DNA from: Gammaproteobacteria bacterium
GTDB taxonomy: Bacteria; Pseudomonadota; Gammaproteobacteria; Arenicellales; UBA868
DNA: 64,000 bases
Assembly (NCBI GenBank): GCA_022450155.1
Contig: JAKUQR010000011.1
Location: 1 to 64,000, forward strand
Direction of reading: 5' to 3'
The notes under the pieces are model-generated. The model saw only the letters and a program-made list of their open reading frames with translations, did not search any database and was not told the DNA's origin. A program made the translations under genes and the position numbers. Positions within the stretch are counted from its first letter, which is position 1. Every line of letters starts with the position of its first letter. Below are positions 1-64,000 of this stretch, piece by piece.

Positions 1-2
1 GG

Positions 3-275
3 TTTGATCAACACTATGATGATTTTGCCTATATCGACCGGATCGTCGTTCGAGACCGTTCTCGAGGTCAGGGCCTGGGCACAATCCTATACGAGGACCT
101 ATTTGCATGGGCCATTAGCCAACAGATCGGAAACATTGTCTGTGAATACAATGTCGAACCTCTGAACGAAGCCTCGCGGAAGTTTCACAATACGCTGGGC
201 TTCCAGGAAGTCTCGCTCGAGAGGATCGGTCAGGCGAAACGGGTATCCATGCAGTTAAGGGTGCTGACAGTTTGA
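3..275 (+). CDS. GNAT-family N-acetyltransferase, C-terminal part (partial)
   Basis: The reading frame is open from the left edge of the window and ends at a TGA at 273-275, giving about 90 residues of a C-terminal half. It contains the acetyl-CoA binding signature of GNAT enzymes (RDRSRGQGLGTILY; R/Q-x-x-G-x-G/A type) followed by the usual beta-alpha tail with N-x-x-A-x-x-F/L and an LGF motif. GNAT proteins transfer an acetyl group from acetyl-CoA to an amine; the acceptor cannot be told. The N-terminus lies outside the window. It converges on the short-chain dehydrogenase that ends at 307. Confidence 0.8.
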   Translation, partial: FDQHYDDFAYIDRIVVRDRSRGQGLGTILYEDLFAWAISQQIGNIVCEYNVEPLNEASRKFHNTLGFQEVSLERIGQAKRVSMQLRVLTV

Positions 276-306
276 CGCGTTGCCTGGATCTAGTCGGGCG
301 GTTGTG

Positions 307-1092
307 TTATTCGTTGCGCAGGAATGAGTCCGGGTCTTCAGGCAGGATCTGCCCGCCATCGACCACAATTGCCTGGCCGGTAACAAACTTGGCCTGGTCG
401 GAAGCGAGGTACACCATCGCGTAGCCGATGTCGGCGGTATCACCGAGATCACCAACCGGGATCACCTTAGCGACTTCCTTGGCACCGTCCTCACCGTAGA
501 GTTCTTTGAGGCTGTCGGTCAGAATATTGCCGGGACTGACCGCGTTGACTGTAATGCCGTCTTTGGCCAGTTCCAGTGACGCTGCCTTGATGAATGCATT
601 CACACCACCTTTGCTGGCGGAGTAGGCTGCAAGTCGGGCTTGAGCCACGTTAGGACCAGTGATCGAGGAGGTGAAGAGAATCCGACCCCACTGCTGTTGT
701 CGCATGATCGGAATACAGGGTTTTGTCAGCAGGAAGCACGATCTCAGATTGGTGTTTAGGGTGTCGTCCCAGACCTCGGTGGGCATCTCCTCCATCAGTA
801 GATCCGGATATATACCCGCGTTGTGGCACATGATGTCCAGTTGACCATAAGCACCGACAACGTGTTCAATGAGTGCCCGGCAATCATCTTCCTCGCGAAT
901 GTCCGCCTGAAAGAACTCAGATCGGCCGCCGCTGTTGTTGATTGACTGAACCACCGTATTACCATCGTCCTTGGAGCGGGCAGCGCAGATCACGGTTGCG
1001 CCCTCGTCAGCGAACACCCGGGCGATGCCCGCTCCGATGCCACGGCTTGCACCTGTGACCACTGCGATCTTGCCTGCAATCGATATACCCAT
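307..1092 (-). CDS. Short-chain dehydrogenase/reductase (SDR, classical)
   Basis: This is a 261-residue classical SDR, probably an NAD(P)-dependent oxidoreductase acting on a hydroxyl or keto group. Seen: the dinucleotide motif TGASRGIG at residues 13-20, NAG at 91-93, an SS pair near 142, the catalytic YSASK at 157-161, and a VDGG end typical of FabG-like members. The ATG at 1092 is preferred because GGAG lies about 9 bases upstream; a TTG three codons earlier is less likely. The substrate is unknown. It is a single gene on the minus strand, about 100 bases downstream of the M48 peptidase. Confidence 0.88.
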   Translation of the reverse strand: MGISIAGKIAVVTGASRGIGAGIARVFADEGATVICAARSKDDGNTVVQSINNSGGRSEFFQADIREEDDCRALIEHVVGAYGQLDIMCHNAGIYPDLLMEEMPTEVWDDTLNTNLRSCFLLTKPCIPIMRQQQWGRILFTSSITGPNVAQARLAAYSASKGGVNAFIKAASLELAKDGITVNAVSPGNILTDSLKELYGEDGAKEVAKVIPVGDLGDTADIGYAMVYLASDQAKFVTGQAIVVDGGQILPEDPDSFLRNE

Positions 1093-1198
1093 CTGAATCA
1101 ACTCCGTTGATCGTATTGTGTTAAGGAAAGCCCCTGTCTCTTTGTCTCATTGGCTTGGTTGTTATAGCACGGTAGTCGACGAAGACATGTTATGACCA

Positions 1199-2404
1199 TT
1201 AATCGAGTTCGATGTCTGATTCCAAGCATTGGACTACAAACCCCACCGGTACCTCCAGTTCAGATGCGATATGGTTTAGCAGATCTCTTTCAGCATCCGA
1301 GATCGGCTGTTCAGTAGCAGCAACGACACACAGGTCGCGCAGTACCTGCATGCGTTGGGTATGACTGGCTCGAATTTTGACTTCAGCGGTTCTGCGCGGC
1401 AGATCTTCTTTAAGCCGGTCAGAGTCTAGTGTGTCGAGCGAGTAAGCCTCACCCAGGTAACGCTTTAGAGTGTCGCGTTCTTTTTTGCTGATGCCCTCAT
1501 AGGTGTTAGCAATGACAACCGCAGCAGCAAGAAAAAGATCGCGCATCGCGCGGCTGCTGTCTGTCTTACCTTGCAGGTAATCCGGCTCCATCAGGCTCAT
1601 GACCTGATGTACTTGGTCTTCCAGTGTTGATTTATCTATACCAGTGGCCGCCATCAGGTCAGATTCATGAAAAAGCTTCAGTGCCTTGACTCGTAAGGGA
1701 CTGAACGGATGGGTTGAGAACCAGTCCTGTTTAGGTGCACCTTGGCCCGGTTTGTCATCATATGCCAGCATGTCATCGACCTGGGCGAGAAACTCGTGGA
1801 GTTCAAACCGCACGACCCGCTCGTCGGTAATGCCAGACGCCAGCTTAAACAGTGCCCGCGCAACACTTTCCAGGTCCTGGGCGCAAAAGGCCCCGGCTCT
1901 GTCAGCGGAGATCTCGGCGTAACGGGACCAGGCAAACAAATCAAGCGCCAGATCGGCTGGTGGCGGTTGTCGTCCCCTGAGTAGATAGCCGATCGGAATC
2001 TTATGATGGTCATAAACATGGTGGCCGAGCTCATGTCCCATGACAAACAGCAGTTCTGAGTCACTGAAGGCTTCCAGCAGACTGGATGAGAACATGATAA
2101 AGACCCGGCCTTCCTCAGGCTTAAAGCAGGCTGCGTTGAATTGTGGACTCGCATAGGCATAGAGCTCTAGCGGGCTATCGATACCGAGCCGTTCAACACA
2201 ACGGTCGGCTTTTTGGTGCACCCCCGCAGCCATGCCAGGGCTGAGTCGAACTGATGTGGCCAGTAGATGGCGGCGGGTGGCGGACTGTTTGCCTTTTTCC
2301 GATTTGCGTTTTATCGACCGATTGAGTCGCTTGATTTCCTGTCGGGCGAGCAGGGTCTTACTGAGTTTCAGATCGTTGGTACAGCGTATTGCGTCAGCCG
2401 TCAT
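1199..2404 (-). CDS. M48-family zinc metallopeptidase with TerB-like C-terminal domain
   Basis: The 401-residue protein has the gluzincin motif HELGH at 124-128 and a downstream EISADR segment near residue 165 supplying the third zinc ligand, as in M48 (HtpX/Ste24/BepA-like) peptidases. There is no signal peptide and no clear membrane segment, so it is probably cytosolic, unlike HtpX. From about residue 285 the sequence is a helical, acidic TerB-like tail with repeated D/E-rich turns (SKKERDTLKRYLGE, SDAERDLLNHIASEL). Peptidase activity is inferred from the intact motif; the role of the tail is unknown. It is followed by SDR and preceded by tdk on the same strand. Confidence 0.82.
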   Translation of the reverse strand: MTADAIRCTNDLKLSKTLLARQEIKRLNRSIKRKSEKGKQSATRRHLLATSVRLSPGMAAGVHQKADRCVERLGIDSPLELYAYASPQFNAACFKPEEGRVFIMFSSSLLEAFSDSELLFVMGHELGHHVYDHHKIPIGYLLRGRQPPPADLALDLFAWSRYAEISADRAGAFCAQDLESVARALFKLASGITDERVVRFELHEFLAQVDDMLAYDDKPGQGAPKQDWFSTHPFSPLRVKALKLFHESDLMAATGIDKSTLEDQVHQVMSLMEPDYLQGKTDSSRAMRDLFLAAAVVIANTYEGISKKERDTLKRYLGEAYSLDTLDSDRLKEDLPRRTAEVKIRASHTQRMQVLRDLCVVAATEQPISDAERDLLNHIASELEVPVGFVVQCLESDIELD

Positions 2405-2455
2405 GATTGATCCCGTGATCTGTCTAAATGTGGATCTATAGTGCGTGAGTGTTGA

Positions 2456-3043
2456 TTATCGTTCAGTATCACCAAGCGCATCCTTAAAATGAAGTCTGCA
2501 CATCGAAACATAGCGCTCGTTGCCGCCGATTTGTATCTGCTCACCTGCGTGAATCGGTTTGCCGTCGTTGTCCAGTCGCACAGTCATAATGGCTTTGCGG
2601 CCACAGTGGCACACGGTCTTGATTTCCCTGAGTTCATCGGCGAGAGCCAGAAGTTGTTGGCTGCCCTCGAACAGTTCGCCACGAAAGTCAGTACGCAGGC
2701 CGTACGTCAGCACCGGAATGTTGAGCCGGTCGACAACATCAGTCAGTTGTCTGACCTGATCGATGCTCAAGAACTGCGCTTCGTCGACCAGAACACAATC
2801 TAGACGATCCTGATCCACCCGATCGTAAATCATCTGCAGTAAATCGTCGCCGCGGCCAAATTCGACAGCTTCGGCCTCAAGACCGATTCGGGAGCGGATG
2901 CGACTGGTTCTTTCACGCTCGTCGATCCGTGGTTTGAGCACCAGTGTCTCCATGCCGCGTTCGGCATAATTGTGGCTGGATTGCAGCAGAGTCGTAGTCT
3001 TGCCGGCATTCATCGCTGAAAAATAAAAATAGAGTTTAGCCAT
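2456..3043 (-). CDS. tdk: Thymidine kinase (type II)
   Basis: The 195-residue protein has the length and motifs of bacterial class II thymidine kinase, which phosphorylates thymidine with ATP in pyrimidine salvage. Seen: P-loop SAMNAGKTT at 9-17, the DEAQFL box at 87-92 with the catalytic Glu88, an LTYGLRTDF segment at 112-120 (nucleoside lid), and a zinc site formed by C145, C147, C182 and H185. The ATG at 3043 is unambiguous. It lies 51 bases upstream of the M48 gene on the same strand and may be co-transcribed with it. Confidence 0.95.
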
Positions 3044-3131
3044 GGGTCAGCTACCGAGATTGTGTTTAAGGCAGTCCTTCAATGATACCGTGCGCGTGAA
3101 GCTGACCAGATGTCGACAACTGTTTGACCGG

Positions 3132-3962
3132 TTAGTTCATCAGGCCGCCGCTGGCGACCAGCACCTCACCCGTGATGAAATCGGATTCAGGTATGCACAG
3201 CAGATAAACCGCATTCGCTGCATCCTCCGGTTGGCCCAGGCGCCCAAGTGCCGCCATCTCCTTCGCCGATTCTCGTTGTGCTGCGGTAAGGCCAACCGGA
3301 TGGTCGCGGTCCTTGATCGTAACGCGGTTGGGCTGATCTTCGAATGGTTGAATCAGGCGGGTGTCGATATAACCGAAGGCGACACAGTTGACAGTGACAT
3401 GATAACGACCCCATTCACGGGCCAGTGTTTTCGTCATGCCAACAACCGCAGCCTTTGCGGTGGAATAAGCCAGCTGTGTTGCTGCACCGTAGACACCCGA
3501 AATCGATGAAATGTTGACAACCTTGCGTAGCCTGTCCGGTGGATCGACACTCGCCTGCTGGCGGAAGTGGTGCCCGGCTTCGCGCAACAGTCGGAACGGG
3601 CCCGTCGCATGAACGTCCAGCATGGCATGCCACTGTTCGTCGGTGTGTTTGATTGCTGCTGAATTCCAGATGTAGCCGGCGTTGTTGACGACGATATGGA
3701 GATTGCCATAACGGTCGAGTGCGGTGGAGACAAGAGCCTCAGCTGTTGCTTGCTGGGTGATGTCGCCAGGCAGGGCGTGGACCGTTAGTCCCTGTTGTGC
3801 CAGCTTGTCCACTTCCTCAGCAAGTGGGGCTGCATCCAGGTCGTTGGCAATCACCTGTGCGCCTTCACTCGCCAGCTTTTTTACAATGGACCGGCCAATT
3901 CCCCGTGCTGCTCCCGTGACGATAGCGACGCGCCCTTCTAGTTTTAGCGATTGGGCTGTCAT
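3132..3962 (-). CDS. Short-chain dehydrogenase/reductase (SDR)
   Basis: From the ATG at 3962 this is a 276-residue SDR with TGAARGIG at 16-23, NNAG near 94, SS near 152 and YSTAK at 166-170. The insertion around residues 190-215 is larger than in minimal FabG proteins, like the 3-oxoacyl reductase group used in breakdown pathways. A TTG at 3992 with AGGA just upstream would add ten residues and is a possible alternative start. The substrate is unknown. It shares a strand with tdk, and the 88 bases separating it from the adjacent PhyH remnant carry no gene. Confidence 0.86.
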   Translation of the reverse strand: MTAQSLKLEGRVAIVTGAARGIGRSIVKKLASEGAQVIANDLDAAPLAEEVDKLAQQGLTVHALPGDITQQATAEALVSTALDRYGNLHIVVNNAGYIWNSAAIKHTDEQWHAMLDVHATGPFRLLREAGHHFRQQASVDPPDRLRKVVNISSISGVYGAATQLAYSTAKAAVVGMTKTLAREWGRYHVTVNCVAFGYIDTRLIQPFEDQPNRVTIKDRDHPVGLTAAQRESAKEMAALGRLGQPEDAANAVYLLCIPESDFITGEVLVASGGLMN

Positions 3963-4080
3963 CACGAATGAAAATTGCGGGTCAGAATCCAAGTTTCCTG
4001 GCTACTGTAGCCGATAAGGCGAAAACGTTGTGGCGTCATCGATGCAGGTTTGTCTGGGCATATCATACAGTCACCGCGTT

Positions 4081-4380
4081 TCACTCTAGTCTGCCAGTCC
4101 GCGTACGAATCGGTGGGAGAGAATATGTGGGGTCGATGTGTGGTTGTGGTCTGGGACTCAACGGCCAGTGATGATAAGTATCGACATCACCAGGCATGAC
4201 CTTTTGATCAGAGACCACCCTGATCCAGTCCCAGAAGTGTCCAAGGCCGATACTGCATTGTTTGGGCGCGACCACTGGCTTGAAGACAGCATAGCCCTGA
4301 TCCAGCAGGTGTTCGCGTGCGGCAGGATCACCGGGGCTGAAACGTTGTGTTTGCTCTGAGGCAGCCGTTTCGCTATTCAT
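4081..4380 (-). pseudogene. Remnant of a phytanoyl-CoA dioxygenase-like gene with the core missing
   Basis: A 99-codon frame starts 44 bases after the amidase stop. Residues about 20-50 read like the start of a PhyH-type oxygenase (LLDQGYAVFKPVVAPKQC, then FWDWI). The text then jumps to a piece resembling the extreme C-terminus of such proteins (YHHWPLSPRPQPH, then SLPP). The whole double-stranded beta-helix with its HxD and distal His is absent, so it cannot be an active dioxygenase. An internal in-frame deletion is the simplest explanation. The family call rests on remembered patterns and is tentative; a short orphan protein is the alternative. Confidence 0.5.
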
Positions 4381-4423
4381 CGGTTGTTGGTGGCGATGGT
4401 TAACTACACCTGCCGTTGCTCGG

Positions 4424-5878
4424 TTATTCGTACCCAGGTGGCGGCTGAAAGCCACCGATCACATCTTCCATCAGCTGTGCAAACTGGAGTGCCGTGTTGT
4501 CTTCCAGGTAGGGCGCAATCAGCTGTAAACCGCAGGGCAGGCCGCAGCGGGTCAGTCCCGCCGGTACAACGGTAGATGGCAGATAAACCACGCTGGACAG
4601 CCCCGCCCAGAAGAGCTGGTCCACAACAAGCTCCTGATGTCCGTTTATGTCGATGGTTCGGTCGGGTCGCTCACCCATGTGATCGTGTACGAAGGCAGTA
4701 GATGCTGCGGTCGGACACAGCAGAAGATCATAGTGTTCAAAAAATGCCCGCCAGCGCAGGCGCATCTGTTCCCGCTCATCGTGCAGTGCCCACCAGTCGC
4801 GATGGCGTATCGTGATGCCCTGATCAAGATAGGCCCGGTAGCGGGTGTCATCAGGCTTTCGTGCAGCAGCGCTTTGAAGATGAAATTCATACTCCTCATC
4901 GGTATATCCAGCGCTGGTGGTGGCCCGAAGCAACAGTAGGTAGACCTCCTGGTATCGACGCCAGTCAAAACCCGGGTCGGCCGCATAGTCGATCTGCACA
5001 CCCGCTTTTCCCAGAGCGGCGACCGTGTCCAGTAGCTGTTCAGTCAGCTCTTCATCCTGCGCGCACACAGGACTTTCCATCAGAACCCCGACCTTGAATT
5101 CACTAAGATTGTTCTTGCGCGGTGGCGGAAGTTGAAACTGCCAGGCCTTTTTGAGTTCGCCCGTCGGCCCCGCCACAATATCCAGCGCCAGTTTTAGATC
5201 GCTGGCGCTTCGTGCCAAGGGGCCGCCCACGGAAATATCGTGGTAGGCAGAGTCTCCGGGCAGCAGGTGGCCCTGAAGCGGTACGATACCCATGGTCGGT
5301 TTGTGGCCATAAACACCGCAAAAGTGTGCAGGATTGCGGATTGAGGCACCAATGTCGCTGCCGATCTCCAGGCTGGCCATACCGGTGGCCAATGCAGCAG
5401 CCGCGCCGCCTGATGAACCGCCGGGCGTACGCGTCGGATCCCAGGGGTTGTTGGTGGTGCCATAGATCGCGTTAAATGACTGCCAGTCGGAAAGTTTGTG
5501 CGGAATATTGCTCTTGCCATAGATAATCGCCCCCGCGTCCAGCAGTCTCTGCACAGCGACCGCGTTAACTTCGGGATAATTGTCCATCAGTTCAGGTATT
5601 CCCCAGGTCGACGGTGAACCGATCCAGTCGTAACTGTCTTTGATGGTCATAGGCACACCGTGTAACGGGCCGGTTGTTTTGCCCAGGGCCGCGGCTTCGT
5701 CAGCGGCCTGTGCCTGTTCATAGGCATGATCAATTTGCGTGAATATGACAGCGTTGATCACCGGGTTATGCTGTCGGTAGCGTTGCAGGTGCAGTTCGAG
5801 CAGTTCCACTGCACTGATTTCCTTGCGCTTTACCTGTTGTGCAAGTTTGATTGCCGGGGTTAATGTAATCTCGGTCAT
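4424..5878 (-). CDS. Amidase-signature family hydrolase
   Basis: The 484-residue protein has the full amidase signature: catalytic Lys80 in GVPMTIKDS, the GGSSGG loop at 153-158 (cis-Ser), and the nucleophile Ser179 in GSDIGASIR. These enzymes hydrolyse C-N bonds of amides. The C-terminal half has a large insertion rich in charged residues (about 290-370), as in the fungal-acetamidase-like subgroup rather than GatA. There is no GatB/GatC nearby, so a GatA role is unlikely. It starts at ATG 5878 with a weak purine-rich site, and diverges from the TauD gene at 6047. Confidence 0.9.
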   Translation of the reverse strand: MTEITLTPAIKLAQQVKRKEISAVELLELHLQRYRQHNPVINAVIFTQIDHAYEQAQAADEAAALGKTTGPLHGVPMTIKDSYDWIGSPSTWGIPELMDNYPEVNAVAVQRLLDAGAIIYGKSNIPHKLSDWQSFNAIYGTTNNPWDPTRTPGGSSGGAAAALATGMASLEIGSDIGASIRNPAHFCGVYGHKPTMGIVPLQGHLLPGDSAYHDISVGGPLARSASDLKLALDIVAGPTGELKKAWQFQLPPPRKNNLSEFKVGVLMESPVCAQDEELTEQLLDTVAALGKAGVQIDYAADPGFDWRRYQEVYLLLLRATTSAGYTDEEYEFHLQSAAARKPDDTRYRAYLDQGITIRHRDWWALHDEREQMRLRWRAFFEHYDLLLCPTAASTAFVHDHMGERPDRTIDINGHQELVVDQLFWAGLSSVVYLPSTVVPAGLTRCGLPCGLQLIAPYLEDNTALQFAQLMEDVIGGFQPPPGYE

Positions 5879-6046
5879 GGGTTCTTTTGGATGGTTGAAA
5901 CTGATACCTTCGCAGTGTGACTTTGGTTCGAAACATTATACCGGCCGATCAGCTTGCCATGAGCGACAGACCAGTAGCCGTTGTTTGTCCCCGCGCTATA
6001 GAATTGTGAAGCCGGTAACGGCCATTATTGATCAGGCGACATATCC

Positions 6047-7108
6047 ATGAATCTAGATGCGGGGAATGGAAGGCTCTTCACTGTTGATCCGCTGACTAGT
6101 GCGTCTTTCGGTGGGCGGATCAGCTTTGCCGGGACTTCCCCCCTTGATTCAGCCGTGTGTGCCCTCGAATCCTCTCCTGCTTTACTTGTACAGGCTTTTT
6201 ACGGTACGGGTGGCCTGCTCCACTTGCCCGGACTTGATGATATTCACACGGAACCCGGATTACTCACACGCTTGAGCCGGCTTTTCGGTCCGGAGGTTGA
6301 GAATTACGAACAAACCTTAACCGAGCAGAAGAAGATTCATCCTGAATTTCCGGAGATTCTTCAGATCACGAATATGCCGCCCAGTTGCCAGATGCCACCG
6401 GCGCAGCCTGACCCACCACTGACACCGGCAGGTGGGCTGCCGGTCAGTTTTCCACAGCGCCGTGGATGGCACACAGATCAGAGTTTTCGTCGTCCGCCGC
6501 CCGATATTTCCCTGTTTTATGCTGTGCTCCCGTCGCCACCTGGCCAGGGCCAGACGCTCTATGCCGACGCGGCGAGCGCTTACGATGCATTATCAGTTGA
6601 TCTCAAAAGTACGGTTGAGGGGTTGCAGGGCATTCATGCAATACCCGGCATCGGGCGAGCCGAGTACGCTGTCAAAGCCGGTGAGACACCAAAACCTTTA
6701 CTCCCGCACCAAAGGCCACAACGCCAGCCCGTGGTACGGACGCATCCGGTGACAGGCAGACGATCACTTTATCTGTGTGAAGCAGGACAGATGGACTGGA
6801 TCGATGGGCCTTTCGTCGGTATGGAACCGGGCCCTGAGGGTGACGGTGCAGCGCTGCTTTACGAACTGATGATGCATATGACTCAGCCGGAATTCACCTA
6901 CGTTCACGAATGGAGTCAGGGCGATCTTCTGATCTGGGACAACCGTAACTTGCTGCATTGCGCGACCTGGTACGATGCACAGAACCACCAAAGACTGATG
7001 TGGCGCACTACAACGCGCGGCAATCCGGGTGAGTTGTATTCAGGGGAAGACCGCAGTTGGCTGCCCGAAGACGATGCCCGGCCGATGGCCGGTCTTGATA
7101 GCGACTGA
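6047..7108 (+). CDS. TauD/TfdA-family Fe(II)/2-oxoglutarate dioxygenase
   Basis: The 353-residue protein carries the facial triad of this family: WHTDQSF with His142 and Asp144, and a distal His304 in WDNRNLLH. Arginines in the following MWRTTTRG are suited to bind 2-oxoglutarate. It would hydroxylate a substrate using O2 and 2-oxoglutarate; taurine, aryloxyalkanoates and carnitine precursors are known substrates of relatives, and none can be chosen here. The N-terminal 90 residues are longer than in TauD itself. Its stop abuts the stop of the convergent pcm gene (7108/7109), so no terminator space exists between them. Confidence 0.9.
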   Translation: MNLDAGNGRLFTVDPLTSASFGGRISFAGTSPLDSAVCALESSPALLVQAFYGTGGLLHLPGLDDIHTEPGLLTRLSRLFGPEVENYEQTLTEQKKIHPEFPEILQITNMPPSCQMPPAQPDPPLTPAGGLPVSFPQRRGWHTDQSFRRPPPDISLFYAVLPSPPGQGQTLYADAASAYDALSVDLKSTVEGLQGIHAIPGIGRAEYAVKAGETPKPLLPHQRPQRQPVVRTHPVTGRRSLYLCEAGQMDWIDGPFVGMEPGPEGDGAALLYELMMHMTQPEFTYVHEWSQGDLLIWDNRNLLHCATWYDAQNHQRLMWRTTTRGNPGELYSGEDRSWLPEDDARPMAGLDSD

Positions 7109-7801
7109 TTACTTGCAGGTTCCGGACAGGAGCGGTACGAAGCGCACGGCCTCAGCAGTCTCACTGGAAATCAAGCCGTTTTGGTTTCGTAGCGTGGTCA
7201 ATTGCTGATCTCCAGGTCCACCAATCGGCGCAATCAGGCAGGTGTCGGGTTTAAGAAGACGGAAGAGCGGTTTGGGCAGGTTGTCACTGGCCGCGGTGAC
7301 AATGATTGCATCGAATGTCTCTTGTCCTGGCCATCCGATTGTGCCGTCACCGTGTTGCAGTGTGACATTGTTAATGCACAGCGATTCCAGGTTCTTTTCC
7401 GCTCTCTGTAAAAGCGAGAGGATTCGCTCTACCGAGTAGACCCTATCGAATAGATGGGACAGGATAGCGGTCTGATAGCCGCATCCAGTGCCGATTTCCA
7501 GGACCCGCTGGTTCTTCTTTGCGGCCGTCAGGACCATCTCGCTCATAAGACCAACAACATACGGCTGCGAAATAGTCTGTGCGTGGCCGATTGGCAGGGC
7601 CGTATCGACGTAGGCGCTGTCAATCTGGTCTGGATCCAGGAACAAGTGCCGCGGTACGGCCTCTAGTGCATTCAGCACAGCCAGGTTTCGGATACCTTTG
7701 TTCTTTAGTTGTTCGACCAGCTTGGTTCTGGCCCGGCTGCTGCCACGTGTCTCGAACTGTTTTGAGGTTCGTTGGCTAGAGTTTGGTGGGGTTGGGTGCA
7801 T
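7109..7801 (-). CDS. pcm: Protein-L-isoaspartate O-methyltransferase
   Basis: The protein has about 230 residues and repairs isoaspartyl damage by S-adenosylmethionine-dependent methylation. Seen: [28 protein letters not shown], the SAM motif [24 protein letters not shown] and the C-terminal AVRFVPL, all hallmarks of Pcm. The frame stays open far upstream, but that part is an out-of-frame read of hisI; the ATG at 7801 gives the normal family length. It overlaps the end of hisI by 26 bases, which suggests translational coupling. Confidence 0.93.
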
Positions 7802-8261
7802 CACCGTAAACTTCGACTGGGTCAAATACTTTCTCGGTTTCGGTGAACTCCAGTTCAAGGCCCTCTGTGCGTGCAGCCGAGTCGCCAAAAGGGATTGTGC
7901 GGTAGAAACAGGAGCGGTAGCCGACATGACAGCTGGCACCACCCTGTACGTCCACCTGCAGCCACACGCAGTCCTGGTCGTCGTCAATGCGGATTTCCTT
8001 GACGATCTGAACCAGGCCGCTGGTCTGTCCCTTGTGCCAAAGGGCCTTTCGGCTGCGAGAATAGTAGACCGCTTCTCCAAGTTCTATCGTACGGGCGAAA
8101 GCTTCACGGTTCATGTAGGCATGCATCAGGACTTCCCCGCTAGTGAAGTCGGTGGTCACTACGGGAATCAGGCTGTTGGCATCGAACTTTGGTGCAAGGC
8201 TGGTTGACTCTTCCACCTGTTCGATACTCGTTCGAGCCGTAAAAATGGTGCCATCGTCCAT
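7776..8261 (-). CDS. hisI: Phosphoribosyl-AMP cyclohydrolase
   Basis: From the ATG at 8261 the protein has 161 residues. HisI opens the purine ring of phosphoribosyl-AMP in histidine biosynthesis. Seen: [36 protein letters not shown], and the metal-binding [12 protein letters not shown] followed by [15 protein letters not shown], which supply the conserved Asp and Cys ligands. ATG 8261 is chosen because GGAG lies 9 bases upstream; a GTG at 8279 is possible. No other his gene is nearby and no HisE domain is fused, so the gene sits outside any his operon here. Confidence 0.93.
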
Positions 8262-8473
8262 GGGTTCAGTCTCCGCCACTTGAATTTTACCGCAATCGGC
8301 CCTATCTTCCCTGCCGCATTAGAAAGTTATGCCGGGTTCACGCAATGGCGATCCCCTGTGGAGTATCCATTTGACTGAAGATGTCATAATACTGTTGTCG
8401 GTAATTTGACGTCAGATGGAGCTGTTTTCGGTCTATCTTCAATAAATTCTGAAAATAACGGTGTGGCAGGTAA

Positions 8474-8881
8474 ATGGCATTCATAGACAAGATCAACGAA
8501 TACAAGGATAACATCGAGGCTCTTCGGGCTATCGACAGTATGGAGGTTTATCGTTGGATGATATCGCTCGGGCAGAAACTGACCGATGACCGACTCAGCA
8601 CAAACAGGTGTTTACCCAAAAACCAGGTAAGTTACTGTCAGTTCGAGCTGTATGTGGACTGGGAAGACGACAGATTTAAGGCCTACAGTGATGCCCTGAT
8701 AGCGGGTGGATATGCGTACATGCTGCTTGATATCTTCAACTCTTCACCGGTCGATGAGGCCCGTCAGATTACCACCGAGCATTTCCGTGCGATCAAAATG
8801 GATGAACTGCTTTCTATGAACCGCACCAACGGGTTTTACCAGATGATCGAGATGATGCAGACCAGGTTGCAGGCCGTTTGA
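8474..8881 (+). CDS. SufE-like sulfur-acceptor family protein (divergent)
   Basis: This is a 135-residue soluble protein. Its layout follows SufE/CsdE: an RWMISLGQKL helix, a Cys-containing strand (QVSYCQFELYVDW) where SufE has its sulfur-accepting Cys, an AYSDALIAGGYAYMLLDIFN helix, and a C-terminal SMNRTNGFYQMIEMMQTR that matches the S-R-x-x-G-x-x-x-M motif of SufE. The usual GCQS is replaced by SYCQF, with the Cys retained. SufE passes persulfide sulfur from a cysteine desulfurase to Fe-S assembly. No suf gene is nearby, so the partner is unknown. The family assignment is by pattern only. Confidence 0.65.
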   Translation: MAFIDKINEYKDNIEALRAIDSMEVYRWMISLGQKLTDDRLSTNRCLPKNQVSYCQFELYVDWEDDRFKAYSDALIAGGYAYMLLDIFNSSPVDEARQITTEHFRAIKMDELLSMNRTNGFYQMIEMMQTRLQAV

Positions 8882-9142
8882 CTGTTAAACGCCAAAGGCC
8901 TCGATGTACGGGGTTGTTTGTCAATTTTCTTCCGGCAACGTTCGTTCAGAGGGACCTGTGAAAAAATATTTGATACAGGGACAATTACCTTGTAGAAAAC
9001 GGTGTTGAACCAACTACTGATGCTACCTGAGAATAGCGAACGGTCAGTTGGTGTGTCGCCTACTGTAGCCCAGGTTCATTTGTGTCGGCTAAGCGCCCAG
9101 CTGAATGAAACAACCCGATGCTGGAGCAGAAGGAGATAGATC

Positions 9143-9337
9143 ATGGTTCAATATGTTTGTGATCAGTGCGGTATGGGTGTGACCGGAATGAAATGTGCAA
9201 AGTGCGGTGAGGAACTAGTACACGATCACATCACAACCGATGACGGAAAAACCGTTGCTGTGGCCAAGTGTCCGGCTGGCTGTGGAAAGATCAAATCGCC
9301 AATGTGCTGTGGAGAAGACATGAGCTGTAGCGTATAA
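9143..9337 (+). CDS. Small cysteine-rich (zinc-ribbon-like) protein
   Basis: The 64-residue protein has a strong Shine-Dalgarno (AAGGAG) just before the ATG. It contains C-D-Q-C, C-A-K-C, C-P-A-G-C and a terminal C-C pair, the spacing expected of one or two small zinc-binding knuckles. I recognise the type as a small conserved zinc-ribbon protein but know no function for it. It is a monocistronic gene followed about 90 bases later by a clear intrinsic terminator at 9424-9450. The 260 bases upstream hold no recognisable gene. Confidence 0.75.
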   Translation: MVQYVCDQCGMGVTGMKCAKCGEELVHDHITTDDGKTVAVAKCPAGCGKIKSPMCCGEDMSCSV

Positions 9338-9423
9338 ATTCTGATCTGTCTTGACCAGAGGCGGGGACTTTAATCGTGGTGATGCCTTATGAGTCAGCTC
9401 TCTCTACAGTTGTGTGAATGATT

Positions 9424-9450
9424 GCCCCGCCTTTCAGGCGGGGTTTTCTT
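9424..9450 (+). terminator. Rho-independent terminator after the zinc-ribbon gene
   Basis: A GC-rich inverted repeat (GCCCCGCC, five-base loop, GGCGGGG) is followed directly by TTTTCTTT. The shape and T-run are those of an intrinsic terminator for the plus-strand gene at 9143-9337. Confidence 0.85.
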
Positions 9451-9509
9451 TATCAGTGATTTAGCTCTACTGCCAGTTGATTTTAGACTCTATAGACGTG
9501 TTAATTGGG

Positions 9510-11240
9510 TTATGGCAGGTCGCGATTCGATCGGTTTCCCCGCAGGACCTCGCCGGGGTAGCAGCCGGTCGACTCACCATCAAGCAATGTTGTTACGCCG
9601 TTCACCACTGTAGCGGCTATACCGTCGGCTTTCTGGACCAGACGTCGTGATCCTCCAGGTAAGTCTGATTCGACAGTGGGTAGCCGGGGCTTGATGGTTG
9701 CCTCATCAAAGACGACGACATCGGCGCGATAGCCGAGTCGCAGCAGTCCGCGGTCGGTGAGTTCAAATGCCGAAGCGTTATCAAAGGTCACCATGCGCAC
9801 AGCTTCCTCTAACGTAAACATTTTTCGGTTTCGTACCCAGTAGCTCAACAGGTGGGTTTGTAAAGAGGACCCCATTTCCTGACAAACGTGGGCACCGGAA
9901 TCTGAAAACGTAGCCAGTGTTCGGGGATGGCGGAGCATGCCCAGCACATCTTCTGGTGTTTCATTAACCAGAGGTTGTACAAACAACTGGTTCTCATTCT
10001 CTATCATCAGGTCAAGCATGACCTCGACTGGATGCTGGTCCCGTATCCTGGACAACTCATCGACACTCGGGTCATCCCAATCCACGCCCTTGAGGGCATA
10101 CAGGTTGGTATAGTCGGGTTTCTTGGGGTCTGTGGTCGCTGCCCCACCCCCCTGGAAGGTGTTGTCCCGCGGCTTCATCCCGGCTTCGTCCGCAACCAGA
10201 GCACGTCGGGTGTCTGGGTCAGCGAAGCGCTGTTGCTGTTCCCGGATAGGGAGTTCCCGCAGTTCACGCCAGGTTGGCAGATTATCAAACGGCAGATACG
10301 ACTTGATCGAAAACAGGGCGATAATCGGGCGTGTCGTTGTCTGACCGAACACACGCCCACCGGCGTCGGCAGTATCGTCCAGATACTGCATCTGGGATTG
10401 CCAGGGAAATGGATCCGCACCTTGCCGAGTCGAGAGGGTGCCAAACATGACTGGCCGACCACTGTCTACCGCGATCTTCTGCAGGCGGTTCAGGAACGTC
10501 TTATGGGCCTCACCGCTGGACACATCTGGCCCGATCTGGAATATGCCGCGATTTTGTTGGGCCATCACATCAACCAGGTAATCGATTTCACTCCAGTCGG
10601 CAATACGGCTGGCGATGGGGGATCCGTCGGGTGTGACGTGGGTTGACGCCCGTGATGTGCTCAGTCCCAGCGCACCGGCGCCCAGGGCTTCAGAAACTGA
10701 GTCGCCCATGTGTTTCAAATCATCTTCGTTGGCAGTTTCGGTCAGCGCACGGTCGCCCATGGTGTACATGCGTAGCGCAGAGTGTCCGAGAAAAGCGCCA
10801 TAATTGATGGCTTTAGGCAGTTTTTCCACGTTATCCAGGTATTGAGGAAAGGTCTCCCAGGTCCAGTTGATCCCGGCCATCATCGCTTCGACAGGTATGT
10901 CTTCAACCGCCTCCAGGCAACGCGCCAACCACTCCTGTTGCTCGGGCCGACACGGTGCCAGTGCAAAGCCGCAGTTGCCCATGACCACGCTGGTCACACC
11001 GTGCCAGCAGGAGCAACTGCCCAAAGGATCCCAGGCAACCTGGGCATCCATATGGGTGTGCCCGTCGATGAATCCTGGGGCAACCACCTTGCCCTCGGCA
11101 TCAATAACCTCGGTCGCACTGTTGCGAATGCGGCCCACTTCGACGATCTTGCCGTCCTGAATGCCGATGTCTGCCCGGTATCGTGGTCCACCAGACCCGT
11201 CTACGATGATTCCGTTTTTGATTGCCAGGTCGAGCCCCAT
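9510..11240 (-). CDS. N-acyl-D-amino-acid deacylase / D-aminoacylase-family amidohydrolase
   Basis: The 576-residue protein belongs to the amidohydrolase superfamily. Seen: the N-terminal beta-sandwich start (LAIKNGIIVDGSGG), the metal motif APGFIDGHTHMD at about 54-65, the Cys-containing GNCGFALAPC segment seen in D-aminoacylases, SDSGAHV near residue 452, and a C-terminal return of the sandwich (LGYRADVVVFD). Relatives remove the acyl group from N-acyl-D-amino acids. It starts at ATG 11240 with GGAGA upstream. Alanine racemase lies upstream on the same strand, a loose link to D-amino-acid metabolism. The exact substrate is not established. Confidence 0.88.
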   Translation of the reverse strand: MGLDLAIKNGIIVDGSGGPRYRADIGIQDGKIVEVGRIRNSATEVIDAEGKVVAPGFIDGHTHMDAQVAWDPLGSCSCWHGVTSVVMGNCGFALAPCRPEQQEWLARCLEAVEDIPVEAMMAGINWTWETFPQYLDNVEKLPKAINYGAFLGHSALRMYTMGDRALTETANEDDLKHMGDSVSEALGAGALGLSTSRASTHVTPDGSPIASRIADWSEIDYLVDVMAQQNRGIFQIGPDVSSGEAHKTFLNRLQKIAVDSGRPVMFGTLSTRQGADPFPWQSQMQYLDDTADAGGRVFGQTTTRPIIALFSIKSYLPFDNLPTWRELRELPIREQQQRFADPDTRRALVADEAGMKPRDNTFQGGGAATTDPKKPDYTNLYALKGVDWDDPSVDELSRIRDQHPVEVMLDLMIENENQLFVQPLVNETPEDVLGMLRHPRTLATFSDSGAHVCQEMGSSLQTHLLSYWVRNRKMFTLEEAVRMVTFDNASAFELTDRGLLRLGYRADVVVFDEATIKPRLPTVESDLPGGSRRLVQKADGIAATVVNGVTTLLDGESTGCYPGEVLRGNRSNRDLP

Positions 11241-11490
11241 GAATTTTCTCCATTGGTTTCGGGTGAGCTGATTCGTCTGATCGCAGCTTTATGATCTGTT
11301 GAGCATAGGTGACGCTCGAGGGTGTTTCAACCCTGACCGGCCGATAGTCAGTATCTTCATCGACAGTCGGGTTTCTAATTATTGCTTGAGTATTACCACT
11401 GTAATCGGTATAAGGCTCAGTTCCCCTGAATTTATCAGTTGGACCAAAGAGAGTGTGTCATTGTTAACTAGAAGTAATCAGGAGTGTGTT

Positions 11491-11673
11491 GTGGAGAGAA
11501 GTCGTTTTGTGTCAGGTCGAAAAAAGAGCAGCAAATTCATGGTCATTGGTCGCTTCACCAGCTTCCCCGTGACCTGGAGTGGAGTCAGGGAGCGGTGGTC
11601 TGAAATGTCTTCCATGCGCCGTGCTGTCGCAATGTCAGCAATGGCTGTGGTTGCGTTTGTAGTCGTCTTCTGA
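11491..11673 (+). CDS. Possible 60-residue membrane-anchored small protein
   Basis: A GTG at 11491 has AGGAG about 6 bases upstream. The frame encodes a basic N-terminal part (RKKSSKF) and ends in a hydrophobic tail (AVAMSAMAVVAFVVVF) that could be a single C-terminal membrane helix. I do not recognise any family. The remainder of the 559-base gap between the genes at 11240 and 11800 shows no other coding signal. This may be a chance open frame. Confidence 0.25.
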   Translation: MERSRFVSGRKKSSKFMVIGRFTSFPVTWSGVRERWSEMSSMRRAVAMSAMAVVAFVVVF

Positions 11674-11742
11674 ACGCTAGGTTCTATTCATTGCCCTGAG
11701 TAATTTTGTCGCGGGCAGGTCGACAGCGTAAAATGTTATACA

Positions 11743-11762
11743 GGCAGAACCCAGGTTCTGCC
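11743..11762. other. Perfect 8-bp hairpin downstream of alanine racemase
   Basis: GGCAGAAC, a four-base loop and GTTCTGCC form a perfect stem 38 bases beyond the alr stop on the minus strand. No proper T-run follows in either direction, so it may be a weak or Rho-assisted terminator or an RNA-stabilising hairpin. Confidence 0.4.
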
Positions 11763-11799
11763 AGGGCACGGTTGTGACCTTAAGCCAATAGAGTACGCC

Positions 11800-12987
11800 T
11801 TATTGTGAGTCGAATTTGACGGGGTCCAGCAGGGCAGTGGGTTCGCCATTTTCGAGATACAGCCGCGGCAACCAGGTGTTCAGGTGATTCATCACACTGT
11901 AGACCATCCAGCCCGCTGCGCTCGCAACCTCATATAAGTTGTTTTCGCCGTCACGACTGATCACGGTGACCGTGTCGCCGACTGCAACTGCTGTGTCAGT
12001 GAGGTCCAGCAGGGAATGGTTGAGCGCTATTGTGCCGACGCCGGGACAATAGCGGTCCTGAACTTTGACCCGGTATTTGTTGGCGAGTTCACGTGGAATG
12101 GCGTCAAAGAACCCCATATGCATGGTGCCGATACGCATAGGATGTTGTGCAACAAAAGTGCCAAAATAGGTGACTGAATCACCTGCCTGGATATCTTTTA
12201 CAAACTCGATTCGGCATTTGAGTTCAAGCACCTGCTTCAGCGCGAGGTTGACGTTGCGGTCATTGGCAAACGGGTGTACACCGTACAGGCACATCGCAGG
12301 GCGGACAATGTCGAGCCATGCCTCGGGCTGGTGAAATATCGCATTAGTGCTGGCCATGCTACGCAGCGGTACCTCTATACCCCGTCGTTCCACTTCTGAG
12401 GCGACCTCGTTGAATCGAGCCAGCATGTTCTGGTCTTCGTCTGGATGCTGCATGAAGCTGGAGAACAGTCCCGCGAGTTCGACATGAGGCAAATTGCAGA
12501 CAGTCTCGATAAAGTTCGGTGCGGCCTCGTGGTGTACACCGACACGCCTCAGGCCTGTATCAACTTTGATGAATACACTGGCCCGGGTATTGTGCCGTTG
12601 TGCGGTATCGTTCAGCCGTTGGGCCATTTCCAGTGTAAAAACCGCTTGAGAGATACCGCGAGAGACCACCAGGTCATAGGCGGCATCACCAAACAAGGTG
12701 TCCATACACAACACCTTTGATTCCGGGAACTGTTGGCGAATCACGTCAGCTTCGTACAACTTAGCCACCAGGAACCATCGTACACCTTCGTCATATAGAC
12801 ACTGGGTCACTGGAACCAGCCCGTGGCCATAGGCATTGTTTTTCACCACCGGCATGACTTCGACACCCACCCGGGAACGTATGTTGGCAAGGTTGAAGCG
12901 CAGGCTATCCAGGTCCATTTCGAGCCAGCAGGGATAGCCCGCCATTGCGCGCTGAATTTGATCACGATCGGTTATCGGCAGCCACAT
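11800..12987 (-). CDS. alr: Alanine racemase (PLP-dependent)
   Basis: The 395-residue protein shows the alanine racemase fold-type III layout: PLP Lys in MPVVKNNAYGHG near residue 48, KVDTGLRRVGVH, the substrate-binding RPAMCLYGVHP, and the second catalytic Tyr in SVTYFGTF. It would interconvert L- and D-alanine for peptidoglycan. The usual GRxxMDQ motif is replaced by GTIALNHS, so the enzyme is divergent in the C-terminal domain and may have another amino-acid preference. It starts at ATG 12987 without an obvious Shine-Dalgarno. It is the only alr-like gene here apart from the D-threonine-aldolase-like gene at 45356. Confidence 0.85.
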   Translation of the reverse strand: MWLPITDRDQIQRAMAGYPCWLEMDLDSLRFNLANIRSRVGVEVMPVVKNNAYGHGLVPVTQCLYDEGVRWFLVAKLYEADVIRQQFPESKVLCMDTLFGDAAYDLVVSRGISQAVFTLEMAQRLNDTAQRHNTRASVFIKVDTGLRRVGVHHEAAPNFIETVCNLPHVELAGLFSSFMQHPDEDQNMLARFNEVASEVERRGIEVPLRSMASTNAIFHQPEAWLDIVRPAMCLYGVHPFANDRNVNLALKQVLELKCRIEFVKDIQAGDSVTYFGTFVAQHPMRIGTMHMGFFDAIPRELANKYRVKVQDRYCPGVGTIALNHSLLDLTDTAVAVGDTVTVISRDGENNLYEVASAAGWMVYSVMNHLNTWLPRLYLENGEPTALLDPVKFDSQ

Positions 12988-13183
12988 GATGTATCCCCAT
13001 CACGATCAGTCAGATAAAGCCAATGTACCACTGAAACAGGTTCGGGTTGGGTCGTCTCACTATCGCTTATTGACACAGTTTCTGTACTATGGAACCTAAC
13101 TGTTCTGAAATTCTCCTCGGCAAGTGTCGTGGGTAGCGGATTTTCCCTGCCGAAGACAATAGACCTATAAAGCGTATGAAAAG

Positions 13184-14200
13184 ATGATCCTGGACGAAAA
13201 AATTGCCCACGGCGATGTCATCGTGCTAGATGGCGCGACCGGTACCGAAATCGAACGTCTAGGTGCCAAGATGGACAGCGCAGCCTGGTGTGCTGTTGCC
13301 AACATGAACCATCCAGAGAAGGTCCGGCAAGTGCATGAGTCTTATATGCGTGCCGGCGCGGATGTAATCACGACCAATACGTTTGCAACCTGCCGTCATG
13401 TTCTGGCTGGTGCCGGGCTGGACAGCGATACCGTCGCGATAAATCAGCAGGCTGTAACGTTAGCCCGAAACGCCCGCGACACTGTCGCGCCAAGCCGGCC
13501 GGTGGCGATTGCCGGCAGCATGTCCAACACAGTGGCTTGGCAGCCAGGTTTTATCAGTCCCGACCCTCGGTTTATTCCTACCGAAAGACAGGAGATCGCA
13601 AACTACCGGGAGATGGCGAACACGCTGGCTGATTCAGGTGTCGACCTTCTAATCCTCGAAATGATGCTCGATATCGAGCACGCGAGTCGTGCGCTGGAGG
13701 CGGCCGTTGAGACCGGCTTACCGGTTTGGGTGGGTGTCAGCTGCAGCCTTGAGGACAATGGTGCCGTAGTCGGGTGGGATCTGACCACGCAAGGGCGTAT
13801 TGCTGCGGACCATGCACCACCGCTGCCGCTGCCATTGGATGAGATCATCGATGCGCTTCAAAATGTCGGGGGAGACGTCTTTGGGATCATGCACAGCACG
13901 CTTGGGGACACGACGCCCGGGCTGCAGGTGTTGTGTGATCGCTGGACCGGGCCGATCATGGCTTATCCGGAGACCATGCGGAGCGCTCAACCGCAAGCCG
14001 ATCAGACTGACCGGTTGCCAACTCCCGGTTTTCTTGATATTGGCCGGGTCTCACCCGAGAGTTTTGCTGAGGCCTGTCGCGGCTGGGTCGAACAGGGCGT
14101 ACAGATCATCGGTGGCTGTTGCGGTGCCACGATCGAACATATCCAGGCAATGGTTGGCCGGCTTCCAGCACAGGTTGGTGACCGTTTACCCGTCGGTTAA
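13184..14200 (+). CDS. Homocysteine S-methyltransferase-family protein
   Basis: The 338-residue protein matches the MmuM/BHMT-type barrel: VLDGATGTEIERLG at the start, a TTNTFATCRHVL segment, and the zinc motif GGCCGATIEHI near residue 312, with a further Cys in WVGVSCSLE. Family members move a methyl group from S-methylmethionine or betaine to homocysteine. The donor cannot be told. It is a single plus-strand gene whose end overlaps the convergent hydantoinase B gene by 15 bases. Confidence 0.88.
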   Translation: MILDEKIAHGDVIVLDGATGTEIERLGAKMDSAAWCAVANMNHPEKVRQVHESYMRAGADVITTNTFATCRHVLAGAGLDSDTVAINQQAVTLARNARDTVAPSRPVAIAGSMSNTVAWQPGFISPDPRFIPTERQEIANYREMANTLADSGVDLLILEMMLDIEHASRALEAAVETGLPVWVGVSCSLEDNGAVVGWDLTTQGRIAADHAPPLPLPLDEIIDALQNVGGDVFGIMHSTLGDTTPGLQVLCDRWTGPIMAYPETMRSAQPQADQTDRLPTPGFLDIGRVSPESFAEACRGWVEQGVQIIGGCCGATIEHIQAMVGRLPAQVGDRLPVG

Positions 14201-15847
14201 TGCATAGTCGCCGACGGCAGCTTGGTGTGAAATCAGACCGTTGGCGAGGTCCCTTCTGACCAGTTGCCGGTCCCGCTGAGGTGCGGGTCCGAATCCACCA
14301 CCGCCGGGGGTGTTGATGATCAGCCGATCGCCTGCAGGGATTTGTTGACAGCCCTTGCCTTGCAGTTCCCCGTTCTGTTTGAGTGCCACACGTCCTGCAG
14401 CACCGTCAGCGCCACCGGCCCGGCCGCGGGCCGGAAAATCGATCCGGTCAAATGCAGCCAGCAGTTCCATGTCCTGACCGATCGCATTTTCAATCTCGAT
14501 GACCTGGCCGAGCCCGCCCCGGTAGCGGCCGCTGCCGCCCGAGTCGGGTAGGTATTCCTTGCGCCAGAATAGCAAAGGGGCAACCGATTCATTGATTTCA
14601 ACCGGTGTACCGCGAACACCGGAAGGATAGGCGGTGGCAGAAAGACCATCGCTGACGGGGCGGCCACCTGTGCCACCATTGGTGACTGCCGTAATCGCGA
14701 AAATATCTGAGTTGTTTGCACCGCGATCGGTCTTGCCGCGAAACGTCAGATTCCACAGGCAGGATGCCCCTTCGGCGGGCACTTTTTCCGGTACTACCTG
14801 CGCCAGGCAGCCGAAAACCACATCTGGCAGCATCTGCCCGACGATATGGCGGGCATTGATTGCAGCCGGATAGGGCGCATTTAGTACTGATTTATCCGGC
14901 GCCCTGATACGAAACGGTGCCAGCGAGCCCGCATTGTTGGGCACCTCGGGTGAAATCACACAGGCGAGACCGAAACAGGTGTAGGCGGTGGTGTAAGCCA
15001 TCGGCACGTTGATGCCGTGTACTGCCATACCTGAGGTACCGGCAAAATCAACAATCACCAACGCGTCGTCTATGGTCAGCGCTGCAACCAGATCCAGGGG
15101 CCCGTCAAAGCCGTCGATACGCATACTGTTGTGGTACACCCCGTTGGGCAGGTTAGCGATCTCGGCCTGAACAGCAGCGAGAGATTTGTCACAGATGAAG
15201 TCGGCCAGCGTATCCAGATCATCCAGTTCAAACTCATCCATCATTTCTACCAGGCGGCTGCAGCCCACATCATTGCAGGCCGCGAGGGAATAGACATCGC
15301 CTTCCGATTCCACCGGTTGGCGGGTATTGGACCGCACCATGGCCATCAGAGTCTCGTTGATCTTGCCTGCATCAGCCAGTTTAAGCATGGGGATGTAGAT
15401 GCCTTCCATGTGTACGTCGGTGGCATCAGGGCCAGTACCTATTCCACCGATGTCCGTCAAGTGGGAGGTGCATGAAAAAAGTGCAACCAAATTACCATTT
15501 CGAAAACACGGCGTGGTCAGTACAAAGTCGTTTAGATGGCCAGTGCCCATCCACGGATCATTGGTGATGTAAATGTCACCTTCGACCATCGTTTCAAGTG
15601 GGAAATGATCAATAAAGTGATTTACCGACTCGGCCATAGAATTCACATGGCCGGGTGTGCCGGTGATGGCCTGTGCCAACATACGGCCGCGGGCGTCGAA
15701 TACCCCAGCCGATAGATCGCCGCATTCGCGAACGATCGGACTGAAAGCGGTGCGCATCAGTGTCTGGGCCTGTTCTTCGACGACTGAAATCAATCGATTC
15801 CACATCACCTGCATTCGAATGGTGTCGAGGGTTCCGCTTTTGTTCAT
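14186..15847 (-). CDS. Hydantoinase B / oxoprolinase-family subunit (first copy)
   Basis: From the ATG at 15847 the protein has 553 residues. It has the HyuB hallmarks: SPIVRECGDLSAGVFDARGRMLAQ, GDIYITNDPWMGTGHLNDF, GGTGGRPVSDGLSATAYPSG and a terminal PGGGGFG. HyuB pairs with HyuA to open cyclic amides with ATP (hydantoins, 5-oxoproline) or to carboxylate ketones. The start is four bases after the hyuA stop, with AGGA before it; an upstream in-frame ATG at 15895 lies inside hyuA. The substrate is not predictable from sequence. Confidence 0.92.
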   Translation of the reverse strand: MNKSGTLDTIRMQVMWNRLISVVEEQAQTLMRTAFSPIVRECGDLSAGVFDARGRMLAQAITGTPGHVNSMAESVNHFIDHFPLETMVEGDIYITNDPWMGTGHLNDFVLTTPCFRNGNLVALFSCTSHLTDIGGIGTGPDATDVHMEGIYIPMLKLADAGKINETLMAMVRSNTRQPVESEGDVYSLAACNDVGCSRLVEMMDEFELDDLDTLADFICDKSLAAVQAEIANLPNGVYHNSMRIDGFDGPLDLVAALTIDDALVIVDFAGTSGMAVHGINVPMAYTTAYTCFGLACVISPEVPNNAGSLAPFRIRAPDKSVLNAPYPAAINARHIVGQMLPDVVFGCLAQVVPEKVPAEGASCLWNLTFRGKTDRGANNSDIFAITAVTNGGTGGRPVSDGLSATAYPSGVRGTPVEINESVAPLLFWRKEYLPDSGGSGRYRGGLGQVIEIENAIGQDMELLAAFDRIDFPARGRAGGADGAAGRVALKQNGELQGKGCQQIPAGDRLIINTPGGGGFGPAPQRDRQLVRRDLANGLISHQAAVGDYALTDG

Positions 15848-15851
15848 GGTT

Positions 15852-17942
15852 TTAATGTCCTGTGTCTCGTTCAACCACCAGGTGGCCACCGGCACTTACA
15901 TTGAGATTAAATCCATCGGGGACGAAAGTCGAAGTTTGTGATTCGACGACAATCGCCGGACCTGTCAGAGTGGAGCCGGGCTGAAGGGTGCTCCTATTGT
16001 AGATCAGCGCATGTATGTGACTGTCTTGTTCAGCGTCAAACACCTGGCGTTCCCCAATGGCATCGGCTTGGAGCCGGGTGTTTCCCAATTTTCCAATAAC
16101 AGGGCTCTGGGCAGGGGTTGAAATCGTGAGCACCCAGGTCAGCACCTCGATCTCTGCGTTGGGCAGTGTCCGTCTGAAAAGGGCAGCATACTGTTTATCA
16201 AAGTTCGACTTCAACGCCGCAATGGTCTGTTCGTCGAAAGTATCACCACTGATGGGTACGGAGATTTCATGACCCTGGCCGCGGTAACGCATGAATGCAG
16301 ACCGTGCTTCAGTCAATGGACTATCGCCTGCGCCAGCTTGGACTACCGCCAGGGCTTCCTCCCGCATTTCATCGAAGATCCGGTTGATTGGTGTGCTGTC
16401 GAAATCGTCGAGGGACATATAAAGACTGCGTACAACTTCATACGAGATCGGTGCCTGCAGAAAACCGACGGCAGACCCGACACCGGCATTAGCCGGAATG
16501 ATGAAGCAGTCTATACCCAGTTTGTCGACCAGCCTGGCGACATGCAGCGGCGCTGCACCGCCGAATGCAATCACAGTGTGTTCGGCCACATCGTGACCTT
16601 TTTCTACGGTGTGAACACGTACAGCGTTGGCCATGGTTTCGTCTACCATTTCATTGACCGCAAATGCCGACATCAGGGTAGTCAGCCCCTGCGATTCGCC
16701 GATATTTGTGTCCAGGGCTTTGGCAGCTGCGTCATAATTGAGAGAAAGTTTGCCGCCTGCAAACTGTGCAGTGTCGATTTTCCCGAGCACGATATCAGCG
16801 TCGGTAATCGTAGGGTGTGTGCCGCCCTGACCATAGGCCGCTGGCCCGGGATCTGCACCCGCGCTGTCTGGTCCTATCGTGACCCGTCCGGTACCGTCTA
16901 TACGAGCAATAGAGCCACCCCCGGCACCGATCTCGACCATCTCAATAACAGGTATTCGAAGCGGTAAACCACTGCCTTTTCTGAAATGAGCCTGTCGGTC
17001 GACCTCAAATTCACGCGCTTTCCCCGGTTCGAAGTCTTCGATCAGGCTGATCTTTGCGGTTGTGCCACCCATGTCAAAGGCGATCACCCGGTTCAGTCCC
17101 AGTTCCACAGCAAGATTGCGGGCGAGAATCGCACCTCCCGCGGGGCCCGATTCAACCAGCCTGATCGGCTGTCGTTTTGCGGTTTCCAGCGTGGTCAAAC
17201 CACCGCTCGAGGTCATCAGCAGTACCGGACAGGTCAGGCCGATTGCCTGGAGGCCGATTTCAAGGCGGGACAGGTATCCTTCCATCGCGGGCCGTACATA
17301 AGCATTAGCCGACGCGGTCGACAGCCGTTCATACTCACGAATCTCGGGACAGACTTCCGATGACAGAGTGATCGGGATATCCGGCATTAGGTCAGCCAGA
17401 GTGCGTGCGACGGTTTGCTCATGCACAGGGTTGGCATAGGCGTGGAGAAACCCGATTGCAATACTTTCAACGCCCGCTGCCGTCAGGTCGGGTACCAGTC
17501 CCGGTATGGCCGACTCGTCCAGTTCAAGAATCACCTGACCATTGATGTCAATCCGTTCAGAAAGACACAATCTCCTGTCTCTGGAGATCAGCGGCGTGAC
17601 TTTTTCCAGAAAAACGTCGTACTGGTCGTAGCGGGTTTCGTAGCCGATCTCTAGAACGTCCCTAAACCCTTCAGTCGTGATCAATGCCGTAACGGCACCC
17701 TTGCGCTCGAGGATCGCATTTGTAGCAAGCGTTGTGCCGTGGAGTACAAGATCGACTGAAGTGGGATCAATACCTGCTGACGCGAAGACCTCTTTCGCAC
17801 CGGCGATAACAGCTTCTTCCGGGGTAGAGGTCGTCGTCAGCACCTTGGCGGTAGTCTGAGTCTCGGGTGTCTCTAATACGATGTCTGTAAACGTCCCACC
17901 AACGTCTACGGCCAGTCGGATATCGATTTGTTTTTTGCTCAC
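15852..17942 (-). CDS. Hydantoinase A / oxoprolinase-family ATPase subunit (first copy)
   Basis: The 696-residue protein is the ATP-binding partner of the gene just downstream. Seen: AVDVGGTFTDIVLE at the N-terminus (actin-like ATPase phosphate loop), HGTTLATNAILERKGA, the central AFDMGGTTAK, GAGGGSIARID, PGPAAYGQGG and AFGGAAPLHV. These are the HyuA motifs in order. It starts at a GTG (17942) with a poor Shine-Dalgarno. The pair hyuA-hyuB on the minus strand forms a two-gene operon, with the DapA-like aldolase gene upstream as a possible third member across a 143-base gap. Confidence 0.92.
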   Translation of the reverse strand: MSKKQIDIRLAVDVGGTFTDIVLETPETQTTAKVLTTTSTPEEAVIAGAKEVFASAGIDPTSVDLVLHGTTLATNAILERKGAVTALITTEGFRDVLEIGYETRYDQYDVFLEKVTPLISRDRRLCLSERIDINGQVILELDESAIPGLVPDLTAAGVESIAIGFLHAYANPVHEQTVARTLADLMPDIPITLSSEVCPEIREYERLSTASANAYVRPAMEGYLSRLEIGLQAIGLTCPVLLMTSSGGLTTLETAKRQPIRLVESGPAGGAILARNLAVELGLNRVIAFDMGGTTAKISLIEDFEPGKAREFEVDRQAHFRKGSGLPLRIPVIEMVEIGAGGGSIARIDGTGRVTIGPDSAGADPGPAAYGQGGTHPTITDADIVLGKIDTAQFAGGKLSLNYDAAAKALDTNIGESQGLTTLMSAFAVNEMVDETMANAVRVHTVEKGHDVAEHTVIAFGGAAPLHVARLVDKLGIDCFIIPANAGVGSAVGFLQAPISYEVVRSLYMSLDDFDSTPINRIFDEMREEALAVVQAGAGDSPLTEARSAFMRYRGQGHEISVPISGDTFDEQTIAALKSNFDKQYAALFRRTLPNAEIEVLTWVLTISTPAQSPVIGKLGNTRLQADAIGERQVFDAEQDSHIHALIYNRSTLQPGSTLTGPAIVVESQTSTFVPDGFNLNVSAGGHLVVERDTGH

Positions 17943-18085
17943 CTGCGGAAAGGCCTTGTCAAGCCAACTCTCGAGTTTCTGGACGTTTCATGCCAGCCAA
18001 AGGGCCTGATGGTAACAACTTTTGACGAGACCAGCCGGCGAGTCAGTATTCTGATGATAAGTGAGTCGGTCGGAATGTCGATCAC

Positions 18086-19057
18086 CTACCGGTCCAGTCC
18101 GGGTGGGATGGTGTGGCCGGCGGCTTTGAGTTTGTGCAAAAGGCGGTCGAACAGGCACTGGAGTTCCACCCGGTCATCCTGATCTAGGCTGGGTCCTGGG
18201 TCTCGGGACTTGGCCGAGGCCAATACCCCTTGTCGTCGCAGCGTTTCTTTACGCAAGGCGAGGCCCAGCCCGAACTGCTGTTCATGGCGAATCAGTGGCA
18301 GGTAAATGTCGTACAGGTCTTCGGCGTCATCCGCCCGGTCCGCCATGAACATCTCGTACACTGATGCCAGTAGTGCGGGGAAGGCAAAACCAGTCATAAC
18401 GCCATCTGCACCTCGGTGCAGTTCCTGTGGCATGTACAGGCCACCGTTGCCGGATAAGATGCTCACCCGCCGGACGCCTTCAGTTTCTGGTGCACGCCTT
18501 AGACTGCTGAGCTTGCGGTGTCCGGGGCAGTCTTCGTGTTTGAACATCTTGATCGAGGGAAAGTCAGTGATGAGCCGGTTGATCACGCCGACCGATAGGT
18601 AGACGGTGGTGGTCGGTGGGTAGTCCTGCAAACATACTGGAATTTCAGGTCCCAGCGCATGGATAACCTGGGAGAAATACCGGTAGACCTGTTCATCTGT
18701 TTTGAGCCCGGGGATTCCCGACACCATGACACCGGCTGCGCCGGAATTCATGGCTTCGCGTGACAGCACCACAAGATTGTCGACCCCAGGGTTGCTGACA
18801 CCGACGATTACCGGTCGCTGGCCGTTAACACGCCGAAGTGCGCGGTGCATAAACTGGCTTTGTTCCTCGGAACTGAGCTTCGGTGCTTCACCCATGACGC
18901 CCAGCAGTGTCAGGCCATGTACGCCCTGGTCTAGGTAGAAGTCGATCAGATGATCGAGACTGGTGTAGTCCAGAGCGCCATTGTCACTAAAGGGTGTTGC
19001 ACTGATGATGTACACACCATGGGCAGTCTCGTCGAGATATGGATTCGATCTTGTCAC
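18086..19057 (-). CDS. Dihydrodipicolinate synthase / N-acetylneuraminate lyase-family aldolase
   Basis: The 323-residue protein is a class I aldolase of the DapA/NanA superfamily. Seen: GLTLLGVMGEAPKLSSEEQ, the Tyr of the catalytic triad in CLQDYPPTT near residue 145, and the Schiff-base Lys in IKMFKHEDCPG near residue 173. The C-terminal tail is 25-30 residues longer than DapA. It starts at GTG 19057. The substrate is probably a keto acid; a housekeeping dapA role is unlikely given the non-lysine context and proximity to hydantoinase genes. Confidence 0.85.
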   Translation of the reverse strand: MTRSNPYLDETAHGVYIISATPFSDNGALDYTSLDHLIDFYLDQGVHGLTLLGVMGEAPKLSSEEQSQFMHRALRRVNGQRPVIVGVSNPGVDNLVVLSREAMNSGAAGVMVSGIPGLKTDEQVYRYFSQVIHALGPEIPVCLQDYPPTTTVYLSVGVINRLITDFPSIKMFKHEDCPGHRKLSSLRRAPETEGVRRVSILSGNGGLYMPQELHRGADGVMTGFAFPALLASVYEMFMADRADDAEDLYDIYLPLIRHEQQFGLGLALRKETLRRQGVLASAKSRDPGPSLDQDDRVELQCLFDRLLHKLKAAGHTIPPGLDR

Positions 19058-19077
19058 CGGCTAAATAATCCCGAGAT

Positions 19078-19599
19078 TCAATCGCGCTTCATGTTGAGAT
19101 CCTGCCACGCAGACCCTTCTGGATCTGTATCCGTGAGCAGGCCTCCATAAATCTCGGTCTCGAACCATTCGATGAATTCCGGGCTTCGGTTGACTTTCTA
19201 GAACTCCCAGGTTGGTCGGCCCATTCGGGTCTTCATGAGTCCGGCCTGGAGAAGGTTCATGCGCATATTGAGATGGGTAATGTCTACCAGCCCATGCTTG
19301 TGCTGATCGTAGGTGTCAAAAATATCGACCAGGCAGGTGTTGATCCACAGGGTGATGCGCCAGTACTCGTAGTCTTCGAGTTTATCTGTGGACCAGTTTT
19401 TCGCCAGGAACCGCGAGAACTCTTGGTCTTTGGCTGCGAGAAAGTATCGTTCGTAGAGCCGTGATGTCAGGCTGTGGCCAAACTGCGCTTTGGTGATCTT
19501 GGCATTCTGGCGGACCTGGATGGCAAGATAGACAACAGAGAAAAAAACGCCCAAGGCGGCAACAAACTGCGCCAGTACGATCAGTGTCCGTAGTGTCAT
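19078..19599 (-). pseudogene. Membrane-anchored conserved hypothetical protein split by one in-frame TAG
   Basis: The first 133 codons encode one N-terminal membrane helix (LAQFVAALGVFFSVVYLAIQV) followed by a polar, acidic, Trp/Tyr-rich helical domain, a type common in marine bacteria. The frame stops at a TAG at 19198-19200. Reading on in the same frame gives 39 more codons with no stop (RSPEFIEWFETEIYGG and onward) up to a TGA at 19078. That extension looks like the missing C-terminal helix of the family, whose members often end with a SPEF-type motif. A single point mutation to amber, or a sequencing error, would explain it. The function is unknown. Confidence 0.65.
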
Positions 19600-19715
19600 A
19601 TGGCTACTATAGATTTTTTCCGTATGATATTGAAGGTCAGGTGATTATCTGCGCTGAGGAACCGCCAGCCCAGTTGTCCGGATCGGGCTGGCGATGCAAA
19701 AGATGAGGAATTTTT

Positions 19716-20021
19716 GTGGTGGCACAAACAGAGCAAGCTGGGGTTGTGAACGTAGCGGTCGTGGGTCTGGGCTGGTGGGGTTGCCACATCATCGAACGTT
19801 TCAGCAATCGCACCGGGAGCCCACCCAGGATTCACCTTGCAGTTGAGCGGCTTCCAGACAAAGTACGCGCCTTTGTTCAACACCATGAACTCGAGCTTAC
19901 GGATGACTACCAGTTTGCACTCGACCGATCCGACATCGAGGCGGTGATTCTCACTACTCCTCATGCCCAGCCCGAAGAGCAGGTCATTCAGGCGGCGACT
20001 GCGGGCAAGCATGTTTACTGA
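19716..20021 (+). pseudogene. Gfo/Idh/MocA oxidoreductase, N-terminal fragment only
   Basis: A GTG with GAGGA upstream starts a 101-codon frame holding the first part of an NAD(P)-dependent Gfo/Idh/MocA oxidoreductase: VAVVGLGWWG (Rossmann glycine motif), the DIEAVILTTPHAQ strand, and AATAGKHVY. The text stops exactly where intact relatives continue with CEKP, whose Lys is catalytic. Neither the rest of the Rossmann domain nor the substrate domain was recognised downstream. The start signals are intact, so a 3' deletion is the likely cause. Confidence 0.7.
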
Positions 20022-20547
20022 GTGACCGGCCGGAACTATATTTAGTGGAAAGAAAGCGAATTGTGACAGCGGCTCCCTGGATCATGGCGCCCGTAACACT
20101 CAAGGGGGGCTGGGATACGCTCTGGGACATGTTGGTCACTCTACCGGGTATTTTGTGGGGTCATGTAAAGACCGACTTGTCGAACTATTTCACCCATGGG
20201 CGGGGTTGAGGCCGAGTTTGATTTTGGCTTGAACCAACCGGAATCTGTATGTGATATCAGCAAGTTAAACAAGGTGGGCCAGATCGGGCATGACTAGGGA
20301 GCAGCAAGGCCAGGGGAGACTGGGCGGTAACTGCCAGAATTACTTTGGATGCAGACAAAAGCAGACGAATAGTTTAATGTCTCGGTAGGATAGACCGCCA
20401 CCGTTTATTCTTTAAGTGTCGCAGATGTGAAAAGGTGATCGATAACGGTTGTTCGAAACCTGGGGGAGCATAAACGATGTTGATCGAACTTCGGCAGTTT
20501 CTAGTAGAACGTTCATTATTGTTTGCGCTAAACAGTACTAAATATAT
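20022..20547. other. 526-base region with no recognisable gene
   Basis: No frame here has the look of an intact gene. A GTG-started frame at about 20062-20210 is short, poorly initiated and unmatched to any family I know. The region probably holds decayed sequence behind the truncated oxidoreductase, plus the upstream control region of the binding-protein gene at 20560. A partly palindromic GGTTGTTCGAAACC near 20444 is noted as a possible operator, without further support. Confidence 0.4.
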
Positions 20548-20559
20548 GGAGGAATGATT

Positions 20560-21831
20560 ATGAAGACTCGTCAGCAAGGTGTATTTCGCACAACAATCAA
20601 AGGGCTGGTGGTTGCGACCGGTATAGCCGTAACCCTGGCTCTGGCGCCAGTTGCAAAGGCCGCCGACCCGATCAAGATCGGTTTCAGCATGACCTTGACC
20701 GGCGGTTTGGCCGGTGCGGGGCAGGCAGCCCTGATCGCAATGAAGATTTGGAGGGATGATGTCAATGCAGCCGGCGGATTGTTAGGACGCCAGGTTGAAT
20801 TCGTCTATTACGACGATTCGACGAATCCATCCAAGGTCCCAGGTATTTATTCGAAACTGATCAATGTCGACAAGGTTGATCTCGTAGTTTCGAGTTATGG
20901 AACCAACCTGATTGCACCGGCAATGCCCATTGTCATGAAGCAAAAAATGGTCTTCATAGCGCTGTTCGGATTGGCGGTCAACGAGCGGTTTAACTACAAC
21001 AATTATTTCCAGATCATGCCTGCCGGTCCCGAGCCGAAGTTGGATTGGTCACGGGGCTTCTTTAATCTGGCGATGAACCAGAGTCCACAACCGCAATCGA
21101 TCGCGCTTCTGGCTGCCGACTCCGAATTTGCCAAGAATGCAGTAGCCGGTGCACGGAGTCACGCAGAGCAGTTGGGGTTGAATATCGTTTACGACAAGAC
21201 CTATCCACCGGGAACGGCTGATTTTACGCCGGTTGTTCGTGCCATCATGGCATCCAATCCCGATCTGGTGTACGTCGGCTCCTATCCCCCAGGTTCTGTT
21301 GGGATAACGAATGCTGCCAACGAACTGGACCTAAAAGCGAAAATGTTTGGCGGCGGAATGGTTGGCCTGCAATATGCTGGAATACAGAAAACCCTGGGCT
21401 CAAAAATGAACGGCATCGTCAACTATGATTTCTGGGTCCCTGCCTCGACGTTGAATTTTGAGGGTGTCGACGCATTCCTGGCTAAGTATCAAGCCGCTGC
21501 GGCGGGTGGGAAAGTGGATCCTCTCGGACACTACTTGCCGCCCTACGCGTACGCTTACCTTCAGGTATTGGGTGCTGCTGTGAACGCAGTCGGCAAACTG
21601 GATCATGCGGCGATCGGAGAGCACATGCGCAACAACACGTTCGATACAGTGGTTGGAGCGGTGTCGTTTGCTCCAAATGGTGAATGGGCCAAAACGCGTA
21701 CCCTTCAAGTACAGTTTCGAGATATCAAGGATGGCGATATGTCTCAGTTCGAAAATGAGGGGACCCGTGTTGTCCTGTATCCGGAATCGGTAAAGAACGG
21801 CGAAATTGAGTATCCGTATACGCGGGATTAG
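20560..21831 (+). CDS. Branched-chain amino-acid-type ABC transporter periplasmic binding protein
   Basis: The 423-residue protein starts at the second of two ATGs: GGAGGA at 20548-20553 abuts the first ATG and sits six bases before the one at 20560. It has a Sec signal peptide with a basic start, a hydrophobic core (GLVVATGIAVTLALA) and an AKA cleavage site before ADPIK. The mature part (IKIGFSMTLTGGLAGAGQAALIAMKIW) is a type I LivJ/AmiC-like fold. It captures a solute in the periplasm for the transporter encoded at 22006-25303. Such proteins also bind aromatics, amides and urea, which suits the catabolic genes that follow. Confidence 0.92.
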   Translation: MKTRQQGVFRTTIKGLVVATGIAVTLALAPVAKAADPIKIGFSMTLTGGLAGAGQAALIAMKIWRDDVNAAGGLLGRQVEFVYYDDSTNPSKVPGIYSKLINVDKVDLVVSSYGTNLIAPAMPIVMKQKMVFIALFGLAVNERFNYNNYFQIMPAGPEPKLDWSRGFFNLAMNQSPQPQSIALLAADSEFAKNAVAGARSHAEQLGLNIVYDKTYPPGTADFTPVVRAIMASNPDLVYVGSYPPGSVGITNAANELDLKAKMFGGGMVGLQYAGIQKTLGSKMNGIVNYDFWVPASTLNFEGVDAFLAKYQAAAAGGKVDPLGHYLPPYAYAYLQVLGAAVNAVGKLDHAAIGEHMRNNTFDTVVGAVSFAPNGEWAKTRTLQVQFRDIKDGDMSQFENEGTRVVLYPESVKNGEIEYPYTRD

Positions 21832-21896
21832 TATAAGTAGACGGGGAAACAAGCGACAATTTGAATAAATTTTCTGATATTTGATAATTAAATTAA

Positions 21897-21952
21897 GGGG
21901 CCCCGCGTCGCAGTGAGCGCGAATCTCGCGAACACTGCGAATCCGGGGCCTC
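21897..21952 (+). terminator. Long imperfect hairpin between binding-protein and permease genes (attenuator)
   Basis: A three-part stem is visible: an outer GGCCCCG/CGGGGCC pair, a middle CGCAGTG/CACTGCG pair and an inner CGCG/CGCG pair. It is followed by a weakly T-rich stretch (CCTCTTTAATGTTTT). Hairpins in this place commonly let the binding protein be made in excess over the membrane parts, by partial termination or by protecting the upstream mRNA end. It could also be a full terminator. Confidence 0.75.
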
Positions 21953-22005
21953 CTCTTTAATGTTTTGACACACGACGACGTACGATCAGGCAGCTTGACA
22001 CGCCC

Positions 22006-22899
22006 GTGACTGAATTATTTATCAACGCGGTAGTATCCGGTCTGCTTCTCGGCGGATTTTATGCCGCGGTTGCGCTCGGCCTCTCTATTGTTTTTGGGCG
22101 ACTTGATATCGTTAATATTGCGCACCCCGCTTTCGTGATCATCGGATCGTACATCACATTCTATGTCAATGAGAATTTTGGACTTGATCCAATTGTGGCG
22201 AGTTTTCTTTTCATGCCGCTCTTCTTTCTTCTTGGAATTGGGATGTACCGATTTTATTACGTTTGTTTTGAGCGCACCGGTCAGGAAAGTCTAACCGGTT
22301 TGGCCTATTTTTTCGGCATCATGTTTATTATCGAAGTGTTGTTGATTCTGGTCTTCGGCGTCGACTACCGCAATGTGCAGGCACCTTACATCGGTGAAAC
22401 TCTATGGATAAATGATTGGATACCATTGGGGAATTTTAAAGTTTCTCTACCCTACCGGATGTTGGTCCCCTTTATCGTTGCCTCCGCGGTCACAGGCGGG
22501 GTTTATTTGTATCTCTCGAAGACCTTTATGGGGCGGGCTATTTTGGCCGTATCACAAGATCGGATAGCGCTGCAGCTTATGGGTGCTGATCCCATCAAGG
22601 TAAAGCAATGGGCTTTTGGCATCGCAATTGCCACCGCGGCCATCGCTGGCGCTTTGTTGATTGTGATTCACCCGGTCGAACCCTCAGTCGGGCGTCTTTA
22701 TATCGGCCGCGTCTTTGCCATCGTGATTCTGGGCGGGATGGGATCCGTCAGCGGCACTTTCTTCGCCGCGTTGATGATTGGAATTGCAGAGACTCTCATT
22801 TCGACCTTCATCGGACCTTCCTGGGCGCCGGCAGCAGCATACGGGATACTGCTGGTGACACTTGCCGTGAGGCCGCAAGGGTTGTTTGGACGCGGGTGA
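22006..22899 (+). CDS. livH: Branched-chain amino-acid-type ABC transporter permease (LivH)
   Basis: The 297-residue integral membrane protein is of the LivH type: LLGGFYAAVALGLSIVFGRLDIVNIAHPAF at the N-terminus, then about eight hydrophobic segments and the conserved VILGGMGSVSGTFFAALMIG near the C-terminus that contacts the ATPase. It starts at GTG 22006. Its stop shares ATGA with the next permease start, indicating translational coupling within livH-livM-livG-livF. Confidence 0.93.
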   Translation: MTELFINAVVSGLLLGGFYAAVALGLSIVFGRLDIVNIAHPAFVIIGSYITFYVNENFGLDPIVASFLFMPLFFLLGIGMYRFYYVCFERTGQESLTGLAYFFGIMFIIEVLLILVFGVDYRNVQAPYIGETLWINDWIPLGNFKVSLPYRMLVPFIVASAVTGGVYLYLSKTFMGRAILAVSQDRIALQLMGADPIKVKQWAFGIAIATAAIAGALLIVIHPVEPSVGRLYIGRVFAIVILGGMGSVSGTFFAALMIGIAETLISTFIGPSWAPAAAYGILLVTLAVRPQGLFGRG

Positions 22900-23864
22900 T
22901 GAAACTGAATAAATTCTGGCCCATCATCGCAGCCCTCTTTCTGGTTGGCATCGCCTTTACGATGGTGGTAGACAACGAGTTTTATTTTTATGCAACGTAT
23001 GCCGTGATGCAGTTGATGATCATGGGCATCGCATGGAACATTCTTGGTGGATTTACCGGATACGTGAACTTTGGCAGTGGTGGGTTTTTCGCCGTCGGCG
23101 CCTATACCACCGTGTTTTTGCATAGGGCGTTTGATGCGCCGCCGTTGCTCATTGCGGTGTTGGTGGCGCCGATAGTAAGCGGTTTGATCGGTCTGGGTGT
23201 CGGATATTTTACGTTGCGTTTAAAAGGCGTTTATTTTGCAATCGCAACTTTGGCGGTGGCGATTATTCTTGAAACTATTGTTGTCAACTGGGAATATGTT
23301 GGTGGTGCCGGCGGTTACTATCTTCTGATTCCTGAGGATGTAGTGTTCTTTGATTCCTACATTGAATGGTTGTTTGTACTGATTCTTGCGATCACACTTA
23401 TTGCCATCATTGTTTCTCGCTACCTGAATTCATCAAAGATTGGCCAAGGATTGGCCGCGATACGAGATGACGAATTGGCAGCAGAATGCATGGGTGTTCC
23501 GACACTCAAGCTCAAATTGATCTCAACAACTGTGATGGGTGGGTTGATGGGCGCAGCGGGCGCTCCTTTTCCTTATTTCATCACGTTCGTCGAGCCGGCT
23601 TCAGCCTTTAATCTTCTAGTTGCAGTCATGGCTATTGCCGTACCGATGATTGGCGGTACCGCATCGTGGATCGGTCCGGTCATTGGTGGTTTGCTTCTCG
23701 GCACAATCCAGGAAACTGTTACGGTCAATATCTCCTCGGAGCTGAATTTGCTGATCGTAGGTGTTGTACTGGTAGGTTTTATTTCCCTGGCGCCACAGGG
23801 GATTACAGGTTTGTATCAGGATTTCATACATTTCATACGCAAGAGGCGAAAGGGAAATGGCTGA
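22899..23864 (+). CDS. livM: Branched-chain amino-acid-type ABC transporter permease (LivM)
   Basis: From the ATG at 22899 (overlapping the livH stop by one base) the protein has 321 residues. An ILGGFTGYVNFGSGGFFAVGAY stretch and a later GGLMGAAGAPFPYFITFVEP and GGTASWIGPVIGG loop are standard LivM features. It forms the heterodimeric channel with LivH. The frame extends far upstream inside livH but that part is out of frame with the real gene. It overlaps the livG start by 8 bases. Confidence 0.93.
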   Translation: MKLNKFWPIIAALFLVGIAFTMVVDNEFYFYATYAVMQLMIMGIAWNILGGFTGYVNFGSGGFFAVGAYTTVFLHRAFDAPPLLIAVLVAPIVSGLIGLGVGYFTLRLKGVYFAIATLAVAIILETIVVNWEYVGGAGGYYLLIPEDVVFFDSYIEWLFVLILAITLIAIIVSRYLNSSKIGQGLAAIRDDELAAECMGVPTLKLKLISTTVMGGLMGAAGAPFPYFITFVEPASAFNLLVAVMAIAVPMIGGTASWIGPVIGGLLLGTIQETVTVNISSELNLLIVGVVLVGFISLAPQGITGLYQDFIHFIRKRRKGNG

Positions 23865-24582
23865 GCCAATTCTTGCAGTTACCAACCTGACAAAACGATT
23901 TGGCGGCTTTGTGGCGCTGGATGGAGTCGACATTTCCTTGGGTGGCAAGGAAAGACTTGGATTGATTGGACCGAATGGGTCCGGCAAGACAACTTTGATC
24001 AACTGTATTTCGGGCGCATTGTTCAACGAACAGGGAAAAGTTAATTTTGAGGGCAGTGATATCACAGGAACGAGCGCAAGCAATCGTGCCAGACTTGGGA
24101 TTATTCGGACTTTCCAGATTCCGCGGCCCTTTCGCAGCATGAGCATCATCGAAAATCTTGAAATACCGATGATATATGCGGCTTCGGGCCGTCTGGAGCA
24201 GCGTCGTCTTCGAGATCAGGCCATGGAATCTCTTGAACTTGTAGGATTGCAAGATCGGGCCGACGAGAATTCGGCCAATCTTACCCAAATTGATATGCGG
24301 CGATTAGAGCTTGCTCGGGCGCTGTCGGCAAAACCTTCATTATTGCTTTCCGATGAAACCATGGCGGGTTTGTCGAGTTCCGAAGTCGACGAGGTTCTCG
24401 ATATACTTTTTGCTCTGAACGAACGTGGTGTTGCGGTGATCATGATTGAACATATTATGCGCGCGGTCATGAAATATTCGGAGCGTATCGTGGTACTTGA
24501 TGCCGGAAAGAAAATCGCCGATGGGTCGCCGGATGAAATTGTCAATAATCGTGACGTAGAGAGGGCTTACCTTGGAGAGTAG
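23857..24582 (+). CDS. livG: ABC transporter ATP-binding protein (LivG-like)
   Basis: The 241-residue ATPase has Walker A GPNGSGKTT near 39-47 and a LivG-like R-L-G-I-x-R-T-F-Q-I-P-R-P-F Q-loop region. The signature region reads LTQIDMRRLELARAL rather than the usual Y-G-x-x-R-R-L form, and Walker B reads LLLSDETMAG, with Glu kept but Thr in place of Pro. The switch His is in MIEHIM. It energises the importer together with LivF. The signature is unusual but the gene is otherwise intact and in a normal operon. Confidence 0.9.
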   Translation: MAEPILAVTNLTKRFGGFVALDGVDISLGGKERLGLIGPNGSGKTTLINCISGALFNEQGKVNFEGSDITGTSASNRARLGIIRTFQIPRPFRSMSIIENLEIPMIYAASGRLEQRRLRDQAMESLELVGLQDRADENSANLTQIDMRRLELARALSAKPSLLLSDETMAGLSSSEVDEVLDILFALNERGVAVIMIEHIMRAVMKYSERIVVLDAGKKIADGSPDEIVNNRDVERAYLGE

Positions 24583-25303
24583 TCTTACAGTAAATAACAT
24601 CGATGGTGGGTACGGTTCGGTTCGAGTACTGCACGGACTATCTATAACCGTTGACTCTGGAGAGACCGTTGTCTTACTGGGTTCCAACGGCAACGGTAAA
24701 AGTACGCTGATGAAGTGCATTACAGGGTTAGTTCAACCTGACAGTGGTGAGATTGTTCTGGAAATAGACGGGAAACGCACTGACCTGGTCGGAAAGAAGC
24801 CTGAGGAGATTGTTGCGGCGGGAATTTCAATGGTGCCGGAAGGTAGAAGATTGTTTGCGGCACTGACTGTCGAAGAAAATCTATACCTTGGCGCTTATCG
24901 TAAGCAGGCACGCGAGAAAATCGTTGACAACCTGGATTTTGTCTACGAGACATTTCCACGTCTGCGGGAGCGTCGAAAACAGTTGGCAGGAAGCATGAGT
25001 GGTGGAGAACAGCAGATGGTCGCGGTCGCGCGAGGGATCATGTCCGATCCGACGATTCTGCTGATTGATGAACCGTCAGTCGGTCTCGCACCAAATCTAG
25101 TCAGTCATATGATTGAAAAGATCAGAGAACTCAAAGACAAGAAAAACCTGACTGTGTTGATGGCCGAGCAGAACTTCAACCAGGCAATCAAGATTGCGGA
25201 TCGGGGCTACATCATTGTTCATGGGGAAATTGAATTTGCAGCAAACAGCGCAGCGGAATTGGCTGACAATGAGATGATCAAGCAATACTACTTGGGCGCA
25301 TAA
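24572..25303 (+). CDS. livF: ABC transporter ATP-binding protein (LivF-like)
   Basis: The 243-residue second ATPase has Walker A GSNGNGKST, canonical signature SMSGGEQQMVAVARGI and Walker B ILLIDEPSVGLAP. The start is a TTG at 24572 inside the end of livG, with GAGAGGG 6 bases before it; no ATG lies close by. The unusual start and 11-base overlap probably keep LivF output tied to LivG. It ends the transporter operon; the convergent molybdenum-enzyme operon ends 96 bases away. Confidence 0.92.
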   Translation: MESSLTVNNIDGGYGSVRVLHGLSITVDSGETVVLLGSNGNGKSTLMKCITGLVQPDSGEIVLEIDGKRTDLVGKKPEEIVAAGISMVPEGRRLFAALTVEENLYLGAYRKQAREKIVDNLDFVYETFPRLRERRKQLAGSMSGGEQQMVAVARGIMSDPTILLIDEPSVGLAPNLVSHMIEKIRELKDKKNLTVLMAEQNFNQAIKIADRGYIIVHGEIEFAANSAAELADNEMIKQYYLGA

Positions 25304-25399
25304 TTGTCTAGACATCTCTCATGGGGACAAAGAATCTCATTCCCCGGTAGCTGCGCTTAGGGCGATGACCAGACGTAGGATTTAGTGGTAGCGTTGTGG

Positions 25400-27784
25400 C
25401 TATAGAGTGCCGAGAGCTTCTAGGATTCTCTGTGGTGTCAGTGGAACCGCGGTGACGCGTGCGTTAAAGGGCGTCAGTGCATCGTTGAGTGCGTTCATTA
25501 CTGCGGCAGGTGCACCAGCAGTGCCCGCTTCACCTGCACCTTTAGCTCCCAGTTCTGAAGACCCGGTCATTGATACTACGTGCGCACAGTCAATGTCCGG
25601 CATTTCCGCGGCCATCGGCACGAGATAATCAGCCATCGTGCCGTTCTGCAACTGGCCCTCTGTGTCATAAATGCAGTGCTCAAACAAAGCAGCACCGAGG
25701 CCCTGTACGATGCCGCCGCGAATCTGTTCATCGACCAGCTGAGGGTTGATCACAGTCCCGCAGTCTTCTACGCACCAATGTTTTAGTAACGTGATCAAGC
25801 CTGTCTCGACATCGACCTCGAGATAAGAGGCTTGAATGCCGTTTGTGAATGCAAACGGATAGTCGCGGGGGACATAGTGTCGGGTAACAACGAGTTCAGA
25901 TTGGAAATCTTCTGGAAAAGTATCCGGCCGGTAGTAAGCAACGCGGGCGACTTCATCGAGTGTGGTCAGTACATTTCCGTCTACGCTGTCGACGATATTG
26001 CCATTCTGAATATCAAGTGCGGTTGATTCGGTCTGCAGAATTACTCCAGCTACATCCAGTATGTTCTCTCGTAGAACTCGCCCAGCCTGGACAGCTGCTT
26101 CACCAGCAATGCCACAACCACGAGATGCCCATGTGCCGCCGCCATAAGGCGTAACTTCGGTGTCACCGGTAATTACACGGACGTTTTCCATGGCCACTCC
26201 GACACTGGTCGCAACAATTTGGGCGAGGACGGTTTCGGTACCTTGCCCCTGCTCAGTCACACCTGTTGCACAGAAAACGTTACCTTTGGCATCCAGTCGC
26301 AAGGTACAACCGTCCTGCGCTGAAATTGCGGCACCGCCAACGCCGTAGAACATTGGACTTGGGTTGGTGACCTCAATGAAAGTGGCAAGTCCTATACCAC
26401 GGTAGATACCCCGTTTCCGTAGTTCTGACTGTTCCTGACGGAGGGAGTCGTAGCCCATCATTTCCAAGAGCTTGTCCAGACTTTGAAGGTGAGAAAGATT
26501 TTCGAATGCCATCCCAGTGATGGACTTGCAGGGATAGCTATCATCAGGGTAGAGATTGGTCCGCCGGATGTCGACTGGGTCCATCTGGAGCTGTCGGGCT
26601 GCTTCGTCGATTAGCCCCTCAGCAATCATACAGGCAACAGGGTGCCCGACGGCACGATACTGGCACATCACATTCTTGTTTTGAAATACAACCTTCGCTG
26701 CCGCTTTGTAGTTTTCAATCTGATAAGCACCGCCGGTCAGGTTGACTATCTGGTTTGCTTCAATAGCACTGGTGCGTGGGTACATGGAATAGGGTCCGAT
26801 GCCGGTCAGATCATCAAATTCCAGAGCCTGAATCTTTCCGTCTTTAGAAACGGCCATGCGGGCCTTGACCAGATGATCCCGAGCGTGAATATCAGTTACG
26901 AATGACTCAAGTCGGTCAGCAATGAACTTGACGGGTCGTTGAAACATCCGGCTCAGCGCAACTGCGGCAAATTCATCGGCGTAAACGTGCACTTTGATAC
27001 CGAAAGAGCCCCCAACATCTTTTGTGACAACGCGAACATCACCTTCATTCATACCCAGATGTTTGGCAAACACGTTCTGCATCATGTGCGGGGCCTGTGT
27101 TGACTGATACACCGTCAGCTTTCCTTCGCCAGGCTGATAGTCGGCAATGATTGACCTCGGTTCGACCGTGACGCCTGTGTGCCGTCCTATATCGAATGTT
27201 TCCTCAACTACAACGGCAGCGGTCGCAAATGCCTGGTCGACGTCACCCGCAGCAAAATTCCGTTCCCAGCATAAATTATTCTCCAGAGTGTCGTGAATGA
27301 CGGGTGTATCCGGATCAAGGGCTGTCTGGGCGTCGGCTACAACCGGCAGTTCCTGCCACTGTATCTGTACTGTTTCAGCCGCGTCCTCTCCCTCAGCTCG
27401 GGTTTTCGCTAGGATCGCGACCACGGCCTCTCCCTGCCAGCACGCTTTTTCAACGGCCATTGCATACTGGGGTGGAGAAACAATTCCTTGTAGGTGTTTG
27501 AGCACACCAACCCACGGTTCATGGCGTTCAGCAAGTTGGGCACCGGTGACAACCGCCACGACACCTGGATAGGACTGTGCTGCAGTGGTATCAATACTGA
27601 GAATCCGTGCGTGTGCGTAAGGACTTCGGACAAACACCACATTCAGCATACGTGGCAGCACAATGTCGTCTACGAAGTGGCCTCGACCCTCAAGTAAACG
27701 CTTCGCATTGGGCCTGGGAACGCTCCGACCAATGTAGCTGTTGGGACGGTCCAGTACCCAGCGATTTCTAGGGTGAACATTCAT
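25400..27784 (-). CDS. Molybdenum hydroxylase large (Mo-cofactor) subunit, xanthine dehydrogenase/CoxL family
   Basis: The 794-residue subunit binds molybdopterin-cytosine-dinucleotide and carries out hydroxylation of a carbon centre. Seen: GRGHFVDDIVLPRMLNVVFVRSPYAHARI, KDVGGSFGIKV near 256-264, and the catalytic-Glu loop GAKGAGEAG at 746-754. The active-site motif is QYRAVGHP (375-382), neither the AYxCSFR of true CO dehydrogenase nor AYRGAGR of the common form II group. CO oxidation is therefore unlikely; an aromatic N-heterocycle or aldehyde is more plausible. Its ATG shares ATGA with the stop of the 2Fe-2S gene upstream. Confidence 0.9.
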   Translation of the reverse strand: MNVHPRNRWVLDRPNSYIGRSVPRPNAKRLLEGRGHFVDDIVLPRMLNVVFVRSPYAHARILSIDTTAAQSYPGVVAVVTGAQLAERHEPWVGVLKHLQGIVSPPQYAMAVEKACWQGEAVVAILAKTRAEGEDAAETVQIQWQELPVVADAQTALDPDTPVIHDTLENNLCWERNFAAGDVDQAFATAAVVVEETFDIGRHTGVTVEPRSIIADYQPGEGKLTVYQSTQAPHMMQNVFAKHLGMNEGDVRVVTKDVGGSFGIKVHVYADEFAAVALSRMFQRPVKFIADRLESFVTDIHARDHLVKARMAVSKDGKIQALEFDDLTGIGPYSMYPRTSAIEANQIVNLTGGAYQIENYKAAAKVVFQNKNVMCQYRAVGHPVACMIAEGLIDEAARQLQMDPVDIRRTNLYPDDSYPCKSITGMAFENLSHLQSLDKLLEMMGYDSLRQEQSELRKRGIYRGIGLATFIEVTNPSPMFYGVGGAAISAQDGCTLRLDAKGNVFCATGVTEQGQGTETVLAQIVATSVGVAMENVRVITGDTEVTPYGGGTWASRGCGIAGEAAVQAGRVLRENILDVAGVILQTESTALDIQNGNIVDSVDGNVLTTLDEVARVAYYRPDTFPEDFQSELVVTRHYVPRDYPFAFTNGIQASYLEVDVETGLITLLKHWCVEDCGTVINPQLVDEQIRGGIVQGLGAALFEHCIYDTEGQLQNGTMADYLVPMAAEMPDIDCAHVVSMTGSSELGAKGAGEAGTAGAPAAVMNALNDALTPFNARVTAVPLTPQRILEALGTL

Positions 27785-28290
27785 GGTTCTCTTTTTTCCT
27801 GGCCTGAGCGCACGACAGACTCAATCGCATCGACAATTGCATGGTACCCCGTACAGCGGCAGTAATTTCCCGAGAGAAAGACCCGAATCTGTTCTCGATT
27901 GGCATCGGGATGTGTTTCGATCAGTTCAGCAGCTGTTAATAGAATACCCGGCGTACAGAATCCGCACTGCAGTCCATTGCGTGCGTGGAATGCGGCCTGC
28001 AGATCTTCAAGATGGCCATCGTCGGACAGGCCTTCAATCGTGTCGACTCGTTTGCCATCTGTTTGAATGGCCAGGATCAGACAACTCCGGACAATCCTGC
28101 CATCAAGGCGGATCGTACAGGCACCGCAGACACCATGCTCGCAGCCTACATGGGTACCGGTTAGCCCTAGATCGAGCCTCAGGAAGTCAGCCAGATTCCG
28201 TCGAACGGGTACCCGTTCGGAGACCGATTCCCCGTTGACAGTCAGGCTGATTTCGCTTTCTCCCATTAGTACAGCCAACGAATCGCTCAC
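27781..28290 (-). CDS. Molybdenum hydroxylase 2Fe-2S subunit (CoxS-like)
   Basis: From GTG 28290 the protein has 169 residues and two 2Fe-2S domains: a plant-type ferredoxin (GCEHGVCGACTI plus a later Cys) and the C-terminal four-helix cluster (LQCGFCTPG and NYCRCTGY). It passes electrons from the Mo site to FAD. GTG 28290 is preferred over GTG 28299 because AGGAG lies 8 bases upstream and the start then shares GTGA with the FAD-subunit stop, the same coupling seen at the next junction. Confidence 0.92.
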   Translation of the reverse strand: MSDSLAVLMGESEISLTVNGESVSERVPVRRNLADFLRLDLGLTGTHVGCEHGVCGACTIRLDGRIVRSCLILAIQTDGKRVDTIEGLSDDGHLEDLQAAFHARNGLQCGFCTPGILLTAAELIETHPDANREQIRVFLSGNYCRCTGYHAIVDAIESVVRSGQEKREP

Positions 28291-29138
28291 GACCGCCACT
28301 CCTTGAGTACCCGCCGAGTCAGGACCTTTGCCAGATGGACCCGCATGGCTGAAGTCGCATTAAGATCATCAGGAGGATCAAGCTCACCATCAAGTCGATC
28401 CAGGGACATCCCGTTTTGCTCCTGTCGCCAGTTCCTGCAGATGTCACTGGCTGTCTGTTCAGCAAGTATAGGTCGGGGACCAACATTAAAATAAGCGAGC
28501 CGCAGTTCAGTCAAGTCGTCTGAAGACCAGTCGCTCGAGGCACAGAGACCTACGATGGCATAGTCCCCATGCCGGCGTGTGAGCTCGCGAAACCCGAAAC
28601 GCTGATTCTCGTCTGCGACGGGTATTTCTATAGCGGTCAGCAGTTCGTTATCGGCCAGTGCTGTTTCGAATAGATCCTGAAAAAATTCTGTGGCTGTGAT
28701 TCGTCGCTCACCATCGGGGCCCTGGGCGACCATCTGACCATTCAGCGCAACCATACAAGCGGGTAGTTCAGCTGCGGGATCAGCAAACACGATACTGCCA
28801 CCAATCGTTCCACGGTTTCGTATTGCCGGGTGCGCAATGTGTGGTATCACCATTGTAATCAGAGGGGCATGTTGAGACACCAGAGTTGAATGCTCGAGTT
28901 CGGCTTGGCGGGTCATCGCACCGATTCTCAGCCGGTTCTCAACCATGTTAATACCGCTGAGTTCATCGATATCGTTGATATCAATGAGTACGGCGGGATT
29001 AGAAAGGCGCATATTAAGGCTCGCCATCAGGCTTTGGCCGCCGGCCAGTACGGTCGCATCGGACCCATGCTGCTGCAGACACTCCAGAGCATCATCGACG
29101 GTCTTCGGTTGAATATAGCCAAATGCTGGAGCTTTCAT
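28287..29138 (-). CDS. Molybdenum hydroxylase FAD-binding subunit (CoxM-like)
   Basis: The 283-residue subunit has the FAD-binding ATVLAGGQSLMASLNMR motif at about 27-44 and the second flavin motif NRGTIGGSIVFADPAAELPA near 108-127, in the order seen in CoxM and related dehydrogenases. It takes electrons from the 2Fe-2S subunit to an external acceptor. It follows the SRPBCC gene by 52 bases and overlaps the next start, so the order G-M-S-L is one operon. Confidence 0.92.
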   Translation of the reverse strand: MKAPAFGYIQPKTVDDALECLQQHGSDATVLAGGQSLMASLNMRLSNPAVLIDINDIDELSGINMVENRLRIGAMTRQAELEHSTLVSQHAPLITMVIPHIAHPAIRNRGTIGGSIVFADPAAELPACMVALNGQMVAQGPDGERRITATEFFQDLFETALADNELLTAIEIPVADENQRFGFRELTRRHGDYAIVGLCASSDWSSDDLTELRLAYFNVGPRPILAEQTASDICRNWRQEQNGMSLDRLDGELDPPDDLNATSAMRVHLAKVLTRRVLKEWRS

Positions 29139-29190
29139 GGTGAAAGGGTTGTGTTATTTAGCAGACACTAGCGGTTTTTTAGTCGTGTCT

Positions 29191-29634
29191 TTAATCCTCA
29201 TTAATAACCGCCGCGAGCGTATCAAAAAACTGCCTAACCCACTTTTTCGCCGTGGCCGTTAGGAGGCGTGAGCCCACCTGGGCAACTTTACCACCAATTA
29301 GAATCTGAGACCTATAGCCAAGTAGAGTACCGGCTGCGTTTGCCTTGAGTTCGATATTGACCGTGCCCTTTGCAAACCCAGAGGAGCCGCCTTGTCCTTC
29401 GCCAGTCAGCGAATAACGGGTGGGCGGTGCGACGGGGATCACTGTTAGCAACGTGGAAAATTGAGTATTAACCGGCCCGATTTTTATTCGGATTGTTGTC
29501 AAAAAAGTGTTGCTGTCCTTCCTGTCGATGGCTGTGCAGCCGGGAATGCAGCGTTGCAGTGCAACGGGGTCGTTGAGAGTTTTCCAGATCTCGTCTGCCG
29601 TTGCTGAGAGTTGAATTTCACCGCTGAGTTCCAT
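29191..29634 (-). CDS. CoxG-like SRPBCC-family protein
   Basis: The 147-residue protein is of the SRPBCC/START-like family known as carbon monoxide dehydrogenase subunit G. Seen: IQLSATADEIWKTLNDP, the RCIPGC motif at about 28-33, GEGQGGSSGFAKG and the AQVGSRLL segment. In CO-dehydrogenase clusters CoxG helps membrane anchoring or maturation of the enzyme; that role is transferred by family only. It is the first gene of the Mo-hydroxylase operon, divergent from the intradiol dioxygenase gene. Confidence 0.88.
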   Translation of the reverse strand: MELSGEIQLSATADEIWKTLNDPVALQRCIPGCTAIDRKDSNTFLTTIRIKIGPVNTQFSTLLTVIPVAPPTRYSLTGEGQGGSSGFAKGTVNIELKANAAGTLLGYRSQILIGGKVAQVGSRLLTATAKKWVRQFFDTLAAVINED

Positions 29635-29740
29635 TACCTGTTCGAAAGACTTGCCGCGGTCATCATCGATGTATTATAAGTGGGTCGCGGCCACAAGCCA
29701 CTCAAAATGCGTAGTCGCGAGCACCACCGGAGATGAGTAC

Positions 29741-30598
29741 ATGAGCGAAGACAAAATCACTGTAGAAGCTCTCGCAAGACTCGAAAATTGTGATGACGTG
29801 CGCTTTAGATCGATTATGACTTCGGTCATCACACATCTTCATGAAGTCGTGCGAGAAGTAGAGCCCACACTGGAGGAGTGGGGGCAAGCCATTGACTTTC
29901 TGACCCAGGTGGGTCACTGGTGCGATGACACGCGTCAGGAGTTTATCCTGCTCTCGGATACGCTGGCTGTGTCAATGCTGGTCGACACGCTGGCACACCC
30001 TAAGCCGGAAAGCGCGACTGAGAGCACTGTACTGGGCCCATTTCACGTACCTGGCGCACCTGAATTGCCATTTGGCGCCAATATTTCCAAGGGCAGGTCC
30101 GGTGAACCTACCCTGGTGACGGGGCGGGTATTGGGTATCGATGGCACTCCGATCGCCAACGCTAAACTGGACGTTTGGCAGGCCTCTGCTGAAGGGTTTT
30201 ACGATGTCCAGGAAACGGAAAGGTTTCCAGACATGAACCTTCGCGGTATTTTCTACACGGATAGCCAGGGTCAGTTCGGGTTCTGTACCGAGAAGCCAGC
30301 ATCCTACCCGGTGCCAACTGATGGCCCAGTGGGTGTCATGCTGAAAGCCCTGGGTCGACCCGCGATGCGGCCGGCGCATATCCATTTCATGGTTTCTGCC
30401 GAACAGCATCAACCCCTTACTACCCATCTATTCGTCCGCGGTGATCCCTACCTCAATTCCGATGCTGTTCAGGCGGTGAAAGACAGCTTGATTGTTGATT
30501 TCAAACAACTGGATGATTCGGTTGAAGCAGAACAGTTTGGAATTTCGTCACCGTACTTTAAGGTCAACGAGGACTTTAGACTGGCATCAACCGCATAA
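29741..30598 (+). CDS. Intradiol ring-cleavage dioxygenase, hydroxyquinol 1,2-dioxygenase-like
   Basis: From ATG 29741 (GGAG 9 bases before) the protein has 285 residues. All four Fe(III) ligands of the family are visible: Tyr154 in WQASAEGFYD, Tyr189 in YPVPTDGPVG, His213 and His215 in RPAHIHF. The N-terminal helical dimerisation domain is present. These enzymes cleave the ring of catechols or 1,2,4-trihydroxybenzene between the two hydroxyls. The hydroxyquinol group is the best fit by overall length and motif wording. It is followed after 25 bases by a RutE-like gene, probably one transcript. Confidence 0.9.
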   Translation: MSEDKITVEALARLENCDDVRFRSIMTSVITHLHEVVREVEPTLEEWGQAIDFLTQVGHWCDDTRQEFILLSDTLAVSMLVDTLAHPKPESATESTVLGPFHVPGAPELPFGANISKGRSGEPTLVTGRVLGIDGTPIANAKLDVWQASAEGFYDVQETERFPDMNLRGIFYTDSQGQFGFCTEKPASYPVPTDGPVGVMLKALGRPAMRPAHIHFMVSAEQHQPLTTHLFVRGDPYLNSDAVQAVKDSLIVDFKQLDDSVEAEQFGISSPYFKVNEDFRLASTA

Positions 30599-30623
30599 GA
30601 CTTGGCAAACAAGGATACATACC

Positions 30624-31274
30624 ATGGATTTTGATGATTTAGACATTGCGGCACAGGGTTCTCTTCAGGAGCTCAAGAAGGAAATTCAGGCGGCTGATCC
30701 CGCAACCCTCCGGCTGCTGATGACTGAGGCGCGGACTTTTAATGCCTGGCAGGACAAGACCGTTGCGGTTGAGACGCTTGACCAGGTCTACCAGATTATG
30801 AAAATGGGACCCACCAGTGGGAACTGCTGTCCGGCGAGATTGGTCTTTCTGACCTCCAAGGCGGCTAAAGAACGGCTGCAACCTGCGCTTAAACCGAACA
30901 ATGTTGATAAAACAATGAGCGCACCGGTCACGGTCATCATTGCGTACGATGTAGCGTTCTGGCAGTACGCCGAAAGGATGTTTCCCCAGAATCCTGCCGT
31001 CCAGCTCGCTTTCAAAGACAATCCTGCAGGCGCTGAAACCGCCGCATTTCGCAACGGCAGTTTACAAGGTGCTTATTTCATCGTTGCTGCACGGGCTGTT
31101 GGTCTGGATTGTGGTCCAATGTCGGGATTTGACAATACGATGGTGGATGAAGCATTTTTTGCCGAGACAATGTTTCGTTCTAATTTTCTGTGCAATATTG
31201 GCTACGGGGATGCGTCGAAAACGTTCAAAAGACTGCCAAGATTGGATTTTGACGTGGCCTGTCAAGTTCTTTAA
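30624..31274 (+). CDS. Nitroreductase-family protein, RutE (malonic semialdehyde reductase)-like
   Basis: From ATG 30624 with AAGGA upstream, the protein has 216 residues and follows E. coli RutE closely in pattern: LMTEARTFNAWQDK, MKMGPTSGNCCPARLVF, SAPVTVIIAYD, NGSLQGAYFIVAARAVGLDCGPMSGFD, and NIGYGDASK with RLPRLDF. RutE removes malonic semialdehyde to 3-hydroxypropionate in pyrimidine breakdown. No other rut gene was seen, so here it may reduce a small aldehyde from ring cleavage. It binds FMN by family. It converges on the extradiol gene. Confidence 0.85.
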   Translation: MDFDDLDIAAQGSLQELKKEIQAADPATLRLLMTEARTFNAWQDKTVAVETLDQVYQIMKMGPTSGNCCPARLVFLTSKAAKERLQPALKPNNVDKTMSAPVTVIIAYDVAFWQYAERMFPQNPAVQLAFKDNPAGAETAAFRNGSLQGAYFIVAARAVGLDCGPMSGFDNTMVDEAFFAETMFRSNFLCNIGYGDASKTFKRLPRLDFDVACQVL

Positions 31275-31280
31275 GCCGCG

Positions 31281-32264
31281 CTAGGTGCGGGCCAGAGACT
31301 GAGGTTTCGGTGGTCTGGTTTTTCGGGTACCTTCGAAGTTCTTGCCGAAATCTGCTGGTGGCGGTGGCCCCCAGAGGAAAAATGATACCTCCATTGGCCA
31401 ATCTCGAGCGCGCCATTTGCGGTCGTCGGCGATGTAGTCGATATCAAAAAAGTATTCAGCGAGCCCATTGTGCGGATCCCTGATGTACCAGAAAAAGTTG
31501 GATCCTAGGGCATGACGGCCAATACCCCAGCCGTTTCGATAACCTTTGTGCATCATACGCTGGCCGGCGAGTCCCATCTCGTCAATGTTGTTTACCTCAA
31601 AGCTCGCGTGATGGAATCCCGGTCGAGTGTCTTTGATGACAGCAACGACATGATGATCAGACCCACCTGGCACACGAAGGAACGCGATAAAGTTCTCAGA
31701 TCTGTCCGTGAGCTTAAGACCCAGTATCCTGGTGTAGAAGTCGATCTTTTTGTTGATGTCAGTGGTGAAATGGACGACATGACCCAGTCGAGTCGGGAAC
31801 ACTTTCTGATTAAATGACAAGCCGCCTTTTGCGTTGAGTCGTTGGTAATCGCCAGGCACGTTAGACGGTTGACGTGATGCCGGTTTTTGGGGGCTAGGGC
31901 CGCCTAGGCCGGCCGCCGGCTGACTGATATTCACATTGTAGAGCGTACCGTCAAACTCGTGGCGGAGCCACAGTCCGTCGTAGGGCGCATCAGTTGGTTG
32001 TTTTTCGAGGGTGACATCTGCACTTCTTCGAATCCGCTTTTCGATCTCGCTCAGTCCTTTCGTCGTGGTGCCAAATGAGATGTTGTGCAGCCCCATTCCG
32101 TGACCTGGCACCACAATCACCTGGTCCTGGTTTCGTCCTTTGCACTGAAGAATTGCTCGTTCAGTGTCAGATTTTCCAATTAATCCGAAATCTTCATAGA
32201 AATTTTTCTGAGCCTCGACGTCGGGTACAGTCAGGGTCACGTGATGTAAATGGTTGATACTCAT
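31281..32264 (-). CDS. Two-domain VOC / extradiol-type ring-cleavage dioxygenase
   Basis: The 327-residue protein has two VOC modules: an N-terminal one (INHLHHVTLTVPDVEAQ) and a catalytic C-terminal one with metal ligands His162 (RLGHVVHF), His218 or His219 (GFHHASF) and Glu270 (LAEYFF). This is the layout of type I extradiol dioxygenases that cleave catechols next to the hydroxyls. The long proline-rich linker (about 115-140) and C-terminal tail are unusual. It is a minus-strand gene between two plus-strand units; the substrate is unknown. Confidence 0.82.
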   Translation of the reverse strand: MSINHLHHVTLTVPDVEAQKNFYEDFGLIGKSDTERAILQCKGRNQDQVIVVPGHGMGLHNISFGTTTKGLSEIEKRIRRSADVTLEKQPTDAPYDGLWLRHEFDGTLYNVNISQPAAGLGGPSPQKPASRQPSNVPGDYQRLNAKGGLSFNQKVFPTRLGHVVHFTTDINKKIDFYTRILGLKLTDRSENFIAFLRVPGGSDHHVVAVIKDTRPGFHHASFEVNNIDEMGLAGQRMMHKGYRNGWGIGRHALGSNFFWYIRDPHNGLAEYFFDIDYIADDRKWRARDWPMEVSFFLWGPPPPADFGKNFEGTRKTRPPKPQSLART

Positions 32265-32457
32265 GGTTGCATGCTTTCTGTGGGTTTAGTAGTCAGTATC
32301 CCGACGATACATTCGCCGCGCGAGCCGATAATTTACTCTGTAACCAGTGTACCACCCGCAGTAATCTCGACAGTGTTTATGTGTTTCCAACTCCGGAATA
32401 TTGTTATGCTAAGAGACTGGAACCCCCCGGCCGCCAAGGCGAAAGAGGAGTAGGCTT

Positions 32458-33093
32458 ATGACTTACGACGAGAAGATCTCTCGCATCTACCCGACCCGAG
32501 AGGAAATGCTCAACCGGGTGGCCCCGTATAGGAGTCTCCGGGGCTATGACGGTGGTCTTGCAGACAGCAATATGCCAGACGCCGTACGCTTTTTGTTTAA
32601 CGTCATTGGGTTTCAACCTCCACCCAATGAAAGCGGTGGTGCTGGATCACCTGTAGGTGCACGCGCCGCTCGCATGTCTTCAATCAAGATCTCCGAAGGA
32701 TTCAATCTGGGTTACTGTGAAGCGCTTCCCGGTAGAGGTCCGATGATGCACAACCATGACACCAACGAAACCTTCATTACTATGACGGGTAAGTGGCGGG
32801 CCAGCTGGGAACTGGAAAATGCAGAGGTAGAGCACATTGATCTGGAACCACTGGATGTGATTTCGTTTCCACCCGGGGCAGTCCGGCGTTTTGAAAACGT
32901 GACCGATGGTCCAGCGGATGAGTATTCGATACTGATGTTTATTATCTCCGGAAACACACCGACTGCTGAGTTCACTCGTCAGTCGCTTGAAGAAATTGAA
33001 GGAGCCGGATTGTTGGATGCTGATCCAGCAGACAGCGGAGGCAATGAGTGGGTATCGCCCCATGTTCATCCGGAGGATTTTCGATCGACCTGA
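32458..33093 (+). CDS. Cupin-domain protein
   Basis: The 211-residue protein has a good Shine-Dalgarno (GAGGAG) and a single cupin core: MMHNHDTNETFITMTGKW supplies a His/His/Glu metal set in motif 1, and PPGAVRRFENVTD corresponds to motif 2, where a final His is missing (Phe/Asn there). It is probably a metal-binding cupin, perhaps a dioxygenase or isomerase in the same pathway. It is the first gene of the plus-strand run with hyuA and hyuB; the gap to the hyuA start is 38 bases. Confidence 0.8.
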   Translation: MTYDEKISRIYPTREEMLNRVAPYRSLRGYDGGLADSNMPDAVRFLFNVIGFQPPPNESGGAGSPVGARAARMSSIKISEGFNLGYCEALPGRGPMMHNHDTNETFITMTGKWRASWELENAEVEHIDLEPLDVISFPPGAVRRFENVTDGPADEYSILMFIISGNTPTAEFTRQSLEEIEGAGLLDADPADSGGNEWVSPHVHPEDFRST

Positions 33094-33131
33094 GTTTGTG
33101 GTTTGTAAATATTCACAGCGTTGGAGGGGAG

Positions 33132-35234
33132 ATGTCTTCTTATCTGGTTGGGGTTGATATAGGCGGTACATTTACCGACTGCGTCATAATTGATGAGACA
33201 GGACACGTGACCACCGCGAAAGTGCCCTCTACACCTCCCGATTTCTCAAGAGGCATGATCAGTGCACTTCGTGCAGGTGCCGGCACACTGGGCATGACAC
33301 TCGAAGCGCTTTGTGGCCAAACCCGGTTGTTGACCCATGGGACGACAGTGGCGACCAATGCCATCATCCAGAAAAGAGGCGCTCAGGTTGGCCTGATTAC
33401 GACCAAAGGTCATAACGATGTGATCCATATCATGCGTGGTTCACGGGGATTGACCGGTCGGGATCTGGACAAGGTCGTCCATTTCCCAGAAAGCTCAAAG
33501 CCCAAACCACTGATTCCCAAGAAGCTGATCAGAGGGGTGTCAGAGCGTGTGGACTGCTTTGGGCATGTGGTCGTTGATTTGAATGAAAGAGAAGCAGAGC
33601 AGGCGGTGGACGAGTTGCTTGCGCTGGGTGTCGAGGCGATTGCCGTATGTTTTCTCTGGTCATTCAAGCATGCAGCGCACGAAAAGCGTATACGTGAGAT
33701 TGTGCGAGCCAAGTCACCGGAGGTATTCGTTACTCTGTCATCGGACCTTGTACCCAAGTGGGGTGAATATGAAAGAACGACTGCGGTGGCTCTGAATGCC
33801 TATATTGGGCCGGTGACCTCCAGCTATCTGCGGACACTGGACTTGGAACTCAACGACTATGGTTATGGGCACCCGCTTCAAATTACTCAATGCGGCGGCG
33901 GTACTATTTCAGTGAACCGGGCCATAGAAGCACCATTGCTGACCCTTGATTCCGGACCTGTTTCAGGCGTGATCGGCTCGCAGTTTCTAAGTGAGCTGAT
34001 GGGCTACAGCAATGTGATCACAACAGATATGGGGGGAACTTCTTTTGACGTCGGCATCATATCCGACGGTGAGCCGGCTTTTACTTACGTCAGTAACGTC
34101 AACCAGTATGAGTATTTTTTGCCGAAGATCGACATACAGGCAGTGGGAAATGGCGGAGGCAGCCTCGTCCGGGTTGATCCGACGACCGGTGTGCTTCGCG
34201 TAGGTCCGGACAGTGCCGGCGCTGTGCCCGGCCCGATCTGCTATGACCAGGGCGGTGAGATACCCACTGTGACTGACGCTGCGTTGGTTCTGGGGTATAT
34301 CGCTGTGGATTCTTTTGCGAATGGGACCATCCAACTTAATCGTGGGAAAGCAGAAAACGCTATTGCGGAAATTGGAAAGCAGTTGGGGCTGGATTTGATG
34401 GAAGCGGCTGCGGGTATTGTCAAGATCTCGGAGTTCCAGATGGTAGATCTTATCCGGCGGATGACGATACAGAAGGGTCTTGATCCCCGCGATTTTGTGT
34501 TGTTCGCTTTCGGCGGCGCCGGACCGATGCATGCAGGTGTGTTTGCTTTCGAATTGGGTGTTCAAAAAGTGGTTGTTCCACAGGGAAATATCGCTTCTAC
34601 CTGGTGCGGGTTTGGCGCTGCCTCAGCGGATATCCTGCACATTGTTGAACAGGTTGACATCATGATTTCTCCGTTCAATTCTGCAGGGATCAATGATCGC
34701 TTTGCGAAATTGAGAGAGCAGGTGAATGATCAATTTGTTGAAGACGGTGTTTCGACGGATCAACAGCAACTACAGTTTTCTCTGGACATACGGCACAAAG
34801 GCCAGATCAATGAGGTGGAAGTGATAGTGGCTACCGAACCGTTGACCGATATCGATCTTGAAAGGCTGCGCTCGGATTTTCTGGAACGCTACGAACTCAT
34901 CTACGGTAAGGGGGCCTCGCTGCCCTGGGCGAAACTGGAAGCGGTGACCTTCAGGATTCGGGCATTCGCCAGGACCCCGAAGCCGGACCTGAAACCGAAA
35001 GAGACCCGAGAATTGTGTGTTGATCCCGCCGCGCACATTTCAGATCGTTCCATTTACTGGTCGGACCCCAGGCAGACGATTGATACGCCGATCTACAGCG
35101 GAGCCAGGCTGGTGTTCGGTAATCAGGTCTGTGGACCTGCGGTCATTGAGACCACTGATACCACCCTGGTCGTGCATCCTGGACGGCGGGTCGATGTAGA
35201 TTTATTCGGAAATTTTGTTCTCAGCCTCGCTTGA
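33132..35234 (+). CDS. Hydantoinase A / acetone-acetophenone carboxylase-type ATPase subunit (second copy)
   Basis: From ATG 33132, with GGAGGGG almost abutting, the protein has 700 residues. Motifs in order: VGVDIGGTFTDCVI, HGTTVATNAIIQKRGA, ITTDMGGTSFDVGI, NGGGSLVRVD, PGPICYDQGGE and AFGGAGPMHAG. It is clearly a different clade from the first copy at 15852. With the zinc-tailed partner that follows, a carboxylase of the acetophenone/acetone type is as likely as a hydantoinase; both use ATP. Confidence 0.9.
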   Translation: MSSYLVGVDIGGTFTDCVIIDETGHVTTAKVPSTPPDFSRGMISALRAGAGTLGMTLEALCGQTRLLTHGTTVATNAIIQKRGAQVGLITTKGHNDVIHIMRGSRGLTGRDLDKVVHFPESSKPKPLIPKKLIRGVSERVDCFGHVVVDLNEREAEQAVDELLALGVEAIAVCFLWSFKHAAHEKRIREIVRAKSPEVFVTLSSDLVPKWGEYERTTAVALNAYIGPVTSSYLRTLDLELNDYGYGHPLQITQCGGGTISVNRAIEAPLLTLDSGPVSGVIGSQFLSELMGYSNVITTDMGGTSFDVGIISDGEPAFTYVSNVNQYEYFLPKIDIQAVGNGGGSLVRVDPTTGVLRVGPDSAGAVPGPICYDQGGEIPTVTDAALVLGYIAVDSFANGTIQLNRGKAENAIAEIGKQLGLDLMEAAAGIVKISEFQMVDLIRRMTIQKGLDPRDFVLFAFGGAGPMHAGVFAFELGVQKVVVPQGNIASTWCGFGAASADILHIVEQVDIMISPFNSAGINDRFAKLREQVNDQFVEDGVSTDQQQLQFSLDIRHKGQINEVEVIVATEPLTDIDLERLRSDFLERYELIYGKGASLPWAKLEAVTFRIRAFARTPKPDLKPKETRELCVDPAAHISDRSIYWSDPRQTIDTPIYSGARLVFGNQVCGPAVIETTDTTLVVHPGRRVDVDLFGNFVLSLA

Positions 35235-35248
35235 TTGATACACCCGCT

Positions 35249-37549
35249 ATGCCAGAAACAGTACTGACAAAAATATCCGAGATGCCCATCGACAGTCTTA
35301 CCGGGCTGAGCAACCCGTATGTCCCGTCTAGCGAGTTGCGTTACTCGCCGAAGCTGATTCTCCACAGGGACTACGATACGGATATCGATCCCGTCACTTT
35401 TGAAGTGATACGCCATGCATTGTGGAACATCAATGAAGAGCATGGCGCAACGATCCAGAGAGTATCAGGCTCGCCCGTTGCAATGTATGCGCTGGATCTG
35501 AATCCGACGATCATGACTGAAGACGCCGAATTCGTTTATGTCGGGCCGTATATGCAGTACATGTCGGGTGTTGCCGATACTCAGGTGAAATGGATCCTCG
35601 AGTATCGTAGTGACAATCCGGGAATTTCCGACGGTGACATGTTCCTTTCCAATGACCCTTGGGTAGGTGCACCCCATCAGCAGGATGTGATGTTGATTTG
35701 TCCCGTGTTCTGGGAGGGCGAACTGTTTGCCTGGATCACCAACTGTCTACATCAGTACGATATCGGCGGTGCCACGCCTGGTAGTTTCTGTCCGGCTGCG
35801 GAATCTTCTTTCGATGAGGGCATCTGTCTGCCGCCAGTCAAGATTATCGAAGGGTTCGAGATCCGCCGGGACATTGAAGAGGTCTACCTGCGGTCCTCCC
35901 GAAAACCCGAAATGGTCGCTCTGGATTTCCGGGCGCAGATGGTCGGCAACAGTTCAGCTCGCCAGCGTTTACTGGATTTGATTCAGCGTTACGGCTCGGC
36001 TACGGTCAAGGGCGTGATGAAAAAGATCATCGCTGACAGCGAGACCAGCTATCTTGAAAAGATGGCACGTTTGCCCGATGGCGTGTGGCAGGACCGAACT
36101 TACGTGGAGTGTTGCCGCCCTGGCGATCGGCAGACCTACCGAGTGATTCTGACCATTCGAAAGAAAGGTACTAGACTGGTTTTTGAGAACGAAGGTACAG
36201 CCCCTCAGGACGGCGCTATGAATGCCACCTATTCAGGCTGGCGGGGCTCACAGATTGTCGCGATAAATCAACTTCTGTGCTGGGACCAGCATTTTGCTCC
36301 GGCCGGTGCGCTCAGACACATAGATTTTGATCCAACACTGGGTACTTTTACCTGTGCCAGGTATCCGGCGTCCGTATCAACAGCGCCGGTACAGGCCATG
36401 GAGATTTCGCTTTATCCAACCTATAACGCGATGTCAAAGATGATTTACAGCGATCCCGAGATGCGTCGGGACATTATCTGTATTGGCGGTACCAGTCAGT
36501 GGCCGGCCACGATTTTTCGAGGAATCGATCAGTGGGGTGAGCGCTACGGCTATATCCTCGTGGATCCGATAGGCGGGGCGATCGGCGCATTCTCCCATGC
36601 AGACGGTATTTCTACGGGAGGTCAGGCCCGTACACCGATCTGCAAAATGCCGAACATCGAGCATACGGAGCAGGATTTTCCAGTGCTGTTTCTGTATCGG
36701 AAAGAAGTGCCCGATTCCGGCGGTGCCGGGAAATACCGCGGTGGAATGTCTGCAGAGAGCTGCTTTATACCGCACAACACAGAATCGATTACGCAGGACA
36801 CGTTGTCATCCGGAAACGCGACACCGACTGGCACAGGCATGATGGGTGGTTATCCAGGTACAACCAATGAGTACAAATATAAGCGTAACTCGGATGTACG
36901 GGAACGCTTTGAGGCCGGCCAGTTGGTTGATGACATTTCAGAATTGAAGGGCGAGGACGTGACTTTGCAGTTAAGGCAGATAGATTTTCAACAGCAGCCT
37001 GCAGATGTCTATTCAGTTGTTTGCAGTGCAGCGGGTGGTTTTGGCGACCCACTGGATCGGGATACAGAGCGTGTCCAAGTGGATATAGAAGAAAATGCAG
37101 TCACCGTTGAAGCTGCCCGCGAGATCTATGGCGTAATCGTCGACCCGGACACACTGGAGGTGAATCAGGATGCGACCTGCAAACTTCGGGCTGATACGCG
37201 TCACCACCGTTTGCAGGGTTACAGTGGAACGCCAGTGCGTAGCAACGGTGAGATTGTGATGCATGTGACGGAGAATCTTGACCTGCGCGGCGACATCGAT
37301 CACGAAGTCTACTGTTGTGTCAAGTGTCAAACAGAGGTTGGGCTTCTGGGAAGTAACTACAAGGAGCACTGTATCCGCATAGACAAGGCGGTCTCAAAGT
37401 CGAATCTGTTGATTGGAGAGCCCAGCCGATTCATCGATGACACACCAGAATTTCGACAATTTATCTGTCCTGGCTGCGGTACTTTGATCGAGAATGAGAT
37501 TGCCATGCGTGGCGAACCTGTCCTGATGGATATTCATATCGAAAAATGA
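35249..37549 (+). CDS. Hydantoinase B-family subunit fused to an acetone-carboxylase-gamma-like zinc domain
   Basis: The protein has 766 residues from ATG 35249, or 772 from a TTG overlapping the hyuA stop. The main part is HyuB: ISDGDMFLSNDPWVGAPHQQDV, GGTSQWPATIFRG and YRKEVPDSGGAGKYRGG. It is about 200 residues longer than the first copy. The extra C-terminus carries CCVKC near 690 and CPGCGTLIENE near 740, with another Cys and a His between, matching the gamma subunit of acetone carboxylase. Such fusions favour a carboxylase that attaches CO2 to a ketone or aromatic ketone. The substrate is unproven. Confidence 0.87.
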   Translation: MPETVLTKISEMPIDSLTGLSNPYVPSSELRYSPKLILHRDYDTDIDPVTFEVIRHALWNINEEHGATIQRVSGSPVAMYALDLNPTIMTEDAEFVYVGPYMQYMSGVADTQVKWILEYRSDNPGISDGDMFLSNDPWVGAPHQQDVMLICPVFWEGELFAWITNCLHQYDIGGATPGSFCPAAESSFDEGICLPPVKIIEGFEIRRDIEEVYLRSSRKPEMVALDFRAQMVGNSSARQRLLDLIQRYGSATVKGVMKKIIADSETSYLEKMARLPDGVWQDRTYVECCRPGDRQTYRVILTIRKKGTRLVFENEGTAPQDGAMNATYSGWRGSQIVAINQLLCWDQHFAPAGALRHIDFDPTLGTFTCARYPASVSTAPVQAMEISLYPTYNAMSKMIYSDPEMRRDIICIGGTSQWPATIFRGIDQWGERYGYILVDPIGGAIGAFSHADGISTGGQARTPICKMPNIEHTEQDFPVLFLYRKEVPDSGGAGKYRGGMSAESCFIPHNTESITQDTLSSGNATPTGTGMMGGYPGTTNEYKYKRNSDVRERFEAGQLVDDISELKGEDVTLQLRQIDFQQQPADVYSVVCSAAGGFGDPLDRDTERVQVDIEENAVTVEAAREIYGVIVDPDTLEVNQDATCKLRADTRHHRLQGYSGTPVRSNGEIVMHVTENLDLRGDIDHEVYCCVKCQTEVGLLGSNYKEHCIRIDKAVSKSNLLIGEPSRFIDDTPEFRQFICPGCGTLIENEIAMRGEPVLMDIHIEK

Positions 37550-37615
37550 CCGGTCTTACGTCGAGACGTATAGGACGTAGCAGCCAGCCTGGTACAAACA
37601 GTCACAGGAGGACCT

Positions 37616-38485
37616 ATGACTAATCCAAGAGCTGATTACTCCCCTATCTTTCATCGACCACCATTAAAGTTGCCGGGTAATGCGCGCATTGCGATCTGGC
37701 CGGTCATCAATGTCGAAGAATGGGATATCAATGAGGCCATGGCGCGTGCAGTGCTGCCTACCCCGCAGGGTGTAGGTGTTACTCCGGATATTGCTAACTT
37801 CGGCTGGTTTGACTACGGCCTGCGGGTTGGATTCTGGCGCTTAAAGCAAGTGCTGGATCGACATGGTATTCGCGCCACGGTGAGCCTGAACGCATCTGTC
37901 TGTCAGAGCTACCCGCAGTTGGTACAGGAGAGTCTTGATTCAGGTTGGGAAATGCTGGGCCACGGCTACATCCAACGAGTGATCAACAAGGAGCCAGATG
38001 AGCGTGCAGTGATCAAGCGGACAATCGAGACCATCGAAGCATTTACCGGCGAGAAACTGCGCGGCTGGATGGGGCCGGGCCTGGCAGAGACATTTGATAC
38101 GCCCGATATCCTTGCAGATGAGGGTATCGAGTATGTCGCAGACTGGTGTAACGATGATCAGCCCTATGAGATGAAGGTTAAAAATGGTCGTCTTGTCGCG
38201 GTGCCCTATACCCTGGAGCTGAATGACATCCCGATATATATTGTTCAGCATCACCGTTCACCGGAGATTTTTGAGCGCGCGCGAGATCAGTTCGATACCC
38301 TTTATCGTGAGGGTGGTGACAGCGCGCGGATCATGTGCATATCGACGCACCCTTACATCACCGGCGTGCCGCACCGCATCAAGTACTACGATATGATTTT
38401 TGAATACCTACGAAAATTTGAAGGTGTGTTATTTATGACCGGTAGCGAAATTCTGGACTGGTACAATTCCACAGTGAATGAATAA
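37616..38485 (+). CDS. NodB/PuuE-type polysaccharide deacetylase-family hydrolase
   Basis: The 289-residue protein has AGGAGG before the ATG. It resembles cofactor-independent allantoinase PuuE and related cyclic-amide hydrolases: WPVINVEEWD, a barrel with ATVSLNASVCQSYP, GWEMLGHGYIQRV, GWMGPGLAETFDTPDIL and CISTHPYITGVPHR. The NodB metal Asp-Asp pair is not obvious (VEEWD in its place), as in PuuE-like members. It could open a cyclic amide made in the same pathway. It lies 66 bases after the hyuB stop on the same strand. Confidence 0.82.
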   Translation: MTNPRADYSPIFHRPPLKLPGNARIAIWPVINVEEWDINEAMARAVLPTPQGVGVTPDIANFGWFDYGLRVGFWRLKQVLDRHGIRATVSLNASVCQSYPQLVQESLDSGWEMLGHGYIQRVINKEPDERAVIKRTIETIEAFTGEKLRGWMGPGLAETFDTPDILADEGIEYVADWCNDDQPYEMKVKNGRLVAVPYTLELNDIPIYIVQHHRSPEIFERARDQFDTLYREGGDSARIMCISTHPYITGVPHRIKYYDMIFEYLRKFEGVLFMTGSEILDWYNSTVNE

Positions 38486-38573
38486 CGGTCGATGGCTGCA
38501 TACGCGGAGACGATGATCGCGCAGATGCCTGTTTTAGGTCATTGAAGAATGTCAATCTATCAACGAGGGACCT

Positions 38574-39050
38574 ATGCCCCTACATCATCTTGAACATTTT
38601 CTCATTCAACCGGATAACCTGGAGGAGACGGCAGCCTGGTGGTGTGACGTGCTGGGTCTGGAAGAGGGACCACATCCAGACTTTGGCTTCCCGGTGAAAT
38701 GGCTGTATATCGGGGACAATGACGTCGTACACATGACTACCGGCGGAGATAATGTGTCGGATGCACGAAAAAATTATCTCGGGCAACAGTCAGAAGCGGT
38801 GCATGGCTCGGGAGTTGTCGATCACATCGCATTCCGCTGTACAGGACTCGCGGAAACGTTGGCGCACTTGCGCAGAAAATCAGTCGCTGTTCAGAAAAGA
38901 CGTGTCGATGATCAGGCTCTCTATCAGCTGTTTTTGTTGGATCCCAACGGGGTCAAAGTTGAGCTGAATTTCGATGCTGATGAGGTCAAAGAAGTCGATC
39001 CAGAGTTACTCAGTGAAGATCTCAAAATGGCGCGAAAAGACAGTACTTGA
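38574..39050 (+). CDS. VOC-superfamily protein (single glyoxalase-type domain pair)
   Basis: The 158-residue protein has AGGGACC before the ATG. Two beta-alpha-beta-beta-beta modules are visible: HHLEHFLIQPDNLEETAAWW and VVDHIAFRCTGLAETLAHL. Metal ligands are suggested by His in LEHF, His in VDHIAF and Glu in VKVELNF. It may be a lyase, isomerase or dioxygenase acting on a pathway intermediate. No closer assignment is justified. Confidence 0.8.
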   Translation: MPLHHLEHFLIQPDNLEETAAWWCDVLGLEEGPHPDFGFPVKWLYIGDNDVVHMTTGGDNVSDARKNYLGQQSEAVHGSGVVDHIAFRCTGLAETLAHLRRKSVAVQKRRVDDQALYQLFLLDPNGVKVELNFDADEVKEVDPELLSEDLKMARKDST

Positions 39051-39182
39051 TACACGTCAGAAATTAAACGCCAACCAGTATTGCGGACAGTGGATCAGGT
39101 GGTATTGACTGCCTGCGCACAGTTTACTGTGCAGTGCCGAGCTTATATGGCGTGAGTACTTAAATAGGTATTGATTAGCACG

Positions 39183-40125
39183 ATGAGGTTGGTTTTTTCA
39201 CAATGCCGATTCACCCAGTGGGGCGAGATTATTCGCAAACGCTGCAGGAGGATCGAGAGTTAGCAATCCTGGCCGATCAACTGGGAATTGTCGACGGCTT
39301 TTTTGTGGCTATGGTCGACAACATGGCTAAAGGCCGATTTTGATGGGAATCAGCCCTGGCGGCTTGCCCTCTGATGCCGAAGCTATGGGAAATTTAGACA
39401 GCGACCGTAACGCGATGTTTCTGGAGTGCATTAATCAGGTGCTTGAGATCTGGACCAGTGAGCCGCCATACAAAATCAAGGGCGAGTACTGGAATGTGGG
39501 CATTGATCGTACACAGATACCCGATATCGGGCAGGGTCGGATCCCCAGACCGTATCAGAAACCGCACCCACCTATCGTAGTGACGGCAGTCGCACCCTTT
39601 TCCAAAGGGGTCGCAGCGGCGGCGGCGCGGGGCTGGGATCCAATTTCGGCCAACTTTCTGCAACCCAAGTGGGTCAAGACACACCGGCCACAGTATGAAG
39701 AGGGCTGTGTGGCTGGAAATCGGGTCGCCGACCCTGCCAATTGGCGGGTGGCCAAAAGTATTTTTGTTGCTGACACTGAGGAGAGTGCCCGCAGCTACGC
39801 ACTGGCGAAAGACGGGCCCTACTATTATTACTACAGGCCACTGTTTACCAAGCTGGCAAAAGCCGGTCGTGCTAACTTGTTTAAGACCGATCAGAAACAG
39901 GCTGATGAAGACCTGGATCTCGATACCATTGTTCGACAGTTGATCATTTTTGGAACACCACAAAGTGTCACCGAACAGCTGCTGGCTTTTCGTGACGAAG
40001 TCGGCCCGTTTGATACCTTGCTCTATGCCGGGCACGACTGGAAGGACCAGAAACTTGCTATTCGATCCATGGAGTTAATGGCGACCGACGTGATGCCGGC
40101 GATTAACGCGGTTGTCGGAGAGTAG
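39183..40125 (+). pseudogene. Luciferase-like (LLM) flavin monooxygenase pseudogene: two frameshifts and a missing core
   Basis: Reading across frames recovers the gene. ATG 39183 gives MRL and then a one-base loss in a GGTTTTTT run; the next frame from 39203 reads MPIHPVGRDYSQTLQED and LADQLG. There the text jumps straight to VAMVDNMAKGRF, omitting roughly 65-80 residues that intact members have between these motifs. After one base lost from a T-run near 39340, the frame continues MGISPGGLPSDAE to a normal C-terminus at 40125. A protein from the internal ATG 39340 alone would lack the flavin-site half of the barrel. Function is lost or badly changed. Confidence 0.85.
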
Positions 40126-40162
40126 CTCGGTGGGTCTTAACAGTATCGATTGAGATCGGTTG

Positions 40163-41776
40163 ATGTATTTCCTGCAACTGACCGAGTCGCTGATTAGAGC
40201 GCAGGAAGACGATATCCTCCGGGAGGTGACCGTCGGCGATCTGCTGCGGGAGGCTGCTGTCGAGCGCGCGTCGACCACGGCCCTTCTCGAAGTCGATATG
40301 GAAGGTCAGACTGGCCGTAGCTGGACCTATAGCGAGCTACTGTCGGACAGTGAACAACTGGCACTGGCACTGGCGAGCCGGTATTCGAAAGGTGAGCGGA
40401 TCACCGTTTGGGCACCCAATATTCCGGAATGGCTGTTGATCGAGTATGCGTGTGCGCTGGCGGGGCTTGTTCTGGTCACAGCAAACCCCTCTTATCAAGA
40501 CAAAGAGTTGCAGTATGTGCTTGAACAATCGGGGTCGGTTGCGCTCTTCCTGGTTAAACATTATCGCGGCAATCCGATGCATGAGATTGCGCTGAAGGCT
40601 ACCGAGGGCCTAGCAGCGGTTCGTGAGATTGTCGATGTGGATGATCACGCTGCACTGTTTCGAACGGGCGACAGGGTATCGGTGTTGCCGGACGTATACC
40701 CCGATGATCCCGTGCAGATTCAATATACCTCGGGTACTACGGGGTTTCCAAAAGGCGCGGTACTGGCGCACAGAAGCCTGACGAATAATGCCCGCTTCTA
40801 TGCCAAGCGAGCCCTGGCGACACCTGAGTCTACCTGGGCGAATTTCATGCCCATGTTTCATACCAGTGGCTGCGCCATGATATCACTGGGCTGTCTTCAA
40901 TTCGGTTGCAAGATGGTGCTGTTCAAGCTGTTTGATCCGGCAGCCATTCTGCGAATTATAGAAAGCGAGCGTATCACAGGATTCCTGGGGGTGCCCACAA
41001 TGCTGGTGGCATTGCTCGAGTCGCTCAGCGTTGAGCCCGCTGACGTGTCGTCGGTCGAGATGGTGGTTTCGGGCGGTGCGATGGTCGCACCTGAACTGGT
41101 GCGCAATATTCAGCACGCTTTCAGCTGTCAGTTTGAAACTGTTTACGGGCAGACTGAAACATCCCCGCTGATCACTCAGCATCATGCCGAAGACTCCATT
41201 GATGATATCTGCAATAGCGTCGGGCAACCCATGCCTCAGACCACTGTGTCGATTCGTAGTATTGAGGAAAACAAAGTGGTGCCTTTCGATACAGTGGGTG
41301 AGATCTGCGTGCAGGGTTACTGCAACATGATCGAGTACCACGCCAATACGGAAGCGACGGTGGAAGCCATCGACAAGCAGGGTTGGCTGCACACTGGTGA
41401 TCTGGGAACCATGGATTCCCGGGGTTACGTCAGGGTGACCGGCAGAGTCAAGGAGATGATCATCCGGGGAGGTGAGAATATGTTCCCGGCGGAGATCGAA
41501 AACGCGCTTCTTGAACATTCCACGGTTGCAGAAGTGGCGGTGGTGGGTCTACCTGATGATAAATGGGGAGAGATCGTGGCCTGTTTTGTTCGTGCGGCGA
41601 CTGACGAGGCGATCGATCCACAGGATCTGCATGCCCACTGCCGGCAGAATCTGTCACCCCAGAAAACGCCAGTGCTGTGGATTCAGGTAGAAGCTTTTCC
41701 GCTGACAGGGTCTGGCAAGATCCGGAAGTTTGAACTGCGAAAGCGGTATCTGGCCGGTGAATATGAATCCCTGTGA
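40163..41776 (+). CDS. AMP-dependent synthetase/ligase (acyl-CoA ligase)
   Basis: The 537-residue protein has the ANL-superfamily core: the AMP-binding P-loop YTSGTTGFPKGA near 195-206, VYGQTETSP, the hinge LGTMDSRGYVRVTGRVKEMIIRGGENMFPAEIE and the catalytic Lys in LTGSGKIRK. It activates a carboxylate to its CoA thioester via an acyl-AMP. The Gln in place of the usual Tyr at YGxTE is common in the fatty/aromatic acid group. It starts at ATG 40163; a TTG just before is less likely. It may activate a ring-cleavage acid made nearby. Confidence 0.92.
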   Translation: MYFLQLTESLIRAQEDDILREVTVGDLLREAAVERASTTALLEVDMEGQTGRSWTYSELLSDSEQLALALASRYSKGERITVWAPNIPEWLLIEYACALAGLVLVTANPSYQDKELQYVLEQSGSVALFLVKHYRGNPMHEIALKATEGLAAVREIVDVDDHAALFRTGDRVSVLPDVYPDDPVQIQYTSGTTGFPKGAVLAHRSLTNNARFYAKRALATPESTWANFMPMFHTSGCAMISLGCLQFGCKMVLFKLFDPAAILRIIESERITGFLGVPTMLVALLESLSVEPADVSSVEMVVSGGAMVAPELVRNIQHAFSCQFETVYGQTETSPLITQHHAEDSIDDICNSVGQPMPQTTVSIRSIEENKVVPFDTVGEICVQGYCNMIEYHANTEATVEAIDKQGWLHTGDLGTMDSRGYVRVTGRVKEMIIRGGENMFPAEIENALLEHSTVAEVAVVGLPDDKWGEIVACFVRAATDEAIDPQDLHAHCRQNLSPQKTPVLWIQVEAFPLTGSGKIRKFELRKRYLAGEYESL

Positions 41777-41822
41777 ATCGAACCCGCGCTGAACAGCAGG
41801 CAGAACTATCCCGCTATCAAAC

Positions 41823-43025
41823 ATGAAAAAAGCCGACGCCAACAGACAAAAACTGAGTTATGCCGATTCTCACTCGGTTGTCCGTCTGTCTTCCAAGCGG
41901 TTTGAACAGTCGCCGTACAGTGATAAATATGTCAACGAGCAGACGGTTTTTGGTCTGTACAGCAACCGTTTTTATCCATTGACGCTTGGCGGTAATGCTA
42001 TCGATGATTACTGGCGGCTGCGTCAAAGCGTCGTCCTTTACGATGTGCCGGAGAAGCCGTTGGAGATTTCCGGTCCTGATGCGGTCAATCTCCTGGAGCG
42101 GGTGTTAACTCGCAGGATCGACAACCTGAAATGCTGGCGTGCGCGCTATGCCATCGCCTGTACGCCGCAGGGCGGCATACTGATGGATGGCGTGGTCATA
42201 CGGCTGGCGGAAGATCGATTCTGGTATGTGATTGCCAACGGTGAATTTGAATCGTGGTTGTTGGCTTTTTCCGAGGGTCTGGACGTTGCTGTGACCGATC
42301 CTGGGTCTAGGGTATTGCAGATTCAGGGCCCGAAATCGATGGCTGTTCTGAGCAAAGCTGCAGCAGATCAGCACGCCGGTGAGTTGCGGTATTTTCACGC
42401 AGGTATGTTCAATCTGGGTGGACAGGAGGTTCTGGTTTCCCGTACGGGCTGGACCGGAGAGATGGGATTTGAAATCTACAGCCGCCCCCACATCGATCAC
42501 AGTGCGCTGTGGGATAATCTGATGGCCAGTGGCAGGGACCATGGGATGACCTATGCCAGCGCAGAGTCCATGGGCATTCGCCGAATCGAGGCGGGCATTC
42601 TGGACAATGGTACAGATATGGACCGCGGGATGACGCCGTTTGCAGCCGGACTTGAAGCATTCGTGGATTTTTCCAAACCTGATTTTGTTGGTCGAGATGC
42701 TCTGAAACAGGCGGAACGAACATGTCTTTTGTTTGGGCTCGTCTGTGATTCGGTAGCGCCGCGGGCGGGACTGCCCGTGTTCCAGAGTGATGCGCAAGTT
42801 GGTCAGGTCACAACCGGTGATTGGTCGCCGACCCTGAACACAGGTATCGGCTACGTTCGATTTGATGATATCGATTCTGTTCAGGGTAACTGGCTCGGCC
42901 AGAAGCTAATTCTGGGCGACCTCGACAGTGGGCGTCATGACTGCGAAATCGTTCCGTTGCCGTTTTACGATCGCGTAAAGAAAATTCCCCGGGGATTAGG
43001 CAGTGCTGAACTGAGTCAGGAGTAG
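41823..43025 (+). CDS. GcvT-family folate-dependent methyltransferase, DmdA-like
   Basis: The 400-residue protein is of the aminomethyltransferase family that moves a methyl group onto tetrahydrofolate. Seen: the N-terminal DYWRLRQSVVLYDVPEKPLEISGPDAVNLLERVLTR region, RTGWTGEMGFEIY, RRIEAGILDNGTDMD and FVGRDAL. The wording of the N-terminal half is close to DMSP demethylase DmdA and its relatives more than to housekeeping GcvT, and no gcvH or gcvP is present. It sits with a trimethylamine-dehydrogenase-like gene, which suggests N- or S-demethylation with the one-carbon unit going to folate. Confidence 0.85.
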   Translation: MKKADANRQKLSYADSHSVVRLSSKRFEQSPYSDKYVNEQTVFGLYSNRFYPLTLGGNAIDDYWRLRQSVVLYDVPEKPLEISGPDAVNLLERVLTRRIDNLKCWRARYAIACTPQGGILMDGVVIRLAEDRFWYVIANGEFESWLLAFSEGLDVAVTDPGSRVLQIQGPKSMAVLSKAAADQHAGELRYFHAGMFNLGGQEVLVSRTGWTGEMGFEIYSRPHIDHSALWDNLMASGRDHGMTYASAESMGIRRIEAGILDNGTDMDRGMTPFAAGLEAFVDFSKPDFVGRDALKQAERTCLLFGLVCDSVAPRAGLPVFQSDAQVGQVTTGDWSPTLNTGIGYVRFDDIDSVQGNWLGQKLILGDLDSGRHDCEIVPLPFYDRVKKIPRGLGSAELSQE

Positions 43026-43031
43026 GTGTAC

Positions 43032-43268
43032 ATGACCGATATTCTGATTAGACCCGTCGTGGATAGCGACGAGCTTGATTGGCGCAGACTCTGGGCCTGC
43101 TATCTGGAGCTTTATGAAGCAACCGCCGCCGAAGCGATCTACGCGGCTGCCGATGAGGCGGGTTGTCCTTCGGTATACTGGTTGACACAGCACCTTAACG
43201 AGGCGGGCAGGGGCCCTTACGATCGTATCGGGTGGTTGACGCCATTTATCCGCTATAACCGCGAGTAA
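43032..43268 (+). pseudogene. GNAT acetyltransferase remnant with the acetyl-CoA-binding core deleted in frame
   Basis: The 78 codons join a typical GNAT start (ILIRPVVDSDELDWRRLW, then YLELYE) to a typical GNAT end (AAADEAGCPSVYWLTQHLNE and LTPFIRYNR). The middle, which in intact relatives holds about 70 residues including the R/Q-x-x-G-x-G/A pyrophosphate loop, is absent. The frame is kept and the start has GGAG upstream. The product cannot bind acetyl-CoA in the normal way. It sits in a 274-base space between the GcvT-like gene and the flavoprotein gene. Confidence 0.75.
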
Positions 43269-43299
43269 ATTAGCCAACGCCTGAATACGCAGTATCCGT

Positions 43300-45363
43300 A
43301 TGATCCAAGCACAAGATCCATATGCAGTGTTATTTGAGCCGGTCAAGATCGGACCACTGACTGCGCGTAACCGGTTTTACCAGGTACCGCACTGTACCGG
43401 CGCGGGTCGGAACTATCCGTCTGTCAGCGCCCATATCCGCGCCACCAACGCCGAAGGCGGATGGGCTGTGGTGAGCACTGAGCAGTGTGATATTCACTAC
43501 AGTGCCGACATGCGCTCCCAGGTACGGTTGTGGGATGAGCGCGATATCCCGTTTCATGCACGCATGACCGACCTGGTGCACCAGCACGGTGCCCTGGCAG
43601 CGTGCGAGCTGGTTCACAACGGCAGTTACTCGCCCAACCATATCGGACGGGAGATCCCCCTTTCACCAGTCAACACACCAGTTCAGGGTCCATATCCTGT
43701 GCACGCAAGGGCAATGGATAAGCGTGACATCGCCAGTTTCCGCCAATGGCACCGGCGCGCTGCCCGACTGGCCAAGCAGGCCGGGTTTGATATCGTTTAT
43801 GTCTATGCCGGTCATGACATTACCCTGCTGTTAGAGTTTCTCTCGCCACGGATCAATACGCGCAGTGATGAGTATGGCGGCAGTGTTGAAAACCGGGTCC
43901 GACTGTTCCGAGAGTGCATTGAAGAGGTGCGAGACGAAGTCGGCGACACCTGTGCCGTGGCGGTGCGGTTGGCAGTCGATGAACTGCTTGGCGACAAAGG
44001 CATCACCTCTGCGGGGGACGGCCGTGAGATCATTGAAATTCTCGCAGAGTTGCCCGATCTGTGGGATGTCAATGTGAGCGACTGGAACAACGATTCCATG
44101 ACTTCCCGTTTTGCAGAGGAAGGTTACCAGGAGCCGTACGTCGACTTCGTAAAATCGGTGACCAGCAAACCCGTGGTCGGGGTAGGTCGGTTTACGTCGC
44201 CGGATACCATGGTGTCGCAGATCAAGCGAGGTGTGCTCGACTTCATCGGCGCAGCCCGTCCGGCTATTGCTGACCCATTCCTTCCCAACAAAATCGAGCA
44301 GAACCGTCCCGACGATATCCGCGAATGTATCGGCTGCAACATCTGCGTTTCCGGTAACAACCTGAACACACCCATGCGCTGTACCCAGAACCCGACCCGA
44401 AGCGAAGAATGGCGCCGGGGCTGGCATCCCGAGCGCATCCCTGCCAAAGATACGGACGACAGCGTTTTGGTGGTGGGTGCCGGCCCGGCCGGGCTGGAAG
44501 CCGCCCGTGCTTTTGGCCAGCGCGGTTACGACGTGATGCTGGCAGAAGCCACCCGAGACCTGGGCGGGCGGGTCACCCGGGAGACCACGTTTCCAGGGCT
44601 TTCGACCTGGGCCCGGGTCAGAGACTGGCGGACTGGGCAGATCGAAAAGATGCCCAATGTTGCGGTCTACCGGGAAAGCCAGATGAATGCAGCGGCTGTA
44701 TTCGAAACTCGCTGCAGCCTAGTGGTAGTGGCGACCGGGGCGACCTGGCGCCGGGATGGATTCGGCCGTACGGACAGGGCCATGGTGCCGGGAGCTGATC
44801 GTGGTAACGTCTATACGCCAGATGACATCATGAACGGTGCTGAACCCGAAGGCCCAGTAGTCGTTTTCGATGATGATCATTACTACATGGGCGGTGTAAT
44901 TTCGGAGCGATTGCGGGCCCTGGGAACGGAAGTCGTTCTGGTGACGCCTGAAGTAGTTGCGTCGGCATTTACGACTTACACCCTCGAGCAGAGTCGGGTC
45001 CAGGCCCGACTCATGGAGGCCGGCATTCGGATTGTTGCCGCCCACAGCCTGGTCAGTATTGGCGCTGATGTGGTTGAGTTACGGTGTACCTATACCGACC
45101 GGGTCTCGTCTATTGCCTGTACATCGGTGGTCCTGGTCACTGCACTGACGGCCAACGATGCTCTCTATACCGATCTCGTTCAGACAGAGGTGGCCGATGG
45201 TGATGGCGAGCCCCGACGGATTGTCCGAATTGGAGACTGCTATGCACCGGGCACCATCGCGGCTGCAGTCTGGTCGGGACATCGGTGTGCGCGTGAGCCC
45301 TTCGCCGAGATCACCGACGAGGTGCCTTTCAGACTAGAGCGTGTCGAAATCGCTGATGGCTGA
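43300..45363 (+). CDS. Trimethylamine-dehydrogenase-family FMN/4Fe-4S flavoprotein
   Basis: The 687-residue protein has the full domain order of trimethylamine dehydrogenase: an OYE-type barrel, a 4Fe-4S site (C343, C346, C349, C361) and a Rossmann domain with VLVVGAGPAGLEAARAF. The VPHC motif places Cys32 where trimethylamine dehydrogenase links FMN covalently, and Tyr169 and His172 match its catalytic pair. Gln62 stands where that enzyme has a Tyr in the cation-binding aromatic bowl, so the substrate is probably not trimethylamine. Oxidative N-demethylation of a secondary or tertiary amine is the best inference. It overlaps the next gene by 8 bases. Confidence 0.9.
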   Translation: MIQAQDPYAVLFEPVKIGPLTARNRFYQVPHCTGAGRNYPSVSAHIRATNAEGGWAVVSTEQCDIHYSADMRSQVRLWDERDIPFHARMTDLVHQHGALAACELVHNGSYSPNHIGREIPLSPVNTPVQGPYPVHARAMDKRDIASFRQWHRRAARLAKQAGFDIVYVYAGHDITLLLEFLSPRINTRSDEYGGSVENRVRLFRECIEEVRDEVGDTCAVAVRLAVDELLGDKGITSAGDGREIIEILAELPDLWDVNVSDWNNDSMTSRFAEEGYQEPYVDFVKSVTSKPVVGVGRFTSPDTMVSQIKRGVLDFIGAARPAIADPFLPNKIEQNRPDDIRECIGCNICVSGNNLNTPMRCTQNPTRSEEWRRGWHPERIPAKDTDDSVLVVGAGPAGLEAARAFGQRGYDVMLAEATRDLGGRVTRETTFPGLSTWARVRDWRTGQIEKMPNVAVYRESQMNAAAVFETRCSLVVVATGATWRRDGFGRTDRAMVPGADRGNVYTPDDIMNGAEPEGPVVVFDDDHYYMGGVISERLRALGTEVVLVTPEVVASAFTTYTLEQSRVQARLMEAGIRIVAAHSLVSIGADVVELRCTYTDRVSSIACTSVVLVTALTANDALYTDLVQTEVADGDGEPRRIVRIGDCYAPGTIAAAVWSGHRCAREPFAEITDEVPFRLERVEIADG

Positions 45364-46474
45364 TCAGCAGAACGCTATCGACCAGTACATCGGTGCCGGA
45401 AAAGAGGTACTAGATACGCCAGTACTGCTGCTGGACCTGGATGTCCTTGAACGGAACATCCTGAAAATGAGCAAAACAATTATTGGTGAGGCCGGCGTCG
45501 GTTGGCGACCCCACACCAAGGCCATGAAGAACCCTGATCTCGCCCGCTTGTGTCTTGACGCGGGTGCTCACGGTGTAACGTGCGCCAAACTGGGTGAGGC
45601 CGAAGTGATGGCCGACGGTGGGATCACGGACATTCTCGTCGCCAACGAGATTGTCGGCGCGAAGAAAATCGCCCGTCTCGTCGACCTGTGCAAACGGGCA
45701 GATATCATGGTCTGTGTAGACCAGCTGGACAATGCCCAGCAGATCGACAAGGCAGCTCGTGCTGCTGGTGTACGACCCCGGGTGCTGGTAGAAGTCGATG
45801 TGGGCATGGGCCGCGCAGGTATTCAGCCCGGCGCTGCTGCGGTCGAACTGGCAAGCCAGGTTTCAGGGCTTGGAAACATTCGGTTTGTCGGTCTTCAGAC
45901 CTGGGAGTCTCACACCGTGGCGATTTCGGACACGGATGAAAAAAAACGTCAGATTCTAATAGCGCTTTCTCAGTTGAACGACACTGCCGAGCGTATCCGA
46001 TGCACAGGTATACCCGTCGACATCGTGAGTTGCGGGGGCAGCGGCACCTATTGGATCAGCGCGTTTGCGCCGGGAATCACTGAGATTGAAGCCGGCGGAG
46101 GGATCTATGGTTGTGTCCGTTATCGCAAGAGTTTTGGCGTAGAGGTCGAATCGGCTCTGACGGTACTGTCGACGGTGACCAGCCGCCCCACTGCAGATCG
46201 AATCATCTGTGATGCCGGATTCAAAGCCACTGGCAATGTATCGCCGGATCCGGAACTGCGGAATATTTCAGATTGTGCGTCAATCAAATTCTCCGCCGAG
46301 CACGGTATTATCACTTTGTCAAAAGGGACACCGCAGCCGCGGGTCGGTGACACCATTGAATTTGTGCCTGGTTACTCGGACTCGGCGATATTTCTTCACG
46401 AATATCTCTACGGTGTCCGTGACGGTCTTGTTGAAACGGTATGGCCGGTCATCGGCCGCGGTAAGCTGCAATAA
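45356..46474 (+). CDS. D-threonine aldolase / DSD1-family PLP enzyme
   Basis: From ATG 45356, within the end of the previous gene, the protein has 372 residues. It is a fold-type III PLP enzyme: LDTPVLLLDLDVLERNI, PLP Lys in RPHTKAMKNP, LVEVDVGMGRAGI, SCGGSGTY and EIEAGGGIYG. DAGFKATG and the C-terminal AEHG resemble the metal-binding parts of D-threonine aldolase and D-serine dehydratase. It cleaves or dehydrates a D-3-hydroxyamino acid. Being coupled to the demethylase, it may act on a related amino acid; the link is inferred. Confidence 0.87.
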   Translation: MADQQNAIDQYIGAGKEVLDTPVLLLDLDVLERNILKMSKTIIGEAGVGWRPHTKAMKNPDLARLCLDAGAHGVTCAKLGEAEVMADGGITDILVANEIVGAKKIARLVDLCKRADIMVCVDQLDNAQQIDKAARAAGVRPRVLVEVDVGMGRAGIQPGAAAVELASQVSGLGNIRFVGLQTWESHTVAISDTDEKKRQILIALSQLNDTAERIRCTGIPVDIVSCGGSGTYWISAFAPGITEIEAGGGIYGCVRYRKSFGVEVESALTVLSTVTSRPTADRIICDAGFKATGNVSPDPELRNISDCASIKFSAEHGIITLSKGTPQPRVGDTIEFVPGYSDSAIFLHEYLYGVRDGLVETVWPVIGRGKLQ

Positions 46475-46484
46475 ACGACAGCGG

Positions 46485-46700
46485 CTAAGGGGAAGAAGTA
46501 CTGAGGTCAGGCTGGTCTTGTTGCTCGATGACATAGACCCGATCGACATAACCCTCGATAAAGGCGTCCTTCTCGTAATGCGGCCCGATTTTCTCTGCGA
46601 CTCGGATCGACCGGGTGTTGTTTGGATCGATCGTTGATACCATCCGTTTCAGACCCACCACGGTGAAGCCGTACTCCTGTATGGCTTGGACAGCTACGGA
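46485..46700 (-). pseudogene. GNAT (RimJ-type) acetyltransferase, 5'-truncated remnant
   Basis: The frame reads AVQAIQEYGF, then GLKRMVSTIDPNNTRSIRVA and VAEKIG, followed by YVDRVYVIE. This is the last 60 or so residues of a RimJ/RimL-like acetyltransferase (the N-x-x-S-x-x-V-x-E-K-x-G motif is clear). The N-terminal two thirds is missing, cut off where the amidohydrolase gene ends at 46753. There is no proper start codon or Shine-Dalgarno. It is almost surely not functional. Confidence 0.75.
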
Positions 46701-46752
46701 CAAGTCGCTTCGTTGCGCTGATTATTGTTGTTATGGAATAGGACTGGTCGGT

Positions 46753-47661
46753 TCAGAGGTCCAGCCGGTACACCCGCGCAGCGGTATCGTGGAAGAGCAT
46801 TCTTTTCTCGTCGAGTGAAAAGTCCGCGACCATTTTTTTGTAGGCACGAAAGAGATCGTCAAACGGTATCCGAAGGCCAGCAACCGGAAAGTTGCTTGCA
46901 AACATGCAGCGGTGTGGCCCGAACAGTTCGATAGCTTCCAGTACAATCGCACGGTTTTCTTCATACCGCCAGGGATCGTTCTTTAATCCCAGTTCTGAGA
47001 GTTTGACCACGGTGTTTGGCTCATTCGCCATTGCCTGCATGGCATCGCGCCAAAGGGTCATACCGGTTTGGCTGCGGTCCCATGGGAAACCCGTGTGGTT
47101 GATAATGACTGATGTCTGGGGAATCAGCCGGGTGATGTCCACGGCCTCTTTGAGATGCCACACGGGTACTCTCAGGTCGTAGCTCAGGTCATATTTTTCG
47201 AGCAGCCTCAGGCCGCGACGCCACAGCGGATCACCCATGGTACCGGGGGCATCGGGGGACAATACGCCGGGCGCATTCCCTGTTCTGGGTTTTGAACGGA
47301 TACCGCGCACCATGGACCGTTCTGCCTGTTGCGCGATGATGTCTTCCGCATCGGGCGTATCAAACCAGGCATGGGCAACGATCGCAGTGGGCATGCCGTG
47401 CGTTGCCGCGATCTGTTTAAGCCAGAGCGTTTCACCGATCTGGTCGGTGCGCTCGCGTTCGGCCTCGCAGTGCACAGTGGCGATGATGTTGTGCCCAGCG
47501 GAATCTCTACGGTAGTCGCGAGGGAGGTAATTACACCGTAGGGCAGAATAATCGCCCAGGAAAAAGTCCGGTTCAGGCTGGTCTGTTAAGAACGGATAAT
47601 GGCCCTGATCAAGATCCCACAGATGATGGTGAGCATCAATGATCTCAATGTCTTCAACCAT
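46753..47661 (-). CDS. Amidohydrolase family 2 (TIM-barrel) hydrolase
   Basis: The 302-residue protein has IIDAHHHLWD (HxH metal site) at about 7-16, ATVHCEAE, VIINHTGFPWDRS with the third His, and ASNFPVAGL with the usual Asp replaced by Asn (MFASNFP). This is the layout of fuconolactonase- and pyrone-dicarboxylate-lactonase-like hydrolases, which open lactones. The substrate is not known. It starts at ATG 47661 and lies 30 bases downstream of the TauD gene, probably one operon on the minus strand. Confidence 0.87.
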   Translation of the reverse strand: MVEDIEIIDAHHHLWDLDQGHYPFLTDQPEPDFFLGDYSALRCNYLPRDYRRDSAGHNIIATVHCEAERERTDQIGETLWLKQIAATHGMPTAIVAHAWFDTPDAEDIIAQQAERSMVRGIRSKPRTGNAPGVLSPDAPGTMGDPLWRRGLRLLEKYDLSYDLRVPVWHLKEAVDITRLIPQTSVIINHTGFPWDRSQTGMTLWRDAMQAMANEPNTVVKLSELGLKNDPWRYEENRAIVLEAIELFGPHRCMFASNFPVAGLRIPFDDLFRAYKKMVADFSLDEKRMLFHDTAARVYRLDL

Positions 47662-47691
47662 TGCGAAAGACTAGAACGCCTGACGATGTGG

Positions 47692-48558
47692 TCAACGGAA
47701 TACAGGTGCGTCACCAGACACTGTTGCGCGCAGCATCACGCGCCGGTATCGAGCGGAATCGTAGGACGCTACGGAGTGCATGGTGCACCGGTTGTCCCAC
47801 ATGATTACATCATTCTGTGTCCAGTGATGCTCGTAGACAAATCGGTCTTGCGTCGCAAATTCATAGATTTCTTCGAGGATCGGTCGGCTTTCTTCAGCAG
47901 ACAGGCCAACGATCTCAGAGATGGTATGCGGGCTGATATACAGTGCGGTGCGGCCGGTCACAGGGTGTGACCGTGTCATGGGGTGCTCCTGCACCAGTTC
48001 CTCATGCTGTTCTAACGAATGTGCTTTTTCACCAAACACCAGGGTCTGTATGTAGTCATAGCTGTGCACCGCATGGTGAGTATCGACCAACTCCTTGAGG
48101 TGCTGGGGAAGGGTTTCATAGGCCGTGTGTAAATTGCAGAAATAGGTCTCCCCGCCTTCAGGCGGCACTTCGGCGGCACGCAGCAGAGAGCCCAGGCTCG
48201 GGATCGCCCGAAATGAACTGTCGGTATGCCAGATCCGTGTACCGGTCAGGTACTTGGCTTGGTAGCTGTCCACCGAAAAGATCTGGCCATCCTCGTTCAC
48301 GTTCGAGACGCGATAGATCTCCTGCTGTACTGAGGAGCGGTGTTCTTTGGATGGATGAATCTCGAGTTCGCCGAAAAGGCCGCTGAAGCCTACCTGTTCG
48401 GCTTCCGTAATGTCTTGGTCCGGGAACAGCAGCAGGTGGTGGTCCAGAAGTGCTTGCTGGATAGTCTGAAAATCGTTCGGGTTAATATTACCTTTGAGGC
48501 GCGTACCGCGCACGCAAGCACCCAGTGGTGCATTCAGAGGCGTGATTTCAGTTGGCAT
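47692..48558 (-). CDS. TauD/TfdA-family Fe(II)/2-oxoglutarate dioxygenase
   Basis: The 288-residue protein is a closer match to TfdA/TauD in length than the gene at 6047. Seen: IWHTDSSFR (metal His and Asp), ETYFCNLHTAYETLP, HPVTGRTALYISPHT, distal His in WDNRCTMHSV and an RRVMLRATVSGD end with the 2-oxoglutarate Arg. It likely releases a small product by oxidative cleavage. AAGGA precedes the ATG at 48558. Confidence 0.92.
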   Translation of the reverse strand: MPTEITPLNAPLGACVRGTRLKGNINPNDFQTIQQALLDHHLLLFPDQDITEAEQVGFSGLFGELEIHPSKEHRSSVQQEIYRVSNVNEDGQIFSVDSYQAKYLTGTRIWHTDSSFRAIPSLGSLLRAAEVPPEGGETYFCNLHTAYETLPQHLKELVDTHHAVHSYDYIQTLVFGEKAHSLEQHEELVQEHPMTRSHPVTGRTALYISPHTISEIVGLSAEESRPILEEIYEFATQDRFVYEHHWTQNDVIMWDNRCTMHSVASYDSARYRRVMLRATVSGDAPVFR

Positions 48559-48680
48559 CAGGTGGTCCTTTGATCAGGCAGCATAACCGTTGGCAGTCGC
48601 TGGGAGACTGATGTCATTATAGGAGAATATTCAGCACATGAGCGTGATTCACTAAGCGATTTTCCCTTGATATCCTCGAC

Positions 48681-49862
48681 ATGCAGACAGTGAAGAAACA
48701 AACCCTGGCAGTGAGTGCTGGTGTGCACGCGACTCAGGATGGACTTACATCTACGGTCTACGTGCTGCTACCCATACTCGCGCAGAGTCTGGGCCTGAGT
48801 TACGCCCAGGTGGGGACCGTGCGGGCAGTCTATAGCGGCATGATGTGGGTGCTGGAAATTCCGGCCGGTATCTTGTCTGAGCGCTTTGGAGAACAACGCC
48901 TTTTGGTGTTTGGATTGATTGCGGCAGGTCTGGGTTACGGGATATTGTCGACTGCCAACAGCTTTTATGGTGTGTTGTTTGCGCTGTTGATCGCCGGTAC
49001 GGGCGCGGCATTTCAACACTCCCTGAGTTCTGCGCTGATCAGTCGGGTATACGACGGTCCCAGTCGGCGTGTGGCGCTCGGCACCTATAACGCCAGTGGT
49101 GATGCCGGCAAGTTGTTGTTTACAGCCGTTGCGAGCCTGCTGTTCGGTGTGGGCATTGCCTGGCAGACGGTTGTCAGCGGTTATGGGGTTCTGGCACTGC
49201 TTGCCTCGGCTGTACTGTGGCTGGTTCTGCGACGACTGCGCTCCAAAGGTGGTGAGTCGATCCAGGCCAGGAACCCAAGCACCACAGCCAGCTGGGGTAT
49301 TACTGACCGTTCAGGATTTCGATGGTTGGCTGCAATAGTGTTTTTCGACATTGCCGTACAGGACGGGTTTTTAGTGTTTGTTGCATTTCTGATGATTGAG
49401 AAAAACATACCCGCCGGTTTGGCCGCCTTCGCGGTTGTGGCAACGCTCGCGGGGGGGGTAATCGGAAAATATGCCTGTGGTCATCTGTCGGCACACATGG
49501 GGGTGGTTCGTTCTTTGTTTCTGGTCGAGGTATTCACTGCTGTAGGGATTGTGGGTGTCATCCTGTTGCCGCCAGTTGCGGCGTTTTGTTTGCTGCCCCT
49601 GGTGGGCATCGTGTTACAGGGGTCGTCGACCATCACCTATGGCTCAGTCAGTCAATTTGTGGATGAAGCCCGCCAGTCGCGTGGGTTTGCGCTGATCTAC
49701 AGCATGGCGAATGGTGCGTCTGTCGCCGGTCCGGTGGGATTTGGCATGATCAGTGATTTTTACAGTGTGGGTACTGCCGTGGCGATAATGGCGGGGGTGA
49801 CACTGCTGCCGCTGGGTATGTGTGGGCGATTACAGGCTGGCCTGAACCGGGTTGGTCAATAG
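48681..49862 (+). CDS. Major facilitator superfamily transporter
   Basis: The 393-residue protein has about twelve hydrophobic segments in two halves with a basic loop between (LRRLRSKGGES near 190). It has a cytoplasmic-loop motif 2-3 of MFS type (GILSERFGEQRLLVFG at about 59-74). It is an inner-membrane carrier; direction and solute cannot be told. It is divergent from the TauD gene and followed by 216 bases without a recognised gene. Confidence 0.85.
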   Translation: MQTVKKQTLAVSAGVHATQDGLTSTVYVLLPILAQSLGLSYAQVGTVRAVYSGMMWVLEIPAGILSERFGEQRLLVFGLIAAGLGYGILSTANSFYGVLFALLIAGTGAAFQHSLSSALISRVYDGPSRRVALGTYNASGDAGKLLFTAVASLLFGVGIAWQTVVSGYGVLALLASAVLWLVLRRLRSKGGESIQARNPSTTASWGITDRSGFRWLAAIVFFDIAVQDGFLVFVAFLMIEKNIPAGLAAFAVVATLAGGVIGKYACGHLSAHMGVVRSLFLVEVFTAVGIVGVILLPPVAAFCLLPLVGIVLQGSSTITYGSVSQFVDEARQSRGFALIYSMANGASVAGPVGFGMISDFYSVGTAVAIMAGVTLLPLGMCGRLQAGLNRVGQ

Positions 49863-50078
49863 GGTATAACGATGCTTCACAATGTGCTTGGGTTCCAGAT
49901 AACACCTTAGCTGGCCAGCCGGGCTGCGAACATGCTATGACTTTTTTAAAAGAGGAACTACGTCATTCGATGGTCCAGGTGCGCTGTGAAAAGTTGTCTG
50001 ATCTGCCTGCACACCCCCTCGATTAATAATCTTAAAATTTCTACAATCGTCGACGCTGACAGATCAGGAGTCCGTTAA

Positions 50079-50798
50079 ATGTCCAACAATGTAGTCACAG
50101 AACTCGCACCGACTGGCACCCTGCGTGCCGCGATTAATCTGGCCAACTTCCTGCTAGTGAGCTCAAGGGCCGACAATGGTGACCCCCAGGGTGTGGCGCC
50201 GGATCTCGCGGCGGCGATCGCGGACAGTCTGGGCGTGGGTGTTTCGTACGTACCGTTTGAACGACCCGGGCCCCTGGCTGATGCTGCCGTGGAGGGCGTC
50301 TGGGATATCGGACTGATTGCTGTGGAACCGGCTCGCGCTGAACACATCGAATTTACCGAGCCGTATGTTGAGATAGAGGCAACCTATCTGGTGTCTGGTG
50401 ATTCAGATATCCGGACGATTTCGGAGGTCGATCAGCCTGGTGTCCGGATCGCGATAGCCGCGCGCAGTGCCTACGATCTTTATCTCAGTCGAAATCTGCA
50501 GCATGCAGAGCTGATCAGGGCTGAAGGGATTGACGGCTCGTTCGATCTTTTTGTTGGCGAAGGACTGGACGCGCTGGCTGGACTGAGACCGCGTCTGCTC
50601 TCGGACGTGGTGCAGATTGAAAATGCGCGCATACTCGACGGCCGGTTTACCGCGGTACAGCAGGCCGTGGGTACCCCTTCCGATCGAACCGCGGGCGCGG
50701 CCTACCTGCGGGATTTTGTTGCAGAAGCCAAAGCCAGCGGCCTGATTACCGAACTGATCGCACGTCATCAGGTGGATGGCCTTTTGGTAGCAAGTTGA
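50079..50798 (+). CDS. Solute-binding protein family 3-like protein without signal peptide
   Basis: The 239-residue protein has the family 3 (amino-acid binding) pattern: GTLRAAINLANFLLVS, GVAPDLAAAIADSLGVGVSYVPF, WDIGLIAVEPARAEHIEFTEPYVEIEATYLV and VRIAIAARSAYDLYL. The N-terminus starts directly with the fold and has no signal peptide or lipobox, and no permease or ATPase gene is next to it. It may be a cytosolic sensor or enzyme-like relative, or the upstream part was lost. It ends before a shared terminator. Confidence 0.8.
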   Translation: MSNNVVTELAPTGTLRAAINLANFLLVSSRADNGDPQGVAPDLAAAIADSLGVGVSYVPFERPGPLADAAVEGVWDIGLIAVEPARAEHIEFTEPYVEIEATYLVSGDSDIRTISEVDQPGVRIAIAARSAYDLYLSRNLQHAELIRAEGIDGSFDLFVGEGLDALAGLRPRLLSDVVQIENARILDGRFTAVQQAVGTPSDRTAGAAYLRDFVAEAKASGLITELIARHQVDGLLVAS

Positions 50799-50897
50799 CG
50801 ATCAGTGACCGGTGATCCAGCTTTCAGATTCAGGACCGTGAATCGATGCCACTTAAGTACGTCGCCACAAACTGGGTGTGTTTCAGTTGAGAAAGCA

Positions 50898-50931
50898 AAA
50901 GCGGTGCAACCGGTATCGGTTACACCGCTTC
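50898..50931. terminator. Bidirectional terminator between convergent genes
   Basis: AGCGGTG-c-AACCG, a GTAT loop and CGGTT-a-CACCGCT form a strong 12-pair stem with one mismatch. A-rich sequence lies on the left and a partly T-rich stretch (TCAATTTAGTTT) on the right, so it can stop transcripts from both the 50079 gene and the convergent 50973 gene. Confidence 0.8.
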
Positions 50932-50972
50932 AATTTAGTTTGTCGTTCTGGTAACGAGTTCTGATACAACGA

Positions 50973-51587
50973 CTACATCATAACCCGCACAATCGCCCGC
51001 AGATTGACATTGAAACTCGAAAGTGCTGCCTGGTAGGCCGCATCGGCGGTCAGTGCGTCGTAGGTTTTCTCGATCGCCGCCATCGATGGATAGGTGACGC
51101 CGAGTAAGCGGTTGCCCGCATTGCTGCCGGTTACCAGTGTCCCGTAGCGCAGCGTGAGTGCACCGCCATCCGCAAAGATGGGTGCCAGCTGAGTGACAGT
51201 GTCAATCATGGTATCGGCTGCAGTAACTCGCGTGAGTACAATGAACTTGGGAGTTTTGGTCGTATTCTGGTCAAAGGGCACGGCATGTATTTTGAGGAGG
51301 TTTCGCATGACCACGCTGACCTTGCCGCTGGCCATCATCGCTGCATAATCCGAAGACGCAGCATACACATCCAGCGCTTTTTCAAATCCGTCCATTCCTT
51401 CGTAGGCCTGGAACAAAGCCAATGAGCCGGCTTGTTCTCCGGTGGTGATGATGCCTGCCCGGACAACGATTGCACCGGCTTTGGATTTAAGGTCATCGAT
51501 GACACTTCCGATCTGTTCCATCGCAGTCGCTACATAAGTGGGGTCACATTTAGCCACGGTAATCACAAAATAATTGGCATCGGCCAT
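50973..51587 (-). CDS. Hypothetical protein with two tandem dimeric alpha-beta-barrel-like repeats
   Basis: The 204-residue protein has AGGAGG before the ATG. The two halves repeat the same pattern: ITVAKCDPTYVATAMEQI ... VVRAGIITTGEQAGSLALFQAYEGM against VLTRVTAADTMIDTVTQL ... TLRYGTLVTGSNAGNRLLGVTYPSM, each ending in an ALDVYAA/ALTADAAY and M-R-N/L-R-A strand. This looks like an internal duplication of a ferredoxin-like (ABM-type) domain. No catalytic motif is evident; function is unknown. It is a single gene with its own terminator. Confidence 0.75.
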   Translation of the reverse strand: MADANYFVITVAKCDPTYVATAMEQIGSVIDDLKSKAGAIVVRAGIITTGEQAGSLALFQAYEGMDGFEKALDVYAASSDYAAMMASGKVSVVMRNLLKIHAVPFDQNTTKTPKFIVLTRVTAADTMIDTVTQLAPIFADGGALTLRYGTLVTGSNAGNRLLGVTYPSMAAIEKTYDALTADAAYQAALSSFNVNLRAIVRVMM

Positions 51588-51795
51588 AGTTATATCCTCC
51601 TGCTGTTGTTGGATTGATCGCTACGCCAGGTGTTTAACCTGCATGAGTTATGTTACACCACCGTGGTGATGATCGTAATCGGTTTAAGGTTGTACTTAGG
51701 ACTTTTAGTATACTGATTGGTACCGAAGCCACTGGCCTGATAGGGGATAAATGACCCCCCACGCATGTCGCCACTTTGGTTAAGGTACAGCAACT

Positions 51796-52008
51796 ATGGT
51801 CAGTACATTTAAAGCGGTTCATGCGCAGGGTTACCATCAGATCATGGGTCGTTTCAGCACCCGGTTGGCGACTTCATTTTTGAACTACGTCGGTACCGTG
51901 CCCGGGCAGGCTATTCTGGATGTGTTTCTAAGTGGCAAGCCGGACGGGTTCCGGTCCTTTCTCGCCTCGGCCTGGATCTGTAAAGGTATTGTTGCTGAAG
52001 CCGGTTAG
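51796..52008 (+). pseudogene. SAM-dependent methyltransferase remnant with the core deleted in frame
   Basis: The 70 codons join the usual start of a class I methyltransferase (YHQIMGRFSTRLATSFLNY, then VLD-type strand AILDV) directly to its usual end (LSGKPDGFRSFLASAWICKG). Intact relatives have roughly 180 residues between, including the GCGTG SAM loop that should follow LDV. The cut falls exactly after LDV and the frame is kept. No SAM binding is possible. The two ends are recognised from family wording. Confidence 0.75.
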
Positions 52009-52074
52009 CGGTTGGATTGCGTGTCAGGGAAAGATTACTGAAAACGACAGGCTTTACGGAGGTATGATCTACGG

Positions 52075-52809
52075 ATGATTGAACACCATATTGATATTGC
52101 GACTGATGACGGCCAGATGGCCACCTTCATCACCTATCCCGAGTCCGGTGGACCATTTCCTGTTGTGCTGTTTTTAATCGATGCGCCTGGAAAGCGTGAA
52201 GAATTGCACGACATGGCCCGGCGGATCAGTGCAACGGGCTACTACGTCGTGCTTTCCAATCTCTACTATCGCGATGTCCGCTCGTTTACGGTGCATCGGG
52301 AAGACCCCGCCAGTACCGAGCAGATGTTCGATCTGATGTCGAATCTTGACAATCGTCTGGTTGCTCAGGATGCTGCTGCGATGCTGGCCCATGCAGACGC
52401 CGATGCTGTTGCGGATGCCAGCCGGGTCGGCGTTACCGGGTATTGCATGAGCGGGCCCTTTGCATTGTGGATCGCTGCAGAATTTCCGGAGGTGGTGAAA
52501 TCGGCTGCTTCGATCCACGGGGTGCGCCTTGCCGTGGATGCCGAGGATTCTCCACACACCCGGGCAGCGGAAATGAAGGGTGAGATCTTGGTTATGGCAG
52601 CCGAGCATGATGCCTATGTGGACCGGGCACATTACGATCGGCTGGTCGGTGCGTTCGAAGCGGCAGGAACCAATGCCCATTGCGAGTGGATCGATGGCGC
52701 ACACCATGGGTTTGTGTTTCCCAACCGTGCCAAGTTCGACAAAGAGGCAGCAGAACGTCACTGGGAACTGCTGCACTGCTTGTTTGATCGCACACTCAAA
52801 AAACAATAG
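52075..52809 (+). CDS. Dienelactone hydrolase-family alpha/beta hydrolase
   Basis: The 244-residue protein has Cys nucleophile 124 in GVTGYCMSG, the acid Asp in AAEHDAYVD and the base His in AHHGFVFP, the Cys-Asp-His triad of dienelactone hydrolases. These open lactones made by ring cleavage of chlorocatechols and others. The ATG at 52075 has a GGAGG run 9 bases before. It could serve the aromatic pathway further left, but it is over 5 kb away, so this is only a suggestion. Confidence 0.88.
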   Translation: MIEHHIDIATDDGQMATFITYPESGGPFPVVLFLIDAPGKREELHDMARRISATGYYVVLSNLYYRDVRSFTVHREDPASTEQMFDLMSNLDNRLVAQDAAAMLAHADADAVADASRVGVTGYCMSGPFALWIAAEFPEVVKSAASIHGVRLAVDAEDSPHTRAAEMKGEILVMAAEHDAYVDRAHYDRLVGAFEAAGTNAHCEWIDGAHHGFVFPNRAKFDKEAAERHWELLHCLFDRTLKKQ

Positions 52810-52922
52810 GTTTGAGTCTGCTCGGCCAGTACATTGTCGCTACCAGGGCAATCTTTCCCCCAAACTGGCGACTATGCAGTTGAGCGGGGCGACTTTTACC
52901 AACTTTGCCTGAGGAGAGTCGA

Positions 52923-53336
52923 ATGAAGGTTGATGGCGGTTGCTTATGCGGATATATCACTTACGAAGCAGAAGTTGACCCTGAAAAGGTGGCGGTTTGC
53001 CACTGCACAGATTGTCAGACCCATTCCGGTACCGCCTTTGGTGTGGTGGTAGGGATTGCCGATAACCAGTTTCAGCTGCGAACAGGGGAACTCAAGACTT
53101 ATCAGAAAACAGCTGACAGCGGTACACTGCGGGCACTCGCGTTTTGTCCGGAATGTGGGACCCGGATCTATGCGCGAACCGAGGATGACGACTCCAAGTT
53201 CTTCGGCTTGCGGGTCGGTACGGTGACTCAACGCAATGAGTTGGTACCTAAAGTGCAGGTGTGGTGCCGTTCCGAACAGGACTGGGTCGCTGATCTGTCG
53301 TCAATTCCGAAGGTCGACCGACAACCGCAGCTTTAA
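52923..53336 (+). CDS. GFA/CENP-V-family zinc protein
   Basis: From ATG 52923 with GAGGAG 6 bases upstream, the protein has 137 residues. Zinc ligands are C7 and C9 in GGCLCG, C26, C28 and C31 in CHCTDC, and the CPEC pair near 82-85. The family is named for glutathione-dependent formaldehyde-activating enzyme, although few members are proven to do that. It would be soluble. A TTG at 52905 is an unlikely start. Confidence 0.9.
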   Translation: MKVDGGCLCGYITYEAEVDPEKVAVCHCTDCQTHSGTAFGVVVGIADNQFQLRTGELKTYQKTADSGTLRALAFCPECGTRIYARTEDDDSKFFGLRVGTVTQRNELVPKVQVWCRSEQDWVADLSSIPKVDRQPQL

Positions 53337-53450
53337 TTGCGCTAGGATGTTCAACAGGTCTGAAGGGTTCACGGCGTCATATAGGATTCCCGAGCACAGG
53401 AGATTGCTCATGAACGGGTCATCTTGCTTGAAGCCGAAAAACAGTTTTTG

Positions 53451-53840
53451 ATGAACGTCTTTCTAATTCTGGCAGCTGTGTTGGGCACTTTGGGATTGCT
53501 AGCCGGCAGTCTCGGTGCCCATTTGTGGCAGGATCTTTTGACAGATTCGGATGTTGCGGGCCGATTTCAGCGAGCCGAAGAATATCTCTTCTACCACGCC
53601 TTGATGCTCGCGGTGGTTGCGTTACTGGTCGAACGATTTCCGACGCAGAAATTCCAGTCGGTCGGCTGGTGTCTTGCAGTCGGTGTGTTTATTTTTTCCG
53701 GCAGCCTGCTGGTGTACAGCGTGACTGGATTTCGACCTATCATCAAAATTACCCCGCTTGGCGGTTCTCTATTGATTATCGGCTGGATACTGTTGGGAAT
53801 ACGGTCATGGCAGATGTATCGCCGGCACAGGGGCCGATAG
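53451..53840 (+). CDS. DUF423-family inner-membrane protein
   Basis: From ATG 53451 the protein has 129 residues and four membrane segments: an N-terminal LILAAVLGTLGLLAGSLGAH, a Y-x-x-F-Y-H-A-L segment typical of DUF423 (EEYLFYHALMLAVVALLV), SVGWCLAVGVFIFSGSLL and PLGGSLLIIGWILLG. The family includes E. coli YgdD, of unknown function. The upstream in-frame ATG at 53424 would add an unlikely charged start. Confidence 0.9.
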   Translation: MNVFLILAAVLGTLGLLAGSLGAHLWQDLLTDSDVAGRFQRAEEYLFYHALMLAVVALLVERFPTQKFQSVGWCLAVGVFIFSGSLLVYSVTGFRPIIKITPLGGSLLIIGWILLGIRSWQMYRRHRGR

Positions 53841-53864
53841 CAGTCTCGGAACAGAGAGAGTTTA

Positions 53865-54803
53865 GTGACAGGCACCCACACAATTCACGCCAAGCACCAC
53901 CATTTTGGCTGGGATAATTCATTCCTGCCAGTGATCACCGTGGCGCCGGGTGACTCGATGGAAATCGATACAGTCGACTCATCAGGTGGCCAGCTGACGG
54001 TGAATTCGAGGGTGGGAGATGTGTCGGTACTCGACTTTGAGAAGGTCAACCCTGTCACCGGTCCGATCCGGGTCGACGGTGCCGATCCGGGGGATATTCT
54101 CAAAGTGACCATCGATCATTTCGCTCCCTCTGGTTGGGGCTGGACGGCGGTAATCCCCGGGTTCGGTCTGCTGGCCGATCAGTTTACGGAGCCTGCGCTA
54201 CACACCTGGAGCTATGATCCGAATGCTCTGTCACCTGCTGCCTATGGGCCGGGTGGCCGTGTTCCGTTGAAACCATTCTGTGGAACGATTGGCGTAGCGC
54301 CGGCGGCTGATGGACTGCACAGTGTTGTGCCACCGCGTCGAGTCGGTGGCAACATGGACATTCGCGATCTCTGCGCTGGCAGTGTGTTGTATCTGCCGGT
54401 GGAAGTAGCGGGGGCTTTGTTCTCTATTGGTGACACCCACGCCGCCCAGGGTGACGGGGAGGTCTGTGGCACTGCAATTGAGAGTCCGATGTCTGTGGGC
54501 CTGAGCTTCGAGCTGATTAAGCAGACGCCTTTGGCATTTCCACGATACGAGACCACAGGTCCCGTCACAAGCCATTTTGATCTGAAGGGTTATCAGGTCA
54601 CCACTGGAATCGGTGACGACCTGATGCAGGGAGCCCGGGATGCCGTGAGCGGGATGATCGATCTATTGAGCACGCAGCAGGGTATCTCGGCCGTTGAAGC
54701 CTATATGCTTTGCAGTGTGTGTGCAGACCTCCGGATAAGCGAAATCGTCGATCAGCCCAACTGGGTCGTGTCGCTGTATTTTCCGAAAATTGTGTTTGAT
54801 TAA
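53865..54803 (+). CDS. Acetamidase/formamidase-family hydrolase
   Basis: The 312-residue protein has the FmdA/AmdA pattern: ADPGDILKVTIDHF, the central FCGTIGVAPA motif with the conserved Cys, GGNMDIRDLCAGSVLYLPV and GDTHAAQGDGEVCGTAIE. These enzymes hydrolyse short amides to acid and ammonia. The start is GTG 53865 with GAGAGAG upstream. Together with the amidase at 4424 it points to amide nitrogen use. It is separated from the small-peptide unit by its own 3' end. Confidence 0.92.
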   Translation: MTGTHTIHAKHHHFGWDNSFLPVITVAPGDSMEIDTVDSSGGQLTVNSRVGDVSVLDFEKVNPVTGPIRVDGADPGDILKVTIDHFAPSGWGWTAVIPGFGLLADQFTEPALHTWSYDPNALSPAAYGPGGRVPLKPFCGTIGVAPAADGLHSVVPPRRVGGNMDIRDLCAGSVLYLPVEVAGALFSIGDTHAAQGDGEVCGTAIESPMSVGLSFELIKQTPLAFPRYETTGPVTSHFDLKGYQVTTGIGDDLMQGARDAVSGMIDLLSTQQGISAVEAYMLCSVCADLRISEIVDQPNWVVSLYFPKIVFD

Positions 54804-54844
54804 ACCGCAGGTTGGCTGCTAGACATGACACGAATGGCAGTCAC

Positions 54845-54872
54845 AACAAAAGACGCCCACCGAAGTGGGCGC
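54845..54872 (-). terminator. Intrinsic terminator of the 24-codon unit
   Basis: On the minus strand GCGCCCAC, a stable TTCG loop and GTGGGCGT are followed by CTTTTGTT. This is a classic intrinsic terminator. A further hairpin, CCAGTGA with a six-base loop and TCACTGG at 54887-54906, lies between it and the ORF stop. Confidence 0.88.
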
Positions 54873-54920
54873 CGTGATTGGTCATCCCAGTGAACACTAT
54901 CACTGGATAGGGTGCTGTTC

Positions 54921-54995
54921 TTAGCTCAGGAGGTTGCTCTTAAGTTCCGATAAAACACCAAAGTCCACTGGGAATATACGCATATCACTAGACAT
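54921..54995 (-). CDS. 24-residue peptide with near-perfect Shine-Dalgarno
   Basis: An ATG at 54995 opens 24 codons ending in TAA at 54921. The Shine-Dalgarno AAGGAGGTGATCA (54997-55009) is complementary to nearly the whole anti-SD end of 16S rRNA, with 7 bases between GGAGG and ATG. The peptide starts MSSDMRIFPVDFG and ends in a leucine-rich, weakly basic tail; it has no Cys or Trp. A promoter, a 3' hairpin and a terminator flank it, so it is an independent transcript of about 180 nt. I know no matching family. It could be a modified-peptide precursor, a regulatory peptide or the coding part of a dual-function RNA. Confidence 0.6.
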   Translation of the reverse strand: MSSDMRIFPVDFGVLSELKSNLLS

Positions 54996-55031
54996 GTGAT
55001 CACCTCCTTCTAAGTTGTTCGTCGGGCCTCA

Positions 55032-55060
55032 AGTGTAGAGCGAACCTGGCACTGTGGCAA
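55032..55060 (-). promoter_or_regulatory. Sigma-70-type promoter of the 24-codon unit
   Basis: On the minus strand TTGCCA (-35) is separated by exactly 17 bases from TACACT (-10). This places a start about 28 bases before the Shine-Dalgarno site, in line with the short transcript proposed. Matches are 5 of 6 and 4 of 6 to consensus. Confidence 0.6.
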
Positions 55061-55175
55061 TGGGTGGGCTGTGTTTCGGTTGGTTGCTATGATGGGAGGG
55101 CCTGGAAATCGATTTGGATGATCCAGTGACCAGTACGTGGGCAGTTCGACGACACGGTTACAAAGGTGAAATTAA

Positions 55176-55514
55176 ATGGCACTTAAACGATATGTGACTG
55201 AAATGGGTATGGGGGTGGATGTACATGGCCGAGATTATACGAATGCGGCCCGTCGGGCCGTCTCGGATGCAATCCGTCACTCGAGTCTTCATTTTTTTCA
55301 GGCGACGAACAAGTCGCGGGAAGACATGCGCATTACGCTGGTTATTGGTGTAACTGAGCCCAGTGCAGTGGATTCGGAAGCTGTTGCATCAGAGTTGCCG
55401 TACGGCTCGGTCACGGTCGAAGTCAGGCCGGGTGGTCTGGAAGTGCCCAATGAAGCTGGCGACGATGCAATCGTTATCGCAAATGCTGCTGTTCTGGTAT
55501 GTTTCGAGGAGTAA
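55176..55514 (+). CDS. Lin0512-family conserved protein
   Basis: The 112-residue protein has the family wording of Lin0512: MGMGVDVHGRDYTNAARRAVSDAIRHSSL, an ITLVIGVTEP strand, DSEAVASELPYGSVTVEVRPGGL and a final AIVIANAAVLV. Members are widespread with no known function and may be small trimer-forming proteins. The ATG is preceded by AAGGTG. It lies just upstream of the MetE-like gene and may be co-transcribed with it. Confidence 0.85.
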   Translation: MALKRYVTEMGMGVDVHGRDYTNAARRAVSDAIRHSSLHFFQATNKSREDMRITLVIGVTEPSAVDSEAVASELPYGSVTVEVRPGGLEVPNEAGDDAIVIANAAVLVCFEE

Positions 55515-55551
55515 CTAAGCGGTCGTTCCGGTGACGGTTAAAACCCGAGTG

Positions 55552-56700
55552 ATGAAAACTTCAACTGAACGAATTCTTACAACCCATGTCGGCAGTCTGC
55601 CCAGGTCGGATAGCCTAGGCGCATTGCTGCATAAGAAAGATCAGGGTGAACCTTATGATCAGCTAGCGTTCGATCAGTGTGTGTCGGTTGCTGTAGACGA
55701 AGTTGTCGCCCGTCAGGTGGCTGCAAAAATAGATCTGGTCAGTGATGGTGAGATGAGCAAGATCAGTTATGCGACCTATCTCAAGGACCGCTTGAACGGT
55801 TTCAATGGTACTGCCCGAGAAAATCGTGCAGCCGGTGATCTGCTGGATTTCATTGGCTATGCGCGTCGGCTGGTCGAGCAGGGCGGCACAGAGCGCAGCC
55901 TGCAGGGCCCCGCCTGTGATGGCCCGCTTTCAGTGCGTGATGACACCGTGCTGCAAAAAGATCTCGCCAACTTCAGCGCAGCAGTAAAAGCACATCAGCC
56001 GATGGAAGGATTTCTGACCGCGTCCTCACCAGGTGTGGTCACGGTATTTCTGCAAAACCAGTACTATCCTGACCACGATGCCTACCTTGAAGCGCTGGCG
56101 GAAATTCTTAAGGCCGAGTATGAGGCCATTGTTGCATCCGGCGCTATCCTGCAGCTGGACTGCCCTGACCTCGCCATGGGTCGTCATGTGGTCTATCGGA
56201 AAAAATCTGTGGCTGAATTTCGAAAGATCGCGGCCCGGCACATCGAGGTGCTCAACGCTGCTACCACAGATATCCCGCCAGAATCGATGCGCCTCCACCT
56301 GTGCTGGGGAAACTACTCCGGTCCACATCATCATGACATTGAGCTGTCCGATATTCTTGATCTGGTGTACACGGCTCGGCCACATGCCATCTCTATCGAG
56401 GGTGCAAATCCCCGCCATGGACATGAGTGGACTGTTTTCGATCGCTATCCGCTGCCCGATGGAAAGATAATCATTCCAGGTGTGATCGATTCGACCTCCA
56501 ATTTCATCGAACATCCGGAACTGGTTGCACAGCGGATCTGCGCCTATGCCAGTAAAGTCGGACGTGAACGCGTCATTGCTGGTGCCGACTGCGGCTTTGC
56601 AACCTTTGCAGAGCGACCCGCTGTCGATCCGGACATCGCCTGGGCCAAGCTGGGCGCCCTGGTCGAAGGTGCTGCCTTGGCCAGTGACCGTTTGTGGTAG
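55552..56700 (+). CDS. Cobalamin-independent methionine synthase (MetE C-terminal domain)-like protein
   Basis: From ATG 55552 the protein has 382 residues and matches the single-domain MetE-like group: TTHVGSLPRSD, DLVSDGEMSK, LDCPDLAMGRH, LHLCWGNYSGPHHHD with a zinc His and Cys, SIEGANPRHGHEW, and AGADCGFATFA with the last Cys ligand. Such proteins lack the N-terminal half of MetE and use other methyl donors or partners. A GTG at 55531 is a possible earlier start. Confidence 0.87.
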   Translation: MKTSTERILTTHVGSLPRSDSLGALLHKKDQGEPYDQLAFDQCVSVAVDEVVARQVAAKIDLVSDGEMSKISYATYLKDRLNGFNGTARENRAAGDLLDFIGYARRLVEQGGTERSLQGPACDGPLSVRDDTVLQKDLANFSAAVKAHQPMEGFLTASSPGVVTVFLQNQYYPDHDAYLEALAEILKAEYEAIVASGAILQLDCPDLAMGRHVVYRKKSVAEFRKIAARHIEVLNAATTDIPPESMRLHLCWGNYSGPHHHDIELSDILDLVYTARPHAISIEGANPRHGHEWTVFDRYPLPDGKIIIPGVIDSTSNFIEHPELVAQRICAYASKVGRERVIAGADCGFATFAERPAVDPDIAWAKLGALVEGAALASDRLW

Positions 56701-56808
56701 TTGGGTCGTGTTGAACTGGTATGCTGCGCGATGATATATGACATTACAGCAGTGTCGTGATAATGAAGAGACAGCACACAGGGTTTCTGAAAGTAGGATC
56801 ATTAGCAA

Positions 56809-57831
56809 ATGGCAGACCGCATTCCAGTCATTGACCTGGCGCCCATTATCTCGGGTGACCCGGGCGCAAAGATCAAGGTCGCAATGGAGCTGGGTTCAGC
56901 TGCGCAGACGCTGGGTTTTGCTGTCGTCGCCGGGCATGGTATTGACCCGATTATTGGCGCCGAGCTGCGCGACGCTGCGCTGCGGTTTTTCGATTTGCCG
57001 CTGGAAGAAAAATTGGTTATTCGTCGACCGAAGAATGATCAGAATCGGGGCTACATTCCTTATGGAGAGGAAACGCTTGTTCGCATGGCCGGTGGAAGCA
57101 GCCCACCTGATTACAAGGAAGTTTTCGCTATCGGGCCGGATAATATTCCAGATGAACCTTACTTTACCGGACCTGGCAGCTACCCGAGTTTTGCGCCCAA
57201 TCTTTGGCCTGTTGCCCCAATCAATCTACGCTCCTGCATGCTGGCCTACTGGGAAAAGATGGAGGCTCTCATGCGGACCATCGCCGAGGCTCTGGCGATT
57301 TCACTTTCACTTCCGGGTGATACCTTTGCAGATATTCTTGATCACACGCACACCAGTCAGCTCAGGCTGTTGCACTATCCGGCGGTTAGAGGAGATGCTG
57401 AGCCGGGACAGTTGCGGGCCGGGGCGCATACTGATGTTGGTATGATGACCATTCTGCGTAATGATCCGGTTCCTGGCGGCCTTCAGATCAAAATGCGTGA
57501 TGGCGGCTGGGCCGACGCACCGGCAGTCGATGATTCGTACATTCTCAATATTGGTGATTTGCTGATGCGCTGGAGCAATGATCGGCTTGTCTCTACATCT
57601 CACAGAGTAGTGTTACCGCCTGCTGGTGCCGATGAGCTTTCAAGGCGACTTTCAATCGGGTTTTTTGTCGGACCGCGATACAACGCGATGGTGGAGTGCC
57701 TGCCGACCTGCAGTAATCTGGACAATCCGCCGAGATATGCGCCAATTTCGGTACATGACTACCGGACGAGCCGCTTTGCAGCCGGTGCCGGTGACAATGA
57801 GCCCTATGGGCTTGCGGAAAACGGAGGCTGA
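56809..57831 (+). CDS. Isopenicillin-N-synthase-type 2-oxoglutarate/Fe(II) oxygenase
   Basis: The 340-residue protein has the plant-like 2OG fold: IPVIDLAPIISGD, NRGYIPYGEE, GAHTDVGMMTILRND with metal His and Asp, STSHRVVLPP with the distal His, and RRLSIGFFVGP with the 2-oxoglutarate Arg-x-Ser. It hydroxylates or desaturates a small molecule. The next gene begins 4 bases after its stop, so the two are probably one operon. Confidence 0.9.
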   Translation: MADRIPVIDLAPIISGDPGAKIKVAMELGSAAQTLGFAVVAGHGIDPIIGAELRDAALRFFDLPLEEKLVIRRPKNDQNRGYIPYGEETLVRMAGGSSPPDYKEVFAIGPDNIPDEPYFTGPGSYPSFAPNLWPVAPINLRSCMLAYWEKMEALMRTIAEALAISLSLPGDTFADILDHTHTSQLRLLHYPAVRGDAEPGQLRAGAHTDVGMMTILRNDPVPGGLQIKMRDGGWADAPAVDDSYILNIGDLLMRWSNDRLVSTSHRVVLPPAGADELSRRLSIGFFVGPRYNAMVECLPTCSNLDNPPRYAPISVHDYRTSRFAAGAGDNEPYGLAENGG

Positions 57832-57835
57832 AGCG

Positions 57836-58930
57836 ATGGAATTTGGGATCTTCAATCTGATGGGATACCGGTATCGGGAAAACTCGACACCGACTCACCG
57901 CTTGGTCAAAGAGGCGACCGAACAGACACAGCTTGCTGATGAACTGGGTTACGAAGTTGCTTGGTTTGCCGAACATCATTTCTCGAATTATTGTGTATGT
58001 CCATCGCCCCTGATGATGATCGCGCACTGTGCACCGGTGACCACGCGGATTCGCTTGGGTACGGCAGTGGTCGTGGTGCCACTGTATGACCCGCCCAGGC
58101 TCCTTGCGGAGATTGGTATGGCGGATGCCATGTGTGATGGGCGGTTGGTCCTGGGTATCGGCAGCGGTTATCAGCCTTATGAATTCGATCGCTTCGGAAA
58201 AGACCTGGAGCAGTCGAAAAAAATCATGGAAGAGTTCATGGATATGTTCGATCTTGCCTTCACACGGGAAACATTCAAGTTCAACGGTGAGTATTTTCAG
58301 TTGCCCGAAACACATATCAGCGCGCAGCCGTTGGGGGAAAGACCGGAGGTGTGGCTCGCGGGGGATAACCCGGTCCTGCACCGCCTGGCAGCCCGCCGTG
58401 GCTACGTACCGTTGTTTACCGGACGGTTGATGGGGCCTGACTATCTGTCAGATATGCGCCGCACGATAGAGAAATCGTGGGTCGCTGAAGGTCTTGAACC
58501 TGATCAGATGCCGCTTGGCATACAGCGTTTTCTGTGTGTGGTGGACAATCGCCAGGAAGCGTTGGCGTACGTAGACAACGCCCGGCACCAGATGAGACTC
58601 GCTTCCAACTTGCGACGTCGAGAAGAGGTCGTGGATGGCGCAATGCTGATTGAGCAGCCGGCACCCAACGAGCCCACAATCGACGAGGCCGTCGACAATC
58701 TGCTGGTGGGTGATTGTGAAACGATTGCAGAAAGGTTATGCACCGAGATCCGGGTGGCACGTCCCTCGCATATGATGTTTCACTTTCAGGTCGGCGCATC
58801 GTCTTTCAAAAAGGCATTGACATCGATTGAGAAATTCCAGACCCACATAAAGCCGATGGTCGAGAAAGAACTCGGGCCGTTAACTGAATTGAATAACGGA
58901 CAGTCTAGCGCGCAGTCGGTTGTTGCTTAG
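57836..58930 (+). CDS. Luciferase-like (LLM) flavin-dependent monooxygenase
   Basis: From ATG 57836, with GGAGG at the end of the preceding gene, the protein has 364 residues. It is a bacterial-luciferase-type barrel: ELGYEVAWFAEHHFSNYC, RIRLGTAVVVVPLYDPPRLLAEIGMADAM, GRLVLGIGSGYQPYEFDRFG and a C-terminal VGDCETIAERL. It uses reduced FMN or F420 on an unknown substrate. Its stop overlaps the stop of the convergent paralogue by 3 bases. Confidence 0.92.
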   Translation: MEFGIFNLMGYRYRENSTPTHRLVKEATEQTQLADELGYEVAWFAEHHFSNYCVCPSPLMMIAHCAPVTTRIRLGTAVVVVPLYDPPRLLAEIGMADAMCDGRLVLGIGSGYQPYEFDRFGKDLEQSKKIMEEFMDMFDLAFTRETFKFNGEYFQLPETHISAQPLGERPEVWLAGDNPVLHRLAARRGYVPLFTGRLMGPDYLSDMRRTIEKSWVAEGLEPDQMPLGIQRFLCVVDNRQEALAYVDNARHQMRLASNLRRREEVVDGAMLIEQPAPNEPTIDEAVDNLLVGDCETIAERLCTEIRVARPSHMMFHFQVGASSFKKALTSIEKFQTHIKPMVEKELGPLTELNNGQSSAQSVVA

Positions 58931-59991
58931 GCCGCGGCCTCAATCCGAAAAGCCGGTATCACTTCTTCGGCAAAAAGGCGCAGGCTTTTCAGTGTATTGT
59001 CTATTCCGTAGTACGGCGGATAGTGCAAGACCAGCGACGTAATGCCTGTCATCTCCTGTAACTGTTGAAGGCGCCGGATCACTGTGTCCGGACTGCCATG
59101 TAACAAAGTGGTCTCTGCCAGTTCGTCGTAGTCAAGTTCACCGCCTTGATCTTTTTCGGACACAGCACCGAGATAACCGGCCGCGTTTTTGGCCATGAAG
59201 TTCTTGATATGGTGTACCAGGCCGGCGGCACTGTCTTCTTTTGCTTTTGCGTCTGATTCGGCGACATAGACCCATCGGGCCTGGTCGATGTGACCGCAAG
59301 CCGGGTTCCCTCGCCATTTTTCCGGGGCATCGTTCAATGCGGTACGATAAAACTCCGTCTGGATCGCGACCCTGTCGAAAGCCGGCAGGGTTGACAGCAT
59401 CAGACCGCAACCATGATGGGCAGCCACACCGATTGAACGGTCGGTTCCGGCTGCAAGGTAGAGGGGCACGTGGGGCGTCTGCAGGCTTGCAGGAAAAATC
59501 TCGTAGTCGCCTGATACATCGAGATTGAAATACTTGCCGTGATGTTTGATTCGACGACTGTGCAGTGCGTTGAGCACGATCTCGAGTGCCTCCTCCTGAA
59601 TGTCACGGCGCTCATCAAACGGTACACCCATGCCCTCGAACTCATAGGGGCGGTAGCCTGAACCCAGGCCCAGAATGAAACGGCCGTCACTCAGAATATC
59701 GGCAAACGCAGCGTTCTCAACAACCCGCACCGGGTTATAGAGCGGTAGTGTCATGACTGCGGTACCGAGTTTGATATGCTCGGTCTGTGCTGCCAGATAG
59801 CCGATATAGGTGAAAGGGTCCGGCAGAATGCCATAGCCATTACTGAAATGGTGCTCCGCGATCCAGGCGATGTCATAACCGAGTCGGTCCGCTTCCAGGA
59901 TTTCAGCTGTGGTTCGGGCATGGACATCACGATGCGGATAGGGTTCCAGATCGGTATGAGGGTGCGATGTAAACAGGACGCCGAAATTCAT
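58927..59991 (-). CDS. Luciferase-like (LLM) flavin-dependent monooxygenase
   Basis: The 354-residue protein is of the same family as its convergent neighbour: RLGYDIAWIAEHHFSNGYG, HIKLGTAVMTLPLYNPVRVVENAAFAD and GRFILGLGSGYRPYEFEGMG. The shared wording suggests an old duplication followed by inversion and divergence; the C-terminal halves differ. It starts at ATG 59991. The substrate is unknown. Confidence 0.92.
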   Translation of the reverse strand: MNFGVLFTSHPHTDLEPYPHRDVHARTTAEILEADRLGYDIAWIAEHHFSNGYGILPDPFTYIGYLAAQTEHIKLGTAVMTLPLYNPVRVVENAAFADILSDGRFILGLGSGYRPYEFEGMGVPFDERRDIQEEALEIVLNALHSRRIKHHGKYFNLDVSGDYEIFPASLQTPHVPLYLAAGTDRSIGVAAHHGCGLMLSTLPAFDRVAIQTEFYRTALNDAPEKWRGNPACGHIDQARWVYVAESDAKAKEDSAAGLVHHIKNFMAKNAAGYLGAVSEKDQGGELDYDELAETTLLHGSPDTVIRRLQQLQEMTGITSLVLHYPPYYGIDNTLKSLRLFAEEVIPAFRIEAAA

Positions 59992-60147
59992 CTTCGTGTT
60001 ACCTCCGCTGATCCGGGCTCGCGGGCAGTCTGATTATTGCCTAGACAGGTAGAGTCAAGTCGGTGACTCGATCTCATTAGAGCACACCTGTAGACGGTGT
60101 ACAATTTATCCTGTATCCCCTGTAGATGTGCAGTGTTAAGGTCATTT

Positions 60148-60975
60148 ATGATGAGCAGAACAGACGTGGCAGTGTCTAAAGCGAGTATCGAAGACTTTCA
60201 GGTCGAAGGTGTGGTTCTGTTGAGAGATGTTTTTACACCCTGGGTCGAAGGCGTACGCGAGGCGATAGAGCAGAATAAGCGTAATCCGAGCTGGCGGGAA
60301 CGGACTTACCGACCCGAAGAAGGCGGAGAAAGTGAGTTCTTCCAGGATTACTGTGTCTGGTCAAAGTTTGCAGGGTATCGCGCAGTGGTTGAGTCGTCAC
60401 CGATGGCCCAGATCGCTGCACAGCTGATGCGTTCGTACACAGCCCGCATTTTTCACGATCATATCCTTGTTAAAGAGCCCGGTAACGCGGTTGTCACCCC
60501 CTGGCACCATGATCAGCCGTATTACCTGGTTGAGGGATCTCAGTCTGTGAGCTTCTGGGTACCGGTCGACCCGGTTTCAAGGGACCGCAGCATCGAGTAT
60601 GTCGCCGGGTCACATCGCTGGGGCAAGGACTTCACCCCAAAGCGCTTTGACGGAACGGATTTGTATGCCAATGATCAGAATGAAGGGATGCCTGATATTG
60701 ATGCCGATCGCGAGGCATTTGACATACGCGGTTGGGCCGTAGAGCCCGGTGATGCGATTGCCTTTAATTTCCGTACACTGCACGGTGCTCCAGGGAATCA
60801 TTCTCCTGCTAGAAGAAGAGTAGTTTCAGTTCGCTGGGTGGGTGATGATGCCACATTTGTTAAACGGCCAGGCAAGACATCACCAGATTTCCCTGATCTC
60901 GACTACGAAGATGGTATGCCCTTTGAGGGTGAAGATTTTCCGGTGCTTTACCGTAACTCCGGTGCTTTACTGTAA
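60148..60975 (+). CDS. Phytanoyl-CoA dioxygenase (PhyH)-family oxygenase
   Basis: From ATG 60148 the protein has 275 residues. Seen: the N-terminal FQVEGVVLLRDVF, the metal WHHDQPYY, DRSIEYVAGSHRWGKDF, and the distal TLHGAPGNH with RRRVVSVRWVGDD, giving the 2-His-1-Asp triad and the 2-oxoglutarate Arg. The family hydroxylates alpha-carbons of acyl-CoAs and many small molecules (ectoine, phosphonates). It is followed after 14 bases by the PanB-like gene, probably the same operon. Confidence 0.9.
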   Translation: MMSRTDVAVSKASIEDFQVEGVVLLRDVFTPWVEGVREAIEQNKRNPSWRERTYRPEEGGESEFFQDYCVWSKFAGYRAVVESSPMAQIAAQLMRSYTARIFHDHILVKEPGNAVVTPWHHDQPYYLVEGSQSVSFWVPVDPVSRDRSIEYVAGSHRWGKDFTPKRFDGTDLYANDQNEGMPDIDADREAFDIRGWAVEPGDAIAFNFRTLHGAPGNHSPARRRVVSVRWVGDDATFVKRPGKTSPDFPDLDYEDGMPFEGEDFPVLYRNSGALL

Positions 60976-60989
60976 CCAGGAGAAAATCC

Positions 60990-61892
60990 ATGGCGAGCCA
61001 TGCAACAGGTGATGGCGGTATCCCACCCAGAGATGCCACCAAGCGGGGGTTGAAACGCATCATGACGCTGGGTGGCGCCTACGGCACCCGAAACTACACC
61101 GTAAAGGATCTGCGCGATCAGAAGGGTCATAAGGTGCTGGTCGAAACGCTGCCGTTTTCAGTTGAAGAAGCCGTAGCGGCTGAAGAGGCTGGTATAGACA
61201 CCATGAAGGTACGGTTTGACCCTTCACACCCCGACCTCGCTGCAGCAATCCGGCGTGCAGCACCCAACACATTCATGGCATTTTCCGTGCCTCTGGTTGC
61301 GGCTGCCAGTGAAGCCGATGCGGTGCGGTTGGCCTACGATGCGATGGCGATGGGTGCAGATGCGATCATGTGCCAATGGAGCCCGCGTTTTGTGAGTGCA
61401 GCGGCTGAAGGAGGTGTGCCAGTACAGGGCCATGCGGGGCTGGTGCCGAGGAAAAGTACCTGGACCGGGGGTCTGCGAGCTGTGGGCAAGACACTCGAAG
61501 AAGCGATGTGGGTTTATCAGGAGATCAAGGCACTGGAAGACGCCGGGGCATACGCGGTTGAGATCGAAGTGATACCCGAAAAACTTCTGACCGAGATCAG
61601 TAAGCGAACCACCTTGTTGACTTCGTCTATCGGCGCCGGTAGCGGCGGCGATATTCAGTTTCTGTTTGCCGAGGACATTCTCGGCAATAACCCACCACCA
61701 TACCCAAGGCATTCTAAACAGTATAGACAGCTGTACAAGATGACACAGGAGATGCAGGCCGAACGAGTAACTGGATTTAAGGAATTTATCGATGATGTTC
61801 AGCAGAGCCGGTTTCCAGAGCCTATACATGTGATTGATGCACCCGATGATTTGATTGAGACCTTTACGCACGCAGTAGATCATGCTGAGTAA
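60990..61892 (+). CDS. Ketopantoate hydroxymethyltransferase (PanB)-like enzyme
   Basis: The 300-residue protein has PanB wording: VLVETLPFSVEEAVAAEEAGID, QGHAGLVPRKSTWTGG, EIEVIPEKLLTEIS and SSIGAGSGGDIQFLFAEDILG. PanB adds a one-carbon unit to 2-ketoisovalerate for pantothenate. Here the N-terminal region differs from standard PanB and the gene sits between oxygenase and nitroreductase genes with no panC, so a related C1-transfer or aldolase role on another acid is likely. AGGAG precedes the ATG. Confidence 0.82.
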   Translation: MASHATGDGGIPPRDATKRGLKRIMTLGGAYGTRNYTVKDLRDQKGHKVLVETLPFSVEEAVAAEEAGIDTMKVRFDPSHPDLAAAIRRAAPNTFMAFSVPLVAAASEADAVRLAYDAMAMGADAIMCQWSPRFVSAAAEGGVPVQGHAGLVPRKSTWTGGLRAVGKTLEEAMWVYQEIKALEDAGAYAVEIEVIPEKLLTEISKRTTLLTSSIGAGSGGDIQFLFAEDILGNNPPPYPRHSKQYRQLYKMTQEMQAERVTGFKEFIDDVQQSRFPEPIHVIDAPDDLIETFTHAVDHAE

Positions 61893-61944
61893 CCCGGGAT
61901 CAGCTGACTAAAAAAGGGCCACCAACAGTAGAAGGGGATAATCG

Positions 61945-62613
61945 ATGGAACTTTACGACACGATGAGAACGACTTTTGCGGCCCGGGATTACACTGGTGA
62001 CGCTGTACCGGATGCGGTGTTGTATAAGATCCTGGAGAATGCTCGATTCTCACCCAGTGGTGGGAATCGGCAAGGCAATCGAGTTATTGTAGTCAGAGAC
62101 TTAACGAAACGTAAACAGATCGCCGAGCTCGTGGAACCAGCAGCCAAACACTACACCGCCCAGGGAAAAGTTGGGGAAGGGCCATGGAACAGCGTCATTC
62201 CGACCAAGGTGACTCCTGAGGAAATCGAAGCGACGCCAGCACCTTCAAGACTGATTGAACCGTACACATCCGCCGATGTGGTGCTGATCGTTGTCGTCGA
62301 CTTGAAGGTGGTCGCCTCAACCGATCAGCACCTTGATCGAGTTGGTGTGATCAGCGGAGCATCGATCTATCCTTTTGTCTGGAACATACTGATGGCAGCC
62401 CGTCATGAAGGATTCGGCGGCACGATCACGACCCTGGCTGCTGCTGCTGAATCAGAGGTTCAGGCACTCTTCAATATTCCGACTGAGTTTGCGGTCGCTG
62501 CGGTAATTCCTCTGGGTCGGCCGGTCAAGCAACTCACGAAACTTAAGCGCCTGCCCGTCGAGGAGATGGTGACTCGTGAGCAGTTCGACGGTGAACCCTT
62601 CGGGATCAACTGA
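61945..62613 (+). CDS. Nitroreductase-family FMN oxidoreductase
   Basis: The 222-residue protein has the nitroreductase start (LYDTMRTTFAARDYTGDAVPDAVLYKILENARFSPSGGNRQG) with the FMN-binding R-x-x-x-R-x-F-like and P-S-x-x-N-x-Q pieces, and a C-terminal AVIPLGRPVKQLTK. It reduces nitro, quinone or enone groups using NAD(P)H. It has a fair Shine-Dalgarno (GAAGGGG). It is 52 bases after the PanB-like gene, probably the same transcript. Confidence 0.88.
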   Translation: MELYDTMRTTFAARDYTGDAVPDAVLYKILENARFSPSGGNRQGNRVIVVRDLTKRKQIAELVEPAAKHYTAQGKVGEGPWNSVIPTKVTPEEIEATPAPSRLIEPYTSADVVLIVVVDLKVVASTDQHLDRVGVISGASIYPFVWNILMAARHEGFGGTITTLAAAAESEVQALFNIPTEFAVAAVIPLGRPVKQLTKLKRLPVEEMVTREQFDGEPFGIN

Positions 62614-62671
62614 ATGTCATCAATCTGCGGCTTGAGAAAATTGAGCAACTGATTGGCAATAAGCAGCAGAA

Positions 62672-63127
62672 TCAGGTAATTTTCTCCAGGATCACGACCG
62701 GAATTTCCCGCTCTGTTTTTTCTTGGTAGTCCGCATAGGGCGGGTAGATCCCAACCATTTTATTCCAGATGGCTTCGCGTTCCTCATCTTTTGCGACACG
62801 TGTTCGGGCCTTAAAAATATCATCGATCACCTGCACAGTGACTTCGTTCTGTGCCATCAGATTGTGGTACCAGCCGGGGTGTCTGGAGGCGCCACCTTTT
62901 GATGCGATGACAACATAGTCGCTACCGGTCCGGTCGTAAATCAGTGGCATGATGGACTCATCGCCGGTTCGGCGTCCACGTGTTGTCAGCAACAGTGTGG
63001 GCACCGGGCCGGTGCTGCCAGGTCTTTTGGCGTCCCACATATGGCCGGCAGCAGGATCAGTCTGGTACTGTTTTCGATGGTTGGCAATCCAACCGTCAGT
63101 GCTTGCTTGTTTGATGGGGTCAGTCAT
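62672..63127 (-). CDS. Nitroreductase/deazaflavin-dependent (DDN-type) oxidoreductase family protein
   Basis: The 151-residue protein has the DDN-family pattern: PVPTLLLTTRGRRTGDESIMPLIYDRTGSDYVVIASKGGASRHPGWYHNL, then VTVQVID and Y-P-P-Y-A-D-Y. This split-barrel family binds F420 in actinobacteria, or FMN or fatty acids elsewhere. The cofactor here is not certain. It starts at ATG 63127 and converges on the nitroreductase gene. Confidence 0.88.
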   Translation of the reverse strand: MTDPIKQASTDGWIANHRKQYQTDPAAGHMWDAKRPGSTGPVPTLLLTTRGRRTGDESIMPLIYDRTGSDYVVIASKGGASRHPGWYHNLMAQNEVTVQVIDDIFKARTRVAKDEEREAIWNKMVGIYPPYADYQEKTEREIPVVILEKIT

Positions 63128-63245
63128 GATCGGGTTCCTCAGTTGTCAATCATCCAGACGGTTGCACTGAAGTATAGAAGATACCTGCCAATGGCTCGCA
63201 ATAGAGATAGAAGCTATACAATGGCGCCCCTCTGGACTCTGGCCA

Positions 63246-64000
63246 ATGACGCCTTACGTATTTCGGATCAATCACTCAGACCATCCATCGGTGATATTTA
63301 CTCGATTTCAAAATCTGCGTACCAACTCCCAGTTGACTGGAATTCTCTGTGTCATGGGTGGGGTATCGTGTTTTACCACTACGGACACCGTGATCAAGTA
63401 TCTCAGCGGGGATTACGCGCTCCACCAGATCGTTCTCATTCGAGCTGTGATCGGGATCGTGTTTACACTGGTAGTGTTTGTTCCTTTCGACGGCGGGCTT
63501 GAAACACTTCGTACCAATCGGTTGCTGCTGCATCTGGTGCGAGGATTCTGTGTGGTCATGGCCAACCTGCTTTTTTTTACCGGGCTTGCCACGCTTCCCC
63601 TGGGGGAGACCGTTGCGCTGGTATTCGTTGCACCACTAATTATCACCATATTTGCGGCAATTTTTCTGCGTGAGAAAGTTAGTGCCTGGCGGTGGAGTGC
63701 TGTCGGGGTCGGGTTGGCAGGCACCTTGATCATGATGCGGCCTGGCACCAGTCTTTTTAATCCGATGATGCTTCTGCCGGTGCTTGCTGCGCTCTGTTAC
63801 GCCACGTTTCAGATCCTGTCTCGGTATCTCGGCAGAAGCGAGAGCGCTTCTTCGATGGCTGTTTACACCCAATTGATGTTCATTGCGATCAGTGCCTTGA
63901 TTGGCGTGTTGGTGGGTGATGGACGTTTTACGGTACACGACGATCCAACGATAGATTTTCTATTGCGAGCCTGGGTTTGGCCGTCTGGTCGGGATCTTGT
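63246..64000 (+). CDS. EamA/DMT-superfamily transporter, N-terminal part (partial)
   Basis: The frame from ATG 63246 runs off the right edge after about 251 codons. It reads LTGILCVMGGVSCFTTTD, FVPFDGG, LVRGFCVVMANLLFFTGLATLPLGETVALVFVAPL, FLREKVSAWRWSAVGVGLAGTLIMMRPG and a second set of helices: the two-EamA-repeat layout of drug/metabolite exporters. At least seven membrane helices are present. The end of the gene is not in the window. Confidence 0.85.
   Translation, partial: MTPYVFRINHSDHPSVIFTRFQNLRTNSQLTGILCVMGGVSCFTTTDTVIKYLSGDYALHQIVLIRAVIGIVFTLVVFVPFDGGLETLRTNRLLLHLVRGFCVVMANLLFFTGLATLPLGETVALVFVAPLIITIFAAIFLREKVSAWRWSAVGVGLAGTLIMMRPGTSLFNPMMLLPVLAALCYATFQILSRYLGRSESASSMAVYTQLMFIAISALIGVLVGDGRFTVHDDPTIDFLLRAWVWPSGRDL

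Follow-up and report, generated by a model that had tools for sequence, protein, structure and literature searches.

The unit examined here lies on the minus strand of a 64,000-nucleotide stretch of DNA (the window), and it raises the question of what is selected in it: a very short peptide, a structured RNA or the act of translation. It consists of TTGCCA-17-TACACT (55060-55032), AAGGAGGTGATC, an AUG at 54995, 24 codons, a TAA, hairpins and a TTCG terminator. An earlier note, made from the letters alone, had taken it for a stand-alone unit that could give a modified-peptide precursor, a signalling or regulatory peptide, or a dual-function small RNA. The promoter, Shine-Dalgarno sequence (SD), 24-codon ORF, hairpins and terminator are all present at the minus-strand position claimed for them (Table 1), and the SD described as near-perfect and ideally spaced does show 12 nt of complementarity to the 16S tail at 7 nt from the AUG. 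The "second hairpin" of that description, CCAGTGA/TCACTGG, is not part of the conserved fold, whose pairings are CUAUC/GAUAG (CUGUC/GACAG in relatives) and an arm of UUCACUGGG with CCCAGUGGA inside the ORF. The unit occurs once in its own genome, as a genome search showed, a plasmid search with it gave no match, and the predicted transcript folds with z = -3.9. A consensus scan of a 2-kb region gave two promoter-like matches against 1.4 expected and three terminator-like matches against 1.5, which is chance level, so that consensus matches by themselves prove little and conservation decides. The view that chance assembly of these parts is unlikely thus holds through their conservation in relatives, and not through the promoter and terminator consensus counts.

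Table 1. Features of the unit in the window (minus strand) and the basis on which each was placed
Feature	Position	Strand	Basis or remark
-35 element TTGCCA	55055..55060	-	promoter scan; TTG invariant in 6 related loci
-10 element TACACT	55032..55037	-	promoter scan; invariant in 6 related loci
Predicted transcript, ~180 nt	54846..55025	-	start inferred from -10 position; covariance-model match 54846-55011
SD AAGGAGGTGATC	54998..55009	-	complementary to 12 nt of the 16S 3' tail (GAUCACCUCCUU); 7 nt from AUG
24-codon ORF MSSDMRIFPVDFGVLSELKSNLLS, stop TAA	54921..54995	-	homologues, ORF-length control, pN/pS
Closing helix P1, 5' strand GUGAU	54984..54988	-	starts at the eighth nucleotide from the A of AUG
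Closing helix P1, 3' strand AUCAC	54874..54878	-	immediately 5' of the terminator
Helix 2, 5' strand	54963..54974	-	within ORF; covariation
Helix 2, 3' strand	54884..54895	-	3' of ORF; covariation
Helix 3, 5' strand GGUGUU	54954..54959	-	within ORF
Helix 3, 3' strand	54911..54916	-	partner of the GGUGUU strand
Helix 4 hairpin, ORF end	54926..54943	-	holds GAGCAACCUCCU: 16S-tail-like, can pair with SD
Helix 5 hairpin CUAUC-CAGU-GAUAG	54897..54910	-	CUGUC/GACAG in relatives
Intrinsic terminator, TTCG loop (hairpin 54873-54852) and T-run	54845..54873	-	scan; also in relatives

DNA and peptide searches recovered the unit from five other genomes of the same family, and across the six genomes no change is seen in the TTG of the -35 element, in the TACACT of the -10 element, in AUGUCUAGUGAU and UUUGGUGU, or over most of the SD and of the 3' half; the 3' non-coding half is better conserved than the peptide. 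Of 109 genomes of the order, 19 contain the pattern of an SD followed by AUGUCUAGUGA, and one of the 19 belongs to a different family. Conservation in relatives, which the earlier note had proposed to look for, was borne out further by a covariance model of the window's subtype, trained on 17 window-type sequences: it matches in 32 of the 109 genomes, from four families and nearly always in one copy, and it also matches in Alphaproteobacteria. With a looser start pattern a scan of the collection returned at least 80 loci, and among the matches listed nearly all are alphaproteobacterial, two being labelled Gammaproteobacteria (L105, Woeseiaceae, and L126). Two further loci, L054 and L055, have a perfect SD, an 11-codon ORF (MSNGCIEVLTG and MSDGCIEVLTG) and an adjoining terminator; they match the Rfam family RF01867 weakly, and L054 is also weakly matched by R1, a model described below. 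They were excluded from the counts and may be a further subtype.

The surroundings of the unit vary. In the window its neighbours are an acetamidase/formamidase gene (convergent), Lin0512, Meth_synt_2 and others; no fixed neighbour or target gene was found, the neighbours differing between genera and classes. Most members of one genus (g4) carry an acyl-CoA synthetase-like gene, named from its sequence, 69-79 nt upstream. In L037, L039 and L041-L047 (g4), as in L075, a Roseococcus MAG, the element follows the end of a synthetase-like gene of its own strand by 60-79 nt; the L075 synthetase differs from that of g4, which leaves either coincidence or shared origin. Being conserved, single-copy and variable in its neighbours, the unit is a stand-alone functional one, as had been supposed, and we take it to be a real, conserved, stand-alone small RNA of Alphaproteobacteria and probably Gammaproteobacteria.

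The RNA fold shows covariation. In the window-type alignment 94.9% of cells are paired and two-sided changes occur in 13 of 37 pairs; in shuffles 6.6 pairs change on both sides and none of 500 shuffles reaches 13, while sliding the structure along the sequences drops pairing to 34-51%. The closing helix, which begins just after the start codon and ends at the terminator, has been rewritten with compensation from clade to clade (CAUUGUC:GACAAUG, CAUGGUU:GACCAUG, GUGAU:AUCAC, GUGAGA:UCUCAC, AUGAG:CUCAU, CGUGGGAU:AUCUCACG), and families f7 and f8 have yet another one (GTATT:AATAC, GTGTT:AACAC) together with ORFs of 18 or 23 codons. Its own strands pair over 5 bp in 90 of 91 elements, a figure inflated by construction, complementarity close to the terminator having been the criterion by which the strands were located; cross-combinations of strands from elements with different 5' strands pair in 70 of 5964 cases. 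Of the three products first proposed, the dual-function small RNA comes nearest: its RNA-level side is borne out by covariation and by model searches, function itself being deduced from conservation, and its other half, a functional peptide, is the part that did not stand.

The plan of the element recalls that of the Caulobacter RNA CC2171, which was reportedly first described by Landt et al. in 2008. The two have in common a CAAC-rich leader, a 16S-tail SD, an AUG/GUG-UCU start, a closing helix, interior arms and a terminator in the same order, and the RF01867 consensus, GAAAGGAGGUGAUCCAGUGUCUCAUUGUC...GaCaAUGGA, has this plan with a different closing helix. The window's closing helix, interior arms and ORF sequence are unlike those of CC2171. 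At the gathering threshold no Rfam family matches the window, and the window element has no match to RF01867 up to E = 10 (the gathering cut-off is 75 bits, and its relatives score below it); since it fails RF01867, it is named here CC2171-like and not a member by Rfam's rule. The link is made by intermediates. RF01867 matches over the full length, on the right strand and in SD-to-terminator register, were obtained for L050 (44 bits), L014 (28.6), L027 (23) and L015 (21.7), and the intermediates L050, L014, L105, L126 and L110 give full-length matches at 28.6-44 bits and are matched by R1 as well. Whole-genome searches with RF01867 returned exactly this element in G043 (L014), G274, G199, G474 (L105), G475 (L126) and G476 (L110), with E-values of 7e-4 to 7e-7, the range into which the L050 match also falls (whole-genome search or cmscan). 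R1, which was built only from window-type sequences and whose E-values are rough, finds L014 (7.5e-10), L110 (4.7e-9), L131, L117, L084, L126, L050 and L105, and matches the intermediates and Rhizobium and Phyllobacterium loci at E-values of 1e-10 to 1e-4. By these sequence comparisons the window element is a distant, below-threshold relative of CC2171, tied to it through intermediates that both models find.

The CC2171 gathering score is passed by seven of 18 tested loci, the seven being alphaproteobacterial and brought in by the same motif, and by none of 274 genomes of the window's class. This last result, together with a one-piece tmRNA (234 bits) and no alpha-type tmRNA in the window's genome, makes the host probably gammaproteobacterial, and the family probably reaches beyond Alphaproteobacteria into Gammaproteobacteria. 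The tmRNA type was used for taxonomy because the 16S sequences of related MAGs (about 76-80% to named records) are probably mis-binned, and these were left out. In the literature searched, CC2171 appears only in the Rfam 15 paper, where one covarying pair was added to it, and in a Mesorhizobium survey (PMC5596092), which gives an RF01867 locus of Mesorhizobium huakuii as the predicted sRNA MH_s33. According to a 2018 paper, CrfA is the sole characterised one of the 27 ncRNAs of 2008 (PMC5988900); Schrader et al. report most Caulobacter ncRNAs as untranslated, which counts against the ribosome-gated reading given below, but two earlier ones as translated (PMC4117421).

The remarkable part of the unit is its SD, which pairs with the 16S tail at -23.1 kcal/mol. 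The 74 window ORFs of at least 150 aa have a median of -6.1 and reach -15.5 at best, and the longest exact tail match at the first starts of those ORFs is 6 nt, compared with 12 nt in the unit. Across the family the SD is complementary to 12-18 nt of the tail (dG -23 to -30 kcal/mol) and the start is AUG/GUG-UCU. In L078, L073, L100 and other Alphaproteobacteria the complementarity extends over 15-18 nt and, beyond GGAUC, enters helix 45 at its base. In sequence the 16S 3' tail is near-universal; in a related genome it ends in ...GGCTGGATCACCTCCTTTCTAAGG, on a contig that is possibly mis-binned.

The ORF in turn holds sequence resembling the tail itself (GGAUCACCUCCUU): GGAGCANCCUYY in the window-like groups and CUGGAUC..(C)CUCC in the CC2171-like group. 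Codons 13-19 of L100, L145, L150, L112, L142 and L103 read CUGGAUC and then CCUCC, and so nearly reproduce the 16S 3' tail; the Trp codon present in 27 of 35 peptides may be a by-product of such an RNA motif. Across 35 family elements the SD pairs with the interior more strongly than in shuffles (p = 3.5e-5). It is the CC2171-like group that gives rise to this signal, which lacks significance in the window's own group, and in predicted SD accessibility the elements and their shuffles are not different (p = 0.11); both points count against the two-state switch proposed below. As a general rule, sequestration of the SD was rejected, because it is seen for the family taken together and, among the groups, for the CC2171-like one but not the window's.

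The length of the ORF is controlled as well. In all 97 complete elements it has 18-26 codons, and TAA, TAG and TGA are all in use as its stop; frame +1 has a length within that range in 11 of the 97 and frame +2 in 20. The count leaves aside L077, which ends inside the ORF, and L091, which ends just after it, both at the locus boundary, and two Azospirillum loci with 57-59 codons, L114 and L148, which as failures would make it 97 of 99. These two loci have the same SD and ATGTCTCATGG start, followed by a 57-59 codon ORF resembling a signal peptide; they are chance matches or else elements that have become genes. Translation of the ORF is thus supported by its SD, its start codon and a fixed length with changing stops.

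Whether the peptide matters is another question. A small functional peptide, be it signalling, regulatory or a modified precursor, translated from a structured mRNA would account for the conserved SD, start codon and ORF length, and 57-63% amino-acid identity within the family could be read in its favour. In-frame pN/pS is nevertheless near 1 (0.66-1.28 in six groupings) and not clearly below that of the wrong frames, although the counts behind it are small and not independent of one another and RNA constraint acting at synonymous sites confounds them; and the conserved motif near codon 19, GGRGCANCC, at the end of the ORF, keeps nearly the same place while falling in three different reading frames across the family; on these two grounds the peptide reading is not supported. 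The idea of a signalling peptide gets no support from them, nor does that of a modified precursor, in view of the same pN/pS and of the absence of a maturation gene or constant neighbour and of any cross-clade residue beyond M-S. No maturation gene is adjacent in the window, as had been stated, or recurs beside the unit in its relatives; examined as a RiPP precursor it shows no adjacent or conserved maturation enzyme and no conservation of core or leader residues, and the peptide has no Pfam match. Some room for weak peptide constraint is left by the pN/pS of the window's group (0.66-0.88) and by the trio (D/N/S)-(F/V)-G at codons 11-13, which that group shares in frame with the alphaproteobacterial L115 and L131. 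These two loci also have the GACUUUGG of window positions 54965-54957 (Asp-Phe-Gly in frame), which may belong to a junction in the RNA or be what is left of a constraint on the peptide. On balance a functional peptide is quite unlikely: the start and stop are selected and the amino acids at most weakly, and, as the peptide is not conserved, what appears to count is that the ORF is translated, not which peptide results.

Other explanations take the RNA as the product. The unit could be an ordinary trans-acting base-pairing sRNA whose SD, start and short ORF only draw ribosomes that shield it from RNases or make it decay more slowly, no switch being involved; it is stand-alone, structured and terminated, it has variable neighbours and its relatives are filed as sRNA. 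That account, possible if on the whole unlikely, leaves unexplained why the ORF keeps to 18-26 codons and why the closing helix always starts right after AUG-UCU, and no conserved unpaired seed was identified. An SD complementary to 12-18 nt of the tail, far above ordinary SDs, would also suit a ribosome decoy that titrates free 30S subunits and so lowers general initiation under some condition; we consider this very unlikely, because it would need a very high copy number of the RNA and a pure decoy has no need of a controlled ORF length and a stop codon. A leader or attenuator acting in cis on the gene downstream would have a similar short ORF, hairpins and terminator, and three genomes of genus g6 do have a same-strand gene about 240 nt downstream. 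Yet the next gene is convergent in the window and in several relatives, downstream genes vary by genus and class, and no conserved downstream target gene was found; this candidate was rejected on context and is extremely improbable.

The reading that we prefer, at about even odds (roughly 0.5), is a ribosome-gated, structured small RNA of about 180 nt in which ribosome loading, and not the peptide, is conserved, and where initiation is incompatible with a formed closing helix. Comparison across the family shows selection for ribosome loading and for an ORF-containing domain closed by a helix. A 30S subunit bound at an AUG covers about 15 nt downstream, hence initiation and the closing helix should exclude each other: the subunit at the start codon would cover the 5' strand of the helix and prevent the closed fold. 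Each translating ribosome would then open the domain, which would refold once the ribosome leaves, so that the RNA would alternate between two forms, open when loaded with a ribosome and closed when free of one, and in one of the two it might act in trans, by base-pairing or by holding 30S subunits. In the closed form the SD may be contested by the motif resembling the 16S tail that lies at the end of the ORF. In a bolder version the RNA would sense 30S subunits that are free and competent for initiation: the 16S 3' tail would be the ligand, contending on the full-length SD with the ORF-internal tail mimic, and occupancy, read by translating a dummy ORF of fixed length, would turn a conserved RNA domain on or off in two proteobacterial classes. 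This version is unlikely.

The family has been known only as an uncharacterised "non-coding" Caulobacter sRNA, and it now appears wide in Alphaproteobacteria and to reach a second, probably gammaproteobacterial, lineage; it carries a ribosome-binding site spanning the 16S tail and a length-controlled ORF of unselected sequence. Several known systems bear comparison. A sub-threshold match to isrB (RF01386; 24.3 bits against a gathering score of 35) over the window's terminator half was set aside as chance, the agreement being mostly the terminator hairpin and the match absent from the other relatives tested. Similarly to trp-type leader-peptide attenuators, the unit joins a short ORF, a structured RNA and an intrinsic terminator at its end, but it has no conserved downstream operon or regulatory codon run and stands alone in unrelated contexts. 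SgrS/SgrT is a short terminated RNA with a translated small ORF, and to our knowledge no SD spanning the 16S tail occurs in rnTrpL, Spot 42 or SgrS. Both rnTrpL and Spot 42 are described or cited as dual-function sRNAs in PMC10117765. The window family resembles rnTrpL/peTrpL, Spot 42/SpfP and SgrS/SgrT in being a short RNA with a terminator and a small ORF, here predicted to be translated; Ribo-seq evidence alone would be insufficient to name such ORFs small proteins. The peptides of those three systems have a function of their own, whereas in the window family selection on the peptide is not detectable, and if translation rather than the peptide is indeed the function, the family would be a clear natural example of a ribosome-gated small RNA.
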